From contig NZ_AMZQ01000020.1 of assembly GCF_000313615.1 (NCBI RefSeq), positions 1 to 45,000 on the forward strand: DNA of 45,000 nucleotides, in the 5' to 3' direction. Position 1 is the first letter of the stretch, and each line of letters starts with the position of its first letter. Of the stretch, positions 1 to 45,000 are shown one piece after another. A model generated the notes under the pieces. That model was not told the origin of the DNA. It made no database searches and saw nothing but the letters and a program-made list of their open reading frames with translations. The stretch is from Campylobacter showae CSUNSWCD (GTDB taxonomy: Bacteria > Campylobacterota > Campylobacteria > Campylobacterales > Campylobacteraceae). Both the position numbers and the translations under genes were made by a program.

Positions 1-1
1 A

Positions 2-73
2 GGCTTTATTAACGTGAAAGTTAAAGGTGGTTTCTCAATTCGTGAGCTGGAATTATACAAGGAAGATGCTTAA
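2..73 (+). CDS. C-terminal end of an unidentified protein (partial)
   Basis: An open frame runs from the window edge to a TAA at 71-73 and would encode a 23-residue C-terminus ending in RELELYKEDA. The 5' part lies outside the window, so the family cannot be named. A weak 6-bp inverted repeat (AACAAA at 73-78, TTTGTT at 86-91) follows the stop, so this gene and the opposing DUF945 gene converge here. The frame is short and could be chance, but the position beside a convergent gene fits a real gene end. Confidence 0.45.
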   Translation, partial: GFINVKVKGGFSIRELELYKEDA

Positions 74-106
74 ACAAACATAAAATTTGTTCAAGCATGT
101 TAAATT

Positions 107-1420
107 TTATTGAAAAATAGATTTTAGGGATAGATTTTCGTTAAAAATCAAGTCTTGCGTTCTTTTATTATATTTAAAAATAGTTACGTATTTGCCGCCG
201 TTCTCTATAAATAGTCCGCCGTTTACGAGCATGGCATCTACCCCATCTTTTTCCTCTCCGCTACCGAATATAAACGCGCCAGGCGTCGTATCAAGCTCGA
301 TTTTACCGCTAAAATTTATAGCAGTCGGGATATTTTCGAGCAGATTTTGACTATCTATCCCGTCCGGATCGATAGAAATCTCAAAATTTGATATATAACT
401 CTTGCCAGCTGCATTTTTAAAATTCAAATTTTCAAATGTAAGTTTCGGCGCTCTTTTTATAAGTTTATCAAGCGCTTGCATTATGGCCGTAAGTTGAGCT
501 TCAGGCTCTCCCTTTGCGTTAATAACATCTTCAAACGCACCTTTATCTAAATTTGAAAATTTCGTTTTGATCAAAAAGTCTTTAAATTCATACTTTCCAT
601 ATTTTATTTTCTCTATAGTGCTAGTATCATCCTGCGTTAAAGTATCGCTTAGTACCGTTAGTTTTGAGTCGCTCGTTATCTTTCCGATCTGTAGTAACTC
701 GGCACCAGAGATCACATCTATCCCGCCAAGCTCAAATTTATAATTGCTATTTACGAGTGCTTTTGAGATCATTTTCGGCTCTATTGGCGTTTCATACTTC
801 ACGTCATAATCGATGTTTTTTATCTTTATAGCAATATCTTCTTTACTAGTAAAGTCAATGAAATCATTTGCAAGAGAGACTCCGGTTATTTTCTTTTCGC
901 CGTTTATGTCAAAATTTAAAAACGATTTGGCGAGATTTAGCTTATTGCCGTCTTGTTCTTTTTGCACTCCGACTAGCTCAAAGACGAATTTTTTATCTCC
1001 GCCCGAAGCGCCGTCCGCGTGAAATTTGATAGGTCTAGTCGTATCAAATATCTCTTTTATGAAATTTTTATACGGGTCGTTTAAAAACTCCGCATCGCCC
1101 GCAAGCTCAAATTTGCCTAGCAAACTGTCAAAACCGTGCGAGATATTCATGTCGATTTTTATAGTTAGGTCCTCTGATGGTTTGTAGTCTTCGCCAAGAG
1201 AAATGATCTCGTCTATGTAACCTTTAGATAAAACTACATCGTAGTTTGCGTGCGACTTTAGTAGACCGCTCTCAAATACGCTGTTTTTGACCTCCATACC
1301 GTTTGCTTTGATTAGGTTCAAAGCCTCGTTATACTTTTCTTCTACCTTGTTTGCGTTAAATTTTAGCCCGCCAAAAACCACGGCTGCTATAATCACCAAT
1401 GCAATCAGTAACTTTTTCAT
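107..1420 (-). CDS. DUF945 (YdgA-like) family protein
   Basis: A 437-residue protein that starts with a short basic stretch and one hydrophobic segment (about residues 4-20), so it is probably anchored in the inner membrane with a large periplasmic part. The rest is a long soluble beta-rich region typical of DUF945/YdgA proteins, whose role is unknown. The longest reading frame starts 111 bases upstream inside the DedA gene. I chose the ATG at 1420 because it gives a clean signal anchor (MKKLLIAL) and forms an ATGA overlap with the upstream stop. It is the last gene of the minus-strand unit that begins with the cyclo-ligase gene. Confidence 0.8.
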   Translation of the reverse strand: MKKLLIALVIIAAVVFGGLKFNANKVEEKYNEALNLIKANGMEVKNSVFESGLLKSHANYDVVLSKGYIDEIISLGEDYKPSEDLTIKIDMNISHGFDSLLGKFELAGDAEFLNDPYKNFIKEIFDTTRPIKFHADGASGGDKKFVFELVGVQKEQDGNKLNLAKSFLNFDINGEKKITGVSLANDFIDFTSKEDIAIKIKNIDYDVKYETPIEPKMISKALVNSNYKFELGGIDVISGAELLQIGKITSDSKLTVLSDTLTQDDTSTIEKIKYGKYEFKDFLIKTKFSNLDKGAFEDVINAKGEPEAQLTAIMQALDKLIKRAPKLTFENLNFKNAAGKSYISNFEISIDPDGIDSQNLLENIPTAINFSGKIELDTTPGAFIFGSGEEKDGVDAMLVNGGLFIENGGKYVTIFKYNKRTQDLIFNENLSLKSIFQ

Positions 1421-1989
1421 TCCGACCTTCCTTTCTTTTTTGTTGCTTCTTGTAGATATACCCAGATGAGCGTCAGTAGCGAAAACATCGTAACCGGCAT
1501 CAGCCAGCCGTTTTCGCCCATAAAATCCCACGCCCGCTCAAACGCCTCGCCCGCCCAAAAGCTGCCAAGTCCGAGCAAAACCGCCCAAACTGCCGCGCTA
1601 ATAACGTTTATGACGCTAAATTTAGCAAACGAATACTTCGTAAGCCCGATAGCAAGCGGAATAAGGGTTTTTAGTCCGTAGATAAATTTTTTGAAAAATA
1701 TTATTTTATTTCCGTGCTGCTTGAATAAAATTTGAGAGAAGGCAAGTTTGCGTTTGTGTTTAGCAAGATACGGCATCACGGCAGCGCGGTTATATCTACT
1801 GACGTAAAAAAGCAGCGTATCGCCGATAGCGTTAGCGACAGCCGCCAGCACGATACTCACGGTTATGTCCATCTTGCCCAGATGAGCTAGCACGCCGGCC
1901 GCGATGATAGCGACCATGCCGCCTCCAAGCGAATATAAAAACACTATCACGTACCCGTAGGTCGATAGCGAGGTTAGCATCTCTTGCAA
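1417..1989 (-). CDS. DedA family (VTT domain) membrane protein
   Basis: A 190-residue integral membrane protein with a DedA/SNARE-associated (VTT) domain. The glycine-rich segment after the first hydrophobic stretch (SLGGGMVAIIAAGVLAHLG, about residues 20-39), the re-entrant region and the FIYGLKTLIPLAIGL stretch fit the family. Members are inner-membrane proteins linked to lipid-carrier or polyprenyl-phosphate movement and envelope homeostasis; the substrate here cannot be told. The gene starts 9 bases after the SYLF stop and overlaps the DUF945 start by ATGA, so the three are probably co-transcribed. Confidence 0.85.
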   Translation of the reverse strand: MQEMLTSLSTYGYVIVFLYSLGGGMVAIIAAGVLAHLGKMDITVSIVLAAVANAIGDTLLFYVSRYNRAAVMPYLAKHKRKLAFSQILFKQHGNKIIFFKKFIYGLKTLIPLAIGLTKYSFAKFSVINVISAAVWAVLLGLGSFWAGEAFERAWDFMGENGWLMPVTMFSLLTLIWVYLQEATKKKGRSE

Positions 1990-1998
1990 ATTTGGCCT

Positions 1999-2589
1999 TT
2001 AGTATTTTGAAATAGCGCTCATTAGCGCATTATATCCGTAGCTATCCATCCTTAGAGGCGCGTCGTTAGTTTTAGCTAGCACCGCTCCGCCAAAGCTCGC
2101 CCCGGCAAAAAACCCGTCGTTGTCCGTATACGCGTAAATATCGCTCGTAAAGCTAAAATCGCTCACTCTGCCATAAAATTTGCCCGTATCGGCAAACGCA
2201 AACGATGCGTCAGCGTTTATCGTAATTTTGGCGTCTTTTATGTCGGCTACGAGGCTATCTTTCAGGATAAATAACACAAGCGAGCTATTTTCGTAACCAA
2301 CCTGCAACCCGATACTGCCGCCGCTGATATCCACAACCATCATTTCGCTTGGCGCATACGGATTTCCCACGAGCATCACGCCCTTGCCGTGCATACCGCC
2401 CAGCACAAAGCCCACCTTGGTGATACTTGGAAAAACGACGACCGCTTTTGCATTTTGGAGCAAAGCCTTAACCGGTGCGTCCGAGTTTTTATGCATCGTC
2501 GTCGTAAAAGAATTTGATGCGTCTAGCACGAGTTCGTCGTTTGCCACGAGCGCTAAAACGCAAAAAATCGCTAGTAAAATTTCTCTCAT
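1999..2589 (-). CDS. Lipid-binding SYLF (YSC84-like) domain protein, secreted
   Basis: A 196-residue protein with an N-terminal signal peptide (about residues 1-16) followed by a single SYLF/YSC84 domain. Family landmarks are VVVFPSITKVGFVLGGMHGKG (first conserved block, about residues 51-71), SGGSIGLQVGY, and a C-terminal FFAGASFGGAVL block. SYLF domains bind phosphoinositides in eukaryotes; bacterial members are secreted proteins of unclear role. It lies 18 bases downstream of rny in the same orientation. A second SYLF protein is encoded at 11893-12558, and the two are diverged paralogues. Confidence 0.85.
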   Translation of the reverse strand: MREILLAIFCVLALVANDELVLDASNSFTTTMHKNSDAPVKALLQNAKAVVVFPSITKVGFVLGGMHGKGVMLVGNPYAPSEMMVVDISGGSIGLQVGYENSSLVLFILKDSLVADIKDAKITINADASFAFADTGKFYGRVSDFSFTSDIYAYTDNDGFFAGASFGGAVLAKTNDAPLRMDSYGYNALMSAISKY

Positions 2590-2607
2590 TTTCTACCTGA
2601 ATTTGAC

Positions 2608-4161
2608 CTATTTAGCCATTTCTATGGCTCTAGTTTCTCGGATCACGTTTACTTTGATCTCGCCCGGATACTGCACCTTGCTCTCGATTTCTGCAGCGAT
2701 TTCCTTAGCTACGAGAACCGCTTCGTCGTCGTTTATGAGCTTGGCGTTTGCGATGACGCGGATCTCTCGGCCCGCGTTTATCGCATAAGCCTGCTTGATG
2801 CCTTCTTTGCTTTTTGCGATGTTTTCTATCTCTTCGACACGTTTTAGGAAGCTCTCAAGCACCTCTCTACGAGCTCCCGGGCGAGCCGCGCTTAGAGCGT
2901 CCGCAGCGCAAACGGCGGCGCTTTCTACGCTAGTTGCCTCCTCATGTCCATGGTGGGCATAGATGGCGTTTATGACAACCGGATGCTCTTTATAGCGTTT
3001 GCAGATTTCAGCGCCCAGATCGACGTGGCTACCTTCAAATTCATGCGTCAAGGCCTTGCCGATGTCGTGTAGCAAGCCCGCTCTTTTGGCTAGCTTTTCA
3101 TCCCCGCCCGTTTCGGCCGCGATGATGCCAGCAAGATGGGCTACCTCGAGGCTGTGAGCTAGGGCGTTTTGTCCGTAGCTGGCTCTAAATTTTAGCTTGC
3201 CGATTAGTTTCATTATCTCCGGATGGATTTTGCTAAGGCCTAGGTCGATGACGATATTTTCGCCCTCCTCTAGGATCGAGGCTTCAAATTCTTCGCATAC
3301 TTTTTTGTGTAGATCTTCTATCCTCGCTGGCTGTATGCGGCCGTCTTGCACCAAAAGCTCTATCACGCGCGTCGCGATCGCCCTTCTATAGAGGTTAAAG
3401 CTGCTTAACGTGATAGCGTGCGGCATATCGTCGATGATGATATCTACGCCTAGCACCATTTCTAGGGTCTTGATATTGCGACCTTCTTTGCCGATTATGC
3501 GGCCTTTTAGCTCGTCATTTTTGATATCTACGACGTTTATCAGGCGCTCGGCGGCAAATTCTCCCGCAAACCTAGACGTAGCCTGCGCAAGGATATAATT
3601 CACACGCTTTTTAGCCTCGCGTTTAGCTTCCTCTTCGTGTTTTCGCACGATGTGAGCGATCTCGGCGCGGCTTTTTTCCTCTACTTTTTTTAGCACCTCT
3701 TCTCGCGCCTCTTCTTGCGTTAGGCCGGCGGCGTGCTCAAGCACCTTTAGCGCCTCTTGCAGCTTAGCTTGATAGCTTGCTTTTAGCCCAAGACCCTCTT
3801 CGTAGACGCTTTTTGCTTCGTTTCGGGATTTTTCTAACTCCGCCCTACTCTCGTTTAAAATTTCTTGCTCGTTTAGTAAGGTTTGCTCTTTTTTACCAAT
3901 CTCTTCAAATTTTTGCGTGTATTCTTTTTGGAGTTTTACAGTTTTGTCGTCGTATTTTTTCTTGGCTTCAAATTCAGCCTCTTGGACTTGGATTTTAGCG
4001 TCTTTTAGCGTACGCTCAGCCTCAAATTCTATCGCTTTAGCCTTTGCTTTAGCCTGCTCTAAAAATATATTGTAGTTCGCGTCATTGATTTTTTTAGCGA
4101 TGAGATAGCCTGCGCCAGCGCCCGCCGCACCTGCTCCTAAGCCGATTAAAATCTCTATCAT
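2608..4161 (-). CDS. rny: Ribonuclease Y
   Basis: Membrane-anchored endoribonuclease that starts mRNA decay. The 517-residue length matches the family. Domains in order are an N-terminal glycine-rich membrane helix (about 1-22), a long charged coiled coil (about 35-190), a KH domain containing IIGKEGRN (about 222-229), and an HD domain with the metal-binding His365-Asp366 pair in LLHDIGKA. The start at 4161 keeps the anchor helix and lies inside the 3' end of the cyclo-ligase gene (68-base overlap). That implies translational coupling or that the cyclo-ligase tail reads through the rny start region. The neighbourhood resembles the C. jejuni Cj1206-Cj1209 region. Confidence 0.97.
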   Translation of the reverse strand: MIEILIGLGAGAAGAGAGYLIAKKINDANYNIFLEQAKAKAKAIEFEAERTLKDAKIQVQEAEFEAKKKYDDKTVKLQKEYTQKFEEIGKKEQTLLNEQEILNESRAELEKSRNEAKSVYEEGLGLKASYQAKLQEALKVLEHAAGLTQEEAREEVLKKVEEKSRAEIAHIVRKHEEEAKREAKKRVNYILAQATSRFAGEFAAERLINVVDIKNDELKGRIIGKEGRNIKTLEMVLGVDIIIDDMPHAITLSSFNLYRRAIATRVIELLVQDGRIQPARIEDLHKKVCEEFEASILEEGENIVIDLGLSKIHPEIMKLIGKLKFRASYGQNALAHSLEVAHLAGIIAAETGGDEKLAKRAGLLHDIGKALTHEFEGSHVDLGAEICKRYKEHPVVINAIYAHHGHEEATSVESAAVCAADALSAARPGARREVLESFLKRVEEIENIAKSKEGIKQAYAINAGREIRVIANAKLINDDEAVLVAKEIAAEIESKVQYPGEIKVNVIRETRAIEMAK

Positions 4162-4732
4162 AGATTCCTCTTTTTACGTAAATTTTGCTCGGGGTCAGGT
4201 AAAAATCACACGTAACATCGTGATCTTCGGATATGATTTCATTAGTAAAATTGTCTAAAATTTCAACGAATATCAAGGTAGGTCGGTAAGGCAAATTTGC
4301 AAAAAATCTATCGTAAAAACCTTTTCCGTGCCCTATTCGCGCCATATTTCCGTCCACCCCGAGAGTCGGAACTATAGCCACGTCTATACGCTTTTTAAAT
4401 ATCTTGGTACTTAGCGGCTCTTTTACGCCAAATTTCGTCCGAGATATAAGCGGTAGTCTAGATTTTACCATTTCTAAACTAATACCAAGCATAAACGGAA
4501 CGAAAATTTCATACCTTTTGGCTAGCTCGCGCCTCAAAATGTAGCAATTTGGCTCATACAAAAGAGGATTAAATATCAAAATCCGTTTCGCTTTAAGCTC
4601 GGTTAGCAAATTTAAAAGCGGTTTAAACATCTTATAATGTTTTGCCCGCGCCGAAATTTGAACCTCTTTTTTCAAAATCCGTTTCGCATCGCGCCTGAAC
4701 TCTTTTTTTATCAAATTTAACGCTCGTTTCAT
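4094..4732 (-). CDS. 5-formyltetrahydrofolate cyclo-ligase
   Basis: Converts 5-formyl-THF to 5,10-methenyl-THF using ATP, in folate salvage. The 212-residue protein has a basic N-terminus (ATP-binding Lys/Arg region) and the family signature IGHGKGFYDRF (about residues 133-143). The last 25 residues are very arginine-rich and overlap the rny start, so they probably do not belong to the fold and reflect read-through into the next gene. The start at 4732 has only a weak ribosome-binding site. It is the first gene of the minus-strand unit and is divergent from the TlpA-like gene, with 44 bases between the two starts. Confidence 0.85.
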   Translation of the reverse strand: MKRALNLIKKEFRRDAKRILKKEVQISARAKHYKMFKPLLNLLTELKAKRILIFNPLLYEPNCYILRRELAKRYEIFVPFMLGISLEMVKSRLPLISRTKFGVKEPLSTKIFKKRIDVAIVPTLGVDGNMARIGHGKGFYDRFFANLPYRPTLIFVEILDNFTNEIISEDHDVTCDFYLTPSKIYVKRGIYDRDFNRLRSRCGGRWRRLSHR

Positions 4733-4742
4733 AAATTTTATG

Positions 4743-4748
4743 TATAAT
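4743..4748 (+). promoter_or_regulatory. Putative -10 element for the tlpA-like/ftsY unit
   Basis: A consensus TATAAT, preceded by TG in TGTATAAT, lies 28 bases upstream of the TlpA-like ATG. An AGGAAAA ribosome-binding site follows. No clear -35 is visible, which is usual for Campylobacter sigma-70 promoters. Confidence 0.6.
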
Positions 4749-4776
4749 TTCTTCCAAATTTCAAAATAGGAAAAAT

Positions 4777-5361
4777 ATGAAAAAAACTCTTCTGATTATA
4801 CCATTTTTGGCGCTACTTTTGGGCGGCTGCGGCGATGAAAATAAAAGCGACGCAAACAAAACTAGCGATGCGACGCCGACAACAACCACGTCCGCTCCGA
4901 CTCAAAACCAAAGCGCAAGCGCAAGCATAGAAGCGCCGTTTGAGCTAACGCTAATGGACGAGAGCAAGATGACGCTGCAAAAATTTGACAAGGGCTTCAA
5001 AGTCGAGGGTAACGACGAGGCGATTTTGTTTAACTTTTTTGCCACTTGGTGTCCACCGTGCAAGGCAGAAATCCCGCACCTAAACAACCTAAGCGATAAA
5101 TTTAAAGGCAAGCTAAAAATCGTAAGCGTACTAATGGAAGACAAGTCAAAAGACGAAATAGACGCCTTTATGAAGAAATTTAAAATAAATTTCGACATTA
5201 GCTACGGCGAAAACAACTTCCTCTTCGCAAAAGCCCTAGGCGGCGTCGTAGGCATCCCATACATGGTGCTTTATAAACCAAACGGCGAATACGCCACGCA
5301 CTACGTCGGACTCGTGCCAGAAGAGATGCTAGAAAGCGATATAAATAAGGTAATCAACTAA
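4777..5361 (+). CDS. TlpA-like thioredoxin-fold lipoprotein
   Basis: A 194-residue periplasmic thiol-disulfide protein. A lipoprotein signal peptide ends in the lipobox LLGGC (Cys18). A Thr/Ser/Ala-rich linker (about 20-52) then leads to a thioredoxin fold of the TlpA/ResA type with the active site WCPPC (Cys92 and Cys95) and a cis-proline in GIPYM. It probably acts as a reductant for periplasmic disulfides, for example in cytochrome c maturation; the exact partner is not shown by the sequence. Its TAA stop overlaps the ftsY ATG by one base (TAATG), so the two are translationally coupled. Confidence 0.9.
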   Translation: MKKTLLIIPFLALLLGGCGDENKSDANKTSDATPTTTTSAPTQNQSASASIEAPFELTLMDESKMTLQKFDKGFKVEGNDEAILFNFFATWCPPCKAEIPHLNNLSDKFKGKLKIVSVLMEDKSKDEIDAFMKKFKINFDISYGENNFLFAKALGGVVGIPYMVLYKPNGEYATHYVGLVPEEMLESDINKVIN

Positions 5362-6230
5362 TGTTTGGCTTTTTAAAAAAGGGGCTTGATAAGACGCTCG
5401 CCGCGATCCGCTCGTCAAAACCAGCCGACAAAAAAATCTCAAAGGAAATTTTAGAAGAGATCCTGCTCGAAGCCGACATCGCCTACGAGATCGTCGAGGA
5501 GGTCCTCTACTACCTGCCGCCGCAAAACGAAGTAAAAAAAGACGACCTAAAGCGGCTTTTAAATACCTATTTCATATACGAAAGCGAGCGCGAGGCAAAA
5601 GTCGGAAAGCCTTTCGTGGAGCTGATTTTGGGCGTTAACGGAGCTGGTAAAACGACCACGATCGCAAAGCTTGCGAATTTATATAAAAATGAAGGCAAAA
5701 GCGTTATTTTAGGTGCTTGCGATACGTTTAGAGCCGGCGCCATCGAGCAGCTACGCCAGTGGGCGACCAGGACGGATGTCCCTATCGTCGCTACGCAGCA
5801 AGGCCATGATCCGTCCGCAGTCGCCTTTGATACGATCAGCTCAGCCGTCGCTAAAAATCTCGACAACGTCATCCTAGACACCGCAGGTCGCCTGCAAAAT
5901 CAAACAAATTTAGCCAACGAGCTAAGCAAGATCGTACGCATCGCAGACAGAGCATACGCAGGCGCGCCGCACCGCAAGATCCTAATCCTTGACGGCACGC
6001 AGGGCAACGCAGGCCTCGCTCAAGCAAAGGCTTTTAACGACATCGTGAGCCTTGACGGCGTCATCATCACCAAGCTTGACGGCACCCCAAAAGGCGGAGC
6101 GCTTTTTGGGGTCGCGCGCGAGCTGGAGCTACCGATACTCTACATCGGCACCGGCGAGACGATGAACGATCTAGTGAAATTTGACCCGCACGATTTCGTA
6201 GATACTATCGTGGATGAAATTTACGCCTAA
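5361..6230 (+). CDS. ftsY: Signal recognition particle receptor FtsY
   Basis: SRP receptor GTPase that docks ribosome-nascent-chain complexes at the inner membrane. The 289-residue protein has the short acidic-domain-less form common in epsilonproteobacteria. It has an N domain (about 1-80) and a G domain with the P-loop GVNGAGKTT (91-99), DTFRAG (121-126), DTAGR (173-177) and TKLDG (237-241). The gene is coupled to the upstream TlpA-like gene, and a terminator hairpin begins inside its last codons. Confidence 0.97.
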   Translation: MFGFLKKGLDKTLAAIRSSKPADKKISKEILEEILLEADIAYEIVEEVLYYLPPQNEVKKDDLKRLLNTYFIYESEREAKVGKPFVELILGVNGAGKTTTIAKLANLYKNEGKSVILGACDTFRAGAIEQLRQWATRTDVPIVATQQGHDPSAVAFDTISSAVAKNLDNVILDTAGRLQNQTNLANELSKIVRIADRAYAGAPHRKILILDGTQGNAGLAQAKAFNDIVSLDGVIITKLDGTPKGGALFGVARELELPILYIGTGETMNDLVKFDPHDFVDTIVDEIYA

Positions 6231-6256
6231 ATTTTGGGCGTAAATTTTAGCTTTTT
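6217..6256 (+). terminator. Rho-independent terminator of ftsY
   Basis: An 11-bp perfect inverted repeat (AAATTTACGCC at 6217-6227, GGCGTAAATTT at 6237-6247) spans the ftsY stop codon. It is followed by TTTTT at 6252-6256. Confidence 0.7.
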
Positions 6257-6334
6257 AAATTTATCCCTCCACTTAAATTTGCAAATTTTATATACAATAA
6301 CCGCACTTAAGGCAATCTATTAAAAGGCAGAAAA

Positions 6335-7031
6335 ATGACAACGCAAGAGTACGAGGCTAAATTTAGCGAGGATGATGCACCCGGCTGGGACGCGATAGCA
6401 GGCGCACTAGAAAAAATCTACGATCCCGCAAACGAGCGCCACTATGCGTCTTGGCTACATGCGAGTCTAGGCGGCGAGGACTACTTAGACGGCGTTAGTA
6501 TATTTGACTCCGTCGAGGGCGTGCCGCACCGCCACCTCGTGAGCTTTGGCATGAGTAAGCTTTACTACGATCCGCAAAGTGCGCAGGAAGAATTTAGCTG
6601 CTGGGGATTTGAGTTGAGTATACGCGTCGCTCCGTTTGCGGATGATCCAAACTCAAAGTCTAGTGGCGGCAATATAGTCCCAAGCGAGCCTTTTTGGGCG
6701 ATATCTCTTATGCAAAATCTCGCCAAATACGTCTACAACAGCAAAAAATGGTTCGAGGCTTATCATTTTTATACCGACTAATTCTCCTCTGCGCCTTAAC
6801 ACTGTTACGAAACTAGTAGGCGTCGCCTTCGCACCAGATCCAGTGCTAGGCGGCATAGACACGCCAAACGGCAGAGTAGAGTTTCTCCAGATGGTCGGTA
6901 TCACGCAGCGCGAGCTAGACTGGCTACGCGAAGACCCGACTACGCAGCGCGTAGAGAGACTGATAAACATAATGCGCAAGGATAATCCTCTGCTAATCAC
7001 AGATTTAAATCGTACGAAAGAATACGTTTGA
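6335..7031 (+). pseudogene. Suppressor-of-fused (SUFU) domain protein, frameshifted
   Basis: The first frame (6335-6781) encodes 148 residues of a bacterial SUFU-domain protein, ending with NLAKYVYNSKKWFEAYHF. It then runs into a stop. From 6771 the next frame continues the same family without a break (IPTNSPLRLNTVTKLVGVAF, then GGIDTPNGRVEFLQMVGIT) to the stop at 7031. One surplus T in the five-T run at 6766-6770 explains the shift; the restored product would be 231 residues. Bacterial SUFU proteins are often immunity proteins of polymorphic toxin systems, but no toxin gene is nearby. It may be a true pseudogene or a sequencing error. Confidence 0.85.
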
Positions 7032-7080
7032 TTTAATAGCAATCAGATCGGCAAGGCAAATTTAGCCTTGGCAGTAAGTA

Positions 7081-7117
7081 ATGGCCGGAAATTTGCTAGC
7101 CCTTGCCGGCTATTTTT
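7081..7117 (+). terminator. Rho-independent terminator after the SUFU gene
   Basis: An 8-bp stem (ATGGCCGG at 7081-7088 with CCGGCTAT at 7106-7113, one G-U pair) is followed by a T run ending near 7117. It lies 50 bases after the SUFU stop. The rest of 7032-7318 is AT-rich and I see no gene in it. Confidence 0.6.
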
Positions 7118-7318
7118 ATCTCTTTTGCTATTAATTTCTAATTTATACATCCGATTTCTCATAAAAATCAGTAAAATTTAACCGACTTAGCTTTGTCTAA
7201 AAATCTCATCTTGCACAAACAAGAAATGATTGGATTTGCAGCAATATATTTAGCTGATTTTTTGGTTATACGCAAATGCGCTCAAATTTATTGGTTAATT
7301 TATAAAAAGCAAATTTAC

Positions 7319-7897
7319 TCACGTGCACTGCATAAAAAACGCGCTCACCCGCGTCCGCTCGCACCAAAACACATATAAAATCCCGCCGCTGCCGAAATAT
7401 ACCTCGCCGCCTTGCTCGCAGCTCGGAAGCTCGCTATCAAGCTGCATCAAAAACTCCATCTTTTCGCCGCATATCGGACACGTCGGCACCAAGGCACCCT
7501 GTATCCACGAGGGCTCGCCGCCGATGCGTGCGAGGTTTTGTCTGCTGTTTGACATCCCCCAGTCCTGAGCCGCCCAGTGCGCCGGCGTGGGCGCAAGTGT
7601 TACTTCGCACTCCTTTATCGGCTCGTCCTGCACGTATTCGACCTGCGTCCTTTCGCCGATACGCCGCGGCATACCTTGCGCGTCGTGCTCGTAAAAGACT
7701 ATCTCGCCTTCGTAGCCCAGAGTGTCCTTTGGCAGCGTGCGGCCGTCCCTCCGCTCGCGCAGCAGGCTGTCCGCTAGCGCAAAATACGCCGCCGCATCAC
7801 CTTGTAGCCGCCAAAACCGCTCGTATAAACCGGGCATACTAAAGCCGTCGCGTTCGAAATCTCGCGCTAAATTTAGCGCCTCATCCCGCTTGCCCAT
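7319..7897 (-). CDS. DUF1963/YwqG-like protein with a Cys pair (hypothetical)
   Basis: A 192-residue cytoplasmic protein with no signal peptide. The C-terminal half has the pattern ARIGGEPSWIQ, then CPICGEKMEFLMQLDSELP, then FGSGGILYVFWCE. This resembles the DUF1963/YwqG-type fold, in which a GG-P-W-Q motif precedes a CxxC and an LxQLD strand. The N-terminal part (about 1-75) is helical and not recognised. The ribosome-binding site AAGGAAAA precedes the ATG, and a TG-extended TAAAAT (7927-7932, minus) is a possible promoter. The GC content is higher than in its surroundings. Function unknown; like SUFU, this type of fold is often found as a lone immunity-like gene. Confidence 0.65.
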   Translation of the reverse strand: MGKRDEALNLARDFERDGFSMPGLYERFWRLQGDAAAYFALADSLLRERRDGRTLPKDTLGYEGEIVFYEHDAQGMPRRIGERTQVEYVQDEPIKECEVTLAPTPAHWAAQDWGMSNSRQNLARIGGEPSWIQGALVPTCPICGEKMEFLMQLDSELPSCEQGGEVYFGSGGILYVFWCERTRVSAFFMQCT

Positions 7898-8055
7898 ACT
7901 TATTTTCCTTTATAGTTTTATCGCAAATTTTACCAGAATTTTATCTTGCTTTTGCGCCAAATTTAAAGCCATCGGGTGTGGGAAAATTAAGCTTTAAGAT
8001 AATTTAAGAATCATGCGGATTAGGCAATACGAAAAACTCAAATTTCATCTCGCAA

Positions 8056-8113
8056 AACCGTAAATCAAACCTGCCTAAATTCGATGCCTCAAAAGCAGGT
8101 TTGATTTACGGTT
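8056..8113 (-). terminator. Strong 19-bp hairpin downstream of the histidine kinase gene
   Basis: AACCGTAAATCAAACCTGC (8056-8074) is perfectly complementary to 8095-8113, with a 20-base loop. It lies 25 bases past the kinase stop. On the minus strand it ends in GGTTTTGCG, a short T run. The probable role is termination, perhaps in both directions; the stem is unusually long for a simple terminator. Confidence 0.55.
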
Positions 8114-8138
8114 CAAAAACCGACCTTGCGCCGCCCTC

Positions 8139-9310
8139 TTAAATTTTCGTCGCGCTCCCGCCAAACTCCACGCGAAACTCCGTTAGCCCCTCGCCGCTTT
8201 TACACGAGGTTTTAAACCCTAGCTCTTTGCAAAAAGTTTTAACGATATGAAGCCCGATGCCAAAGCCGCCGTTTCGCTCGTCAAACCGCGTGTAAAGCTC
8301 GAAAATCCGCGGCAAATTTTCTTTCGCGATACCTGCGCCGCTGTTTGAAATCACGAGCGCAGCAGGGGTTAAATTTACGCTTACCGAGCCGTTTTCGTCG
8401 CAGTATTTTATGGCGTTACTTAGCAGATTGTCGATGATTTTTCGCGTTTTTTATAGGATGAGCGCAGCTGCACCTCGGCGATTTGCGTACTTAATTTTAT
8501 ATTTTTTTGCTCCAAATTTAGCCCAAAATACCCGATCCTCTCGCGCACCAACTCGCTCAAGCTAAAGCTCGTCACCGCGCCGTCCTCTTTGCCGCTAAGC
8601 TTTACTAGCGTGAGGTCCTCGTATAGCGTCGAGATCGTTTTGGAGGCGGTTTTTATGTTATTTAAGTATTTTTTCGGATCGGTTTCAAACATCTCGATAC
8701 TCATCAAAATGACGCTAAGAGGCGTGTTTATCTCGTGCGTCGTATCCCTGATAAAGCCATTTAAAAAGTCGATGCGGCGGTAAAGCGGACGCAGCGAAAG
8801 ACGGATGATAAAATAAGCTATAACTAAAATAGCAAGCAGTATCATAAACGAGAAAAATATTATCTTTAGTTTTAGCGTGAGAATCGCAAACTCGGGATCT
8901 GCGACCTTGACCGCGACGTAGTACTCCTCCTCGCCGAGGCGATTTTTGAGGTAAAACTGCACTACCGAGTTCGCCCCATCCTTGTATCTTTGCGGCATGC
9001 CCTCGCGCGGCTCAAAATCATCCTCGATCTCCTCGCCCGTTTTTAAATTTACGGCAAAAGCCTCGACGTCGTCGAAATCATCGTCTTCTATTTCGCCGTT
9101 TTTTTGTAGTTTATTTTGCAGGTGATGCTGTAAATCTCGCACGATAAATACGTCGCGATCGAGTATAAAATGCTTCTCGCGCTCGTAAAACATCTGCGCG
9201 AAAAAGACCAAAAATGCGGCGCTCGTGATGAAGTAAAGTAAAAATATAGGTAAAATTTGACGGTCCAAAAGTGCTGTAAAGGCTTTTTTAAGAGGTTTTA
9301 GCAAGGACAT
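8139..9310 (-). pseudogene. Sensor histidine kinase of a two-component system, frameshifted
   Basis: The 5' part (8420-9310) encodes 296 residues. It has a membrane segment (about 20-40), a periplasmic acidic sensor region (41-145), a second membrane segment (147-169) and a HisKA domain with the phospho-His192 in THEINTPLSV. It then shifts out of frame. The other frame supplies the missing ATPase domain: the N-box IIDNLLSNAIKY, a degenerate G1 box (NSGAGI) and the G2 box GFGIGLHIV, ending at 8139. One missing base in the T runs at 8438-8442 or 8447-8452 explains the break; the restored protein would be about 390 residues. As read, the kinase lacks an ATP-binding domain and would be inactive. 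Confidence 0.88.
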
Positions 9311-9495
9311 TTGCCGCCTTTTGAGTTAAATTTACTGGTATTTTGCGGATGTAAAATTTGAAGCTTAAAATCGCAAAGGATTTGCGTAAATTTGGATAAA
9401 ATTTGAGACTCATCCCCTGCCCTTTGCCGCGCGGTAGTTGCAAAATTAGCGCCATTTTCGGCCAAAACCCAAACCTCCGAGCGACCGCAAAAAGC

Positions 9496-10158
9496 CTAAA
9501 CATATTTATAGCCTAGCTTTGAGGCGCTAACGATACGCTCTTTACCTAAAATTTTACGCAGCTCTGCGATATAAACGCGCAGGCTAAGCTCGCTAGGGCT
9601 CTCGTCGTAGTCCCAAATTTGAGAATAGATCTCGTCTCTACTTAAAAATTTATCCTGATTTTTTAGCAAAAGCGCGAGCAATCTGGACTGCTTTTTAGGC
9701 ATCGAGACAGCCTTGCCGCCACGAAATAGCAAGCCATGATTCATATCAAAGCCCAAATTTTCGCCCAGATTTACCAGCTCGTTTTTATTGTGCACAAAGG
9801 TGCGTTTTAGCAGATTTTGCACGCGCAGATGCAGCTCTTTTAGCTCAAACGGCTTTTTTATGTAGTCGTCACAGCCGCTAGTAAAGCCGCTTTGCACGTC
9901 ATCAAGCGTATTTAGCGAGGTCGTAAATATACAAGGCGTGTTTTTGCCCGCGTTTCGCAGCTCCCGAAGGAGCGCAAAGCCGCTGCCTCCGATGATCTTG
10001 ACGTCGAATATCCAAAGATCGAAGTTGCTTTCATAAGCCAAATTTAACGCGTCGTCGTAGCTTTTCGTGCCCGCAGTCTCGTAGCTCTGAGCCTGCAAAT
10101 ACGCGCACATCATCTCAAGCAACATATTTTCGTCCTCGACGATCAAAATTTTACTCAT
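9496..10158 (-). CDS. OmpR-family response regulator
   Basis: A 220-residue DNA-binding regulator. The receiver domain (about 1-118) has the acidic pair Glu8-Asp9, phospho-acceptor Asp52, Thr80 and Lys102 in KKPF. The winged-helix effector domain (about 125-220) has the typical SLRVYIAELRKILG recognition region and ends in GYKYV. It is the partner of the adjacent broken kinase, with a 185-base gap between them in which I see no convincing gene. The target is unknown; the periplasmic DUF1104 protein and M23 peptidase encoded upstream on the same strand are candidates. Confidence 0.93.
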   Translation of the reverse strand: MSKILIVEDENMLLEMMCAYLQAQSYETAGTKSYDDALNLAYESNFDLWIFDVKIIGGSGFALLRELRNAGKNTPCIFTTSLNTLDDVQSGFTSGCDDYIKKPFELKELHLRVQNLLKRTFVHNKNELVNLGENLGFDMNHGLLFRGGKAVSMPKKQSRLLALLLKNQDKFLSRDEIYSQIWDYDESPSELSLRVYIAELRKILGKERIVSASKLGYKYV

Positions 10159-10398
10159 TTTCGCTCCGTTTTCGTTTGCTTTTGTCGTTTTGCGGCGTTT
10201 TATCTGCTTGATTTTTGTTTCATCTGTCGGCGCGGCTTTGCGCTAAATTTTTGCCCAACGTCTCAAATTTGCATTAAATTTACCCACATGCGTTCAAATT
10301 TAGCCACAAACAGATCTTGCGTAAATTTATCAAATTTCATCTAAATTTCAAGGTAAAATTTCATAAATCTACGTCGTCGCCAAAGTGCTTAAATTTGT
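10159..10398. other. Intergenic region upstream of the response regulator gene
   Basis: About 240 bases, with the DUF1104 terminator beyond it. It holds many AAATTT hexamers and must contain the promoter of the two-component system. I see no consensus -10 and no reading frame worth calling. Confidence 0.4.
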
Positions 10399-10447
10399 AA
10401 AAAGCGGGGCAAATTCTCGCGCAAATTTAAACGAAAATCCGCCCCGC
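10399..10447 (-). terminator. Rho-independent terminator of the DUF1104 gene
   Basis: GCCCCGC (10441-10447) pairs with GCGGGGC (10404-10410), a 7-bp GC-rich stem with a 30-base loop. On the minus strand it is followed by TTTTT (10403-10399). It lies 13 bases past the DUF1104 stop and separates that gene from the two-component system. Confidence 0.65.
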
Positions 10448-10459
10448 AAAAAGCCGAAT

Positions 10460-10906
10460 TTACTCTTTATTTTGCGGCATATGCGGACCTTTGCCGTCTT
10501 TATCTTTTATAAACCCGCCCTTGAAATCTCGCTTAAATTTCTTGTGAAAAACATCGTCGTCATCGCCGTCTTTTAGCTCGATATCAAGCCTTTTTGCTTC
10601 CGCCACGCTTAGCGCGCCAACCTTGTCATTGTAGCTTTTGCGAAAATCCTGCATGAAATTTTGCCTATCGGCGACGCTCATGGCATCCATTTTCTTTATC
10701 ATCTCGGCTTTTAGTCCGCGCTTAACCTCTTTTGCCTCGTATCTTAGTTTGCCCGCACGCTTGTCTATCTCAAACGCTACTTCGCTAAGCGTCTTAGCAT
10801 CGGCATTTGCGACCATTTTATATAGCTCGTCGTTTGTGCTATTTTCAAGCGACGCGGCAAAAAGCCCGCCCGCAACCAGCATACTAATCAAAACTACTTT
10901 TTTCAT
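10460..10906 (-). CDS. DUF1104 domain periplasmic protein
   Basis: A 148-residue protein with a signal peptide (about 1-18, ending GLFAA) and a helical, highly charged mature part. DUF1104 proteins occur mainly in Campylobacter and Helicobacter and have no assigned function. The C-terminal 40 residues carry an acidic run (DGDDDDV) followed by Lys/Phe/Gly-rich sequence and a HMPQNKE end. The gene has an AGGAGA ribosome-binding site and follows the M23 peptidase gene by 54 bases. The size and helical, charged character resemble CpxP/Spy-type periplasmic accessory proteins, and a two-component system lies just downstream; that link is inference. Confidence 0.75.
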   Translation of the reverse strand: MKKVVLISMLVAGGLFAASLENSTNDELYKMVANADAKTLSEVAFEIDKRAGKLRYEAKEVKRGLKAEMIKKMDAMSVADRQNFMQDFRKSYNDKVGALSVAEAKRLDIELKDGDDDDVFHKKFKRDFKGGFIKDKDGKGPHMPQNKE

Positions 10907-10960
10907 TTTCTCTCCTTTAAAAAGATGAGCGAAGTTTAAAGAAAAGTCGTGAAAAAAATG

Positions 10961-11800
10961 TTAATTTAAAATTTCGTTGATTTTTTTGACGAAATTTAGC
11001 GGATTTACCTGCACGCCGCCCGCGATCACGCCAAAGTGCAGGTGCGGCCCGCTCACTCGCCCGCTAGCACCGCTAAGCGCGATGATATCGCCTTTTTTGA
11101 CGCTTTGTCCGACTTTGACGTTTAGCGCGCTTAGATGATAGTACTGCGTGTAAATGCCCTCTCCGTGGTCTATAACTACAGATCCGCCCGCATAGTAGCG
11201 ATCTTTTGCGATGACGACTACGCCGTCGTTTGCCGCGATAACGGACGTGCCGACCGCGGCCCTAAAGTCCGTGCCGCCGTGGTAGCTCTTTAGGGTACCG
11301 TTAAATACGCGCGCAGTACCGAACGGACTCGTAACCGACGAGCTCATCGGTAGGATAAATTTGGAGTTAAATTTTAGCCCGACATTAGTCGTGGCGTAGA
11401 TTTTATTTGCCTCCTCGCGCTCCTCCTCGATACGCTTTAGAACCTCTTTTGGAGGCGTCACCTTACTACCCTCGACGGTTATTTTTTCTTTTTTATATTC
11501 GCCCTCCATGATCTTAAAAACTATCGTCTCGTCGCCGCTTTTAAGCCCGTTTATTAGCTTGATTTCGCCCTTTTGACGGTAGCTAGCAGCAACTACGGCA
11601 AATTTTAAATTTTCATCGCCAGGCACGCTAAGCCAGCGCTTTTTCTTGCCGTCGATGCTTAAATTTCCGGCAAATTTAGCCTCCACTTGCACTATCTCCA
11701 CGTCGCCGTTTACGATCGTCTGAGTTTCGCTCGGCGCGCTGCCCTGCCCTTTTGCGCTTAAATTTAGGCAGATCAAAACGGCTAAAATAATCTTTTTCAT
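10961..11800 (-). CDS. M23 family peptidoglycan endopeptidase
   Basis: A 279-residue secreted metallopeptidase. It has a signal peptide (about 1-16), an N-terminal beta-rich domain (about 25-115), a short charged helix (118-133) and a C-terminal LytM/M23 domain. The zinc ligands are visible as His174 and Asp178 in HGGTD and His255 in HLHF, with catalytic His222 and His253. It should cleave peptide cross-links or stems in the murein. Homologues are common in Campylobacter, where some M23 proteins shape the helical cell; this one cannot be assigned to a specific shape gene from sequence alone. AAAGGATG precedes the ATG. Confidence 0.92.
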   Translation of the reverse strand: MKKIILAVLICLNLSAKGQGSAPSETQTIVNGDVEIVQVEAKFAGNLSIDGKKKRWLSVPGDENLKFAVVAASYRQKGEIKLINGLKSGDETIVFKIMEGEYKKEKITVEGSKVTPPKEVLKRIEEEREEANKIYATTNVGLKFNSKFILPMSSSVTSPFGTARVFNGTLKSYHGGTDFRAAVGTSVIAANDGVVVIAKDRYYAGGSVVIDHGEGIYTQYYHLSALNVKVGQSVKKGDIIALSGASGRVSGPHLHFGVIAGGVQVNPLNFVKKINEILN

Positions 11801-11854
11801 TTACATCCTTTACGTAAATTTAATGAATAATTTTTAAATTTAATAAAAAAATAC

Positions 11855-11860
11855 TATAAT
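11855..11860 (+). promoter_or_regulatory. Putative -10 element for the second SYLF gene
   Basis: A consensus TATAAT downstream of an A/T-rich tract, 33 bases before the chosen ATG at 11893, with AAGGAAA as the ribosome-binding site. Confidence 0.6.
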
Positions 11861-11892
11861 AGCGGGTGAATTTTACGAAAAAGGAAACGAAA

Positions 11893-12558
11893 ATGAAAAG
11901 ATTTTTAAAGCTTGCCGCTTGCGCACTTTTGCTCGGTCAGCTTGCTTATGCGGATTTTACACAAAATCAAAAAGTAAGAACATCATTTGATATCTTAAAC
12001 GATCTAGGTTCTAGAAAACTGCTAAATTTAAAAGATACTAGCGAAATAAGAGGCATAATAGTCATACCAGAAGTAGTTAGCGGCGGGCTAGTCGTGACGA
12101 CTCATACTGGAGACGGTATATTCGTCGGCAGAAATGATGAAAATGAATGGAGCAGTCCGATATTTATAAATTTTAAAGGCGGTGGCATAGGTCTGCAGGG
12201 CGGCTATAAATCAACCGACCTTGTTGTGCTTTTTAAATCAAGAAGATCGTATGCAGGACTAATAAACGGCAAAGGTCAAATCGATCTTAGCGCCGATGCC
12301 GTAGTACTGGGCGCGGGCGAAAAAGCCGGTGTAATGAGCGATCTGCCTGAAATTACGGCTTGGGCTACGTTAAGAGGCAAAAGCAGGGGCCTTTTTGCAG
12401 GCGTTAGCGTTAACACGTCTTTGGTCGTGGTAGACAAGCAGGCTACGTATGATTATTACGATAGAATGTATGATATGGAAGATATCTACAACAACTCCCC
12501 GAAAGACTCAAGATATACAAAAACGCTAAAAGAAGTATTAAATAAATATTTTAAATAA
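11893..12558 (+). CDS. Lipid-binding SYLF (YSC84-like) domain protein, secreted
   Basis: A 221-residue protein with a signal peptide (about 1-20) and a SYLF domain. Conserved blocks are GIIVIPEVVSGGLVVTTHTGDG, GGGIGLQGGY, VVLFKSRRSYAGL and GLFAGVSVNTSLVVV, and the C-terminus is tyrosine-rich and charged. I chose the ATG at 11893 over an upstream GTG at 11866 because it has AAGGAAA upstream and gives a clean signal peptide. It is monocistronic, divergent from the M23 gene. The paralogue at 1999-2589 has the same architecture but low similarity. Confidence 0.88.
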   Translation: MKRFLKLAACALLLGQLAYADFTQNQKVRTSFDILNDLGSRKLLNLKDTSEIRGIIVIPEVVSGGLVVTTHTGDGIFVGRNDENEWSSPIFINFKGGGIGLQGGYKSTDLVVLFKSRRSYAGLINGKGQIDLSADAVVLGAGEKAGVMSDLPEITAWATLRGKSRGLFAGVSVNTSLVVVDKQATYDYYDRMYDMEDIYNNSPKDSRYTKTLKEVLNKYFK

Positions 12559-12560
12559 TT

Positions 12561-12596
12561 AAGAAGAAAAACGGTTTGGCCTAGCGGCTAAACCGT
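12561..12596 (-). terminator. Terminator of the small acidic-protein gene
   Basis: An 11-bp stem with one G-U pair (ACGGTTTGGCC at 12571-12581, GGCTAAACCGT at 12586-12596) closes a 4-base loop. On the minus strand it is followed by TTTTCTTCTT. The TAG stop of the 69-residue gene (12588-12590) lies inside the hairpin. The same stem could help stop plus-strand SYLF transcripts. Confidence 0.75.
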
Positions 12597-12797
12597 ATAA
12601 AGAGAGACGAATCTTTTTTTGTTGATCGGCGAAAACTGAGTCATATACTCAAACGCTTCTTCATAGTCTCCGTCGGTATATTTTGCGACCTCTTCGATAA
12701 GCTCGAAAAGCTCCTCGTCGTCAAGCGATTCAAAGTTGCCTCGGTTTTCCAAAACCTCCAGCAAAACCGCTTCAAGCTCTAGTTCATCGTACGTCAT
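12588..12797 (-). CDS. Small acidic protein of unknown function
   Basis: A 69-residue protein, strongly acidic in its first 50 residues (clusters such as ESLDDEELFELIEEV) and with a basic, aromatic C-terminus. It has no signal peptide or membrane segment and I do not recognise the family. Support for a real gene is a GGGAAG ribosome-binding site, a well-formed terminator that encloses the stop codon, and the lack of any better frame. It is transcribed convergently to the SYLF gene. Confidence 0.6.
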   Translation of the reverse strand: MTYDELELEAVLLEVLENRGNFESLDDEELFELIEEVAKYTDGDYEEAFEYMTQFSPINKKRFVSLYTV

Positions 12798-12915
12798 GGC
12801 TTCCCTTTTAAAATTTTTGCGGAATTATGCCAAAATAACCTTTATAACCGCTTAGTCAAAATCTCTATTTTTTGAGAATTGGTCTTAAATTTATCGCATT
12901 ATCAGCTTTTTTTAC

Positions 12916-12921
12916 TATAAT
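12916..12921 (+). promoter_or_regulatory. Putative -10 element for the Fur-family gene
   Basis: A consensus TATAAT after a run of T residues, 36 bases before the ATG at 12957. I find no clear Fur-type box around it. Confidence 0.55.
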
Positions 12922-12956
12922 AGAAAATAATTTTAATCGGCTGAAACGGTGGCAAA

Positions 12957-13394
12957 ATGCACACTTTTGATAAATTTTATATGAAATTTTTAGAGCTTTT
13001 ACGGGATTACGGATATAAAAATTCCGCCGCAAAAGAGCAAATTTTAAAAATTTTATTTTCCAGCGACGAGCACCTTGGTGCAAGCGAGATACAAACTAAG
13101 ATCAAAAGTGAATTTAGACGAAATGTGAGCCTCACGGCGATCTATCAGTTTTTAAATTTTTTGCAGGATTTCGGGCTGGTTTTGAGTTTTGAAGAGAACG
13201 GGATAAATAAATTCGAGCTAAATTTAAAGTCGCATCACGATCATCTCGTCTGTACCAAGTGCGGCGCGACCGAGAATTTTTTCGATAAAGATATAGAAGA
13301 AAAACAAGAGCAAATTTGTAGAAATTCAGGCTTTAAACTCGAAGGCCATGCGATGATTTTATACGGAATTTGTCTAAAGTGCCAAAACAAATAG
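12957..13394 (+). CDS. Fur-family metalloregulator
   Basis: A 145-residue metal-dependent repressor. The N-terminal winged helix (about 10-85) is followed by the dimer/metal domain. The regulatory-site histidines lie in KSHHDH (His93, His94, His96) with His131 further on, and the structural zinc site has two CxxC pairs (Cys99/Cys102 and Cys139/Cys142). It could be a Fur, PerR or dedicated regulator; the sequence alone does not separate these. It lies 109 bases upstream of the ferrosome-like operon in the same direction. A 21-bp palindrome in that gap is a plausible binding site, so local control of iron storage is likely. Confidence 0.9.
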   Translation: MHTFDKFYMKFLELLRDYGYKNSAAKEQILKILFSSDEHLGASEIQTKIKSEFRRNVSLTAIYQFLNFLQDFGLVLSFEENGINKFELNLKSHHDHLVCTKCGATENFFDKDIEEKQEQICRNSGFKLEGHAMILYGICLKCQNK

Positions 13395-13410
13395 CCTATT
13401 TTGCGCCTCT

Positions 13411-13431
13411 TTATCAAAAATGATTTGATAA
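13411..13431 (+). promoter_or_regulatory. 21-bp palindrome, candidate Fur-family operator
   Basis: TTATCAAA (13411-13418) and TTTGATAA (13424-13431) form a perfect 8-bp inverted repeat around a 5-base spacer. The length, AT-richness and dyad fit a Fur/PerR-type box. It lacks the GC content expected of a terminator for the preceding gene. It lies 72 bases before the first gene of the ferrosome-like operon, and a possible -10 (GATAAT) is at 13475-13480. Confidence 0.5.
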
Positions 13432-13503
13432 CGATATGCAAAAAAGTTTCAGTTAAATTTAAGCGTAGCAAATAGATAATACGCCAAAAAACAAAGGAGA
13501 AAC

Positions 13504-13845
13504 ATGAGCGCAGCGCCACATATACCATCGGAGTTAGTCTTACGCATAGCTTCGTATTTTACGCCGATCCACCACGTCGCAGGCCGTTTAAGAGTCCGCG
13601 TCAGCAGCGATATCAAAAAAGAAGCGGACAGCTTGCCGTTAGAAAAAATAGATCAAACGATCAAGCAAATAGACGGCATAAAAAACGTCAAATTTAACAA
13701 ACTAATCGGTTCTGCAACGATCGAGTACGACCACGAAGTTTTCCCGAAAAAGATGTGGGATGATCTGCTAAAAGGCGAAAATTTGCACGAAATCTCAGCC
13801 CTCATCAACAATCTAGCTCAAAAAGCTACCGGCGGCGCAAGATGA
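13504..13845 (+). CDS. HMA2-like domain protein (FezC-like)
   Basis: A 113-residue soluble protein with a ferredoxin-like heavy-metal-associated fold of the HMA2 type. The HHVAGRLRVRV segment (23-33) is the usual first strand and loop, followed by a helix (about 46-57), GIKNVKFNKLIGSATIEYD (58-76) and a last helix. It lacks the CxxC of copper-type HMA domains, so metal binding, if any, would use other ligands such as His23/His24. AAGGAG precedes the ATG. It overlaps the next gene by ATGA. Linked to a P1B-type ATPase and glycine-zipper proteins, it matches the HMA-containing component of ferrosome clusters; this role is inferred. Confidence 0.75.
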   Translation: MSAAPHIPSELVLRIASYFTPIHHVAGRLRVRVSSDIKKEADSLPLEKIDQTIKQIDGIKNVKFNKLIGSATIEYDHEVFPKKMWDDLLKGENLHEISALINNLAQKATGGAR

Positions 13846-14489
13846 ACGAGGAGCTAAAGCAAGCCGCAAATGCGGTATTTTTACTAGAGTCGCAAGGGAT
13901 CAAATTTTACGAAAACGTCTGCAAAAAAGATGAAATTTTTGATCAAATTTTAGCCGTTAGGCAAAGCGGATTAGAGCTTTTAAAGCCTTATGCAGATCCT
14001 GCCGACCCGCAAGTTTTTTGCACTTTTGTGTGCGAGGATCTTGACGCCTGCTTTATAAAAGCCCTAAACTACGAGCTTGAGCTAAATGCGTTTTATGAAA
14101 ATTTGACCGACAGCATAAACGATGAAAATTTTAAAGATATTTGTTTTAGGCTTTGGGCGACGTCAAATAACGAATACATCCCGGCCCTAAAAGCAAAACT
14201 GGCTCAAATTTTAGCCACGCAGTTTCAAGGTGCGGATAACGCAAGCCAAGAGGAGCAAGCGCAAACGGCTCAAAATCCGAGCGACAATATCTTAAACGCT
14301 TTTGATTCGGATGGCTTTAAGCAAATCAGCCAAACGCTGGAGCGCATAAGCTCCGGACAAGGCAGCAAAGAGGACGCGATCGCGCTTTTAAACAATCCGA
14401 ATTTTTCATTTTTCGGCGGTTTGGCGCTTGGCGGACTAGCCAGCATGATGCTAAGTAAAAATTTAGATAAAAATAAAGATAAAGAATAA
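13842..14489 (+). CDS. Ferritin-like (rubrerythrin-type) protein with glycine-zipper tail
   Basis: A 215-residue protein. The first 125 residues look like a four-helix ferritin-like domain: ESQGIKFYENV (16-26), then YELELNAFYENL (77-88) and ATSNNEYIPAL (106-116). These carry the Glu/Tyr spacing of rubrerythrin-like helices, although the usual ExxH pairs are not intact. A Gln/Ser-rich linker (130-175) leads to a hydrophobic FFGGLALGGLASMM segment (190-203) and a short Lys-rich end. This could tether an iron-binding domain to a membrane. The glycine-zipper tail is shared with the next three genes. Confidence 0.65.
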   Translation: MNEELKQAANAVFLLESQGIKFYENVCKKDEIFDQILAVRQSGLELLKPYADPADPQVFCTFVCEDLDACFIKALNYELELNAFYENLTDSINDENFKDICFRLWATSNNEYIPALKAKLAQILATQFQGADNASQEEQAQTAQNPSDNILNAFDSDGFKQISQTLERISSGQGSKEDAIALLNNPNFSFFGGLALGGLASMMLSKNLDKNKDKE

Positions 14490-14511
14490 AATTTAACATA
14501 AAGGATAAAAA

Positions 14512-14904
14512 ATGGCATTACCGTTTATCGCAGGTGCGGTTTTAGGAGGTTTAGCTGTCGCGGCTTTTGGCAATAAAGAAAAAATCAAATCGGCTCTTGA
14601 AAGCGGACTAGATAAAGGCAAAGAATTTGCCCAAAACGCAAAAGAATTTGCCGAGAAAAAAGTAGGCGAAGCAAAAGAGTACGCCGAGAAAAAATTTGCT
14701 AAAACAAGCGAAGAGGCAACCGAAACAAAAAAACGCACAAGACGCACTAGCGCCGAAGTAGCCGCTGAAAAAGAAGCCAAAAAAACAAAGTCTAAGAAAA
14801 AAAGCGCTCCAAGAGCTAAAAAAGCTCCGGCAAAAGCAGCCGAGCAAACCGAAAGTCTAGCCGAAGATATCGCAAATGCGCTTGAGCCGAATTTAGAAAA
14901 ATAA
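14512..14904 (+). CDS. Glycine-zipper membrane protein with 11-residue repeats and Lys/Ala-rich tail
   Basis: A 130-residue protein in three parts. A hydrophobic N-terminus with glycine spacing (AGAVLGGLAVAAFG, 7-20) is followed by an amphipathic region. Within it 11-residue units repeat (AKEFAEKKVGE, then AKEYAEKKFAK, about 43-64), as in apolipoprotein/LEA-type helices. The last part (about 72-115) is a Lys/Ala/Arg-rich tail like a histone H1 or AlgP tail. No enzyme domain is visible. It starts 22 bases after the ferritin-like gene behind AAAGGA. It may coat or shape a membrane and bind polyanions such as polyphosphate; that is speculation. Confidence 0.7.
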   Translation: MALPFIAGAVLGGLAVAAFGNKEKIKSALESGLDKGKEFAQNAKEFAEKKVGEAKEYAEKKFAKTSEEATETKKRTRRTSAEVAAEKEAKKTKSKKKSAPRAKKAPAKAAEQTESLAEDIANALEPNLEK

Positions 14905-14916
14905 TAAAGGTATAGA

Positions 14917-15222
14917 ATGAATTTAACATCAACAACCAGACTTCCAGCAGACCACTTAATAAGCGGCGCGCTAATCGGCGCAATGGCAGCCGGCGGCGTA
15001 GAAATACTAAACTATAAAAAAGGCAAGGTCAGCAAGACGCAGGCCGTAGCTAAAACGACTAAAATCGCTATCCAAGGCGGTATCGTCACGGCGTGCGCTA
15101 TCAGCGCATCAAACAAACTAGTCTCGGCGCGCTATCTTGCGGCTGCGGCAACCGTTGCCGCCGGTATCGCCGGCGTAATCGCTACGGAAAAAATAATCAA
15201 AATTTTAGAGGAAGATAAATGA
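14917..15222 (+). CDS. Small glycine-zipper membrane protein
   Basis: A 101-residue protein with three predicted hydrophobic helices (about 14-30, 48-64 and 72-95) joined by short basic loops. The first holds SGALIGAMAAGG, a glycine-zipper motif close to those of the neighbouring proteins. There are no Cys/His metal motifs. It starts 12 bases after the previous gene (ribosome-binding site AAAGG) and overlaps the next by ATGA. Small hydrophobic proteins of this kind accompany the ATPase in ferrosome clusters (FezA-like), but I cannot assign it firmly. Confidence 0.7.
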   Translation: MNLTSTTRLPADHLISGALIGAMAAGGVEILNYKKGKVSKTQAVAKTTKIAIQGGIVTACAISASNKLVSARYLAAAATVAAGIAGVIATEKIIKILEEDK

Positions 15223-15563
15223 AAAACCCTTACATAAACGAAACGCAAACTATAAATCAATTAAACGAAGACGGTAGCATGACTACGACTACTACGACGG
15301 TAAAGACTACCGGCGCTCCAAGCGCGCTGGATAACAGCATAAATAATGCGCTAAAAGACTTTATCCCCGCAAATTTTAATGCCGCGGGCTTCATAAAAGG
15401 CGCGCTAATAGGCGGCGTCGCAGCCTACGTGCTAACTAATGAAAATGCCCAAAAGGCGATATTTTCCGCCATAGTAAAAGGCTCAAATTTGCTTCAAGCC
15501 GGATTTGAGGAGTTAAAAGAACGCTTTGAAGACGTAAAGGCTGAAATTGACTCCCAAAAATAA
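15219..15563 (+). CDS. Small glycine-zipper membrane protein with Thr-rich N-terminus
   Basis: A 114-residue protein. The first 30 residues are polar with a threonine run (MTTTTTTVKTT). A single hydrophobic segment AGFIKGALIGGVAAYVL (56-72) follows, then an amphipathic helix with an EELKERFEDVKAEID end. The segment is the clearest match to the SGALIGAMAAGG and AGAVLGGLAVAA motifs of the preceding genes. Its last codons overlap the ATPase start by 17 bases, which suggests matched expression with the ATPase. Confidence 0.7.
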   Translation: MKNPYINETQTINQLNEDGSMTTTTTTVKTTGAPSALDNSINNALKDFIPANFNAAGFIKGALIGGVAAYVLTNENAQKAIFSAIVKGSNLLQAGFEELKERFEDVKAEIDSQK

Positions 15564-17622
15564 CGTTCGCATCGCACATCTAATAAAAAATCGCGTTAGG
15601 TTTATCTGCGAACGTATCGGCGAGAACTGCGACGAGAGCCATTTGGAGGCGCAAATTTCCGAATTTAAATACGTAAAAAGCGTCAGAGTAAATAAAAAAG
15701 CTAAAAGCATCGTGGTCGGCTTTGAGTCAAATTTAGACGAGATTAAAGATTTTATCGAGAATTTACAGATTAAAAATTTAAGCAAGCGTAAAGAAGAGCC
15801 GAGCAAGGCTGAAATTTATAAAGCTGCAGCCGCTTTAGCTCTCACCCCGCTGATTGGTAGCAATGGCGTAAAGGCTGCAGTTAGCCTCGTCGCCGCAGCT
15901 CCGCTACTAAAAGAAGGCGCAAGCGAAGCCGTAAACGAGGGCGTAACCTCAAAGGCTCTTGAAGCAGCGGCCGTCGGCGTGAGTCTAGCCAGGCGCGACT
16001 TTTTGGCGGCAAATAGCACAAATCTCATGCTAACTATCGGCGAATACATGGAAGAAAGCGCCGTACATCGCAGCGACGACCTCATCAAAGAGCTAGCCCG
16101 CCCAAACATCGAAGAGGTCTGGATCGAGATAAATGATCACGGCAAAAAATCTCTCAAAAAAATCCCGACCGCAGACGTAAAAATAGGCGACATCGTAGTA
16201 GTCGGCGCAGGCGAAAGCATCGGCATCGACGGCTATATCGTCGAAGGCACCGCGAGCGTAAATCAAGTCTCGATGACGGGCGAAGCAGAGCCGGTCAAAA
16301 AAGAGCGCGGCGACCGCGTGATGAGCGGAACGGTCGTCGAGGACGGACGCATAAAAATTTGGGCCGAGAGTATAGCGGCCGAGAGCGCAACAGCGAGGAT
16401 AAAATCCTACATCCAAAGCTCGCTAAACGAAAAATCGGCCGTCGGGTTAAAAGCCACGAGGCTAGCCGACAAGCTAGTGCCCGTGACGCTAAGCCTAGCC
16501 GGCGTTTCGTATCTGCTTAGCCGCGATATGACGCGCGTCGCTAGCGTCTTGCAGGCGGACTACTCCTGCGCGCTAAAGCTAGCCACACCCGTCGCCTTTA
16601 AATCAAGCATCTCAAAAGCAGGCCGCAACGGCGTGCTGATAAAGGGCGCTAAATCTATCGAAGCGCTAGCGAGCGCAGATACTTTCGTCTTTGATAAAAC
16701 GGGCACATTAACGCACGGCAGCTTAAGCGTCGTGAAAGTTCACTCGTTTAAAAAAGAATTTACCGAGGCTCAGCTCTTAAATTTGACCGCAAGCGCAGAG
16801 GAGCACTACTTTCACCCCGTAGCCGAGGCTATCGTAAAGGCCGCTAGAGAGATAGGCTTTCATCATATCCACCACGACGAGGTCGAGTTTATCGTCGCTC
16901 ACGGCGTGAAAACCTACGTAGGCGGCAAAGAGGTCGTGATCGGCTCGCGGCATTTTTTAGAGGACGACGAGCAAATTTCATTTAGCAAACACGAAGAAAT
17001 CATAAAAAGCGAAGTAGATAGCGGACTTACGCTACTATACATAGGCTACGACAAAGAGCTTTTAGGTATCATCGCCATGCGCGACACTATGCGAGAAAAC
17101 GCCGCGCAGACGCTGGCAAAACTGCGAAAACTAGGCGTAAAAGAGCTAATCATGCTAACGGGCGACGTGCAGTCTAAAGCTGATCAGGTAGCAAGCGAGC
17201 TAGGTATCGATAGAGTCTATGCAAACTGCCTACCTACCGATAAAGCAGGCATTATCGAGCAGCTAAAAGCCGAAGGTAAAAAAGTAGCCTTCGTCGGAGA
17301 CGGCATCAACGACGCGCCAAGCCTCACCAAGGCGCACGTAGGCATCAGCATGCAAAGAGGTGCAGACATCGCAAAAGCTACCGCCGACATCAGCCTACTA
17401 AAAGACGACATCGGCTCGGTCGCCGTCGCAAAAGACATCGCAAATAAAACGATGAGGCTGATAAATACGAATTTTAACGCTACCGTCGGCATAAACTCGC
17501 TCATCCTAGCAGGTGCTACGTTTGGACTCTTTAACCCTATCGCCACGGCCGTTTTACACAACGGCACGACGATCGGACTGCTGGCAAATTCGATGAAAGG
17601 CGTCAAGATAGGCGCGAAGTAA
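15547..17622 (+). CDS. P1B-type metal ATPase with Ser-Cys membrane motif (FezB-like, P1B-6)
   Basis: A 691-residue metal-transporting P-type ATPase. An HMA2-like N-terminal domain without CxxC (about 5-75) precedes the membrane and actuator regions (TGE at 244-246). The ion-site motif is YSCALKLATP with Ser340-Cys341, not the CPC of Cu/Zn pumps. The phosphorylation site is Asp383 in DKTGT, the His-Pro pair is 423-424 and the hinge is GDGIND (584-589). The start is TTG at 15547, chosen for the AAAGG seven bases upstream; no ATG is available nearby. The motif and gene context fit the P1B-6 iron pumps of ferrosomes, which would load ferrous iron into a membrane compartment. The ion is inferred. 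Confidence 0.85.
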   Translation: MTPKNNVRIAHLIKNRVRFICERIGENCDESHLEAQISEFKYVKSVRVNKKAKSIVVGFESNLDEIKDFIENLQIKNLSKRKEEPSKAEIYKAAAALALTPLIGSNGVKAAVSLVAAAPLLKEGASEAVNEGVTSKALEAAAVGVSLARRDFLAANSTNLMLTIGEYMEESAVHRSDDLIKELARPNIEEVWIEINDHGKKSLKKIPTADVKIGDIVVVGAGESIGIDGYIVEGTASVNQVSMTGEAEPVKKERGDRVMSGTVVEDGRIKIWAESIAAESATARIKSYIQSSLNEKSAVGLKATRLADKLVPVTLSLAGVSYLLSRDMTRVASVLQADYSCALKLATPVAFKSSISKAGRNGVLIKGAKSIEALASADTFVFDKTGTLTHGSLSVVKVHSFKKEFTEAQLLNLTASAEEHYFHPVAEAIVKAAREIGFHHIHHDEVEFIVAHGVKTYVGGKEVVIGSRHFLEDDEQISFSKHEEIIKSEVDSGLTLLYIGYDKELLGIIAMRDTMRENAAQTLAKLRKLGVKELIMLTGDVQSKADQVASELGIDRVYANCLPTDKAGIIEQLKAEGKKVAFVGDGINDAPSLTKAHVGISMQRGADIAKATADISLLKDDIGSVAVAKDIANKTMRLINTNFNATVGINSLILAGATFGLFNPIATAVLHNGTTIGLLANSMKGVKIGAK

Positions 17623-17639
17623 ATTTGAAGGAATGACGG

Positions 17640-19100
17640 TTGATAGATAAAATTTTAAAATTTATGAACGACGAGATGTCGCTAACCAACGACTTTTTAT
17701 ACGGCTATTTTTTGGTTATCGTGCTCGTTCTTACTGGTATTTATTTTAGCTATATCACTAGATTCGTGCAGTTTAGGATGTTTTTCGAGGCGTGCAAAGT
17801 GCTAGTCGAGAAAAAAGATAAATACAACAAGCACCACCTTACGCCCTTTCAAGCGCTTATGATCTCTACCGCCTCGCGCGTGGGCATCGGAAATATCGCC
17901 GGCATCTCCGCTGCTATCGTAGCCGGCGGTCCGGGCGCGCTATTTTGGATGTGTTTGATGGCGTTTTTGGGCGCGGCTTCGGCATTTGCCGAGAGTACGC
18001 TAGCTCAAATTTACAAAACCAAAGACGTATTCGGCTTTAAGGGCGGCCCGGCATACTACATCAAAAACGGTCTAGGCATTAAATGGCTAGCTACGCTTTT
18101 TGCAGTTATCCTCGTCATTACCTACGCTTACGGATTTAACGGCCTACAAAGCTACACCATGACCTCCGCCTTTCAAATTTACTACGACCAAAGCGCGGGC
18201 GCTACGAGCTTTAGCGATAGCGGCTTGCCGGTTGGTATCGGGCTCATCCTTACCGCATTTGCGGCGGTTATGTTTTTTAGCAAGAGCCATATTATCGGCA
18301 AGGTTAGCTCCTACATCGTGCCTTTTATGGCGCTTGCTTACATCCTGCTAGCCTTTATCGCGATCTGCTTAAATTTAGACAAGCTCCCGTCAGTATTTGA
18401 TATGATTATAAAAAGCGCCTTTGATTTTAAGGCGATATTTGGCGGATTTGCCGGTAGCGTGATCGTCTACGGTATCAAGCGCGGACTATTTTCAAACGAA
18501 GCGGGCATGGGTTCTGCGCCAAACGCGGCCGCTGCTGCTCATACTAGCCACCCGGTTAAACAAGGACTCGTGCAGGCGATGGCGGTTTTTATAGATATGA
18601 CGATCTGCGTGGCTTCTGGCATGATAGTGCTTTTCTCGCAGGCCTATATCACAAAGCAAACTGGCGCCAGCGGCGAGCTACTAACCGCGCTTCCTTTGGT
18701 GCAGGCTGCAATGCGCGAGTACTACGGCGAGATCGGCCTTCACTTTACGACGCTTGCGGTGGTGCTTTTTGCGATCACATCGCTGATCGGCAACTACTAC
18801 TACGCGCAGGCAAATATCAAATACCTCACCAAAAACCACAAAATCGCCATGGCATTTAAGGTTACGGCGGTCGCAATGATATTCGTCGGAGCGCAGATGA
18901 ACCTAACTATCGCCTGGAACATCGCCGATATCACGATGGCTGCGATGGCTACGATAAATATCGCGGCGATCTTTATGCTATCAAAAGTCATGATAAAAGC
19001 CCTAAAAGACTACGAATCGCAAAGAAAAGCTGGGCTAAATCCGGAATTTGACCCTGAGAGCATAGGTATCGCAAACACAACTTGCTGGAGAAAAAAATGA
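17640..19100 (+). CDS. Alanine/glycine:cation symporter (AGCS family)
   Basis: A 486-residue inner-membrane transporter with about 11 membrane helices. The family signature is ASRVGIGNIAGISAAIVAGG followed by PGALFWM, and GLFSNEAGMGSAPNAAAAAH is the second conserved block. It should import alanine or glycine with sodium. The start is a TTG at 17640 with GAAGGA eight bases upstream. The gene begins 17 bases after the ATPase stop, so it is read with the metal operon, although its link to iron storage is unclear. It overlaps the next gene by ATGA. Confidence 0.9.
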   Translation: MIDKILKFMNDEMSLTNDFLYGYFLVIVLVLTGIYFSYITRFVQFRMFFEACKVLVEKKDKYNKHHLTPFQALMISTASRVGIGNIAGISAAIVAGGPGALFWMCLMAFLGAASAFAESTLAQIYKTKDVFGFKGGPAYYIKNGLGIKWLATLFAVILVITYAYGFNGLQSYTMTSAFQIYYDQSAGATSFSDSGLPVGIGLILTAFAAVMFFSKSHIIGKVSSYIVPFMALAYILLAFIAICLNLDKLPSVFDMIIKSAFDFKAIFGGFAGSVIVYGIKRGLFSNEAGMGSAPNAAAAAHTSHPVKQGLVQAMAVFIDMTICVASGMIVLFSQAYITKQTGASGELLTALPLVQAAMREYYGEIGLHFTTLAVVLFAITSLIGNYYYAQANIKYLTKNHKIAMAFKVTAVAMIFVGAQMNLTIAWNIADITMAAMATINIAAIFMLSKVMIKALKDYESQRKAGLNPEFDPESIGIANTTCWRKK

Positions 19101-19381
19101 ACATAAACGGACAACTTTTAAATTTACAAACCCATAGAAAAGTCGCCAAAGTCGGCATGAGCGTCACCTTAGCTACCGTTTGCCTAACAGCACTCGGGCT
19201 TAAGGGTAGAAACAAAAGCCGCTGCGCGAAGCTACACACGATAGCAGGTATCGCATTTGTGGGATTTTCGCTCTACCACGCGGGACTTTACGAAAACGGC
19301 TTTTTTAGAAATATGATCGTAAACGCAAATAAGAAAAACGCCGAGGCAAAAAGGCTAGCAAGCGATGATCAAGATAAGTGA
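19097..19381 (+). CDS. Small membrane protein with conserved-looking histidines
   Basis: A 94-residue protein with two membrane helices. His13 precedes the first (about 19-34, VGMSVTLATVCLTALGL). The second (LHTIAGIAFVGFSLYHAGLY, about 47-66) has a histidine at each end. This spacing recalls small b-type haem-binding membrane modules, but no family is recognised. The ATG at 19097 was chosen because it overlaps the symporter stop (ATGA). The C-terminus is polar and overlaps the modD start by 17 bases. Confidence 0.65.
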   Translation: MNINGQLLNLQTHRKVAKVGMSVTLATVCLTALGLKGRNKSRCAKLHTIAGIAFVGFSLYHAGLYENGFFRNMIVNANKKNAEAKRLASDDQDK

Positions 19382-20207
19382 CGCCGAAATTTTAGCCTAC
19401 ATCGGCGAGGATCTGCCCTACTTTGATCTCACGACATCGCTTCAAGGCATCCGCAAAAATGCCGTTTTAACCATACTGCCGCGCGAGGACGTGACGGTTA
19501 GCTGCGTAGACGTAGCGGCCGATATCGCGCGTTTGCTTGGCTGCGAGGTTCAAATTTGCGTCCCAAACTCAGCCGTCGCGGCCGCAAAAAAGCCGATCGT
19601 AAAAATAAGCGGCAGTTACGACGACGTGCACAAAGCCTGGAAGCTAGCGCAAATTTGCCTAGAGTACGCCTGCCGGATCGCCACCTACGCAAGAGCGATG
19701 AACGAAGCCGCCAAAAGCGTAAATCCAAAATGCGAAATCCTAGCCACGCGCAAGAGCTTTCCGTTTGCTAAGAAATTTTGCCTAAAGGCCGTGCTTGAGG
19801 GCGGCTGCGGCGTGCATAGGCTAAATTTGAGCGATAGCGTGCTGTTTTTCAAAAATCATATAAAGGCCTACGACTCGTATGAGGAGTTTTTGGCCCAAAT
19901 TCCAACCTTCAAAGCAAAATCTCCCGAGCGCAAAATCGCCGTCGAATGCGAAAATTTAGATGATTGCGAAGCGCTTTTAAAGGCGGGCGCCGACGTCGTG
20001 CAGTGTGATAAATTTATACCAGCAGCCGTAAAGCGAGCGGTAGGCTTGCGAGATAAAATCGCCCCAAACGCAGCCCTAGTCGCAAGCGGCGGGATAAATC
20101 TAAAAAACGTCATAGAATTCGCTGTCACCGGCGCGGACGCACTCGTTACGTCTGCTATGTACACGCAAGGCATGGCCGACATCACGGCGGTTTTAGAGAT
20201 AGTATAA
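19365..20207 (+). CDS. modD: ModD, nicotinate phosphoribosyltransferase-like protein
   Basis: A 280-residue member of the quinolinate phosphoribosyltransferase (NadC) superfamily, of the ModD subfamily often annotated with molybdenum transport. An N-terminal alpha/beta domain (about 1-110) precedes a TIM-like barrel with ATRKSFPFAKKFCLKAVLEGG, GCGVHRLNLSD and the phosphate-binding ASGGINLKNV and GADALVTSAMY ends. The true reaction is not established for ModD proteins. No mod transporter genes are adjacent. It is the last gene before the terminator at 20211, so it closes the metal operon. Confidence 0.85.
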   Translation: MIKISDAEILAYIGEDLPYFDLTTSLQGIRKNAVLTILPREDVTVSCVDVAADIARLLGCEVQICVPNSAVAAAKKPIVKISGSYDDVHKAWKLAQICLEYACRIATYARAMNEAAKSVNPKCEILATRKSFPFAKKFCLKAVLEGGCGVHRLNLSDSVLFFKNHIKAYDSYEEFLAQIPTFKAKSPERKIAVECENLDDCEALLKAGADVVQCDKFIPAAVKRAVGLRDKIAPNAALVASGGINLKNVIEFAVTGADALVTSAMYTQGMADITAVLEIV

Positions 20208-20210
20208 TTT

Positions 20211-20250
20211 GCAAATTTGATGGACCGCTTGGCGAGCCAAATTTGCTTTT
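20211..20250 (+). terminator. Rho-independent terminator after modD
   Basis: A 9-bp perfect stem (GCAAATTTG at 20211-20219, CAAATTTGC at 20238-20246) is followed by TTTT. It starts 4 bases after the modD stop and marks the end of the nine-gene unit. Confidence 0.65.
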
Positions 20251-20625
20251 GCGTTTAGCGTATAGCTATATCAAACTCTCTTATTTCTATCATTTCTAAG
20301 TTGTCTCACTTTTGTAGCGCAGGCAAAATATTTCGTCAAACTCCAGCTCTAAATCGAGTAAAAATCAAGGCAACCAAACTACTGAGGCGTTATAATTCTG
20401 CCAGTTCAAAACCACATCTATTATCTCTAACATAATTTATATAGTTTTTTGCTATGCTAAAGATAAATGCGTGACTATAAGTATAAGTTTAGACAGGTTG
20501 AATGGCGTGTTGCGTATATTTAATACTTTAAAACCAAAACTTAAAAACGCTTACTACAAGTAAAGCGGCGATGTTTGCTCTCGCCGCTAGTTTTAAATTT
20601 TAGCCTAATTTGGCTTCAAATTTGA
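20251..20625. other. Intergenic region, possible small RNA on the plus strand
   Basis: About 375 bases without a coding frame. On the plus strand a consensus TATAAT at 20391-20396 and a hairpin (AGCGGCGA at 20564-20571 with TCGCCGCT at 20581-20588) followed by AGTTTTAAATTTT would bound a transcript of about 190 bases. The hairpin could instead end leftover modD transcription. Confidence 0.3.
20564..20600 (+). terminator. Candidate terminator hairpin between modD and the EamA gene
   Basis: An 8-bp perfect GC-rich stem (20564-20571 and 20581-20588), 9-base loop, followed on the plus strand by TAGTTTTAAATTTT. The minus-strand flank has no T run, so it does not look like the terminator of the opposing EamA gene. 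Confidence 0.5.
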
Positions 20626-21507
20626 CTACTTTGCCGCTACGCTTGCTCGCTCGTAGTGCGCTATGATTTTGTTATGGATTAGTAGCGAGATATAAATCAC
20701 CGCACCGCCAAGGCATAGTCTTAGTATGTCCGCGTCTTTATGCCAAAATACTAAATTTACTATGATAGCAGCAGGTATTAGAGCGTTATTCATGATGGCT
20801 AGAGTACCGCTATCTACCTCGCATGCGCCTTTGTTCCATAAAAAGTATCCTAGACCGCTAGCTCCGATACCAAGCCACAGCAGTACGGCGCCTTGCGTGA
20901 GGTCGAGGTTGATTTTTTCCGCATTTCCAAACATAGCAAAGGCTACGCCCGTAACCGCCGCGGCTCCGACGAAAAAGTAGCCAAAAACCCCTCTTTGCTC
21001 GTTAAAATCACGCTTTTCTAGCAAAAATTTATACGCGCTCTGTCCGACACCAAAGCACAAATTCGCCCCCTGTACGAGCAAAAATCCGTGCCAAAAGCCA
21101 CTATTTACGTTGCCGTACTTGATGATGAGCGCGCCCAAAACCGCCGTGCCGACGCTAAAAAGATACAGTAGCCTAAGCCTGCCTGCGAGCACGTCGTAAA
21201 CCACGCTCACGTAAAACGGCGTAAATATCGTAAAGAGCGCAACCTCGGCGACGCTAAGGTATGCAAACGAGTTGTAATAAAAGATATACATCGCGCCGAT
21301 CTGCACCGCGCCGATCGCGGCTACTTTGGCGTATAGAGCGAGGTTTTGCGCAGCAAAATCCTTAATCATAAATGGCAAAAACACGCCAAGCGCAAGCACG
21401 ACGCGCGAAAATGCGGCGAAATAGCTATCCACTCGCCCCGCCAAAAACTCGCCGATGAGGCTAAAGCTAAACGCCCAAAGCACCGTAACAAAGATCAATT
21501 TTTTCAC
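20626..21507 (-). CDS. EamA/DMT-family transporter
   Basis: A 293-residue inner-membrane protein with ten hydrophobic segments in two EamA repeats, as in drug/metabolite exporters of the carboxylate/amino-acid/amine type. The substrate is not visible. The longest frame starts 42 bases upstream, but I chose the GTG at 21507. It has GGAG in front and leaves the first membrane helix (KKLIFVTVLWAFSFSL) at the very N-terminus, as expected. Transcribed alone; no operon partner. Confidence 0.87.
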   Translation of the reverse strand: MKKLIFVTVLWAFSFSLIGEFLAGRVDSYFAAFSRVVLALGVFLPFMIKDFAAQNLALYAKVAAIGAVQIGAMYIFYYNSFAYLSVAEVALFTIFTPFYVSVVYDVLAGRLRLLYLFSVGTAVLGALIIKYGNVNSGFWHGFLLVQGANLCFGVGQSAYKFLLEKRDFNEQRGVFGYFFVGAAAVTGVAFAMFGNAEKINLDLTQGAVLLWLGIGASGLGYFLWNKGACEVDSGTLAIMNNALIPAAIIVNLVFWHKDADILRLCLGGAVIYISLLIHNKIIAHYERASVAAK

Positions 21508-21728
21508 GCATTCTCCATTTGAGTTAAATTTCGTCTGAAATAGTAGCAAAATAGGCTTAAATTTGACGGATTTTACGGCGGAGGCTTGAGAATTTTACGC
21601 GAAGCAGAGATTTGCAAATTTAAGATGATTTTGTATTTTTGCGTATTAAATTTACTTGCCGCTACAGCTTGCCTTCTTTTGCCAAATCTAAACTTAAAGG
21701 CATAGTCGCCAAACCGCACCACTAAAAT

Positions 21729-22382
21729 TTAGCTCAAAAATCCCCGCATCATATAGGCTCCTGCCGCACCCGCCTGCTTGATCTCGCTTAGATTTTCAAA
21801 ATTTATCCCGCCGATAGCGTATGTTTTTATGCTTAAATTTTCGCAAATTTCTCGTAAAAATTTAAGCCCCCTGCCTCGCTCTAGCGCGTGAGAGGGCGTA
21901 TCAAAAATATGCCCAGCCACGACGTAATAAGCGCCTAGCTCCTGCGCCGATAAAGCCTGCTGCAAAGAGTGCACCGAAACGCCGATTTTGAGTTTTTGCG
22001 TCAAATTTGACGCGAAAATGCCAGGGGCTTCGTCTTTATCCGAGCGTACGCCGTCAAATTTAACCAAATCTCTCAAATTTGTAGCCCTCTCGCCACTCGT
22101 AGAAGCAAATTTAGCAAAAGACAGATGTAGCTCGCTCACGCCAAGCCTGCTTGCAACGCTTGCGTGAGTATGTAAAATAAGCCGCGCGCCGGAATCGTAC
22201 TCAGCGATGATCTCAAGCGTTTTGCGGGCTAAATTTTCGTACTCACACTCAGGCAGATCGCTCTCCCGAAGTAAAATTTTATCCGCCTTGCCGCTTTGCG
22301 CTACTCGCCTAACGTCAGCGAAAAAATCCTCGCTCAAGCGGCGGTTCGTCACCCAAACGAGCTCAAATTTACCAAAATCCAT
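21729..22382 (-). CDS. thiE: Thiamine phosphate synthase (ThiE/TenI family)
   Basis: A 217-residue TIM-barrel protein of the ThiE/TenI family. ThiE joins the thiazole and pyrimidine moieties to give thiamine phosphate; the sister TenI aromatises the thiazole. Seen here are KILLRESDL, ILHTHASVASRLGVSELHLSF, VSVHSLQQA, YYVVAGHIFDT and the C-terminal AIGGINFENL. The position at the end of a thiS-thiG-thiH row supports a thiamin role. ThiE and TenI cannot be told apart with certainty from these motifs. It starts 62 bases after thiH. Confidence 0.8.
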   Translation of the reverse strand: MDFGKFELVWVTNRRLSEDFFADVRRVAQSGKADKILLRESDLPECEYENLARKTLEIIAEYDSGARLILHTHASVASRLGVSELHLSFAKFASTSGERATNLRDLVKFDGVRSDKDEAPGIFASNLTQKLKIGVSVHSLQQALSAQELGAYYVVAGHIFDTPSHALERGRGLKFLREICENLSIKTYAIGGINFENLSEIKQAGAAGAYMMRGFLS

Positions 22383-22444
22383 CGCCCTTTACCCCAAAAG
22401 CCAAATTTTACGCCCGCAAAATGCGCGACCGATAGCCAGCCGCC

Positions 22445-23596
22445 TCAAACGTAAATATGCTCGCTCATCACGGGCTGCAAATTTAGCCCACGCACGGCGA
22501 GCAGCATCTCCTCGACCGAGCGCACGTCGCTGATCTCAAACTGCTCGTCGCCCTTTTTGGCCTTATCCGAGTGCGTCCCCACACCCGTGCTAACGCCGGC
22601 CGAGATTTTGTTCGCAGCGACTGCGATGACGCCGTCACGAAAGCGCGCCGACTCGCGCGTAGAGATCGTGATGTTTGCATACGGTAAAAAAAGGCGGTAC
22701 GCGCAGATGACCTGAAATAACGCTCTCTCATCGACGTCTCGCGGACCGACGTGAGCCTTGTTTATCGCTGGGCGCAGACGTGGGCAAGATAGCGCGATCT
22801 CAGCGTGCGGGTACTTTTGCTGTATAAAATGCGCGTGCAGCGCGGTGGATAGCGCGTCTTTTCTAAAGTCATCAAGCCCCAAAAGCGCGGCAAATCCGAC
22901 GCTACGCATACCGCCCATGAGAGCGCGCTCCTGAGCGTGGAAGCGGTAGGCAAATGAGCGCTTGACACCGCCTAGGTGAAATCTAGCATACGCCGCCGGG
23001 TCGTAAGTCTCCTGAAAAACCACGACGTAGTCCGCGCCGCAACCGTGCAAAAACGCGTATTCGTCGGCATTTAGCGGATATATCTCGACGCCTACGTTGC
23101 TAAAAAACCTAGACGCTTCCTTGCAAACCTCTCCGATATAGCCCAGATCGCTTTTTTTCGCGCTTTCGCCGGTTAAGATCAGCACGTCTTTTAGCCCGCT
23201 TTTTGCGATATTTGCCAGCTCCGTCGCCGCCTCGTCCGCCTTTAGCCGCACGCGCGAGATCTTGTTTCGCGAGCTAAAACCGCAGTAGACGCAGTCGCTG
23301 TCGCAAAAATTTGAGATATAAAGTGGCGTAAAAAACTGTACCGAGTTGCCAAACTGCCTGCGCGTCCTATCTCGCGCCGCCTCCGCCATCTCGCCTAAAA
23401 ATGCGCCGGCAGCCGGGCTTAGAAGCGCTTTTAGTCCCTCTGTGCTTAGATCTTCCTCGTTTAGAGCGCGCCTAACGTCGCTAGCGTCAAATTTCGCGTA
23501 GTCGTAGTCTTCGCGCGCGGCTAGCACCCGCCGCATCAGCGTTTCATCTATGCGCTGCGCGCCGTCGGCATACTCCATCACGTCTAGATTTTTCAA
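22445..23596 (-). CDS. thiH: 2-iminoacetate synthase ThiH (radical SAM)
   Basis: Cleaves tyrosine to dehydroglycine (2-iminoacetate) and p-cresol for thiazole synthesis. The 383-residue length is typical. The radical-SAM cluster is CDSDCVYC (Cys98, Cys102, Cys105), followed by the SAM-binding LTGES (141-145) and the C-terminal biotin/thiamin-synthase-associated region. It uses tyrosine, so it is the anaerobic/microaerobic counterpart of glycine oxidase ThiO. It follows thiG after a 222-base gap that holds no thiF. Confidence 0.95.
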   Translation of the reverse strand: MKNLDVMEYADGAQRIDETLMRRVLAAREDYDYAKFDASDVRRALNEEDLSTEGLKALLSPAAGAFLGEMAEAARDRTRRQFGNSVQFFTPLYISNFCDSDCVYCGFSSRNKISRVRLKADEAATELANIAKSGLKDVLILTGESAKKSDLGYIGEVCKEASRFFSNVGVEIYPLNADEYAFLHGCGADYVVVFQETYDPAAYARFHLGGVKRSFAYRFHAQERALMGGMRSVGFAALLGLDDFRKDALSTALHAHFIQQKYPHAEIALSCPRLRPAINKAHVGPRDVDERALFQVICAYRLFLPYANITISTRESARFRDGVIAVAANKISAGVSTGVGTHSDKAKKGDEQFEISDVRSVEEMLLAVRGLNLQPVMSEHIYV

Positions 23597-23818
23597 ATAT
23601 TTCTCCGTTTTTTATCTAAATTTCGGGCGTTAAATTTGATCGTTTTTAAAGGCTAGGAGCCGTAAATTTTACGCGCCTAGACCCGCGCCTTTTCGGCGCT
23701 AAATTAAAACCGCGCGAAATCGTCAAATTTAAAATTCGCAGTATTTAACGAGGCAATTTTCATCCTCGCCCGCATCAAATTTGACGCCGTTTTCATGCTG
23801 TCAAATTTAAAGCCAAAT
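23597..23818. other. Gap between thiG and thiH
   Basis: AT-rich with many AAATTT hexamers. It contains two small hairpins: CTAGGAGC/GCGCCTAG near 23653-23680 and GCGCC/GGCGC near 23685-23699. No reading frame or gene remnant is convincing. A secondary promoter or processing site for thiH could lie here. Confidence 0.35.
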
Positions 23819-24595
23819 TTACTCCAAAAATCCCGTCAGCGGACTCGACGCCCGTGCGCTTTCGCTCACACCACCAAGCCCGGATAGATACGCTAGCCTG
23901 CCCGCATGAATCGCAAGCGCAAAGGCTCGCGCCATCGTTTTTACGTCGCCCGCAGTCGCTATCGCGGTGTTTGCCATCACGGCTGCGCAGCCCATCTGCA
24001 TCGCCTCGCACGCCTGCGCGGGAGTGCCGATACCCGCATCCACGATCACTGGCAGGTCTATCTCGTCGAGTAAAATTTTTATAAATTCGCGCGTACAAAG
24101 GCCTTTATTCGTCCCGATCGGAGCGCCAAGCGGCATCACGCACGCAGCACCCGCCGACGCTAGATCGCGCGCTACGTTTAGGTCGGGGTACATATAGGGC
24201 ATCACGACAAAGCCCATGTTTGCGAGCTTTTCGGTCGCTTTTATCGTTTCGTAGTTATCTGGTAGCAGGTATTTGCTGTCTCTGATGACCTCAACCTTCA
24301 CGAGATCTCCGCAGCCAGCCTCGCGCGCTAGCTTTGCGATACGCGCGCACTCATCTGCGTTCCTGGCACCTGAGGTGTTTGGCAGTAGCGTCACGCCCTT
24401 TGGGATAAAGTCTAAGATATTTTCCAGCCCACCCTCGTTTACGCGCCGAAGCGCTAGCGTCACGATCTGTGCGCCCGCCTCGTGCACCGCTGCCTCCAAA
24501 AGAGGTAGCGAAAATTTACCCGATCCCAGGATAAAGCGCGAGCTAAATTTATGCCCGCCAAGCTCTAAAATATCGTTATTTTCATCAAATTTCAT
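23819..24595 (-). CDS. thiG: Thiazole synthase ThiG
   Basis: Makes the thiazole phosphate from deoxyxylulose phosphate, 2-iminoacetate and ThiS thiocarboxylate. The 258-residue TIM barrel has the Schiff-base lysine Lys100 in VKVEVI, the phosphate-binding [11 protein letters not shown] and the conserved [12 protein letters not shown]. It begins one base after the thiS stop. Its substrate donor ThiS must first be adenylated, but no thiF is present in this locus. Confidence 0.96.
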
Positions 24596-24596
24596 C

Positions 24597-24791
24597 TCAA
24601 CCTCCGCCTACAAAATGCACTATCTCGGCCGAGTCGCCATCTCTTAGCGCCGTATCAAATTTATCTTTTGGCAAGATTTCGCCGTTTAGCTCGACCGCGA
24701 TACGCTCAGGCTTTAGCCCCTTCGCCGCGAGGAGTTGCGCTACCGTTTTGCCGATAAACTCGCTCTCGTCTTTGCCGTTTATTTTTAGCAT
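24597..24791 (-). CDS. thiS: Sulfur carrier protein ThiS
   Basis: A 64-residue ubiquitin-like protein that carries sulfur as a C-terminal thiocarboxylate. The required Gly-Gly end is present (VHFVGGG, one Gly beyond the usual GG in the last three residues). First gene of the thiazole unit thiS-thiG-thiH-thiE. A TATAAT lies 67 bases upstream. I see no TPP riboswitch in the leader. Confidence 0.93.
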
Positions 24792-24857
24792 TTTCTTTCC
24801 GTTTTATTAAATTTAGCGCGCCCGTGCGGGTCAAATTTCGCGCTGCGTAAGCTCGCG

Positions 24858-24863
24858 ATTATA
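24858..24863 (-). promoter_or_regulatory. Putative -10 element of the thiS operon
   Basis: Consensus TATAAT on the minus strand, giving a leader of about 60 bases before the thiS start. The leader has a small GC hairpin but no THI-box (CTGAGA) signature. Confidence 0.5.
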
Positions 24864-24879
24864 CCGCTTTTTACTAAAT

Positions 24880-27111
24880 TTAAGCCAAATTTTTCATCGC
24901 AAGCGTGCATGCGGCAAGCCCGTAAAATGCGACGCAAAGGCTAACTGCGAGCCCAAAAACGCTAACTGCGGGCGTCTGGCTAAAACTAAGCGCGAAAAAC
25001 GAGATAAAGCTCGTCACAAACGCGGCAAATATCCCAAAAACGCGCTCCCGCCGCGACAAGTCCTCATTTAGCGCAAAAATGAGATAATCTATCCCGACCG
25101 CGCTCGCCAAAATAAGCCCGAAAATCGCAAAAATATTTACGTGGGCGCCAAGCGCTGCAAAACCGCAAAGCACGGCCAGCACGCCAAGAGCGATGACGCT
25201 CATAACCAAAAGCGAGCGCGCCGCCCCGAAAAACGCCCACAAAAGCGCAAGCGCAACCAAAAACGCACCGCCCTTTAGCGCCGCAGCCCAGGCCTTGGCC
25301 TCGGTCAAATTTTGATTTAGCGCACCGACGAAATCGACGTTAAAAGCGCCATTTGCTTTTAAAATTTCATCCGTTTTTGCACCCCCAGTAAGCCCATCGG
25401 TATACACTGCGCTACTGTTTTGGCTCGGTAAAAATCGCGTCAAATTTTTTGCCGCGTCAAATTTTAAAATCTCGCTAACACCGATAGTTTGCGCGTTTGC
25501 AATCTTTTCTAGTTCTGACTTTACTAACTCGCTAGGCAATCCAAACTGTGCGTAAATTTTAAAGATCTCCTCGTCCTTTGCGGCCTCTTTAAAGATATTT
25601 TTTACACTTTCCTGCTCGGCTCGGCTTAGGATAAATTTAGAAATCGATGCGTAGTCTTTGACGAGATTTGCCTGCTTCAGCTCTCGCATCAGCCGCTTTT
25701 CATCGCCAATTAGATCGCTGCCGCCCTTTATCACGATGACGGAGTTTTGCGGCGCGGCGCCCGTTATCTCGCTGATCTTTTTAGACTGCTCCAGTAGTTC
25801 CGCAGGCGAGCTTGCGTAGTCTTTGATTTGCTCGGGTACGCTTAGACTTTTAAAATTTAGCACCAAAATTCCCACGCAAAGCGCAAACACGGCGAGTAAA
25901 GTTTTTAAATTTATCGCCCCCGCCGCACGCTCGCAAAGTCCCGCAAATTTATCAAAAAACCTTGAAAACAAGGCACTTTGCGAAAACGTCGCGCCCTCAA
26001 AGATAAAAGGTAAGCAAAAATATGTAAATAAAAACGCCCCAAGCAACGTAAATAGCGAAAATATCGCGGTTTGGCGCAGCAGCTCAAGCGACGAAAAGGC
26101 AAAAACGCCGTATCCGCTCATCGTGATGCAAAGCCCGAGCAAGAAAATTTTAAGCATCGGACGCACGCTCGCGGCTGCCACGGGCGCGTTTTGATTTTTA
26201 CCCAGCCAGTGCAATGCAAAATCAAACATAAGGCCAACGAGACTCGTGCCGATAACCACGACCATAACGCTAAGGCTCTCGTAAATCAAAAGCGAGGCAG
26301 CAAGCCCACACGCAAAGCCGAAAATCGCGACGAAAACGACGCAAAAAATGCGCAAATTTTTAAACGCGAGCAGCAAAAAAATCGCGCAAAGACCAAGCGA
26401 AACCGCGCTCATAATGGCACTTTCCTTGTCGCCGCCCGCTTTGCCGTAGGCTCCGTATAGCGCGCCGCAGCTAGCGTAAGCCTGCACCGCGTCCTGCGCC
26501 GCGAGCTCGCGTACGCTTTCATAAAATTTGATCAAATTTCGCGGTTCGTAGCTGGGCTTTAGGCGCGCTTTTACGAGGTAAAATTTACCGCTCTCGCGTA
26601 CGGCTTCTAGCATCAAATTTGACAAATTTAGACTGATTTTGGAACCGTCTAGGCTCATGTGCGAGCTTAGAGCAAAAAAATCATCCTTCGCGTTAAGCGG
26701 CTTAAAGGCGAATTGATTAAATAAATTTTGCGCGCTTTGTTTAAAAAACTCGTTTTTGTCTTTTACTAAAAGCTCATAGGTTTGCTCGTTTAAAAGCGCG
26801 ATTTTTAGGGCGTTTAGCTGAGTTAGATAGGAGGTTAAATTTACGTCCTGCTTTGCGCGGTACTCCTCAAAAACTCCGCTTTGTGCGGCTAAATTTTCGC
26901 TTTTTTCTAAAAACTCGGGCGAATCTGAAGCTAGCAAAAACTCGCCCGAAGCGTTATCAAGCATCGATTTTAGAGCCGTTTGCTCGGCGGAGTTTTCAAA
27001 ATTTACTAGAGAAAAAATATCCGCGTTTATCTTTTTGGCGTTTGTAAAACAAACGGCGAGCGCAGCTAAAAACGCCGCTAAAAAGATAAAAAAACGCGCG
27101 GATTTTTTCAT
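24880..27111 (-). CDS. MMPL/RND-like exporter of the aryl polyene cluster
   Basis: A 743-residue inner-membrane protein with about 12 membrane helices in two halves, each with a large periplasmic loop, as in MMPL/RND lipid exporters. Regions such as GTSLVGLMFDFALHWLG and ASAVGIDYLIFALNED are the conserved central helices with acidic residues of the proton relay. In APE clusters this type of protein (ApeM-like) is thought to move the aryl polyene lipid toward the outer membrane. Start and upstream stop overlap by ATGA. It is the last gene of the operon. Confidence 0.85.
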   Translation of the reverse strand: MKKSARFFIFLAAFLAALAVCFTNAKKINADIFSLVNFENSAEQTALKSMLDNASGEFLLASDSPEFLEKSENLAAQSGVFEEYRAKQDVNLTSYLTQLNALKIALLNEQTYELLVKDKNEFFKQSAQNLFNQFAFKPLNAKDDFFALSSHMSLDGSKISLNLSNLMLEAVRESGKFYLVKARLKPSYEPRNLIKFYESVRELAAQDAVQAYASCGALYGAYGKAGGDKESAIMSAVSLGLCAIFLLLAFKNLRIFCVVFVAIFGFACGLAASLLIYESLSVMVVVIGTSLVGLMFDFALHWLGKNQNAPVAAASVRPMLKIFLLGLCITMSGYGVFAFSSLELLRQTAIFSLFTLLGAFLFTYFCLPFIFEGATFSQSALFSRFFDKFAGLCERAAGAINLKTLLAVFALCVGILVLNFKSLSVPEQIKDYASSPAELLEQSKKISEITGAAPQNSVIVIKGGSDLIGDEKRLMRELKQANLVKDYASISKFILSRAEQESVKNIFKEAAKDEEIFKIYAQFGLPSELVKSELEKIANAQTIGVSEILKFDAAKNLTRFLPSQNSSAVYTDGLTGGAKTDEILKANGAFNVDFVGALNQNLTEAKAWAAALKGGAFLVALALLWAFFGAARSLLVMSVIALGVLAVLCGFAALGAHVNIFAIFGLILASAVGIDYLIFALNEDLSRRERVFGIFAAFVTSFISFFALSFSQTPAVSVFGLAVSLCVAFYGLAACTLAMKNLA

Positions 27112-27629
27112 TTTACGTTGTAAAAATCATTTACCGTTTTATCGCCGCTAACCTCGTTTAGCACGATTTTTTTGACGTATTTATCGCCTCCGACCAAGAT
27201 ACGCGTAAAGATTTGCTTTAGCAGCACGTTTTTGGGCGTTAGCTCGATTTTCCAGTTGTTTTTGTCGCCTGAGATTTTAAAGATAAATTCCTTCTCAAGC
27301 TCGGCCTTATCGAGCTTTATGATGGATAAAAAGAGCTTTTTATCAAAATTTTGATCGATTTTTATGAGCTGATTGCCGCTTTTTTGAAAGATACCGCGCT
27401 CATTTATGACGATGCTCACGGCGATCGGGCTTAGCGTGTCGTAGAGTAGCTCGCTTTGGCTGAGTTCAAATTTGCCGTAGCTTTTAAACTCCACGTTAAA
27501 GCCACTCAAAAACTTCGTCTGCGCGAAATCACCGCTGATATTTTGCGTTTTGATTTGAGATTTTATCTCGTTAAAATCAAGCCCCATCAGGCTCGCCGCC
27601 AAACTAAAAATTATTGCTATTTTTTTCAT
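27108..27629 (-). CDS. LolA-like outer-membrane lipid carrier of the APE cluster
   Basis: A 173-residue periplasmic protein with a signal peptide (about 1-16) and a LolA-type incomplete beta-barrel (DFAQTKFLSGFNVEFKSYGKF and FIFKISGDKNNWKIELTP). It probably ferries the aryl polyene lipid between the MMPL exporter and the outer membrane. The start overlaps the thioesterase gene by 26 bases, and the stop overlaps the exporter start by ATGA. Confidence 0.85.
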   Translation of the reverse strand: MKKIAIIFSLAASLMGLDFNEIKSQIKTQNISGDFAQTKFLSGFNVEFKSYGKFELSQSELLYDTLSPIAVSIVINERGIFQKSGNQLIKIDQNFDKKLFLSIIKLDKAELEKEFIFKISGDKNNWKIELTPKNVLLKQIFTRILVGGDKYVKKIVLNEVSGDKTVNDFYNVK

Positions 27630-28035
27630 TTATATACCTTTTTATTGCATTTTGTAACTCTTGCGGGATCTCAAAGCACGTCTGCATCGCGCGCATATCG
27701 ACGGCTGCTTGCGAGCTAGAGCCCGTGCACAGCGTCTCGCCGGTTTTTGCGCTTTTTACGACGTAGCCGATCTTTAGAAAGCACTCGCACTCCTTTAGCG
27801 TCGCCTCCACCTCAATCTCGTCGCCGAAAAATACGGGCTTTACGTATTTGGCCTCGATTTTTACGATCGGGTAGGCATATCCATCCGCTCTCATCGCCTC
27901 GTAGTCGTAGCCTATCTCCTCTAGTAGCGCGCATCTAGCCGTCTCGAAATACTTCACGTAGTTGCCGTGCCACACGACGTTCATGCTGTCCACGTCGTAA
28001 AACTGCGCCTTTAGCGCGATTGATTTTGATATCAT
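27604..28035 (-). CDS. Hotdog-fold acyl thioesterase (ApeK-like)
   Basis: A 143-residue 4-hydroxybenzoyl-CoA-thioesterase-like protein. The family active-site segment YDVDSMNVVWHGNYVKYFE (13-31) has the Asp16 and His23/Asn25/Tyr26 positions seen in YbgC/FadM-type enzymes. It probably releases or edits ACP-bound polyene. The gene is 6 bases after the acyltransferase/glycosyltransferase gene. Confidence 0.85.
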   Translation of the reverse strand: MISKSIALKAQFYDVDSMNVVWHGNYVKYFETARCALLEEIGYDYEAMRADGYAYPIVKIEAKYVKPVFFGDEIEVEATLKECECFLKIGYVVKSAKTGETLCTGSSSQAAVDMRAMQTCFEIPQELQNAIKRYINEKNSNNF

Positions 28036-28041
28036 ATCATC

Positions 28042-29754
28042 TCATCTCCAAAAATCAAAAAAATTAAACCACTGCACGGGCGTTTGTTTGCAGCGATTTT
28101 CTAGCTCGCGGACGTAAATTTGCAGATATTCGCGCACTGCGGCGGCTTTGTCTCGCCCTAGCTTTACGGTGCTTGCTAGCGGCACTAGCTCGATCCTAAA
28201 TTTACCCTCTATCTTCTGGCACCATAGCGAGCTTATCTTTACGCCTAATATCCCCGCGATCAGGTACGGACCGTAGTTAAAGTTCGCCTCCTTGCCAAGA
28301 AATTTGACGCGCGCGGCCTTATCTCCGCCAATAGGCGTTCTATCGCCCATTATGCCGATGTGCTCGCCGCTTTCGACGATATTTTTTAGCTCCAGCATCG
28401 CGGCTACGTCGAGCTCATTGACCAGCATCATGCGCACGCTGCCGTCGTTTTGGCTGATGCGCTTTAGCACCTCGTTAAACTCGCGCGAGTTTTTGTCGTA
28501 AGCCAAAATCACCATCCTAAAGCCATCGACCCGCGCGCCCAGAGCCTTGCAAATTTCTACGTTTCCAAGGTGTGCCGTGAGCAAAATTTGCCCTTTTTTC
28601 GCGCCGATTAGCTCGCTTTTGATACGCTCTAGGTCAATGATTTCTAGCTCGCTATCCTTGATCTTGCCTTTCCAGACTCTAAATTTATCGCAAATAGCGA
28701 CGCCAAATGCCTCAAAATTGCTAAAAACGCTCGTACCTTTTAGCGTCTGCGAACCTGCGAAATCGCTCAAATTTCGCCTAAATTCCGCGATGTTTTCGCG
28801 CTCGTTTTTTGAAAATATATAATAAAACCAAACCACGATTTTAACGATAAGCTTTAGCGCAAACTCTGGAAAAATTTGCGCTAAAAATAGGCTAAGCCTC
28901 AAAAAAAATGCGCCGCCTCTTTCCTGCTTTTTCCACCAGAGATTTTGCTCGGAGTTTTCTTGCGGTTTTTTTAAATTTTGCGCGTCGTTTGCGCCATTCT
29001 TAAAATTTGCGCTTTTGCTTAAATTTAACCCACACGTTCGCCAAATTTTATCAAGCATAAATTTAGGCAAAGAAAAAAAGTATTTTGCATGCATGAGGCT
29101 GATTAGCGCGTTATCGCGTAGCATCTTAAAGTGCGAAACACCGCCCTTTTCGTAGTGCACATAGGTATCGATCCAGCGCATATCTACGCCCTGTCTAGCA
29201 GCATTTACGAGGATTTCTATGTCAAATTCCATTCTATTCGTCTTGCTTTTTGCCGCCGCTTTTTTAAGCTGCTCTAAAGGATAGACGCGAAAGCCGCACA
29301 TAGCGTCTTTGATGCCAAGGCTTAGCGTATTTATCGCAACCCAAAAATTCGTGATTTTCCTACCGTGGACGCGTGATTTTGGCGCGTCATCGCCGTAGAT
29401 AGGATTTGCGCAGACGATACTTTGCGGGTGTGCCTCGCTCTGCCTCAAAAACTCGCCGATGAGCGCCGCGTCGTGCTGAAAATCGGCGTCGATCTGCAAA
29501 ACGTGGCTAAAGCCGCGCTCCGACGCAAATTTAAACCCGTCCTTCATCGCGATGCCCTTGCCGCCGTTTTGCGCACGCGTGAGCAGCAAGATCCCCTCTG
29601 TCCGCTCAAGCTCCGCCAAAATTTGCTTGCTCGCCTCGTCCGAGCCATCATCCACGACGACAACGGGCAGCTCGTAGGTTTTTAGCGCAGTGATAAGAGC
29701 TTTGATATTTTGCGGATGGTTGTAAAAGGGCACCAAAAATGCAAATTTATTCAA
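28042..29754 (-). CDS. Glycosyltransferase family 2 / LpxL-like acyltransferase fusion (ApeJ-like)
   Basis: A two-domain protein of about 570 residues. The N-terminal GT2 domain (about 1-240) has the nucleotide-binding VVVVDDGSD and the metal-binding DAD in QIDADFQHD. The C-terminal half (about 270-570) is an HtrB/LpxL-type acyltransferase with AHLGNVEICK, MGDRTPIGGD and a membrane-associated helix region. Such fusions are typical of APE clusters and would attach the polyene to a lipid or sugar anchor. The longest frame starts 39 bases earlier. I chose the TTG at 29754 because it follows GAAGGG by six bases and overlaps the upstream TGA as TTGA. Confidence 0.87.
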   Translation of the reverse strand: MNKFAFLVPFYNHPQNIKALITALKTYELPVVVVDDGSDEASKQILAELERTEGILLLTRAQNGGKGIAMKDGFKFASERGFSHVLQIDADFQHDAALIGEFLRQSEAHPQSIVCANPIYGDDAPKSRVHGRKITNFWVAINTLSLGIKDAMCGFRVYPLEQLKKAAAKSKTNRMEFDIEILVNAARQGVDMRWIDTYVHYEKGGVSHFKMLRDNALISLMHAKYFFSLPKFMLDKIWRTCGLNLSKSANFKNGANDAQNLKKPQENSEQNLWWKKQERGGAFFLRLSLFLAQIFPEFALKLIVKIVVWFYYIFSKNERENIAEFRRNLSDFAGSQTLKGTSVFSNFEAFGVAICDKFRVWKGKIKDSELEIIDLERIKSELIGAKKGQILLTAHLGNVEICKALGARVDGFRMVILAYDKNSREFNEVLKRISQNDGSVRMMLVNELDVAAMLELKNIVESGEHIGIMGDRTPIGGDKAARVKFLGKEANFNYGPYLIAGILGVKISSLWCQKIEGKFRIELVPLASTVKLGRDKAAAVREYLQIYVRELENRCKQTPVQWFNFFDFWR

Positions 29755-31415
29755 AGTGTAGCCCTTCCCGTCGAGCACTTTTTGCCGTTGCAAAACAGCT
29801 CAAAATAAAGCTTGCCGCCGCGTTTTTCAAAATAAATTCGAAGCAAATCGCCAGGTCTTACAAACTTCATAAATTTTAGATTTTCAACCGTGCTAGCGCC
29901 GCTAATGTCGACACCCACCATGCTAGCTAGCTCAAAGACGTAGTCAAGCTGCATGAATCCGGGCAGCAGCGGTAAATTTGGAAAATGGCTTTCAAAAATC
30001 TCAAGTCCCGCGTGCATGATAGCGCCAAATTCGTACTTTTGCGCGCCGTCAAGCCGATCGCCGCCCTCGTCAAATTTAACGCAGCTAGCATTTGTGTCAC
30101 AGTTTAAAGCGCTCTCTAAATTTTGGCCGCTTCCATAACAAATTTTGCCCGCTTCATTTACGCGCCCGCCGCTCCAAACGGGTTTAGGGCTAGCAAACAG
30201 CGCATTTTCAAATTCGCTTTTTTCAAATTTACCCTGCTGGTTTCGCGGCATTTTTTCTACTATTTTAAAGTATCGGACGCTGTTTTTAAACTCGAGCTTC
30301 AAAAGCTCTTTTAGCTCGGCTACCACGCCTTTTTTGCCGATTTTTCTAAATTTTTTAAGCCCCTCGCCGTTTAGCTGTAAAAGCGCGGCGATGCGTTTAA
30401 ATTTCGGATGCGGCGCGCAGTAGCAGTCCGCGAGCAGGCCGCTTTCTAGCAGCTTTGCCTCAATGCTCTCCAGACTCACGCGCTTGTCGTTTAGCTTCAC
30501 GATGCGGTCTATCCTGCCTTGTAGCGCGAGGCGATCCTCGTCGATGCTGGCCGCGTCGTTAGTCTGAAAAAACTCACACCAAGGCGAGCTCACGCTTAGC
30601 GCGCCTCTATCGTCTAGCCCTGCGTCCACCGCGTCAAATAGCCTAAGTCCGCACCCATCGTCTTTTGCCACTATGCCAGTTTCCGTGCTGCCGTAGATCT
30701 CAATGATCCGCGCGTCACAGATTCGGCCTAGCTCGCTTCTTAGCTCCTTTTTTAGCGGCGAACCCGCACTTACGATCCCGCTTAGGCCTTTTAGCGCGAT
30801 TGCGGCGGGACTTTGAGCTAGAGTTCTAAGTAGAACCGGACTAGCGATAAATACGTGATTTGCGAGACTTAAACCCAAAATCGCCTCCGGGTAGTTTAGC
30901 TCGTCAGCGATGACGCGCGCGCCCAGCGCCAGCGGCAAAAAGACCTTAAACGTAAGCCCAAACATGTGCCTATGCGAAACGCTCGAAAAAAAGGTGTTTT
31001 GGCTGCTAAAATTTAGCTCGTCCGCTAAATACTCGCTCTCTTTTATCATCTGCGCGAGCGACTTTTCTATCATCTTGCTTTTGCCGCTCGAGCCCGAAGT
31101 TTGCAGGTAAAATTTAGCCTGCGGATCAAATTTAAGCCCTTTTGCGGGCTCGTTTGCAAGAAAATTTAAAAAATTTTCGTCGTTTACGGCGGTCAAATTT
31201 GCCTCATAGATCGGCTTTGCCAGCACGCAAGGTGCGGTACCCGCCAAAAGCGAGCCGAAAAACGCGGCATAAAATTTAAACGCATCATCGATGTAAATTT
31301 GCAGCTCTTTTACGCCCCCTTTTTCTAAAAACGCGGCAAATCTAAGGCACGCGTCAAAGACGTCGCGAGAGTCGTCCGTAAATCTAAAATTTTTTAAATT
31401 TTCCTCAAAGCTCAT
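29751..31415 (-). CDS. AMP-dependent acyl/aryl ligase fused to a hotdog dehydratase (ApeH-ApeI-like)
   Basis: A 554-residue fusion. Residues 1-410 form an adenylate-forming ligase with TSGSSGKSK (106-114), YGSTETG (241-247) and the C-terminal lysine in NQQGK (396). Residues about 440-554 form a hotdog dehydratase with SHFPNLPLLPGF (His477). The ligase should load an aryl starter onto an ACP, and the dehydratase should act in polyene chain extension. In many APE clusters these are separate genes. The gene overlaps its upstream neighbour by 11 bases. Confidence 0.85.
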   Translation of the reverse strand: MSFEENLKNFRFTDDSRDVFDACLRFAAFLEKGGVKELQIYIDDAFKFYAAFFGSLLAGTAPCVLAKPIYEANLTAVNDENFLNFLANEPAKGLKFDPQAKFYLQTSGSSGKSKMIEKSLAQMIKESEYLADELNFSSQNTFFSSVSHRHMFGLTFKVFLPLALGARVIADELNYPEAILGLSLANHVFIASPVLLRTLAQSPAAIALKGLSGIVSAGSPLKKELRSELGRICDARIIEIYGSTETGIVAKDDGCGLRLFDAVDAGLDDRGALSVSSPWCEFFQTNDAASIDEDRLALQGRIDRIVKLNDKRVSLESIEAKLLESGLLADCYCAPHPKFKRIAALLQLNGEGLKKFRKIGKKGVVAELKELLKLEFKNSVRYFKIVEKMPRNQQGKFEKSEFENALFASPKPVWSGGRVNEAGKICYGSGQNLESALNCDTNASCVKFDEGGDRLDGAQKYEFGAIMHAGLEIFESHFPNLPLLPGFMQLDYVFELASMVGVDISGASTVENLKFMKFVRPGDLLRIYFEKRGGKLYFELFCNGKKCSTGRATL

Positions 31416-31941
31416 TATTTTTTATAAATCTCTTTCTAAGTAAAATTTCCCCGAAAAATAGCGCCCCCATCAGCGCGTAAGAGACCGCGCCGCTATAAAC
31501 GCTCCAGTAAAATTTATCTTTCATCAAGGCTAGCGCGAGCGAGAAGGCGGCGTTAAAAACAAAAAACGCGCACCAAATTTTGGTCAAATTTCGCGTATAA
31601 ATCACGCCTTTTTCGTCCAAATTTGGCTCTTTTAGTTTTGCTATTTTGGTGATGACGGCCTCGTTTTTTAAGCTAAAAGCAAAAAACGCCAAAAACGCCA
31701 AACTCACCAAAACAGGGTAAAGATACGCTAAAAACCCGCCTCTAAAAATCATACAAACTATAAAAAAAACAGCGGCAAGGGTGCTAAGCCTCCTCTCAAA
31801 ACCGCTTGAATACGCCGCGCGCGCTATCCACAGCGCGGCAAGCGCCCAAACGACCCAAAAGGCAAAATCGCCCGCGAAAAATAGCGCGAACGGGTAGATG
31901 ACGCTAACTACGCTTAGGGCAATTTTAAGCTTACTCGTCAA
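31405..31941 (-). CDS. Membrane protein of the APE cluster (ApeG-like, COG4648-type)
   Basis: A 178-residue integral membrane protein with about five to six helices. It has no catalytic motifs. Small membrane proteins of this type are a constant part of APE clusters, with unknown function. It overlaps both neighbours (11 bases each). Confidence 0.7.
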   Translation of the reverse strand: MTSKLKIALSVVSVIYPFALFFAGDFAFWVVWALAALWIARAAYSSGFERRLSTLAAVFFIVCMIFRGGFLAYLYPVLVSLAFLAFFAFSLKNEAVITKIAKLKEPNLDEKGVIYTRNLTKIWCAFFVFNAAFSLALALMKDKFYWSVYSGAVSYALMGALFFGEILLRKRFIKNNEL

Positions 31942-32176
31942 ATTTTTTAGCCACCGCGCTTACGATGTCTTCAAGCGTTTTTACGTTTTTAAAGTCTTCA
32001 GGCATCAATCGGTGTCCCGTTTTGCGTTTGATGTGATCGATAAGATCGATCGCGTCGATGCTATCTATCTGCAAATCCTCGTAAATGCGCGTTTGCGGCG
32101 TGATTTTAGCCTCGTCGATCTCAAAAAGCTGCACTAGCGCGGACTTTAAAATCTCAAAAATTTCTTCCTGCTTCAT
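31931..32176 (-). CDS. Acyl carrier protein (ApeF-like)
   Basis: An 81-residue ACP with the phosphopantetheine serine in QIDSID (Ser39). Second of two adjacent carrier proteins. The starter and extender acyl groups may use different ACPs. It starts 2 bases after the first ACP gene. Confidence 0.9.
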   Translation of the reverse strand: MKQEEIFEILKSALVQLFEIDEAKITPQTRIYEDLQIDSIDAIDLIDHIKRKTGHRLMPEDFKNVKTLEDIVSAVAKKFDE

Positions 32177-32178
32177 CG

Positions 32179-32436
32179 TTATTTCCTATTTTCAAAGATG
32201 TATTGCGCGAGGCTTTTTACGCTGTAAAAAATCTCTTTTAAATTTGCCGTTTTAGAGTCCAGTACTAGGCCGTAGTTTTTTTGTACCGCAAGGCCAAGCT
32301 CGAGCGCATCGACGCTATCAAGACCTAGCCCTTCGTTAAAAAGCGGCTCGTTCTCATCGATATCGCTTGGTTTCATATCCTCTAAATTTAAGCTCTTTAT
32401 GATGAGCTCTTTTATCTCATCTATTAGTTCGTTCAT
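32179..32436 (-). CDS. Acyl carrier protein (ApeE-like)
   Basis: An 85-residue ACP with the attachment serine in GLDSVD (Ser41). Overlaps the upstream acyltransferase gene by ATGA. It shares the overall fold with the next ACP, but the two are clearly diverged. Confidence 0.9.
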   Translation of the reverse strand: MNELIDEIKELIIKSLNLEDMKPSDIDENEPLFNEGLGLDSVDALELGLAVQKNYGLVLDSKTANLKEIFYSVKSLAQYIFENRK

Positions 32437-33185
32437 TGTTTAAACTCCTTTGTGTAATTTTCGCTGATAAAAGCGTGCAGCTCTCTAGCCCTGATAGGGT
32501 TTGGCCTATGCGCGCAAAATCCGTCCAAATTTAGCCTAAAAAGCTCTTTGAGCTCGTATTTTATCATAACGCTCGGGGTTTTGTACCAAGGCTCGTTTTT
32601 TTTGAGGCTGGGCGGATCCATTTTGATAGCTATGGCGACTAGCTGCTTTGCCGCATTTACCGCGATATAGGCGGCTGCTTTGTGAAAGACTATCTCGCCC
32701 GCCGTGCGCGTACCCTCGGGAAATATTATCAAACTCTCGCCGCTCTTTAGTGCGTCCGCGCTTTTTTGCAAAAGCTCCTCGTTTGCAGTATTTAAGATAT
32801 ATCCGCATGATTTTATCGCGGGAGCTAAGAATATATTTTTAGCGAGGCTTGCTTTTACCACGCAGTTTGCGCGGCGGATGAAAGCTATCAAAAAGACGAC
32901 GTCTAAAAGCGAAGGGTGATTTGCGATGATTATCTGCGAGGCGGAGCCAAGCCCCAAAGGAAGGTCAAATTTGGTGCGTTGATAGCCGGAAATTTGCGTA
33001 GAAAATATAAAAAATCTCCAAGCCAGACGCACCAAATCGCGGCAAAAATTTCGGATAAATTTAAATTTATAAAGCCCAAGAAGCGCAACCGGAACAAAGA
33101 TCAAATTTCCAAGCGCGCAAATGAGTCCAAATAGCGCAAAATTCGCCCCTACGATAAAAATTTTAAACCAGTGACGAGGGCTCAT
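32433..33185 (-). CDS. Lysophospholipid acyltransferase-like protein (ApeD-like)
   Basis: A 250-residue PlsC-type acyltransferase with an N-terminal membrane helix (about 10-40) and the catalytic HPSLLD (His90, Asp95) and FPEGTR (155-160) motifs. It probably transfers an acyl chain onto the polyene anchor. The longest frame adds 32 N-terminal residues inside the previous gene. I chose the ATG at 33185, which gives a normal PlsC N-terminus and overlaps the upstream stop by 23 bases. Confidence 0.85.
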   Translation of the reverse strand: MSPRHWFKIFIVGANFALFGLICALGNLIFVPVALLGLYKFKFIRNFCRDLVRLAWRFFIFSTQISGYQRTKFDLPLGLGSASQIIIANHPSLLDVVFLIAFIRRANCVVKASLAKNIFLAPAIKSCGYILNTANEELLQKSADALKSGESLIIFPEGTRTAGEIVFHKAAAYIAVNAAKQLVAIAIKMDPPSLKKNEPWYKTPSVMIKYELKELFRLNLDGFCAHRPNPIRARELHAFISENYTKEFKQ

Positions 33186-33843
33186 AATCCCACCGCCAAG
33201 CGGAGTTTTTATCCGCGCTTTGCCAGGAGCATTTTTGCTTCGGATCAAAATTTTGAAGGAATTTAACGAGCAAATTTTCATCCGTTTTGCCGCTAATTTC
33301 GCCTTGCGATAGGCTCAAATTTTCGCCATCACTAACTAGCAAACAAACCATACAAGAGGGCGCAGACTCGTCAAAATACTCCTGCGAAATGCTCTCGTGA
33401 TAGGCCAAAACCAGAGCGTTTTTGGCTCCGCTTTTTAGCATCAAATGCGCCTGCACTAAAGCGTACTCTAGCGGCGCGTATGCCGAAACGGCGGAGATTT
33501 CGCTGCGATTTTTAAAATTTATCGCTAAAAGCGAGGAAAGTGCGTTATGAACCGAGAGCGAAAACGAGGTCGGCGAGATGAGTTCGCCGTGAGCTAGCGT
33601 GTTTTGCAGCTCAAAACAGCGATTTATCTCCCCTTCGTACGAACTAAACACGATAGGCATATCAAGCGGCGCGATGTTTTTGGTTAGATCAAAGGCGCAC
33701 TTTGCCGCGCGGCTAAGCCTGCGGCGCTCAAGCGGGGGCACGTGCGAGACGTCAAGCTCTCTCTCGTATGCCGCCAGCTTCGCGTCCTGCGCGCCGTTAA
33801 AAACAACTGCGTCAAAAAAATCGAGTTTAAAATTTAGCCTCAT
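33163..33843 (-). CDS. Ketosynthase chain-length factor (ApeC-like)
   Basis: A 226-residue ketosynthase-like protein without an active-site cysteine. The nucleophile-elbow position reads SVHNALSSLLAIN, with no Cys, as expected of a chain-length factor. It should pair with the active ketosynthase encoded at 34704-35945 to set polyene length. It is shorter than a full ketosynthase because only the N-terminal half is present, as in the APE CLF family. Starts 15 bases after the first secreted paralogue gene. Confidence 0.8.
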   Translation of the reverse strand: MRLNFKLDFFDAVVFNGAQDAKLAAYERELDVSHVPPLERRRLSRAAKCAFDLTKNIAPLDMPIVFSSYEGEINRCFELQNTLAHGELISPTSFSLSVHNALSSLLAINFKNRSEISAVSAYAPLEYALVQAHLMLKSGAKNALVLAYHESISQEYFDESAPSCMVCLLVSDGENLSLSQGEISGKTDENLLVKFLQNFDPKQKCSWQSADKNSAWRWDYEPSSLV

Positions 33844-33858
33844 TCGCCTCTCTCGCCG

Positions 33859-34278
33859 TTATTTTGCGATATCGCCTTTTAGCGTTACGCCCGCCATCAA
33901 GGCGCCGGCTCCGCACTGAAACTGCGTTTTGGAGTCAAACGCCTTTTTCTTATAGTATCCGGTCAAATTTACCACCTTCGTGCCGCCCTCTTGCACCGCG
34001 CGCTCCTGAAAGGTCTTTACGGCTGACAAAAACGCCCACTGGCACGCCTCTTTGTCGCTTTTGTTAAAGGCGTTGGTTTTTTTGTTTGCCATTAGGCCGC
34101 TTTTGATGATGCCGCCTTTCGTACCAGAGCCGAAGCTTAGCTTGATGTTTGGATCAAGCACCTCTTTTGCCTTTGGCGAGCTTAGCGCCTCCTCGATCGA
34201 AAAACTAAGCACGTCGTCGCGCGCGCTTAAATTTAAAGCCAAGGCGCAGACGCCCGCTAAAACTAATAATTTTTTCAT
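33859..34278 (-). CDS. Secreted protein of unknown function (paralogue A)
   Basis: A 139-residue protein with a signal peptide (about 1-19, ending ALNLSA). The mature part has SFSIEEALSSPKAKEVLDPNIKLSFGSG, a central CQWAFLSAVKTFQERAVQEGGTKVVNL block and a C-terminal FQCGAGALMAGVTLKGDIAK end. The two cysteines probably form a disulfide. It is paralogous to the next gene (34288-34692). Both have the EGGTK-VN block and the GDIAK terminus. The family is not one I can name. The place inside the APE operon suggests an envelope role for polyene assembly or transport. Confidence 0.75.
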   Translation of the reverse strand: MKKLLVLAGVCALALNLSARDDVLSFSIEEALSSPKAKEVLDPNIKLSFGSGTKGGIIKSGLMANKKTNAFNKSDKEACQWAFLSAVKTFQERAVQEGGTKVVNLTGYYKKKAFDSKTQFQCGAGALMAGVTLKGDIAK

Positions 34279-34287
34279 TTTGTTCCT

Positions 34288-34692
34288 TTATTTGGCTATG
34301 TCGCCCTGTAATCTTACCGTAAATTTATTAGTGTATAGGCATTGAAACTCTGTTTTAGAACTAAATTCTTTACCGTATAAAAAACTTACGATATTTACAG
34401 CCTTTGTTCCGCCCTCTCTTTGATTTCGTCTTTGAAAAGCATTGACTGCATCCAGGAAGGCTATTTGGCATTTTTCAACCTTTTCGCCAATATCGCCCCT
34501 TTGCTTTCTGCTAGCCGTAGCTCCGACAACTATCCTCTCGCCGTTATAACCGCTTCCAAATTCAACTTTAACGTTAGGCAAAATATACTTCTTTGCAGCC
34601 TCACTCTCTAGAGCGTCTTTAATGCTTAGATTAAAAATCTCTTCGGCATTTATACTAAAAGCCAACACAATTAAACAAAATATTTTTCTCAT
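34288..34692 (-). CDS. Secreted protein of unknown function (paralogue B)
   Basis: A 134-residue protein with a signal peptide and the same architecture as its neighbour: FNLSIKDALESEAAKKYILPNVKVEFGSG, then CQIAFLDAVNAFQ, an EGGTKAVNIVSFL block, FQCLY and the GDIAK terminus. The start at 34692 was chosen over a GTG six bases upstream because AAGGAAGG sits five bases before the ATG. Its AT content is higher than in the flanking genes. Tandem duplication is the simplest origin. Confidence 0.75.
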   Translation of the reverse strand: MRKIFCLIVLAFSINAEEIFNLSIKDALESEAAKKYILPNVKVEFGSGYNGERIVVGATASRKQRGDIGEKVEKCQIAFLDAVNAFQRRNQREGGTKAVNIVSFLYGKEFSSKTEFQCLYTNKFTVRLQGDIAK

Positions 34693-34703
34693 CTCCACCT
34701 TCC

Positions 34704-35945
34704 TTAAATTCTCTTAAATATCAGCGAGGTATTTACTCCGCCAAAAGCAAAGTTGTTGCTCATAACAAAGTCCGTATCTATCGCGGTTTGCTCGGTCAGA
34801 TAAAAAAGCGGCGCGCAACTAGGATCGACGCTGGTTAAATTTATCGTAGGGAAAAATCTCTTCTCCCGCATCATCATCACGCTAAATATCGCCTCCAAAC
34901 CGCCACAAGCTCCCAGAGTGTGGCCGAGGTAGCTTTTTAGCGAGCTGATAGCGATCTTGTCTCCGAAAAGCTCGTTTGTAGCGATACTCTCGGCGATATC
35001 GCCATGCTTAGTCGCCGTGGCGTGTGCGTTTATGTAACCGATCTTTTCTGGCGTTAAATTTGCGTCTTTTAAAGCTAAAACCATTGCGCCTTTCATTGTC
35101 GCGCTTTGCGGACGCGTGACGTGCGAACCGTCGCAGTTTGAGCCAAAGCCTACGACCTCGGCGTAAATTTTAGCCCCTCGCTTTACGGCGCTCTCTTCGC
35201 TCTCTAGTAAAAGTATCCCGGCACCCTCGCCTAGCACTAGCCCGTCGCGCCCCTCGTCAAACGGAGTCGGCGAAATTTCAGGCGAGCCGTTTTTCACGCT
35301 AGTGGCGTAGAGCATGTCAAACACATATGCCTCGCTCGGGCACAGCTCCTCTGCCCCGCCTGCTAGCATCATGTCGATCTTACCGCTTTTGATGCTTTCA
35401 TAAGCGTATCCGATCGCATGCGAGCCGCTCGTACACGCCGATGATGTCGGGATGATGCGCCCTTTTAGCGAATAAAAAAGAGCGATATTTGCCGCCGTGG
35501 TGTGAGGCATCATCTTGATGTAGGTGTTGGCGTTACACTCGTTTTCGCCGCGCTCTAGCAGCTTTGCCATCGCTAGTATCGACTCGGTGCTACCCGTGGA
35601 CGAACCGCATGCGACGCCTAGTCTGCCCTCTTGCACGCCAGGATCGAGGCTCACGGCGTCTAAATTTTCACCATGCATAAGTCCTGCGTCTCTTAGCGCC
35701 AGCCCCGCCGCCTCTACGCTGTACATCGAGACAGTGCCCAGGCTTCTTAGCTGCTTGCGGTCCCACGAGCCGGGACACTCGTAGCCATCTATGGGTGCAG
35801 CCAGGCGGGTATTTAGATCGGCGTATCTATCCCACTGAGGCATGTATCTCACGGCGTTTCGACCGAGCTCAAATTTAGCCCTTATCTCATCCCAGCTCTT
35901 GCCAAAGGCGCTCACCATGCCCATACCCGTTATAAAAACTCGCAT
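34704..35945 (-). CDS. Beta-ketoacyl-ACP synthase (ApeO-like)
   Basis: A 413-residue active ketosynthase. The catalytic triad is Cys171 in SSACTSGS, His308 in NAHATATKHGD and His342 in LGHTLGACG. It should extend the polyene with malonyl-ACP, together with the Cys-less partner at 33163-33843. The start at 35945 (over a TTG six bases upstream) overlaps the reductase stop as TGATG and has GGAGG nine bases in front. Confidence 0.92.
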   Translation of the reverse strand: MRVFITGMGMVSAFGKSWDEIRAKFELGRNAVRYMPQWDRYADLNTRLAAPIDGYECPGSWDRKQLRSLGTVSMYSVEAAGLALRDAGLMHGENLDAVSLDPGVQEGRLGVACGSSTGSTESILAMAKLLERGENECNANTYIKMMPHTTAANIALFYSLKGRIIPTSSACTSGSHAIGYAYESIKSGKIDMMLAGGAEELCPSEAYVFDMLYATSVKNGSPEISPTPFDEGRDGLVLGEGAGILLLESEESAVKRGAKIYAEVVGFGSNCDGSHVTRPQSATMKGAMVLALKDANLTPEKIGYINAHATATKHGDIAESIATNELFGDKIAISSLKSYLGHTLGACGGLEAIFSVMMMREKRFFPTINLTSVDPSCAPLFYLTEQTAIDTDFVMSNNFAFGGVNTSLIFKRI

Positions 35946-36658
35946 CAGCAAAGCCCTCCGTTTACGCCGATAACCTGCCTCGTTATATAGGCTGCGCCCT
36001 CGCTTAGTAAAAACTCGACCAAGGGCGCGACCTCGTCTGCTTTGCCCGCTCTTTTAGCAGGTATGGCCTTTAAAATCTCCTCGATCGGCAAGCCGCCGTC
36101 CGTCATATTAGTCTCGATGAGTCCGGGGGCGATGCAGTTTACGGTGATGTTTCGCGAGGCAAGCTCGACTGCGAGGGACTTTGCTGCGCCGATGAGGCCA
36201 GCCTTGCTAGCTGCGTAGTTGCTCTGTCCGCGGTTGCCGACGACGCCTGAAACCGAGCTCATGACGACGATACGAGCCGGCTTTTTGGCGCGGATCATAG
36301 GCATGAGAGCAGGCTTTAGGACATTATAAAAGCTGTTTAAATTCGTATCAATAACGCTAAACCAATCCTCATCCTCGATGCCAACAAAGGTATTATCGCG
36401 CGTGATGCCGGCGTTTAGCACTACCGCGTAATAAGCTCCGTTTGCCTCTATATCGGCCTCGATCGCCGCCTTTGCCGCCTGCGTATCCGCGACGTCAAAT
36501 TTTAAAGCAATCAAATTTAACTCGTTTTGTAAATTTAATAGCCGCTCGCTCGCGCTTTTACCGTGCAGCACGACCTCGTATCCAGCCGCTACCAGCCGTC
36601 TAGCTACCGCTTCGCCGATGCCGCGACTTGAGCCCGTTATCAGCACTCTTTTACTCAT
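35945..36658 (-). CDS. 3-ketoacyl-ACP reductase (ApeQ-like, FabG family)
   Basis: A 237-residue short-chain dehydrogenase. It has the NAD(P)-binding GSSRGIGEA (9-17), NAGITRD (82-88), the catalytic Ser137, Tyr148 and Lys152 (YAASK), and a C-terminal GVNGG. It should reduce the beta-keto group in each polyene extension cycle. Overlaps the dehydratase gene by 8 bases. Confidence 0.92.
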   Translation of the reverse strand: MSKRVLITGSSRGIGEAVARRLVAAGYEVVLHGKSASERLLNLQNELNLIALKFDVADTQAAKAAIEADIEANGAYYAVVLNAGITRDNTFVGIEDEDWFSVIDTNLNSFYNVLKPALMPMIRAKKPARIVVMSSVSGVVGNRGQSNYAASKAGLIGAAKSLAVELASRNITVNCIAPGLIETNMTDGGLPIEEILKAIPAKRAGKADEVAPLVEFLLSEGAAYITRQVIGVNGGLC

Positions 36659-37091
36659 CTAGTATCCTTTTTACGTATTCCTCGTCCGGGCTTAGCACGT
36701 TTAGTGTCGCGCGCGCCCCAAGCTCGCCGTTTACATAAAGCTCACAGTCGTAAACACCAAAACCGCTTGCGTCTTGTATCGAGCAGGCCGCCTCGATGAC
36801 GACCTCGTCTCCAGCCGCTAAAAACGGCTTAAATATCTCAAATTTTCTACTGCCCAGCAAAAAACCCAGTCCAAATTTCATCCCCTTTAGCTCGCGCATC
36901 TTTGAGTCGTAGATACCCAGCGACTGAGCCATCATCTCGACGGTTTTATGCATGGCGAATTTGCCGCCAAATAGAAATTTATTATCCTCTTTTATAACGC
37001 TTTTGGTTTTTATGCGTCCATCTTCAAATTTAAGCACCTCGTCGATAAAAATGATCGCCGTGCCGTGCGGGAGATAATCTCCAAGACTCAT
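36651..37091 (-). CDS. 3-hydroxyacyl-ACP dehydratase (ApeP-like)
   Basis: A 146-residue hotdog protein with YLPHGTAIIFIDEVL (6-20) and MHKTVEMMAQSLG (47-59). His48 and Glu52 are candidate active-site residues. In APE systems such a protein pairs with a second hotdog (ApeI); here the ApeI-like domain is fused to the ligase at 29751-31415. Overlaps the upstream ketosynthase gene by ATGA. Confidence 0.85.
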   Translation of the reverse strand: MSLGDYLPHGTAIIFIDEVLKFEDGRIKTKSVIKEDNKFLFGGKFAMHKTVEMMAQSLGIYDSKMRELKGMKFGLGFLLGSRKFEIFKPFLAAGDEVVIEAACSIQDASGFGVYDCELYVNGELGARATLNVLSPDEEYVKRILDE

Positions 37092-38254
37092 TTCGCCCTC
37101 CCAAATACGATCGCCGCGTTATCGCCGCCAAATGCAAACGACAGCGACATAGCTGAATTTACGACCGCTCTTTGGCCAAATTTCACCAAATTTACCCCCT
37201 CTATCTCATCATCGTAAACGCCGTCATATACGTGCGGCGGCAGTGCGGTTTCGCCCTTAGCGCAAAGCATAGCGCAAAGCGCGCTCTCGATAGCTCCTGC
37301 GGCTCCTAGCGTGTGGCCTATTAGAGGCTTAACGGAGCTCGCAAAAACGCTCGGCATGAGCGAATGCACGATCTTTGCCTCGATTTTATCGTTTGCCTGC
37401 GTGCCGGTACCGTGCAAATTTATATAATCCACGCTGCTTAAATTTGCCACCTGCAGCGCCTTTTGCACGCACTGAGTTTGCATCTGTCCGCTAAAATCAG
37501 GCTGCGTCATATGAAACGCGTCGCAGTTTGAGTGCTCGCCTGCGATAACTACGCTTGAGATTTCATCTCTGCTCGCCACGAAAAACGCCGCACCTTCGCC
37601 GATATTTATGCCGTCGCGATTTTTAGAAAACGGATTGGTCTCGCGCGCGCTTAGGATGCCTAGGCTATCAAAGCCGTTTATTGTTAGCGTATTTAAGCTG
37701 TCCACGCCGCCACAGATCACCGCGTCGCAGACGCCAGACTCCAGCAGCCTTTTTGCCGTTATTATCGCCTTGACTCCCGAGGTACAGGCGGTCGAGACGG
37801 AAAACGCAACCGAGCTAAGCCCGTAAAAATCGGCGATAAATTCGGACGGATTGGCTAGAGAGTTGCGACTGACGCCGAATTTTGATGCATCAAAAAATCC
37901 CGTCGCGGCAAAATCTTTAAACGTTTCGTAGTTTTCCTCCACGCCGCTAGTAGTCGTACCTACCACTACGCCGACTCGGTTTTTGCCGTATTTTTTGATG
38001 GCGTCTAGCACCTCTTTATCTATCTGCAAAAGCGCACTTAAAACTAGAGCGTTCGTGCGCGTTTGCAGGTGTTTTGGCGTATTTTGGCTAAATTTAGCCA
38101 GCTGCGCGCCGACTTTGCCGAGGATAAAGCATTTATCCGCCCTAAAGCCTTTGCAAAAGTTCAAAAATCTCTTCTCGCCGCATAAATTTGCAAAATTTTC
38201 CTCTGCGTCGGCTCCGGCTGCGCTGATGATGGCGGGCTTGCTAACGTATATCAA
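37088..38254 (-). CDS. Beta-ketoacyl-ACP synthase (ApeR-like)
   Basis: A 388-residue ketosynthase with Cys157 in STACTSGV, His281 in LHGTGTQAND and His314 in IGHTLGAAG. The triad is intact. As a free-standing ketosynthase at the upstream end of the cluster, it may start the chain from the aryl thioester. Its start overlaps the lipoprotein gene by 14 bases. Confidence 0.9.
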   Translation of the reverse strand: MIYVSKPAIISAAGADAEENFANLCGEKRFLNFCKGFRADKCFILGKVGAQLAKFSQNTPKHLQTRTNALVLSALLQIDKEVLDAIKKYGKNRVGVVVGTTTSGVEENYETFKDFAATGFFDASKFGVSRNSLANPSEFIADFYGLSSVAFSVSTACTSGVKAIITAKRLLESGVCDAVICGGVDSLNTLTINGFDSLGILSARETNPFSKNRDGINIGEGAAFFVASRDEISSVVIAGEHSNCDAFHMTQPDFSGQMQTQCVQKALQVANLSSVDYINLHGTGTQANDKIEAKIVHSLMPSVFASSVKPLIGHTLGAAGAIESALCAMLCAKGETALPPHVYDGVYDDEIEGVNLVKFGQRAVVNSAMSLSFAFGGDNAAIVFGRAK

Positions 38255-38636
38255 GAGATCTTACCTTAAAATTTTCGTTATTTACTACTATGACGGCCTC
38301 TTTTTGATTTGATTTTATGGCGCCTAGAATCTTTACAAAAAGCTCGTTGTAGGCGCTATTTGGCGGCAAAAAACCGACAGCCTCAAATTCGCCGTTTGGT
38401 CTTAAAACTCGCCTAGCTAACGGGGTTCCCATAGAGTTTATCATCGTAAAATAATAATCCTCTTTTTCGTGTGAAATATAGAGTAAATTTGAGCCGCTTT
38501 GCGAAGTCACTTCAAATTCGCGTTTATCAAAATTTACGATCTGCGGAACGTCAAATTTTGCCTTCGCCGCGCATCCGCTAAGCACAAACGTCGCCATAAA
38601 AACAGATAAAAAATTTAAAACTTTTTTAAATTTCAC
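38241..38636 (-). CDS. Lipoprotein at the head of the APE operon (DUF3261-like)
   Basis: A 131-residue lipoprotein starting with GTG. The signal peptide ends in the lipobox LSGC (Cys22). The mature part is beta-rich. DUF3261-type lipoproteins are common in APE clusters. The start is supported by its signal peptide and by a TATAAT 48 bases upstream on the minus strand; the ribosome-binding site is weak. Confidence 0.75.
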   Translation of the reverse strand: MKFKKVLNFLSVFMATFVLSGCAAKAKFDVPQIVNFDKREFEVTSQSGSNLLYISHEKEDYYFTMINSMGTPLARRVLRPNGEFEAVGFLPPNSAYNELFVKILGAIKSNQKEAVIVVNNENFKVRSLDIR

Positions 38637-38993
38637 CCTTTGGTCGCCTTATTAAATTTCACCTATTTTAGAATAATGTGCAGATTATATCTTTTTAACC
38701 TTTAAAAACAACGCATAGCGCATAAATTGGCATCTAAAAATATGTTTTTAACTAAAATTGTTTGATTTTTACTTATAAATTTCTATCTAATTTTACTAGA
38801 AAGGGTTTATAAATATGCATTTTGTTATACGCAAAAGTCCAATCCGTAGTTTTTGCAATTATTAAATATAAAATATATTCATATTGGCTACGCGCGCATA
38901 AAAGCATTTAACTTTACTTCTTTAAATTTAGATTGATCGATTAATTCTAAGATATTTTATGTAGTTTTATCTGTATGGTTAGCGCAAGAATAT
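38637..38993. other. Intergenic region between the APE operon and the ComEA-like gene
   Basis: AT-rich, about 360 bases without a plausible coding frame. It holds the APE promoter near its left end (TATAAT at 38684-38689, minus). Nothing else can be recognised apart from the hairpin at 38994-39037 just beyond it. Confidence 0.4.
38684..38689 (-). promoter_or_regulatory. Putative -10 element of the APE operon
   Basis: A consensus TATAAT on the minus strand, preceded by T-rich sequence (GTTTTTAAAGG) and giving a leader of about 40 bases. It is the only strong promoter-like site upstream of the 17-gene run. Confidence 0.6.
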
Positions 38994-39037
38994 CGCATAA
39001 ATCCTTTATAGTTATTTGCTAAAAAAGGATTTATGCG
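38994..39037 (-). terminator. 14-bp hairpin downstream of the ComEA-like gene
   Basis: A perfect 14-bp inverted repeat (CGCATAAATCCTTT at 38994-39007, AAAGGATTTATGCG at 39024-39037) with a 16-base loop. It starts 40 bases after the ComEA-like stop (39078). There is no clear T run on either strand, so it is a weak or factor-assisted terminator. Confidence 0.45.
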
Positions 39038-39077
39038 GTTTGATTTATAAGACTAAAATTAAACAGGATAAATAATA

Positions 39078-39656
39078 TTATTCTGATTTTTTCTTTGTTG
39101 ATTTTTTGGCTTCGACTTCCTTGCCCACACTTTCTTCAACTTTTTTCTTTGAAGATTTTGCCTTAGTCTTAACATCATCGATGTCTTTTTCTATTTTATC
39201 TTCGCTAGATTTTGCTTTATTTTTGATGCTTTTAGAAGCCTTTTCCTCTATGTCGGTTTTAGCCTTATCCGCATCTTTTGCGGGCGTAGCTACCTTGTCT
39301 TCTATATCTTTTGTTTTTTTAGAGACTTCTTTTTTGCCATGCTTTACTTTATCAGTCATATCATTGACCTCTTTTGCCTTTTTCGATACTTTATCGCTTG
39401 CGGGTACTACGCTTGTACCGCTCGTAGATATCTCGCCTTTTAAATTTTCAAAAGTCTTATCGCCGATACCGTTTACGTTTTTAATATCCTCTATGCTCTC
39501 AAATTTATTTGTTTTTCTATATTCAATAATGGCATCGGCTTTCGCTGCACCAATGCCGTTTAAGCTCATAAGCTCTTCTTTTGTGGCTGTGTTTAAATTT
39601 ATAGCTGCGAATACCATTGAGGCGCATGCCAACATTGAAAATACGAATTTGTTCAT
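39078..39656 (-). CDS. ComEA-like helix-hairpin-helix DNA-binding protein with Lys-rich tail
   Basis: A 192-residue secreted protein. A signal peptide (about 1-17, ending VFA) precedes two HhH motifs (NLNTATKEELMSLNGIGAAK and DIKNVNGIGDKTFENLKG, about 20-73) typical of ComEA, the periplasmic DNA receptor for natural transformation. The last 110 residues are a charged, Lys/Ser/Asp-rich coil not found in standard ComEA. It has an AAGGAAAA ribosome-binding site and an extended -10 (TGCTAGAAT at 39686-39694, minus). Confidence 0.85.
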   Translation of the reverse strand: MNKFVFSMLACASMVFAAINLNTATKEELMSLNGIGAAKADAIIEYRKTNKFESIEDIKNVNGIGDKTFENLKGEISTSGTSVVPASDKVSKKAKEVNDMTDKVKHGKKEVSKKTKDIEDKVATPAKDADKAKTDIEEKASKSIKNKAKSSEDKIEKDIDDVKTKAKSSKKKVEESVGKEVEAKKSTKKKSE

Positions 39657-39685
39657 TGTTTTTCCTTTTTAAAAAATTATTTCAC

Positions 39686-39694
39686 ATTCTAGCA
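39686..39694 (-). promoter_or_regulatory. Extended -10 element of the ComEA-like gene
   Basis: TGCTAGAAT on the minus strand, with the TG spaced one base from the hexamer, 30 bases before the start codon. Confidence 0.45.
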
Positions 39695-40336
39695 AAAAAT
39701 AATTATAAGATTATTAAAAAATATTATTAATATAAACCAGTGCTGCAAATGTATTTAAGCAAATCAACTTCTAAATGAAAGTCAAAAAAAGCTTAATATT
39801 AGTGTAACTAAGGGCCACAAAAAACGCAGTGTGGGCAAAACACATTTTAATCTCACCATTTTCCCCTAAAAATACTTGAATAAGCTTGAGTATATTTTAA
39901 GACACCTGTCTCAAATTCTACTTTACTCTTTGGCTAGGCGCGATTTATAGTACAAATGAACTGAGGTATCAAGATTATTGTACTAGTTTACGTAAATCAA
40001 ACCAACCAAACCGCATATAGTAGCCCTTGCTATCCTTGTGCAAAATTAAAAGCTTTATTGACTAGGCACCTAACAGCATTCTACTTTTTTGATTAACTCA
40101 TTTCCCTGCGCCAGTTTAACCACTGTAGAAACAGAAAAAACCTTAGTAAGATTATTTAAAAACATAGTCTCATTACAAGCAATAAAGTTGCTTGAATTTA
40201 TTCATTAAGTAAAACACAAATTTCTAAAACCAAAAGCAAAGCTACAAAAACAGACAACATATTACAAGAGTAACTGTAAAAATGGATTAAAAAAGGAATT
40301 AAAGCGAAGTTTAAATAGAAAAAGAATAAAAACAAA
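39695..40336. other. Long AT-rich stretch between the ComEA-like gene and the rRNA operon
   Basis: About 640 bases with no coding frame of note. Parts on the minus strand look like fragments of decayed coding sequence (short runs free of stops), but none can be matched to a family. T-rich sequence just after the 5S gene (about 40302-40336) could stop rRNA transcription. Confidence 0.35.
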
Positions 40337-40455
40337 GCCCGCAACGACCTACTTTCCCGACATCCCAGTAAGGGAGAGTATCATCAGCCAGGACGAGCTT
40401 AGCTTCTTGGTTCGAGATGGAGCAAGGCGTTTCCTCGTCTGTATAGTCACGGGCA
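40337..40455 (-). rRNA. rrf: 5S ribosomal RNA
   Basis: About 119 bases. The 5' end TGCCCGTGAC pairs with the 3' end GTTGCGGGC, and the internal CGAACTCAG-type and GATGATACTC loop segments are typical of epsilonproteobacterial 5S RNA. Boundaries are accurate to a few bases. Confidence 0.93.
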
Positions 40456-40593
40456 GTGTTAAAGAAATAAACTATATTAATTTACTTCTTTAACACTGCT
40501 ATTTAATTGTTAAAAGTCAAATCTCATTTTAACTAAAACAAGATCTTGATAGGGTATAGATCAGATATTTTATTTCGGATTTTCGAAGTAAAA

Positions 40594-40617
40594 TTACCCT
40601 TAACAAGGAAGTGATGC
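40594..40617 (-). other. 3' arm of the pre-23S processing stem
   Basis: Pairs with 43558-43581 over 24 bases with one mismatch, bringing the ends of the 23S RNA together as an RNase III substrate. Confidence 0.75.
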
Positions 40618-40626
40618 TTATTAAAA

Positions 40627-43527
<2,901 letters not shown>

Positions 43528-43909
43528 CTTTTATTAGTATATAATATATTCTAATTCGCATCACTTCCTTGTTAAAGGTAACTATTAAATTTAAGATTTC
43601 ATAACGAAGACTCAAATTTAAGATCTATTACGAAATTTAAATCTCTTACTTTTAAGACGGAAAGCATTGACTAATATCTAGGTAAGTTTTAAATCCTATG
43701 ATATCTTGTGACGTCAAACTTCTGCATTAAGCAAATAAGCAAGATCTTTAAATCTTTAACAAGTCCTGTAAAATTGTTTTATTTATTAAAACTTGATTGT
43801 GACTTTTAACAATAATAAACTAAATAACGTTTAGACTTAAAGTCTAATTAGAAAGCTTAGGTAAAAAGTTCTCTAATTAAACTTTGTATGCTTTATGTTA
43901 AACTAATCA
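43528..43909 (-). other. Spacer between 23S and tRNA-Ala genes
   Basis: About 380 bases of AT-rich transcribed spacer containing the 5' arm of the pre-23S stem at 43558-43581. I see no gene in it. Confidence 0.7.
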
Positions 43910-43985
43910 TGGTGGAGAATAGCGGGATCGAACCGCTGACCTCCTGCGTGCAAAGCAGGCGCTCTCCCAGCTGAGCTAATTCCCC
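43910..43985 (-). tRNA. tRNA-Ala (anticodon TGC)
   Basis: A 76-base cloverleaf with 5' GGGGAAT, anticodon loop TTTGCAC, a GGTTCGATCCC T-arm and a genome-encoded CCA. Lies between 23S and tRNA-Ile, as usual. Confidence 0.97.
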
Positions 43986-43997
43986 AATTAAATTCTC

Positions 43998-44074
43998 TGG
44001 TGGGCCTAACAAGACTTGAACTTGTGACCTCACCCTTATCAGGGGTGCACTCTAACCAGCTGAGCTATAGGCCC
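43998..44074 (-). tRNA. tRNA-Ile (anticodon GAT)
   Basis: A 77-base cloverleaf: acceptor GGGCCTA with TAGGCCC, anticodon loop CTGATAA, T-loop AGTTCAAGTCT, encoded CCA. First tRNA after 16S in the operon. Confidence 0.97.
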
Positions 44075-44192
44075 CTATAGGTTTGCGTCAATCTTTCAAA
44101 ACTAAACAAGGTCGATTGAGTAGATTATCTATAGCGATAACCTAAATTTTCCTTTGACGAATATCTTGTGAGAGAATATTCGTTGTACTCTA

Positions 44193-45000
<808 letters not shown>

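Follow-up and report, generated by a model that had tools for sequence, protein, structure and literature searches.

Gene content of the locus

The window (the whole 45,000-nucleotide stretch of Campylobacter DNA that was analysed) carries a run of genes on the forward strand, laid out as follows.

12957-13394, + strand: Fur-family regulator, candidate local regulator (PF01475, E=6.4e-30)
13426-13480, + strand: conserved operator-like block TGATAACGATATGCAA (13426-13441), then a promoter-like stretch with GATAAT (13475-13480)
13504-13845, + strand: HMA_2 protein (PF19991, E=1.2e-8)
13842-14489, + strand: ferritin-like (DUF2202-like) domain with a C-terminal Gly-rich hydrophobic tail, 215 aa
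14512-14904, + strand: Lys/Ala protein, with one Gly-zipper membrane helix and a basic tail rich in Lys, Ala and Pro
14917-15222, + strand: GZ1, a Gly-rich membrane protein with two helices, resembling MamC
15219-15563, + strand: GZ2, with one Gly-zipper helix and EELKERFEDVKAEI charged helix
15547-17622, + strand: FezB-like P1B ATPase with an N-terminal HMA_2 domain, DYSCALK at 16558-16578 and a TTG start
17640-19100, + strand: AgcS sodium:alanine symporter, within the gene run (PF01235, E=1.6e-139)
19082-19381, + strand: DUF4405-like two-helix protein, a FezC-like putative heme cytochrome (PF14358, E=0.0033; the ATG at 19097 is an alternative start)

The initial annotation had described a candidate ferrosome cluster of six genes behind a Fur-family regulator. 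All of these genes are present as open frames that overlap or lie close together on the + strand, the regulator does precede them, and the Ser-Cys ion motif ascribed to the ATPase, at residues 338-344, reads DYSCALK. The proposed boundary at 17622 falls short: the DUF4405-like gene belongs to the cluster as well, lying near the ATPase in 36 of 40 Campylobacterota loci. In the window, the agcS symporter gene sets this gene apart from the ATPase. We rejected agcS as a member of the cluster; it is found near the ATPase in only 3 of the 40 loci.

These figures come from a survey of 40 Campylobacterota stretches from ATPase-positive genomes, in which genes were counted when they lay within 5 kb of the ATPase on the same strand. 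HMA2 and GZ2 were each found in 40/40 loci, the Lys/Ala protein and GZ1 each in 36/40, and the ferritin-like gene in 33/40. Because the neighbours recur near the ATPase across these loci, the arrangement is not a product of chance. A relative (L036) whose ATPase is 95% identical has a locus arranged as in the window. Across the phylum, the ATPase is present in 101 of 298 genomes and 20 of 58 genera, and GZ2 was found in the same 101 genomes when the genome lists were compared by eye. The distribution is uneven within the window's own family: one genus (g2) is absent among the 101 matches and makes up 19 of the 20 non-matches listed, with 177 further non-matches outside that list.

The glycine zippers proposed for the three small membrane proteins were borne out in part. 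Gly-rich hydrophobic segments are present in all three; compared with shuffled sequences, GxxxG-like motifs are clearly enriched in the Lys/Ala protein alone (p 0.022, against 0.10 for GZ1 and 0.11 for GZ2).

Relationship to the Rhodopseudomonas fez cluster

The ATPase contains an N-terminal HMA_2 domain (E=3.7e-7) and belongs to a DYxC class, which we take to be the class called P1B-6. We placed it in a tree of 65 collected ATPases plus the window protein, from which 14 loci had been removed as near-duplicates. A second tree was built from 31 of those ATPases plus CoaT, leaving out L172, which had formed a long branch in the larger tree. In it the window ATPase clusters with the Rhodopseudomonas ATPase, with support of 100/100 for all 20 DYxC rows and 99/98 for a 17-row inner clade. 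In an AU test on this smaller set, a tree holding the window group together with the CPC and SPC pumps (the sampled Cu-, Zn- and Co-type enzymes) was rejected at p-AU 1.3e-5, for a group picked by motif after the larger tree had been seen. A CopA/ZntA-type pump was rejected by the same test, and the window ATPase did not group with the sampled Cu or Zn pumps in a tree built without an Mn pump. On its sequence, the ATPase is a FezB-class P1B pump.

Rhodopseudomonas palustris CGA009 is described as forming ferrosomes by means of six fez genes (PMC12016538). To relate the window to this system, we compared profiles of five small-protein families with a Rhodopseudomonas/Azospirillum-type set, using as reference Rhodopseudomonas sp. 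BR0M22 and its congeners rather than CGA009; the fez genes of S. putrefaciens, D. magneticus and C. difficile lay outside this comparison. The BR0M22 cluster consists of six genes, and the window covers all six families with 13504-17622 and 19082-19381. Each of the five small families found its counterpart, at hhalign 94.8-99.7%. The HMA_2 protein scored highest (99.7%), followed by GZ2 against the fifth gene of the six-gene set (99.3%), GZ1 against the fourth (98.1%), the Lys/Ala protein against the third (96.0%) and the DUF4405-like protein against the C-terminal portion of the HMA_2-DUF4405 fusion found in proteobacteria (94.8%). Off-diagonal pairs were mostly low, with the exceptions of cHMA2-pHMADUF (98.4%, a shared domain), cLA-pGZ2 (91.1%), cGZ2-pLA (69.5%) and cFer-pLA (63.5%). 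The suggestion that the Lys/Ala-tailed protein is a lineage-specific addition is overturned by this profile comparison and by alignment: it is a standard component. Database models gave only scattered weak matches to the Lys/Ala family (Pfam and NCBIfam) and to GZ2 (NCBIfam).

The likeness to the R. palustris six-gene operon (RPA2333-2338 in CGA009) thus extends to all six BR0M22 gene families, and the ATPases share a clade. The operons also differ. The R. palustris type begins with an HMA_2-DUF4405 fusion, whereas in the window the FezC-like domain stands alone in a short gene that follows the ATPase; the window adds a ferritin-like gene between the HMA_2 and Lys/Ala genes; and it has a Fur-family gene upstream and agcS inserted. 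The HMA_2 protein at 13504-13845 has no predicted membrane helix and no cysteine, and carries a basic motif, HHxxGRLRVR.

FezC is described as a DUF4405-like heme protein, and binding of heme b is reported for FezC of Desulfurispirillum indicum (PMC11334425). The product of 19082-19381 likely resembles this ferrosome cytochrome and is a putative heme protein. Like FezC/DUF4405 cytochromes, it is a short membrane protein encoded beside a FezB-like pump and has two conserved histidines, which are invariant in 38/38 sequences; unlike them, it contains no HMA_2 part and its Pfam score for PF14358 (DUF4405) of 18.3 bits lies under the cut-off of 26.7.

The ferritin-like protein and the MamC likeness of GZ1

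The ferritin-like label holds for the family more firmly than for the window protein. The latter had no Pfam match at E<=0.1 and so stays below the family cut-off, whereas one of three homologues scanned, L045, exceeds the DUF2202 cut-off (24.5 versus 22 bits) and the other two, L081 and L128, fall below it. A deposited Arcobacter record labels its homologue DUF2202. The initial annotation was right to suggest that this protein is an addition to the ferrosome gene set, one that betaproteobacteria have too. The protein was found at 22 of 88 proteobacterial loci (E<=2.6e-6). Aromatoleum, Thauera and Rhodocyclus share the gene set of the window, including a ferritin-like gene flanked by HMA2 and the Lys/Ala gene; they differ in that HMA_2 and DUF4405 are fused where found, and in that the ExxH motif of the ferritin-like protein is retained in 8 of the 16 proteobacterial rows aligned (16 of the 22 proteins). 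In the window domain, with ligand residues deduced from the sequence pattern, the glutamates of helix 1 and helix 3 are retained, helix 2 has no ExxH, and NNE replaces N(N/H)H. The full carboxylate/histidine set of predicted iron ligands is therefore not found, and the putative iron site is partly lost. Given this partial loss, the protein may serve as a scaffold instead of acting as a ferroxidase.

GZ1 resembles the magnetosome protein MamC, which is said in a review to regulate magnetosome crystallisation (PMC12199438). The MamC model (NF038051) was matched by 19 of 33 GZ1 members at E<=0.05, over nearly the whole length of the model, and GZ1 is also similar to MamC of Magnetospirillum sp. 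SS-4. When a MamC sequence was used as query over 9818 ORFs, the first 16 ranks were all GZ1 (29.0-35.7 bits, with 1000 shuffles reaching at most 9.6), and a profile comparison of GZ1 with MamC gave hhalign 93.2%. The scores nevertheless stay far under the model's cut-off of 100 bits, at 18.0 bits for the window protein and 35.6 for the best family member, and the likeness is missing in some branches: the GZ1 proteins of Azospirillum and Rhodopseudomonas and those of L078, L113 and L057 had no match to the model, and the proteobacterial GZ1 profile scored 4.2 bits against MamC, below the best shuffle (7.2). In seven Magnetospirillum-type genomes searched, no second place matched the MamC model. 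Passages of the open-access literature searched for MamC with ferrosomes draw no link between the two.

It appears evenly balanced to us whether GZ1 of fez operons and MamC descend from a common ancestor, so that ferrosomes and magnetosomes would share a homologous membrane protein, and whether Campylobacterota and betaproteobacteria have added a Gly-tailed ferritin-like protein to it. One organelle would then combine three themes of iron handling: a vesicle filled by a pump, redox control through heme, and iron binding of the ferritin type.

Regulation, proposed function and alternatives

The genome has four Fur-family genes. The one at the locus is matched directly upstream of the cluster in 16 of 21 same-genus loci, and the GATAAYGA block upstream of the cluster is kept in 20 of these 21. 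The exact operator-like site occurs once in the genome. Of three one-mismatch copies, one is flanked by a TonB-receptor-like frame and a transporter substrate-binding-like frame, and the other two lie within or border frames with no iron-related look. The window's match to a Fur box was no better than shuffles (p=0.38), and p<=0.05 was reached in only 5 of 42 loci. Inspection by eye and ten Pfam scans revealed no iron-uptake gene among the listed frames beside the window cluster. In two relatives iron genes adjoin the cluster: Azospirillum has an iron ABC transporter there, and in Cereibacter FeoA and TonB receptors lie at a divergent cluster.

Gene content, homology, co-occurrence and phylogeny are the observed part of the ferrosome reading. 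The counterparts to the six-gene Rhodopseudomonas cluster, the phylogeny of the ATPase and the co-occurrence of GZ2 with it uphold the original proposal, and 13504-17622 with 19082-19381 probably constitutes a fez-type operon that builds membrane-bounded iron stores (ferrosomes). For pump substrate, vesicle formation, redox role and regulation, we infer the following scheme. At low iron, the promoter at 13426-13480 would be freed by the Fur paralogue, the genomic Fur or both. The three small proteins GZ1, GZ2 and Lys/Ala would enter the membrane through their Gly-zipper helices and there give a vesicle its shape or its scaffold. The HMA_2 domains, with a basic motif in place of CxxC, could load or gate the FezB-like ATPase, which would move cytosolic Fe(II) into the lumen. 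The DUF4405/FezC-like protein may act as a heme carrier that passes electrons across the vesicle membrane, such that iron is kept in oxidised form and leaves the store as Fe(II). The Gly-tailed ferritin-like protein, which this lineage has in addition, might hold iron at the membrane or pass it on.

The same genes could instead specify a metal-efflux platform in the plasma membrane, with the Gly-zipper proteins as PacL-like scaffolds that draw a P1B exporter together and keep it stable, and with no internal organelle. Such a platform has been described in mycobacteria, where the exporter CtpC is assembled into membrane foci on the scaffold PacL1, a small protein with a single helix and Glu/Ala repeats in its cytoplasmic part (PMC9374683). 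The window likewise encodes small one-helix proteins beside a P1B ATPase, and the Lys/Ala protein and GZ2 share the general design of PacL1. DUF1490, the PacL domain, was however not found in the window proteins, in 24 members of the Lys/Ala family or in two GZ2 homologues scanned; the predicted heme-type and ferritin-like partners suit storage better than efflux; and the gene set matches that of a six-gene Rhodopseudomonas cluster, a type which is reported to form ferrosomes. We consider efflux unlikely.

A ferrosome-like store that holds some metal besides iron, or a device mainly for metal detoxification, is less probable still. In favour of this reading, a 2016 paper calls P1B-6 and P1B-7 pumps biochemically unexamined at that time (PMC4932525). 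Iron is favoured by the Fur-family gene upstream in those 16 of 21 same-genus loci, by the iron-uptake genes adjoining the two relatives' clusters and by the FezC-type putative heme protein. We regard it as very improbable that the genes were co-inherited and the operon has since decayed or become non-functional in this strain. Such decay might be read from agcS, which splits the DUF4405 gene from the ATPase, and from the degenerate ferritin-like domain with no ExxH; yet every frame is open, the overlaps are retained, the promoter block is conserved and L036 has the same layout.

Passages of the open-access literature searched for ferrosomes with Campylobacter report no Campylobacter ferrosome. 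A functional cluster would mean that storage of the ferrosome type reaches about one third of the sampled Campylobacterota genomes (101/298). A C. difficile fezB mutant is reported to colonise mice less well (PMC12574912), and therefore iron storage could matter in host life. The ferritin-like gene raises the question of whether a ferrosome can bear its own iron-binding protein, and the similarity of GZ1 to MamC provides a connection between ferrosomes and magnetosomes that can be put to the test.

Gene content and order in Campylobacterota

All genes that the initial annotation had assigned to 12957-17622 were recovered as described from reading frames and from Pfam and NCBIfam scans of the window. 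Both HMA_2 matches exceed the Pfam cut-off of 30 bits, the HMA_2 protein at 35.5 bits and the N-terminal domain of the ATPase at 30.7 bits. The annotation had, however, missed one gene, a DUF4405-like frame beyond the ATPase gene.

Genes of the cluster and its flanks in the window
12957-13394, + strand, Fur-family regulator
13504-13845, + strand, HMA2 protein
13842-14489, + strand, ferritin-like protein
14512-14904, + strand, Lys/Ala protein
14917-15222, + strand, GZ1
15219-15563, + strand, GZ2
15547-17622, + strand, FezB-like P1B ATPase
17640-19100, + strand, agcS symporter
19082-19381, + strand, DUF4405-like (FezC-like) protein

The 19082-19381 product is a two-helix protein with a weak Pfam match to DUF4405 (E = 0.0033, below the cut-off); two histidines are invariant in all 38 aligned family members. 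Two papers describe FezC of ferrosomes as a DUF4405-like heme-b protein (PMC10979944, PMC11334425). The last 17 bases of the 19082-19381 gene are shared with a 280-residue frame (19365-20207) that looks ModD/NadC-like by eye. The source genome comprises 2,124,120 bases in 23 contigs. Window G+C is 45.9%, in keeping with the showae/rectus group of Campylobacter, the genus named in the initial annotation.

The ATPase occurs once per genome in 101 of 298 Campylobacterota genomes (E ≤ 1e-100). The GZ2 profile likewise gives one match per genome in 101/298, and the two genome sets are identical when their handles are compared by eye. Neighbours were counted in 40 fetched Campylobacterota stretches by single-pass searches within 5 kb of the ATPase on the same strand: HMA2 and GZ2 were present in 40/40, Lys/Ala, GZ1 and DUF4405 each in 36/40, the ferritin-like protein in 33/40, Fur in 14/40, a second ATPase in 7/40 and agcS in 3/40. 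Loci with the full set share the order HMA2, ferritin-like, Lys/Ala, GZ1, GZ2, ATPase, DUF4405. Two deep members (L066, L067) hold only HMA2, GZ2 and an ATPase lacking the N-terminal HMA_2 domain. The agcS gene lies between the ATPase and DUF4405 genes in the window and at L036, L039 and L069, and the ATPase gene of one genome (G256) carries one in-frame TGA, a decayed copy or a sequencing error.

Seven of the 40 loci (L037:4326-6503, L040:4606-6762, L041, L042, L043, L044 and L075) encode a second P1B ATPase between the Fur and HMA_2 genes. It carries an MSCPC motif, and its N-terminus is HMA_2-like and rich in Arg; none was seen in the window.

Class of the ATPase

In a tree of 32 proteins, the 20 DYxC-motif ATPases form one clade (support 100/100), and the Rhodopseudomonas ATPase falls within a 17-row inner clade (99/98). 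The pumps included for comparison were CPC pumps, a ZntA-like pump and CoaT; a Mn pump was absent. Joining the window's group (three rows, picked by motif after an earlier ATPase tree was known) with the 12 CPC and SPC pumps was rejected (p-AU 1.3e-5), which bears out the claim that the ATPase does not group with Cu- or Zn-type pumps. We take its DYxC class to be P1B-6. The source genome is assigned to the order that includes Arcobacter, because in the earlier tree an Arcobacter plasmid sequence (L081) lies within that group, adjoining L051.

Five of the seven MSCPC second ATPases were placed in the tree, as sister to the FezB-like clade (98/97). A divergent sister group with the motif FLVDYSCA/FLIDYACP (L079, L080, L169) comes from Cereibacter, Vibrio and one Rhodopseudomonas-genus genome. 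The Cereibacter and Vibrio members are accompanied by genes for Pro/Gly- or Pro/Met-rich proteins that terminate in Gly-rich helices, and the Cereibacter cluster lies among TonB receptors and FeoA.

Relation to the Rhodopseudomonas-type cluster and to MamC

The search of named genomes yielded 247 relatives, of which the best 80 were kept, all Proteobacteria by title and including Rhodopseudomonas sp. BR0M22; because the query was an Azospirillum sequence, the sample is biased towards Azospirillum kin. According to PMC12016538, R. palustris CGA009 builds its ferrosomes with six fez genes. Six genes also make up the BR0M22 cluster (HMA_2-DUF4405, HMA_2, Lys/Ala-type, GZ1, GZ2 and ATPase), and it appears to be of the RPA2333-2338 type of R. 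palustris CGA009, the comparison running through BR0M22 rather than CGA009 itself. All six families occur on 63 of the best 80 loci; some loci are truncated at a contig end, and at some the fusion gene lies on the opposite strand. In the Azospirillum and Rhodopseudomonas clusters the DUF4405 part follows an HMA_2 domain within a single fused gene, whereas in the window it is a separate gene. Within BR0M22's genus, 5/16 genomes have ATPase matches (E ≤ 1e-130), four of 92-100% identity (BR0M22 itself included) and one of 42%. One of the four genes (G304) contains a single in-frame TGA, again through decay or sequencing error.

Campylobacterota and proteobacterial profiles pair as expected in hhalign (HMA2 99.7%, GZ2 99.3%, GZ1 98.1%, Lys/Ala 96.0%, DUF4405 94.8%; pairwise probabilities without database background). 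The largest unexpected pairs, each over 21-26 columns, are Lys/Ala-GZ2 (91.1%), GZ2-Lys/Ala (69.5%) and ferritin-like-Lys/Ala (63.5%).

GZ1 is likely homologous to the magnetosome protein MamC, judging from sequence comparison. Window GZ1 matches the NCBIfam MamC model (E = 0.0026), as do 19/33 family members at E ≤ 0.05 (best 8.8e-9, Vibrio); GZ1 of L078, L113 and L057 gave no match. With MamC of Magnetospirillum sp. SS-4 (identified at 142 bits) as query, the top 16 of 9818 ORFs were all GZ1 (15 of them identified by profile and the Vibrio one by position), the best at E = 1.1e-6. SS-4 MamC scores 29.0 bits with the Campylobacterota GZ1 profile and 35.7 bits with the mixed one, against ≤9.6 bits for 1000 shuffles, 0.9 bits for the reversed sequence and ≤3.7 bits with the GZ2 and Lys/Ala profiles. 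The GZ1-MamC hhalign probability is 93.2% over 96 columns. Three results speak against homology: L078, L113 and L057 lack a match to the model, SS-4 MamC scores 4.2 bits with the proteobacterial GZ1 profile on its own, under its best shuffle, and a search of seven fez-bearing Magnetospirillum-type genomes gave SS-4 MamC itself as the sole match at E ≤ 0.01. That GZ1 belongs to MamC proper is not likely. In SS-4 a fez-type cluster occurs alongside MamC (L100, L182), so a genome can harbour the two gene sets together.

In the ferritin-like protein, a helical domain is followed by a Gly-rich tail at the C-terminus (SFFGGLALGGLASMM). Weak DUF2202 and Rubrerythrin matches of its homologues suggest a ferritin-like fold. 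The hydrophobicity peak is 1.24, slightly below the helix threshold of 1.3; the tail is a likely, though putative, membrane anchor. Homologues lie between the HMA2 and Lys/Ala genes at 22/88 proteobacterial loci (E ≤ 2.6e-6). Putative iron ligands in Arcobacter (L081) and many relatives are E, ExxH, E and N(N/H)H; the window protein has no ExxH, and NNE replaces N(N/H)H. By pattern, N(N/H)H and ExxH occur together in 18/37 Campylobacterota rows, and 14/37, the window among them, show NEY but lack ExxH in the searched stretch. ExxH is kept in 8/16 proteobacterial rows.

Upstream region and proposed function

The source genome has four Fur-family genes. Fur lies directly upstream of the cluster in 16/21 same-genus stretches. 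Its place is taken by the second ATPase in three of the remaining five; one more is cut short and one has neither. A GATAAYGA..CAAAA block, together with a promoter-like stretch that ends in ATAAT, is kept in 20/21 of these stretches, many from close relatives. As a Fur box, the window site scores not above shuffles (p = 0.38), and only 5/42 loci reach p ≤ 0.05.

The gene content, order, co-occurrence and ATPase class of the cluster are observed directly. In the mechanism we propose, Fe(II) would be pumped into a vesicle under redox control through heme, cluster expression would depend on iron, and the Gly-zipper proteins may act as a scaffold. Tails of some granule proteins bind DNA, and the Lys/Ala/Pro tail could do so too, a guess from composition. 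Since fez clusters are already known as widespread, reportedly from work by Grant in 2022, that of the window is not a new kind. We conclude that it merits description as a variant, given its split FezC-like gene, ferritin-like member and MamC-like GZ1.
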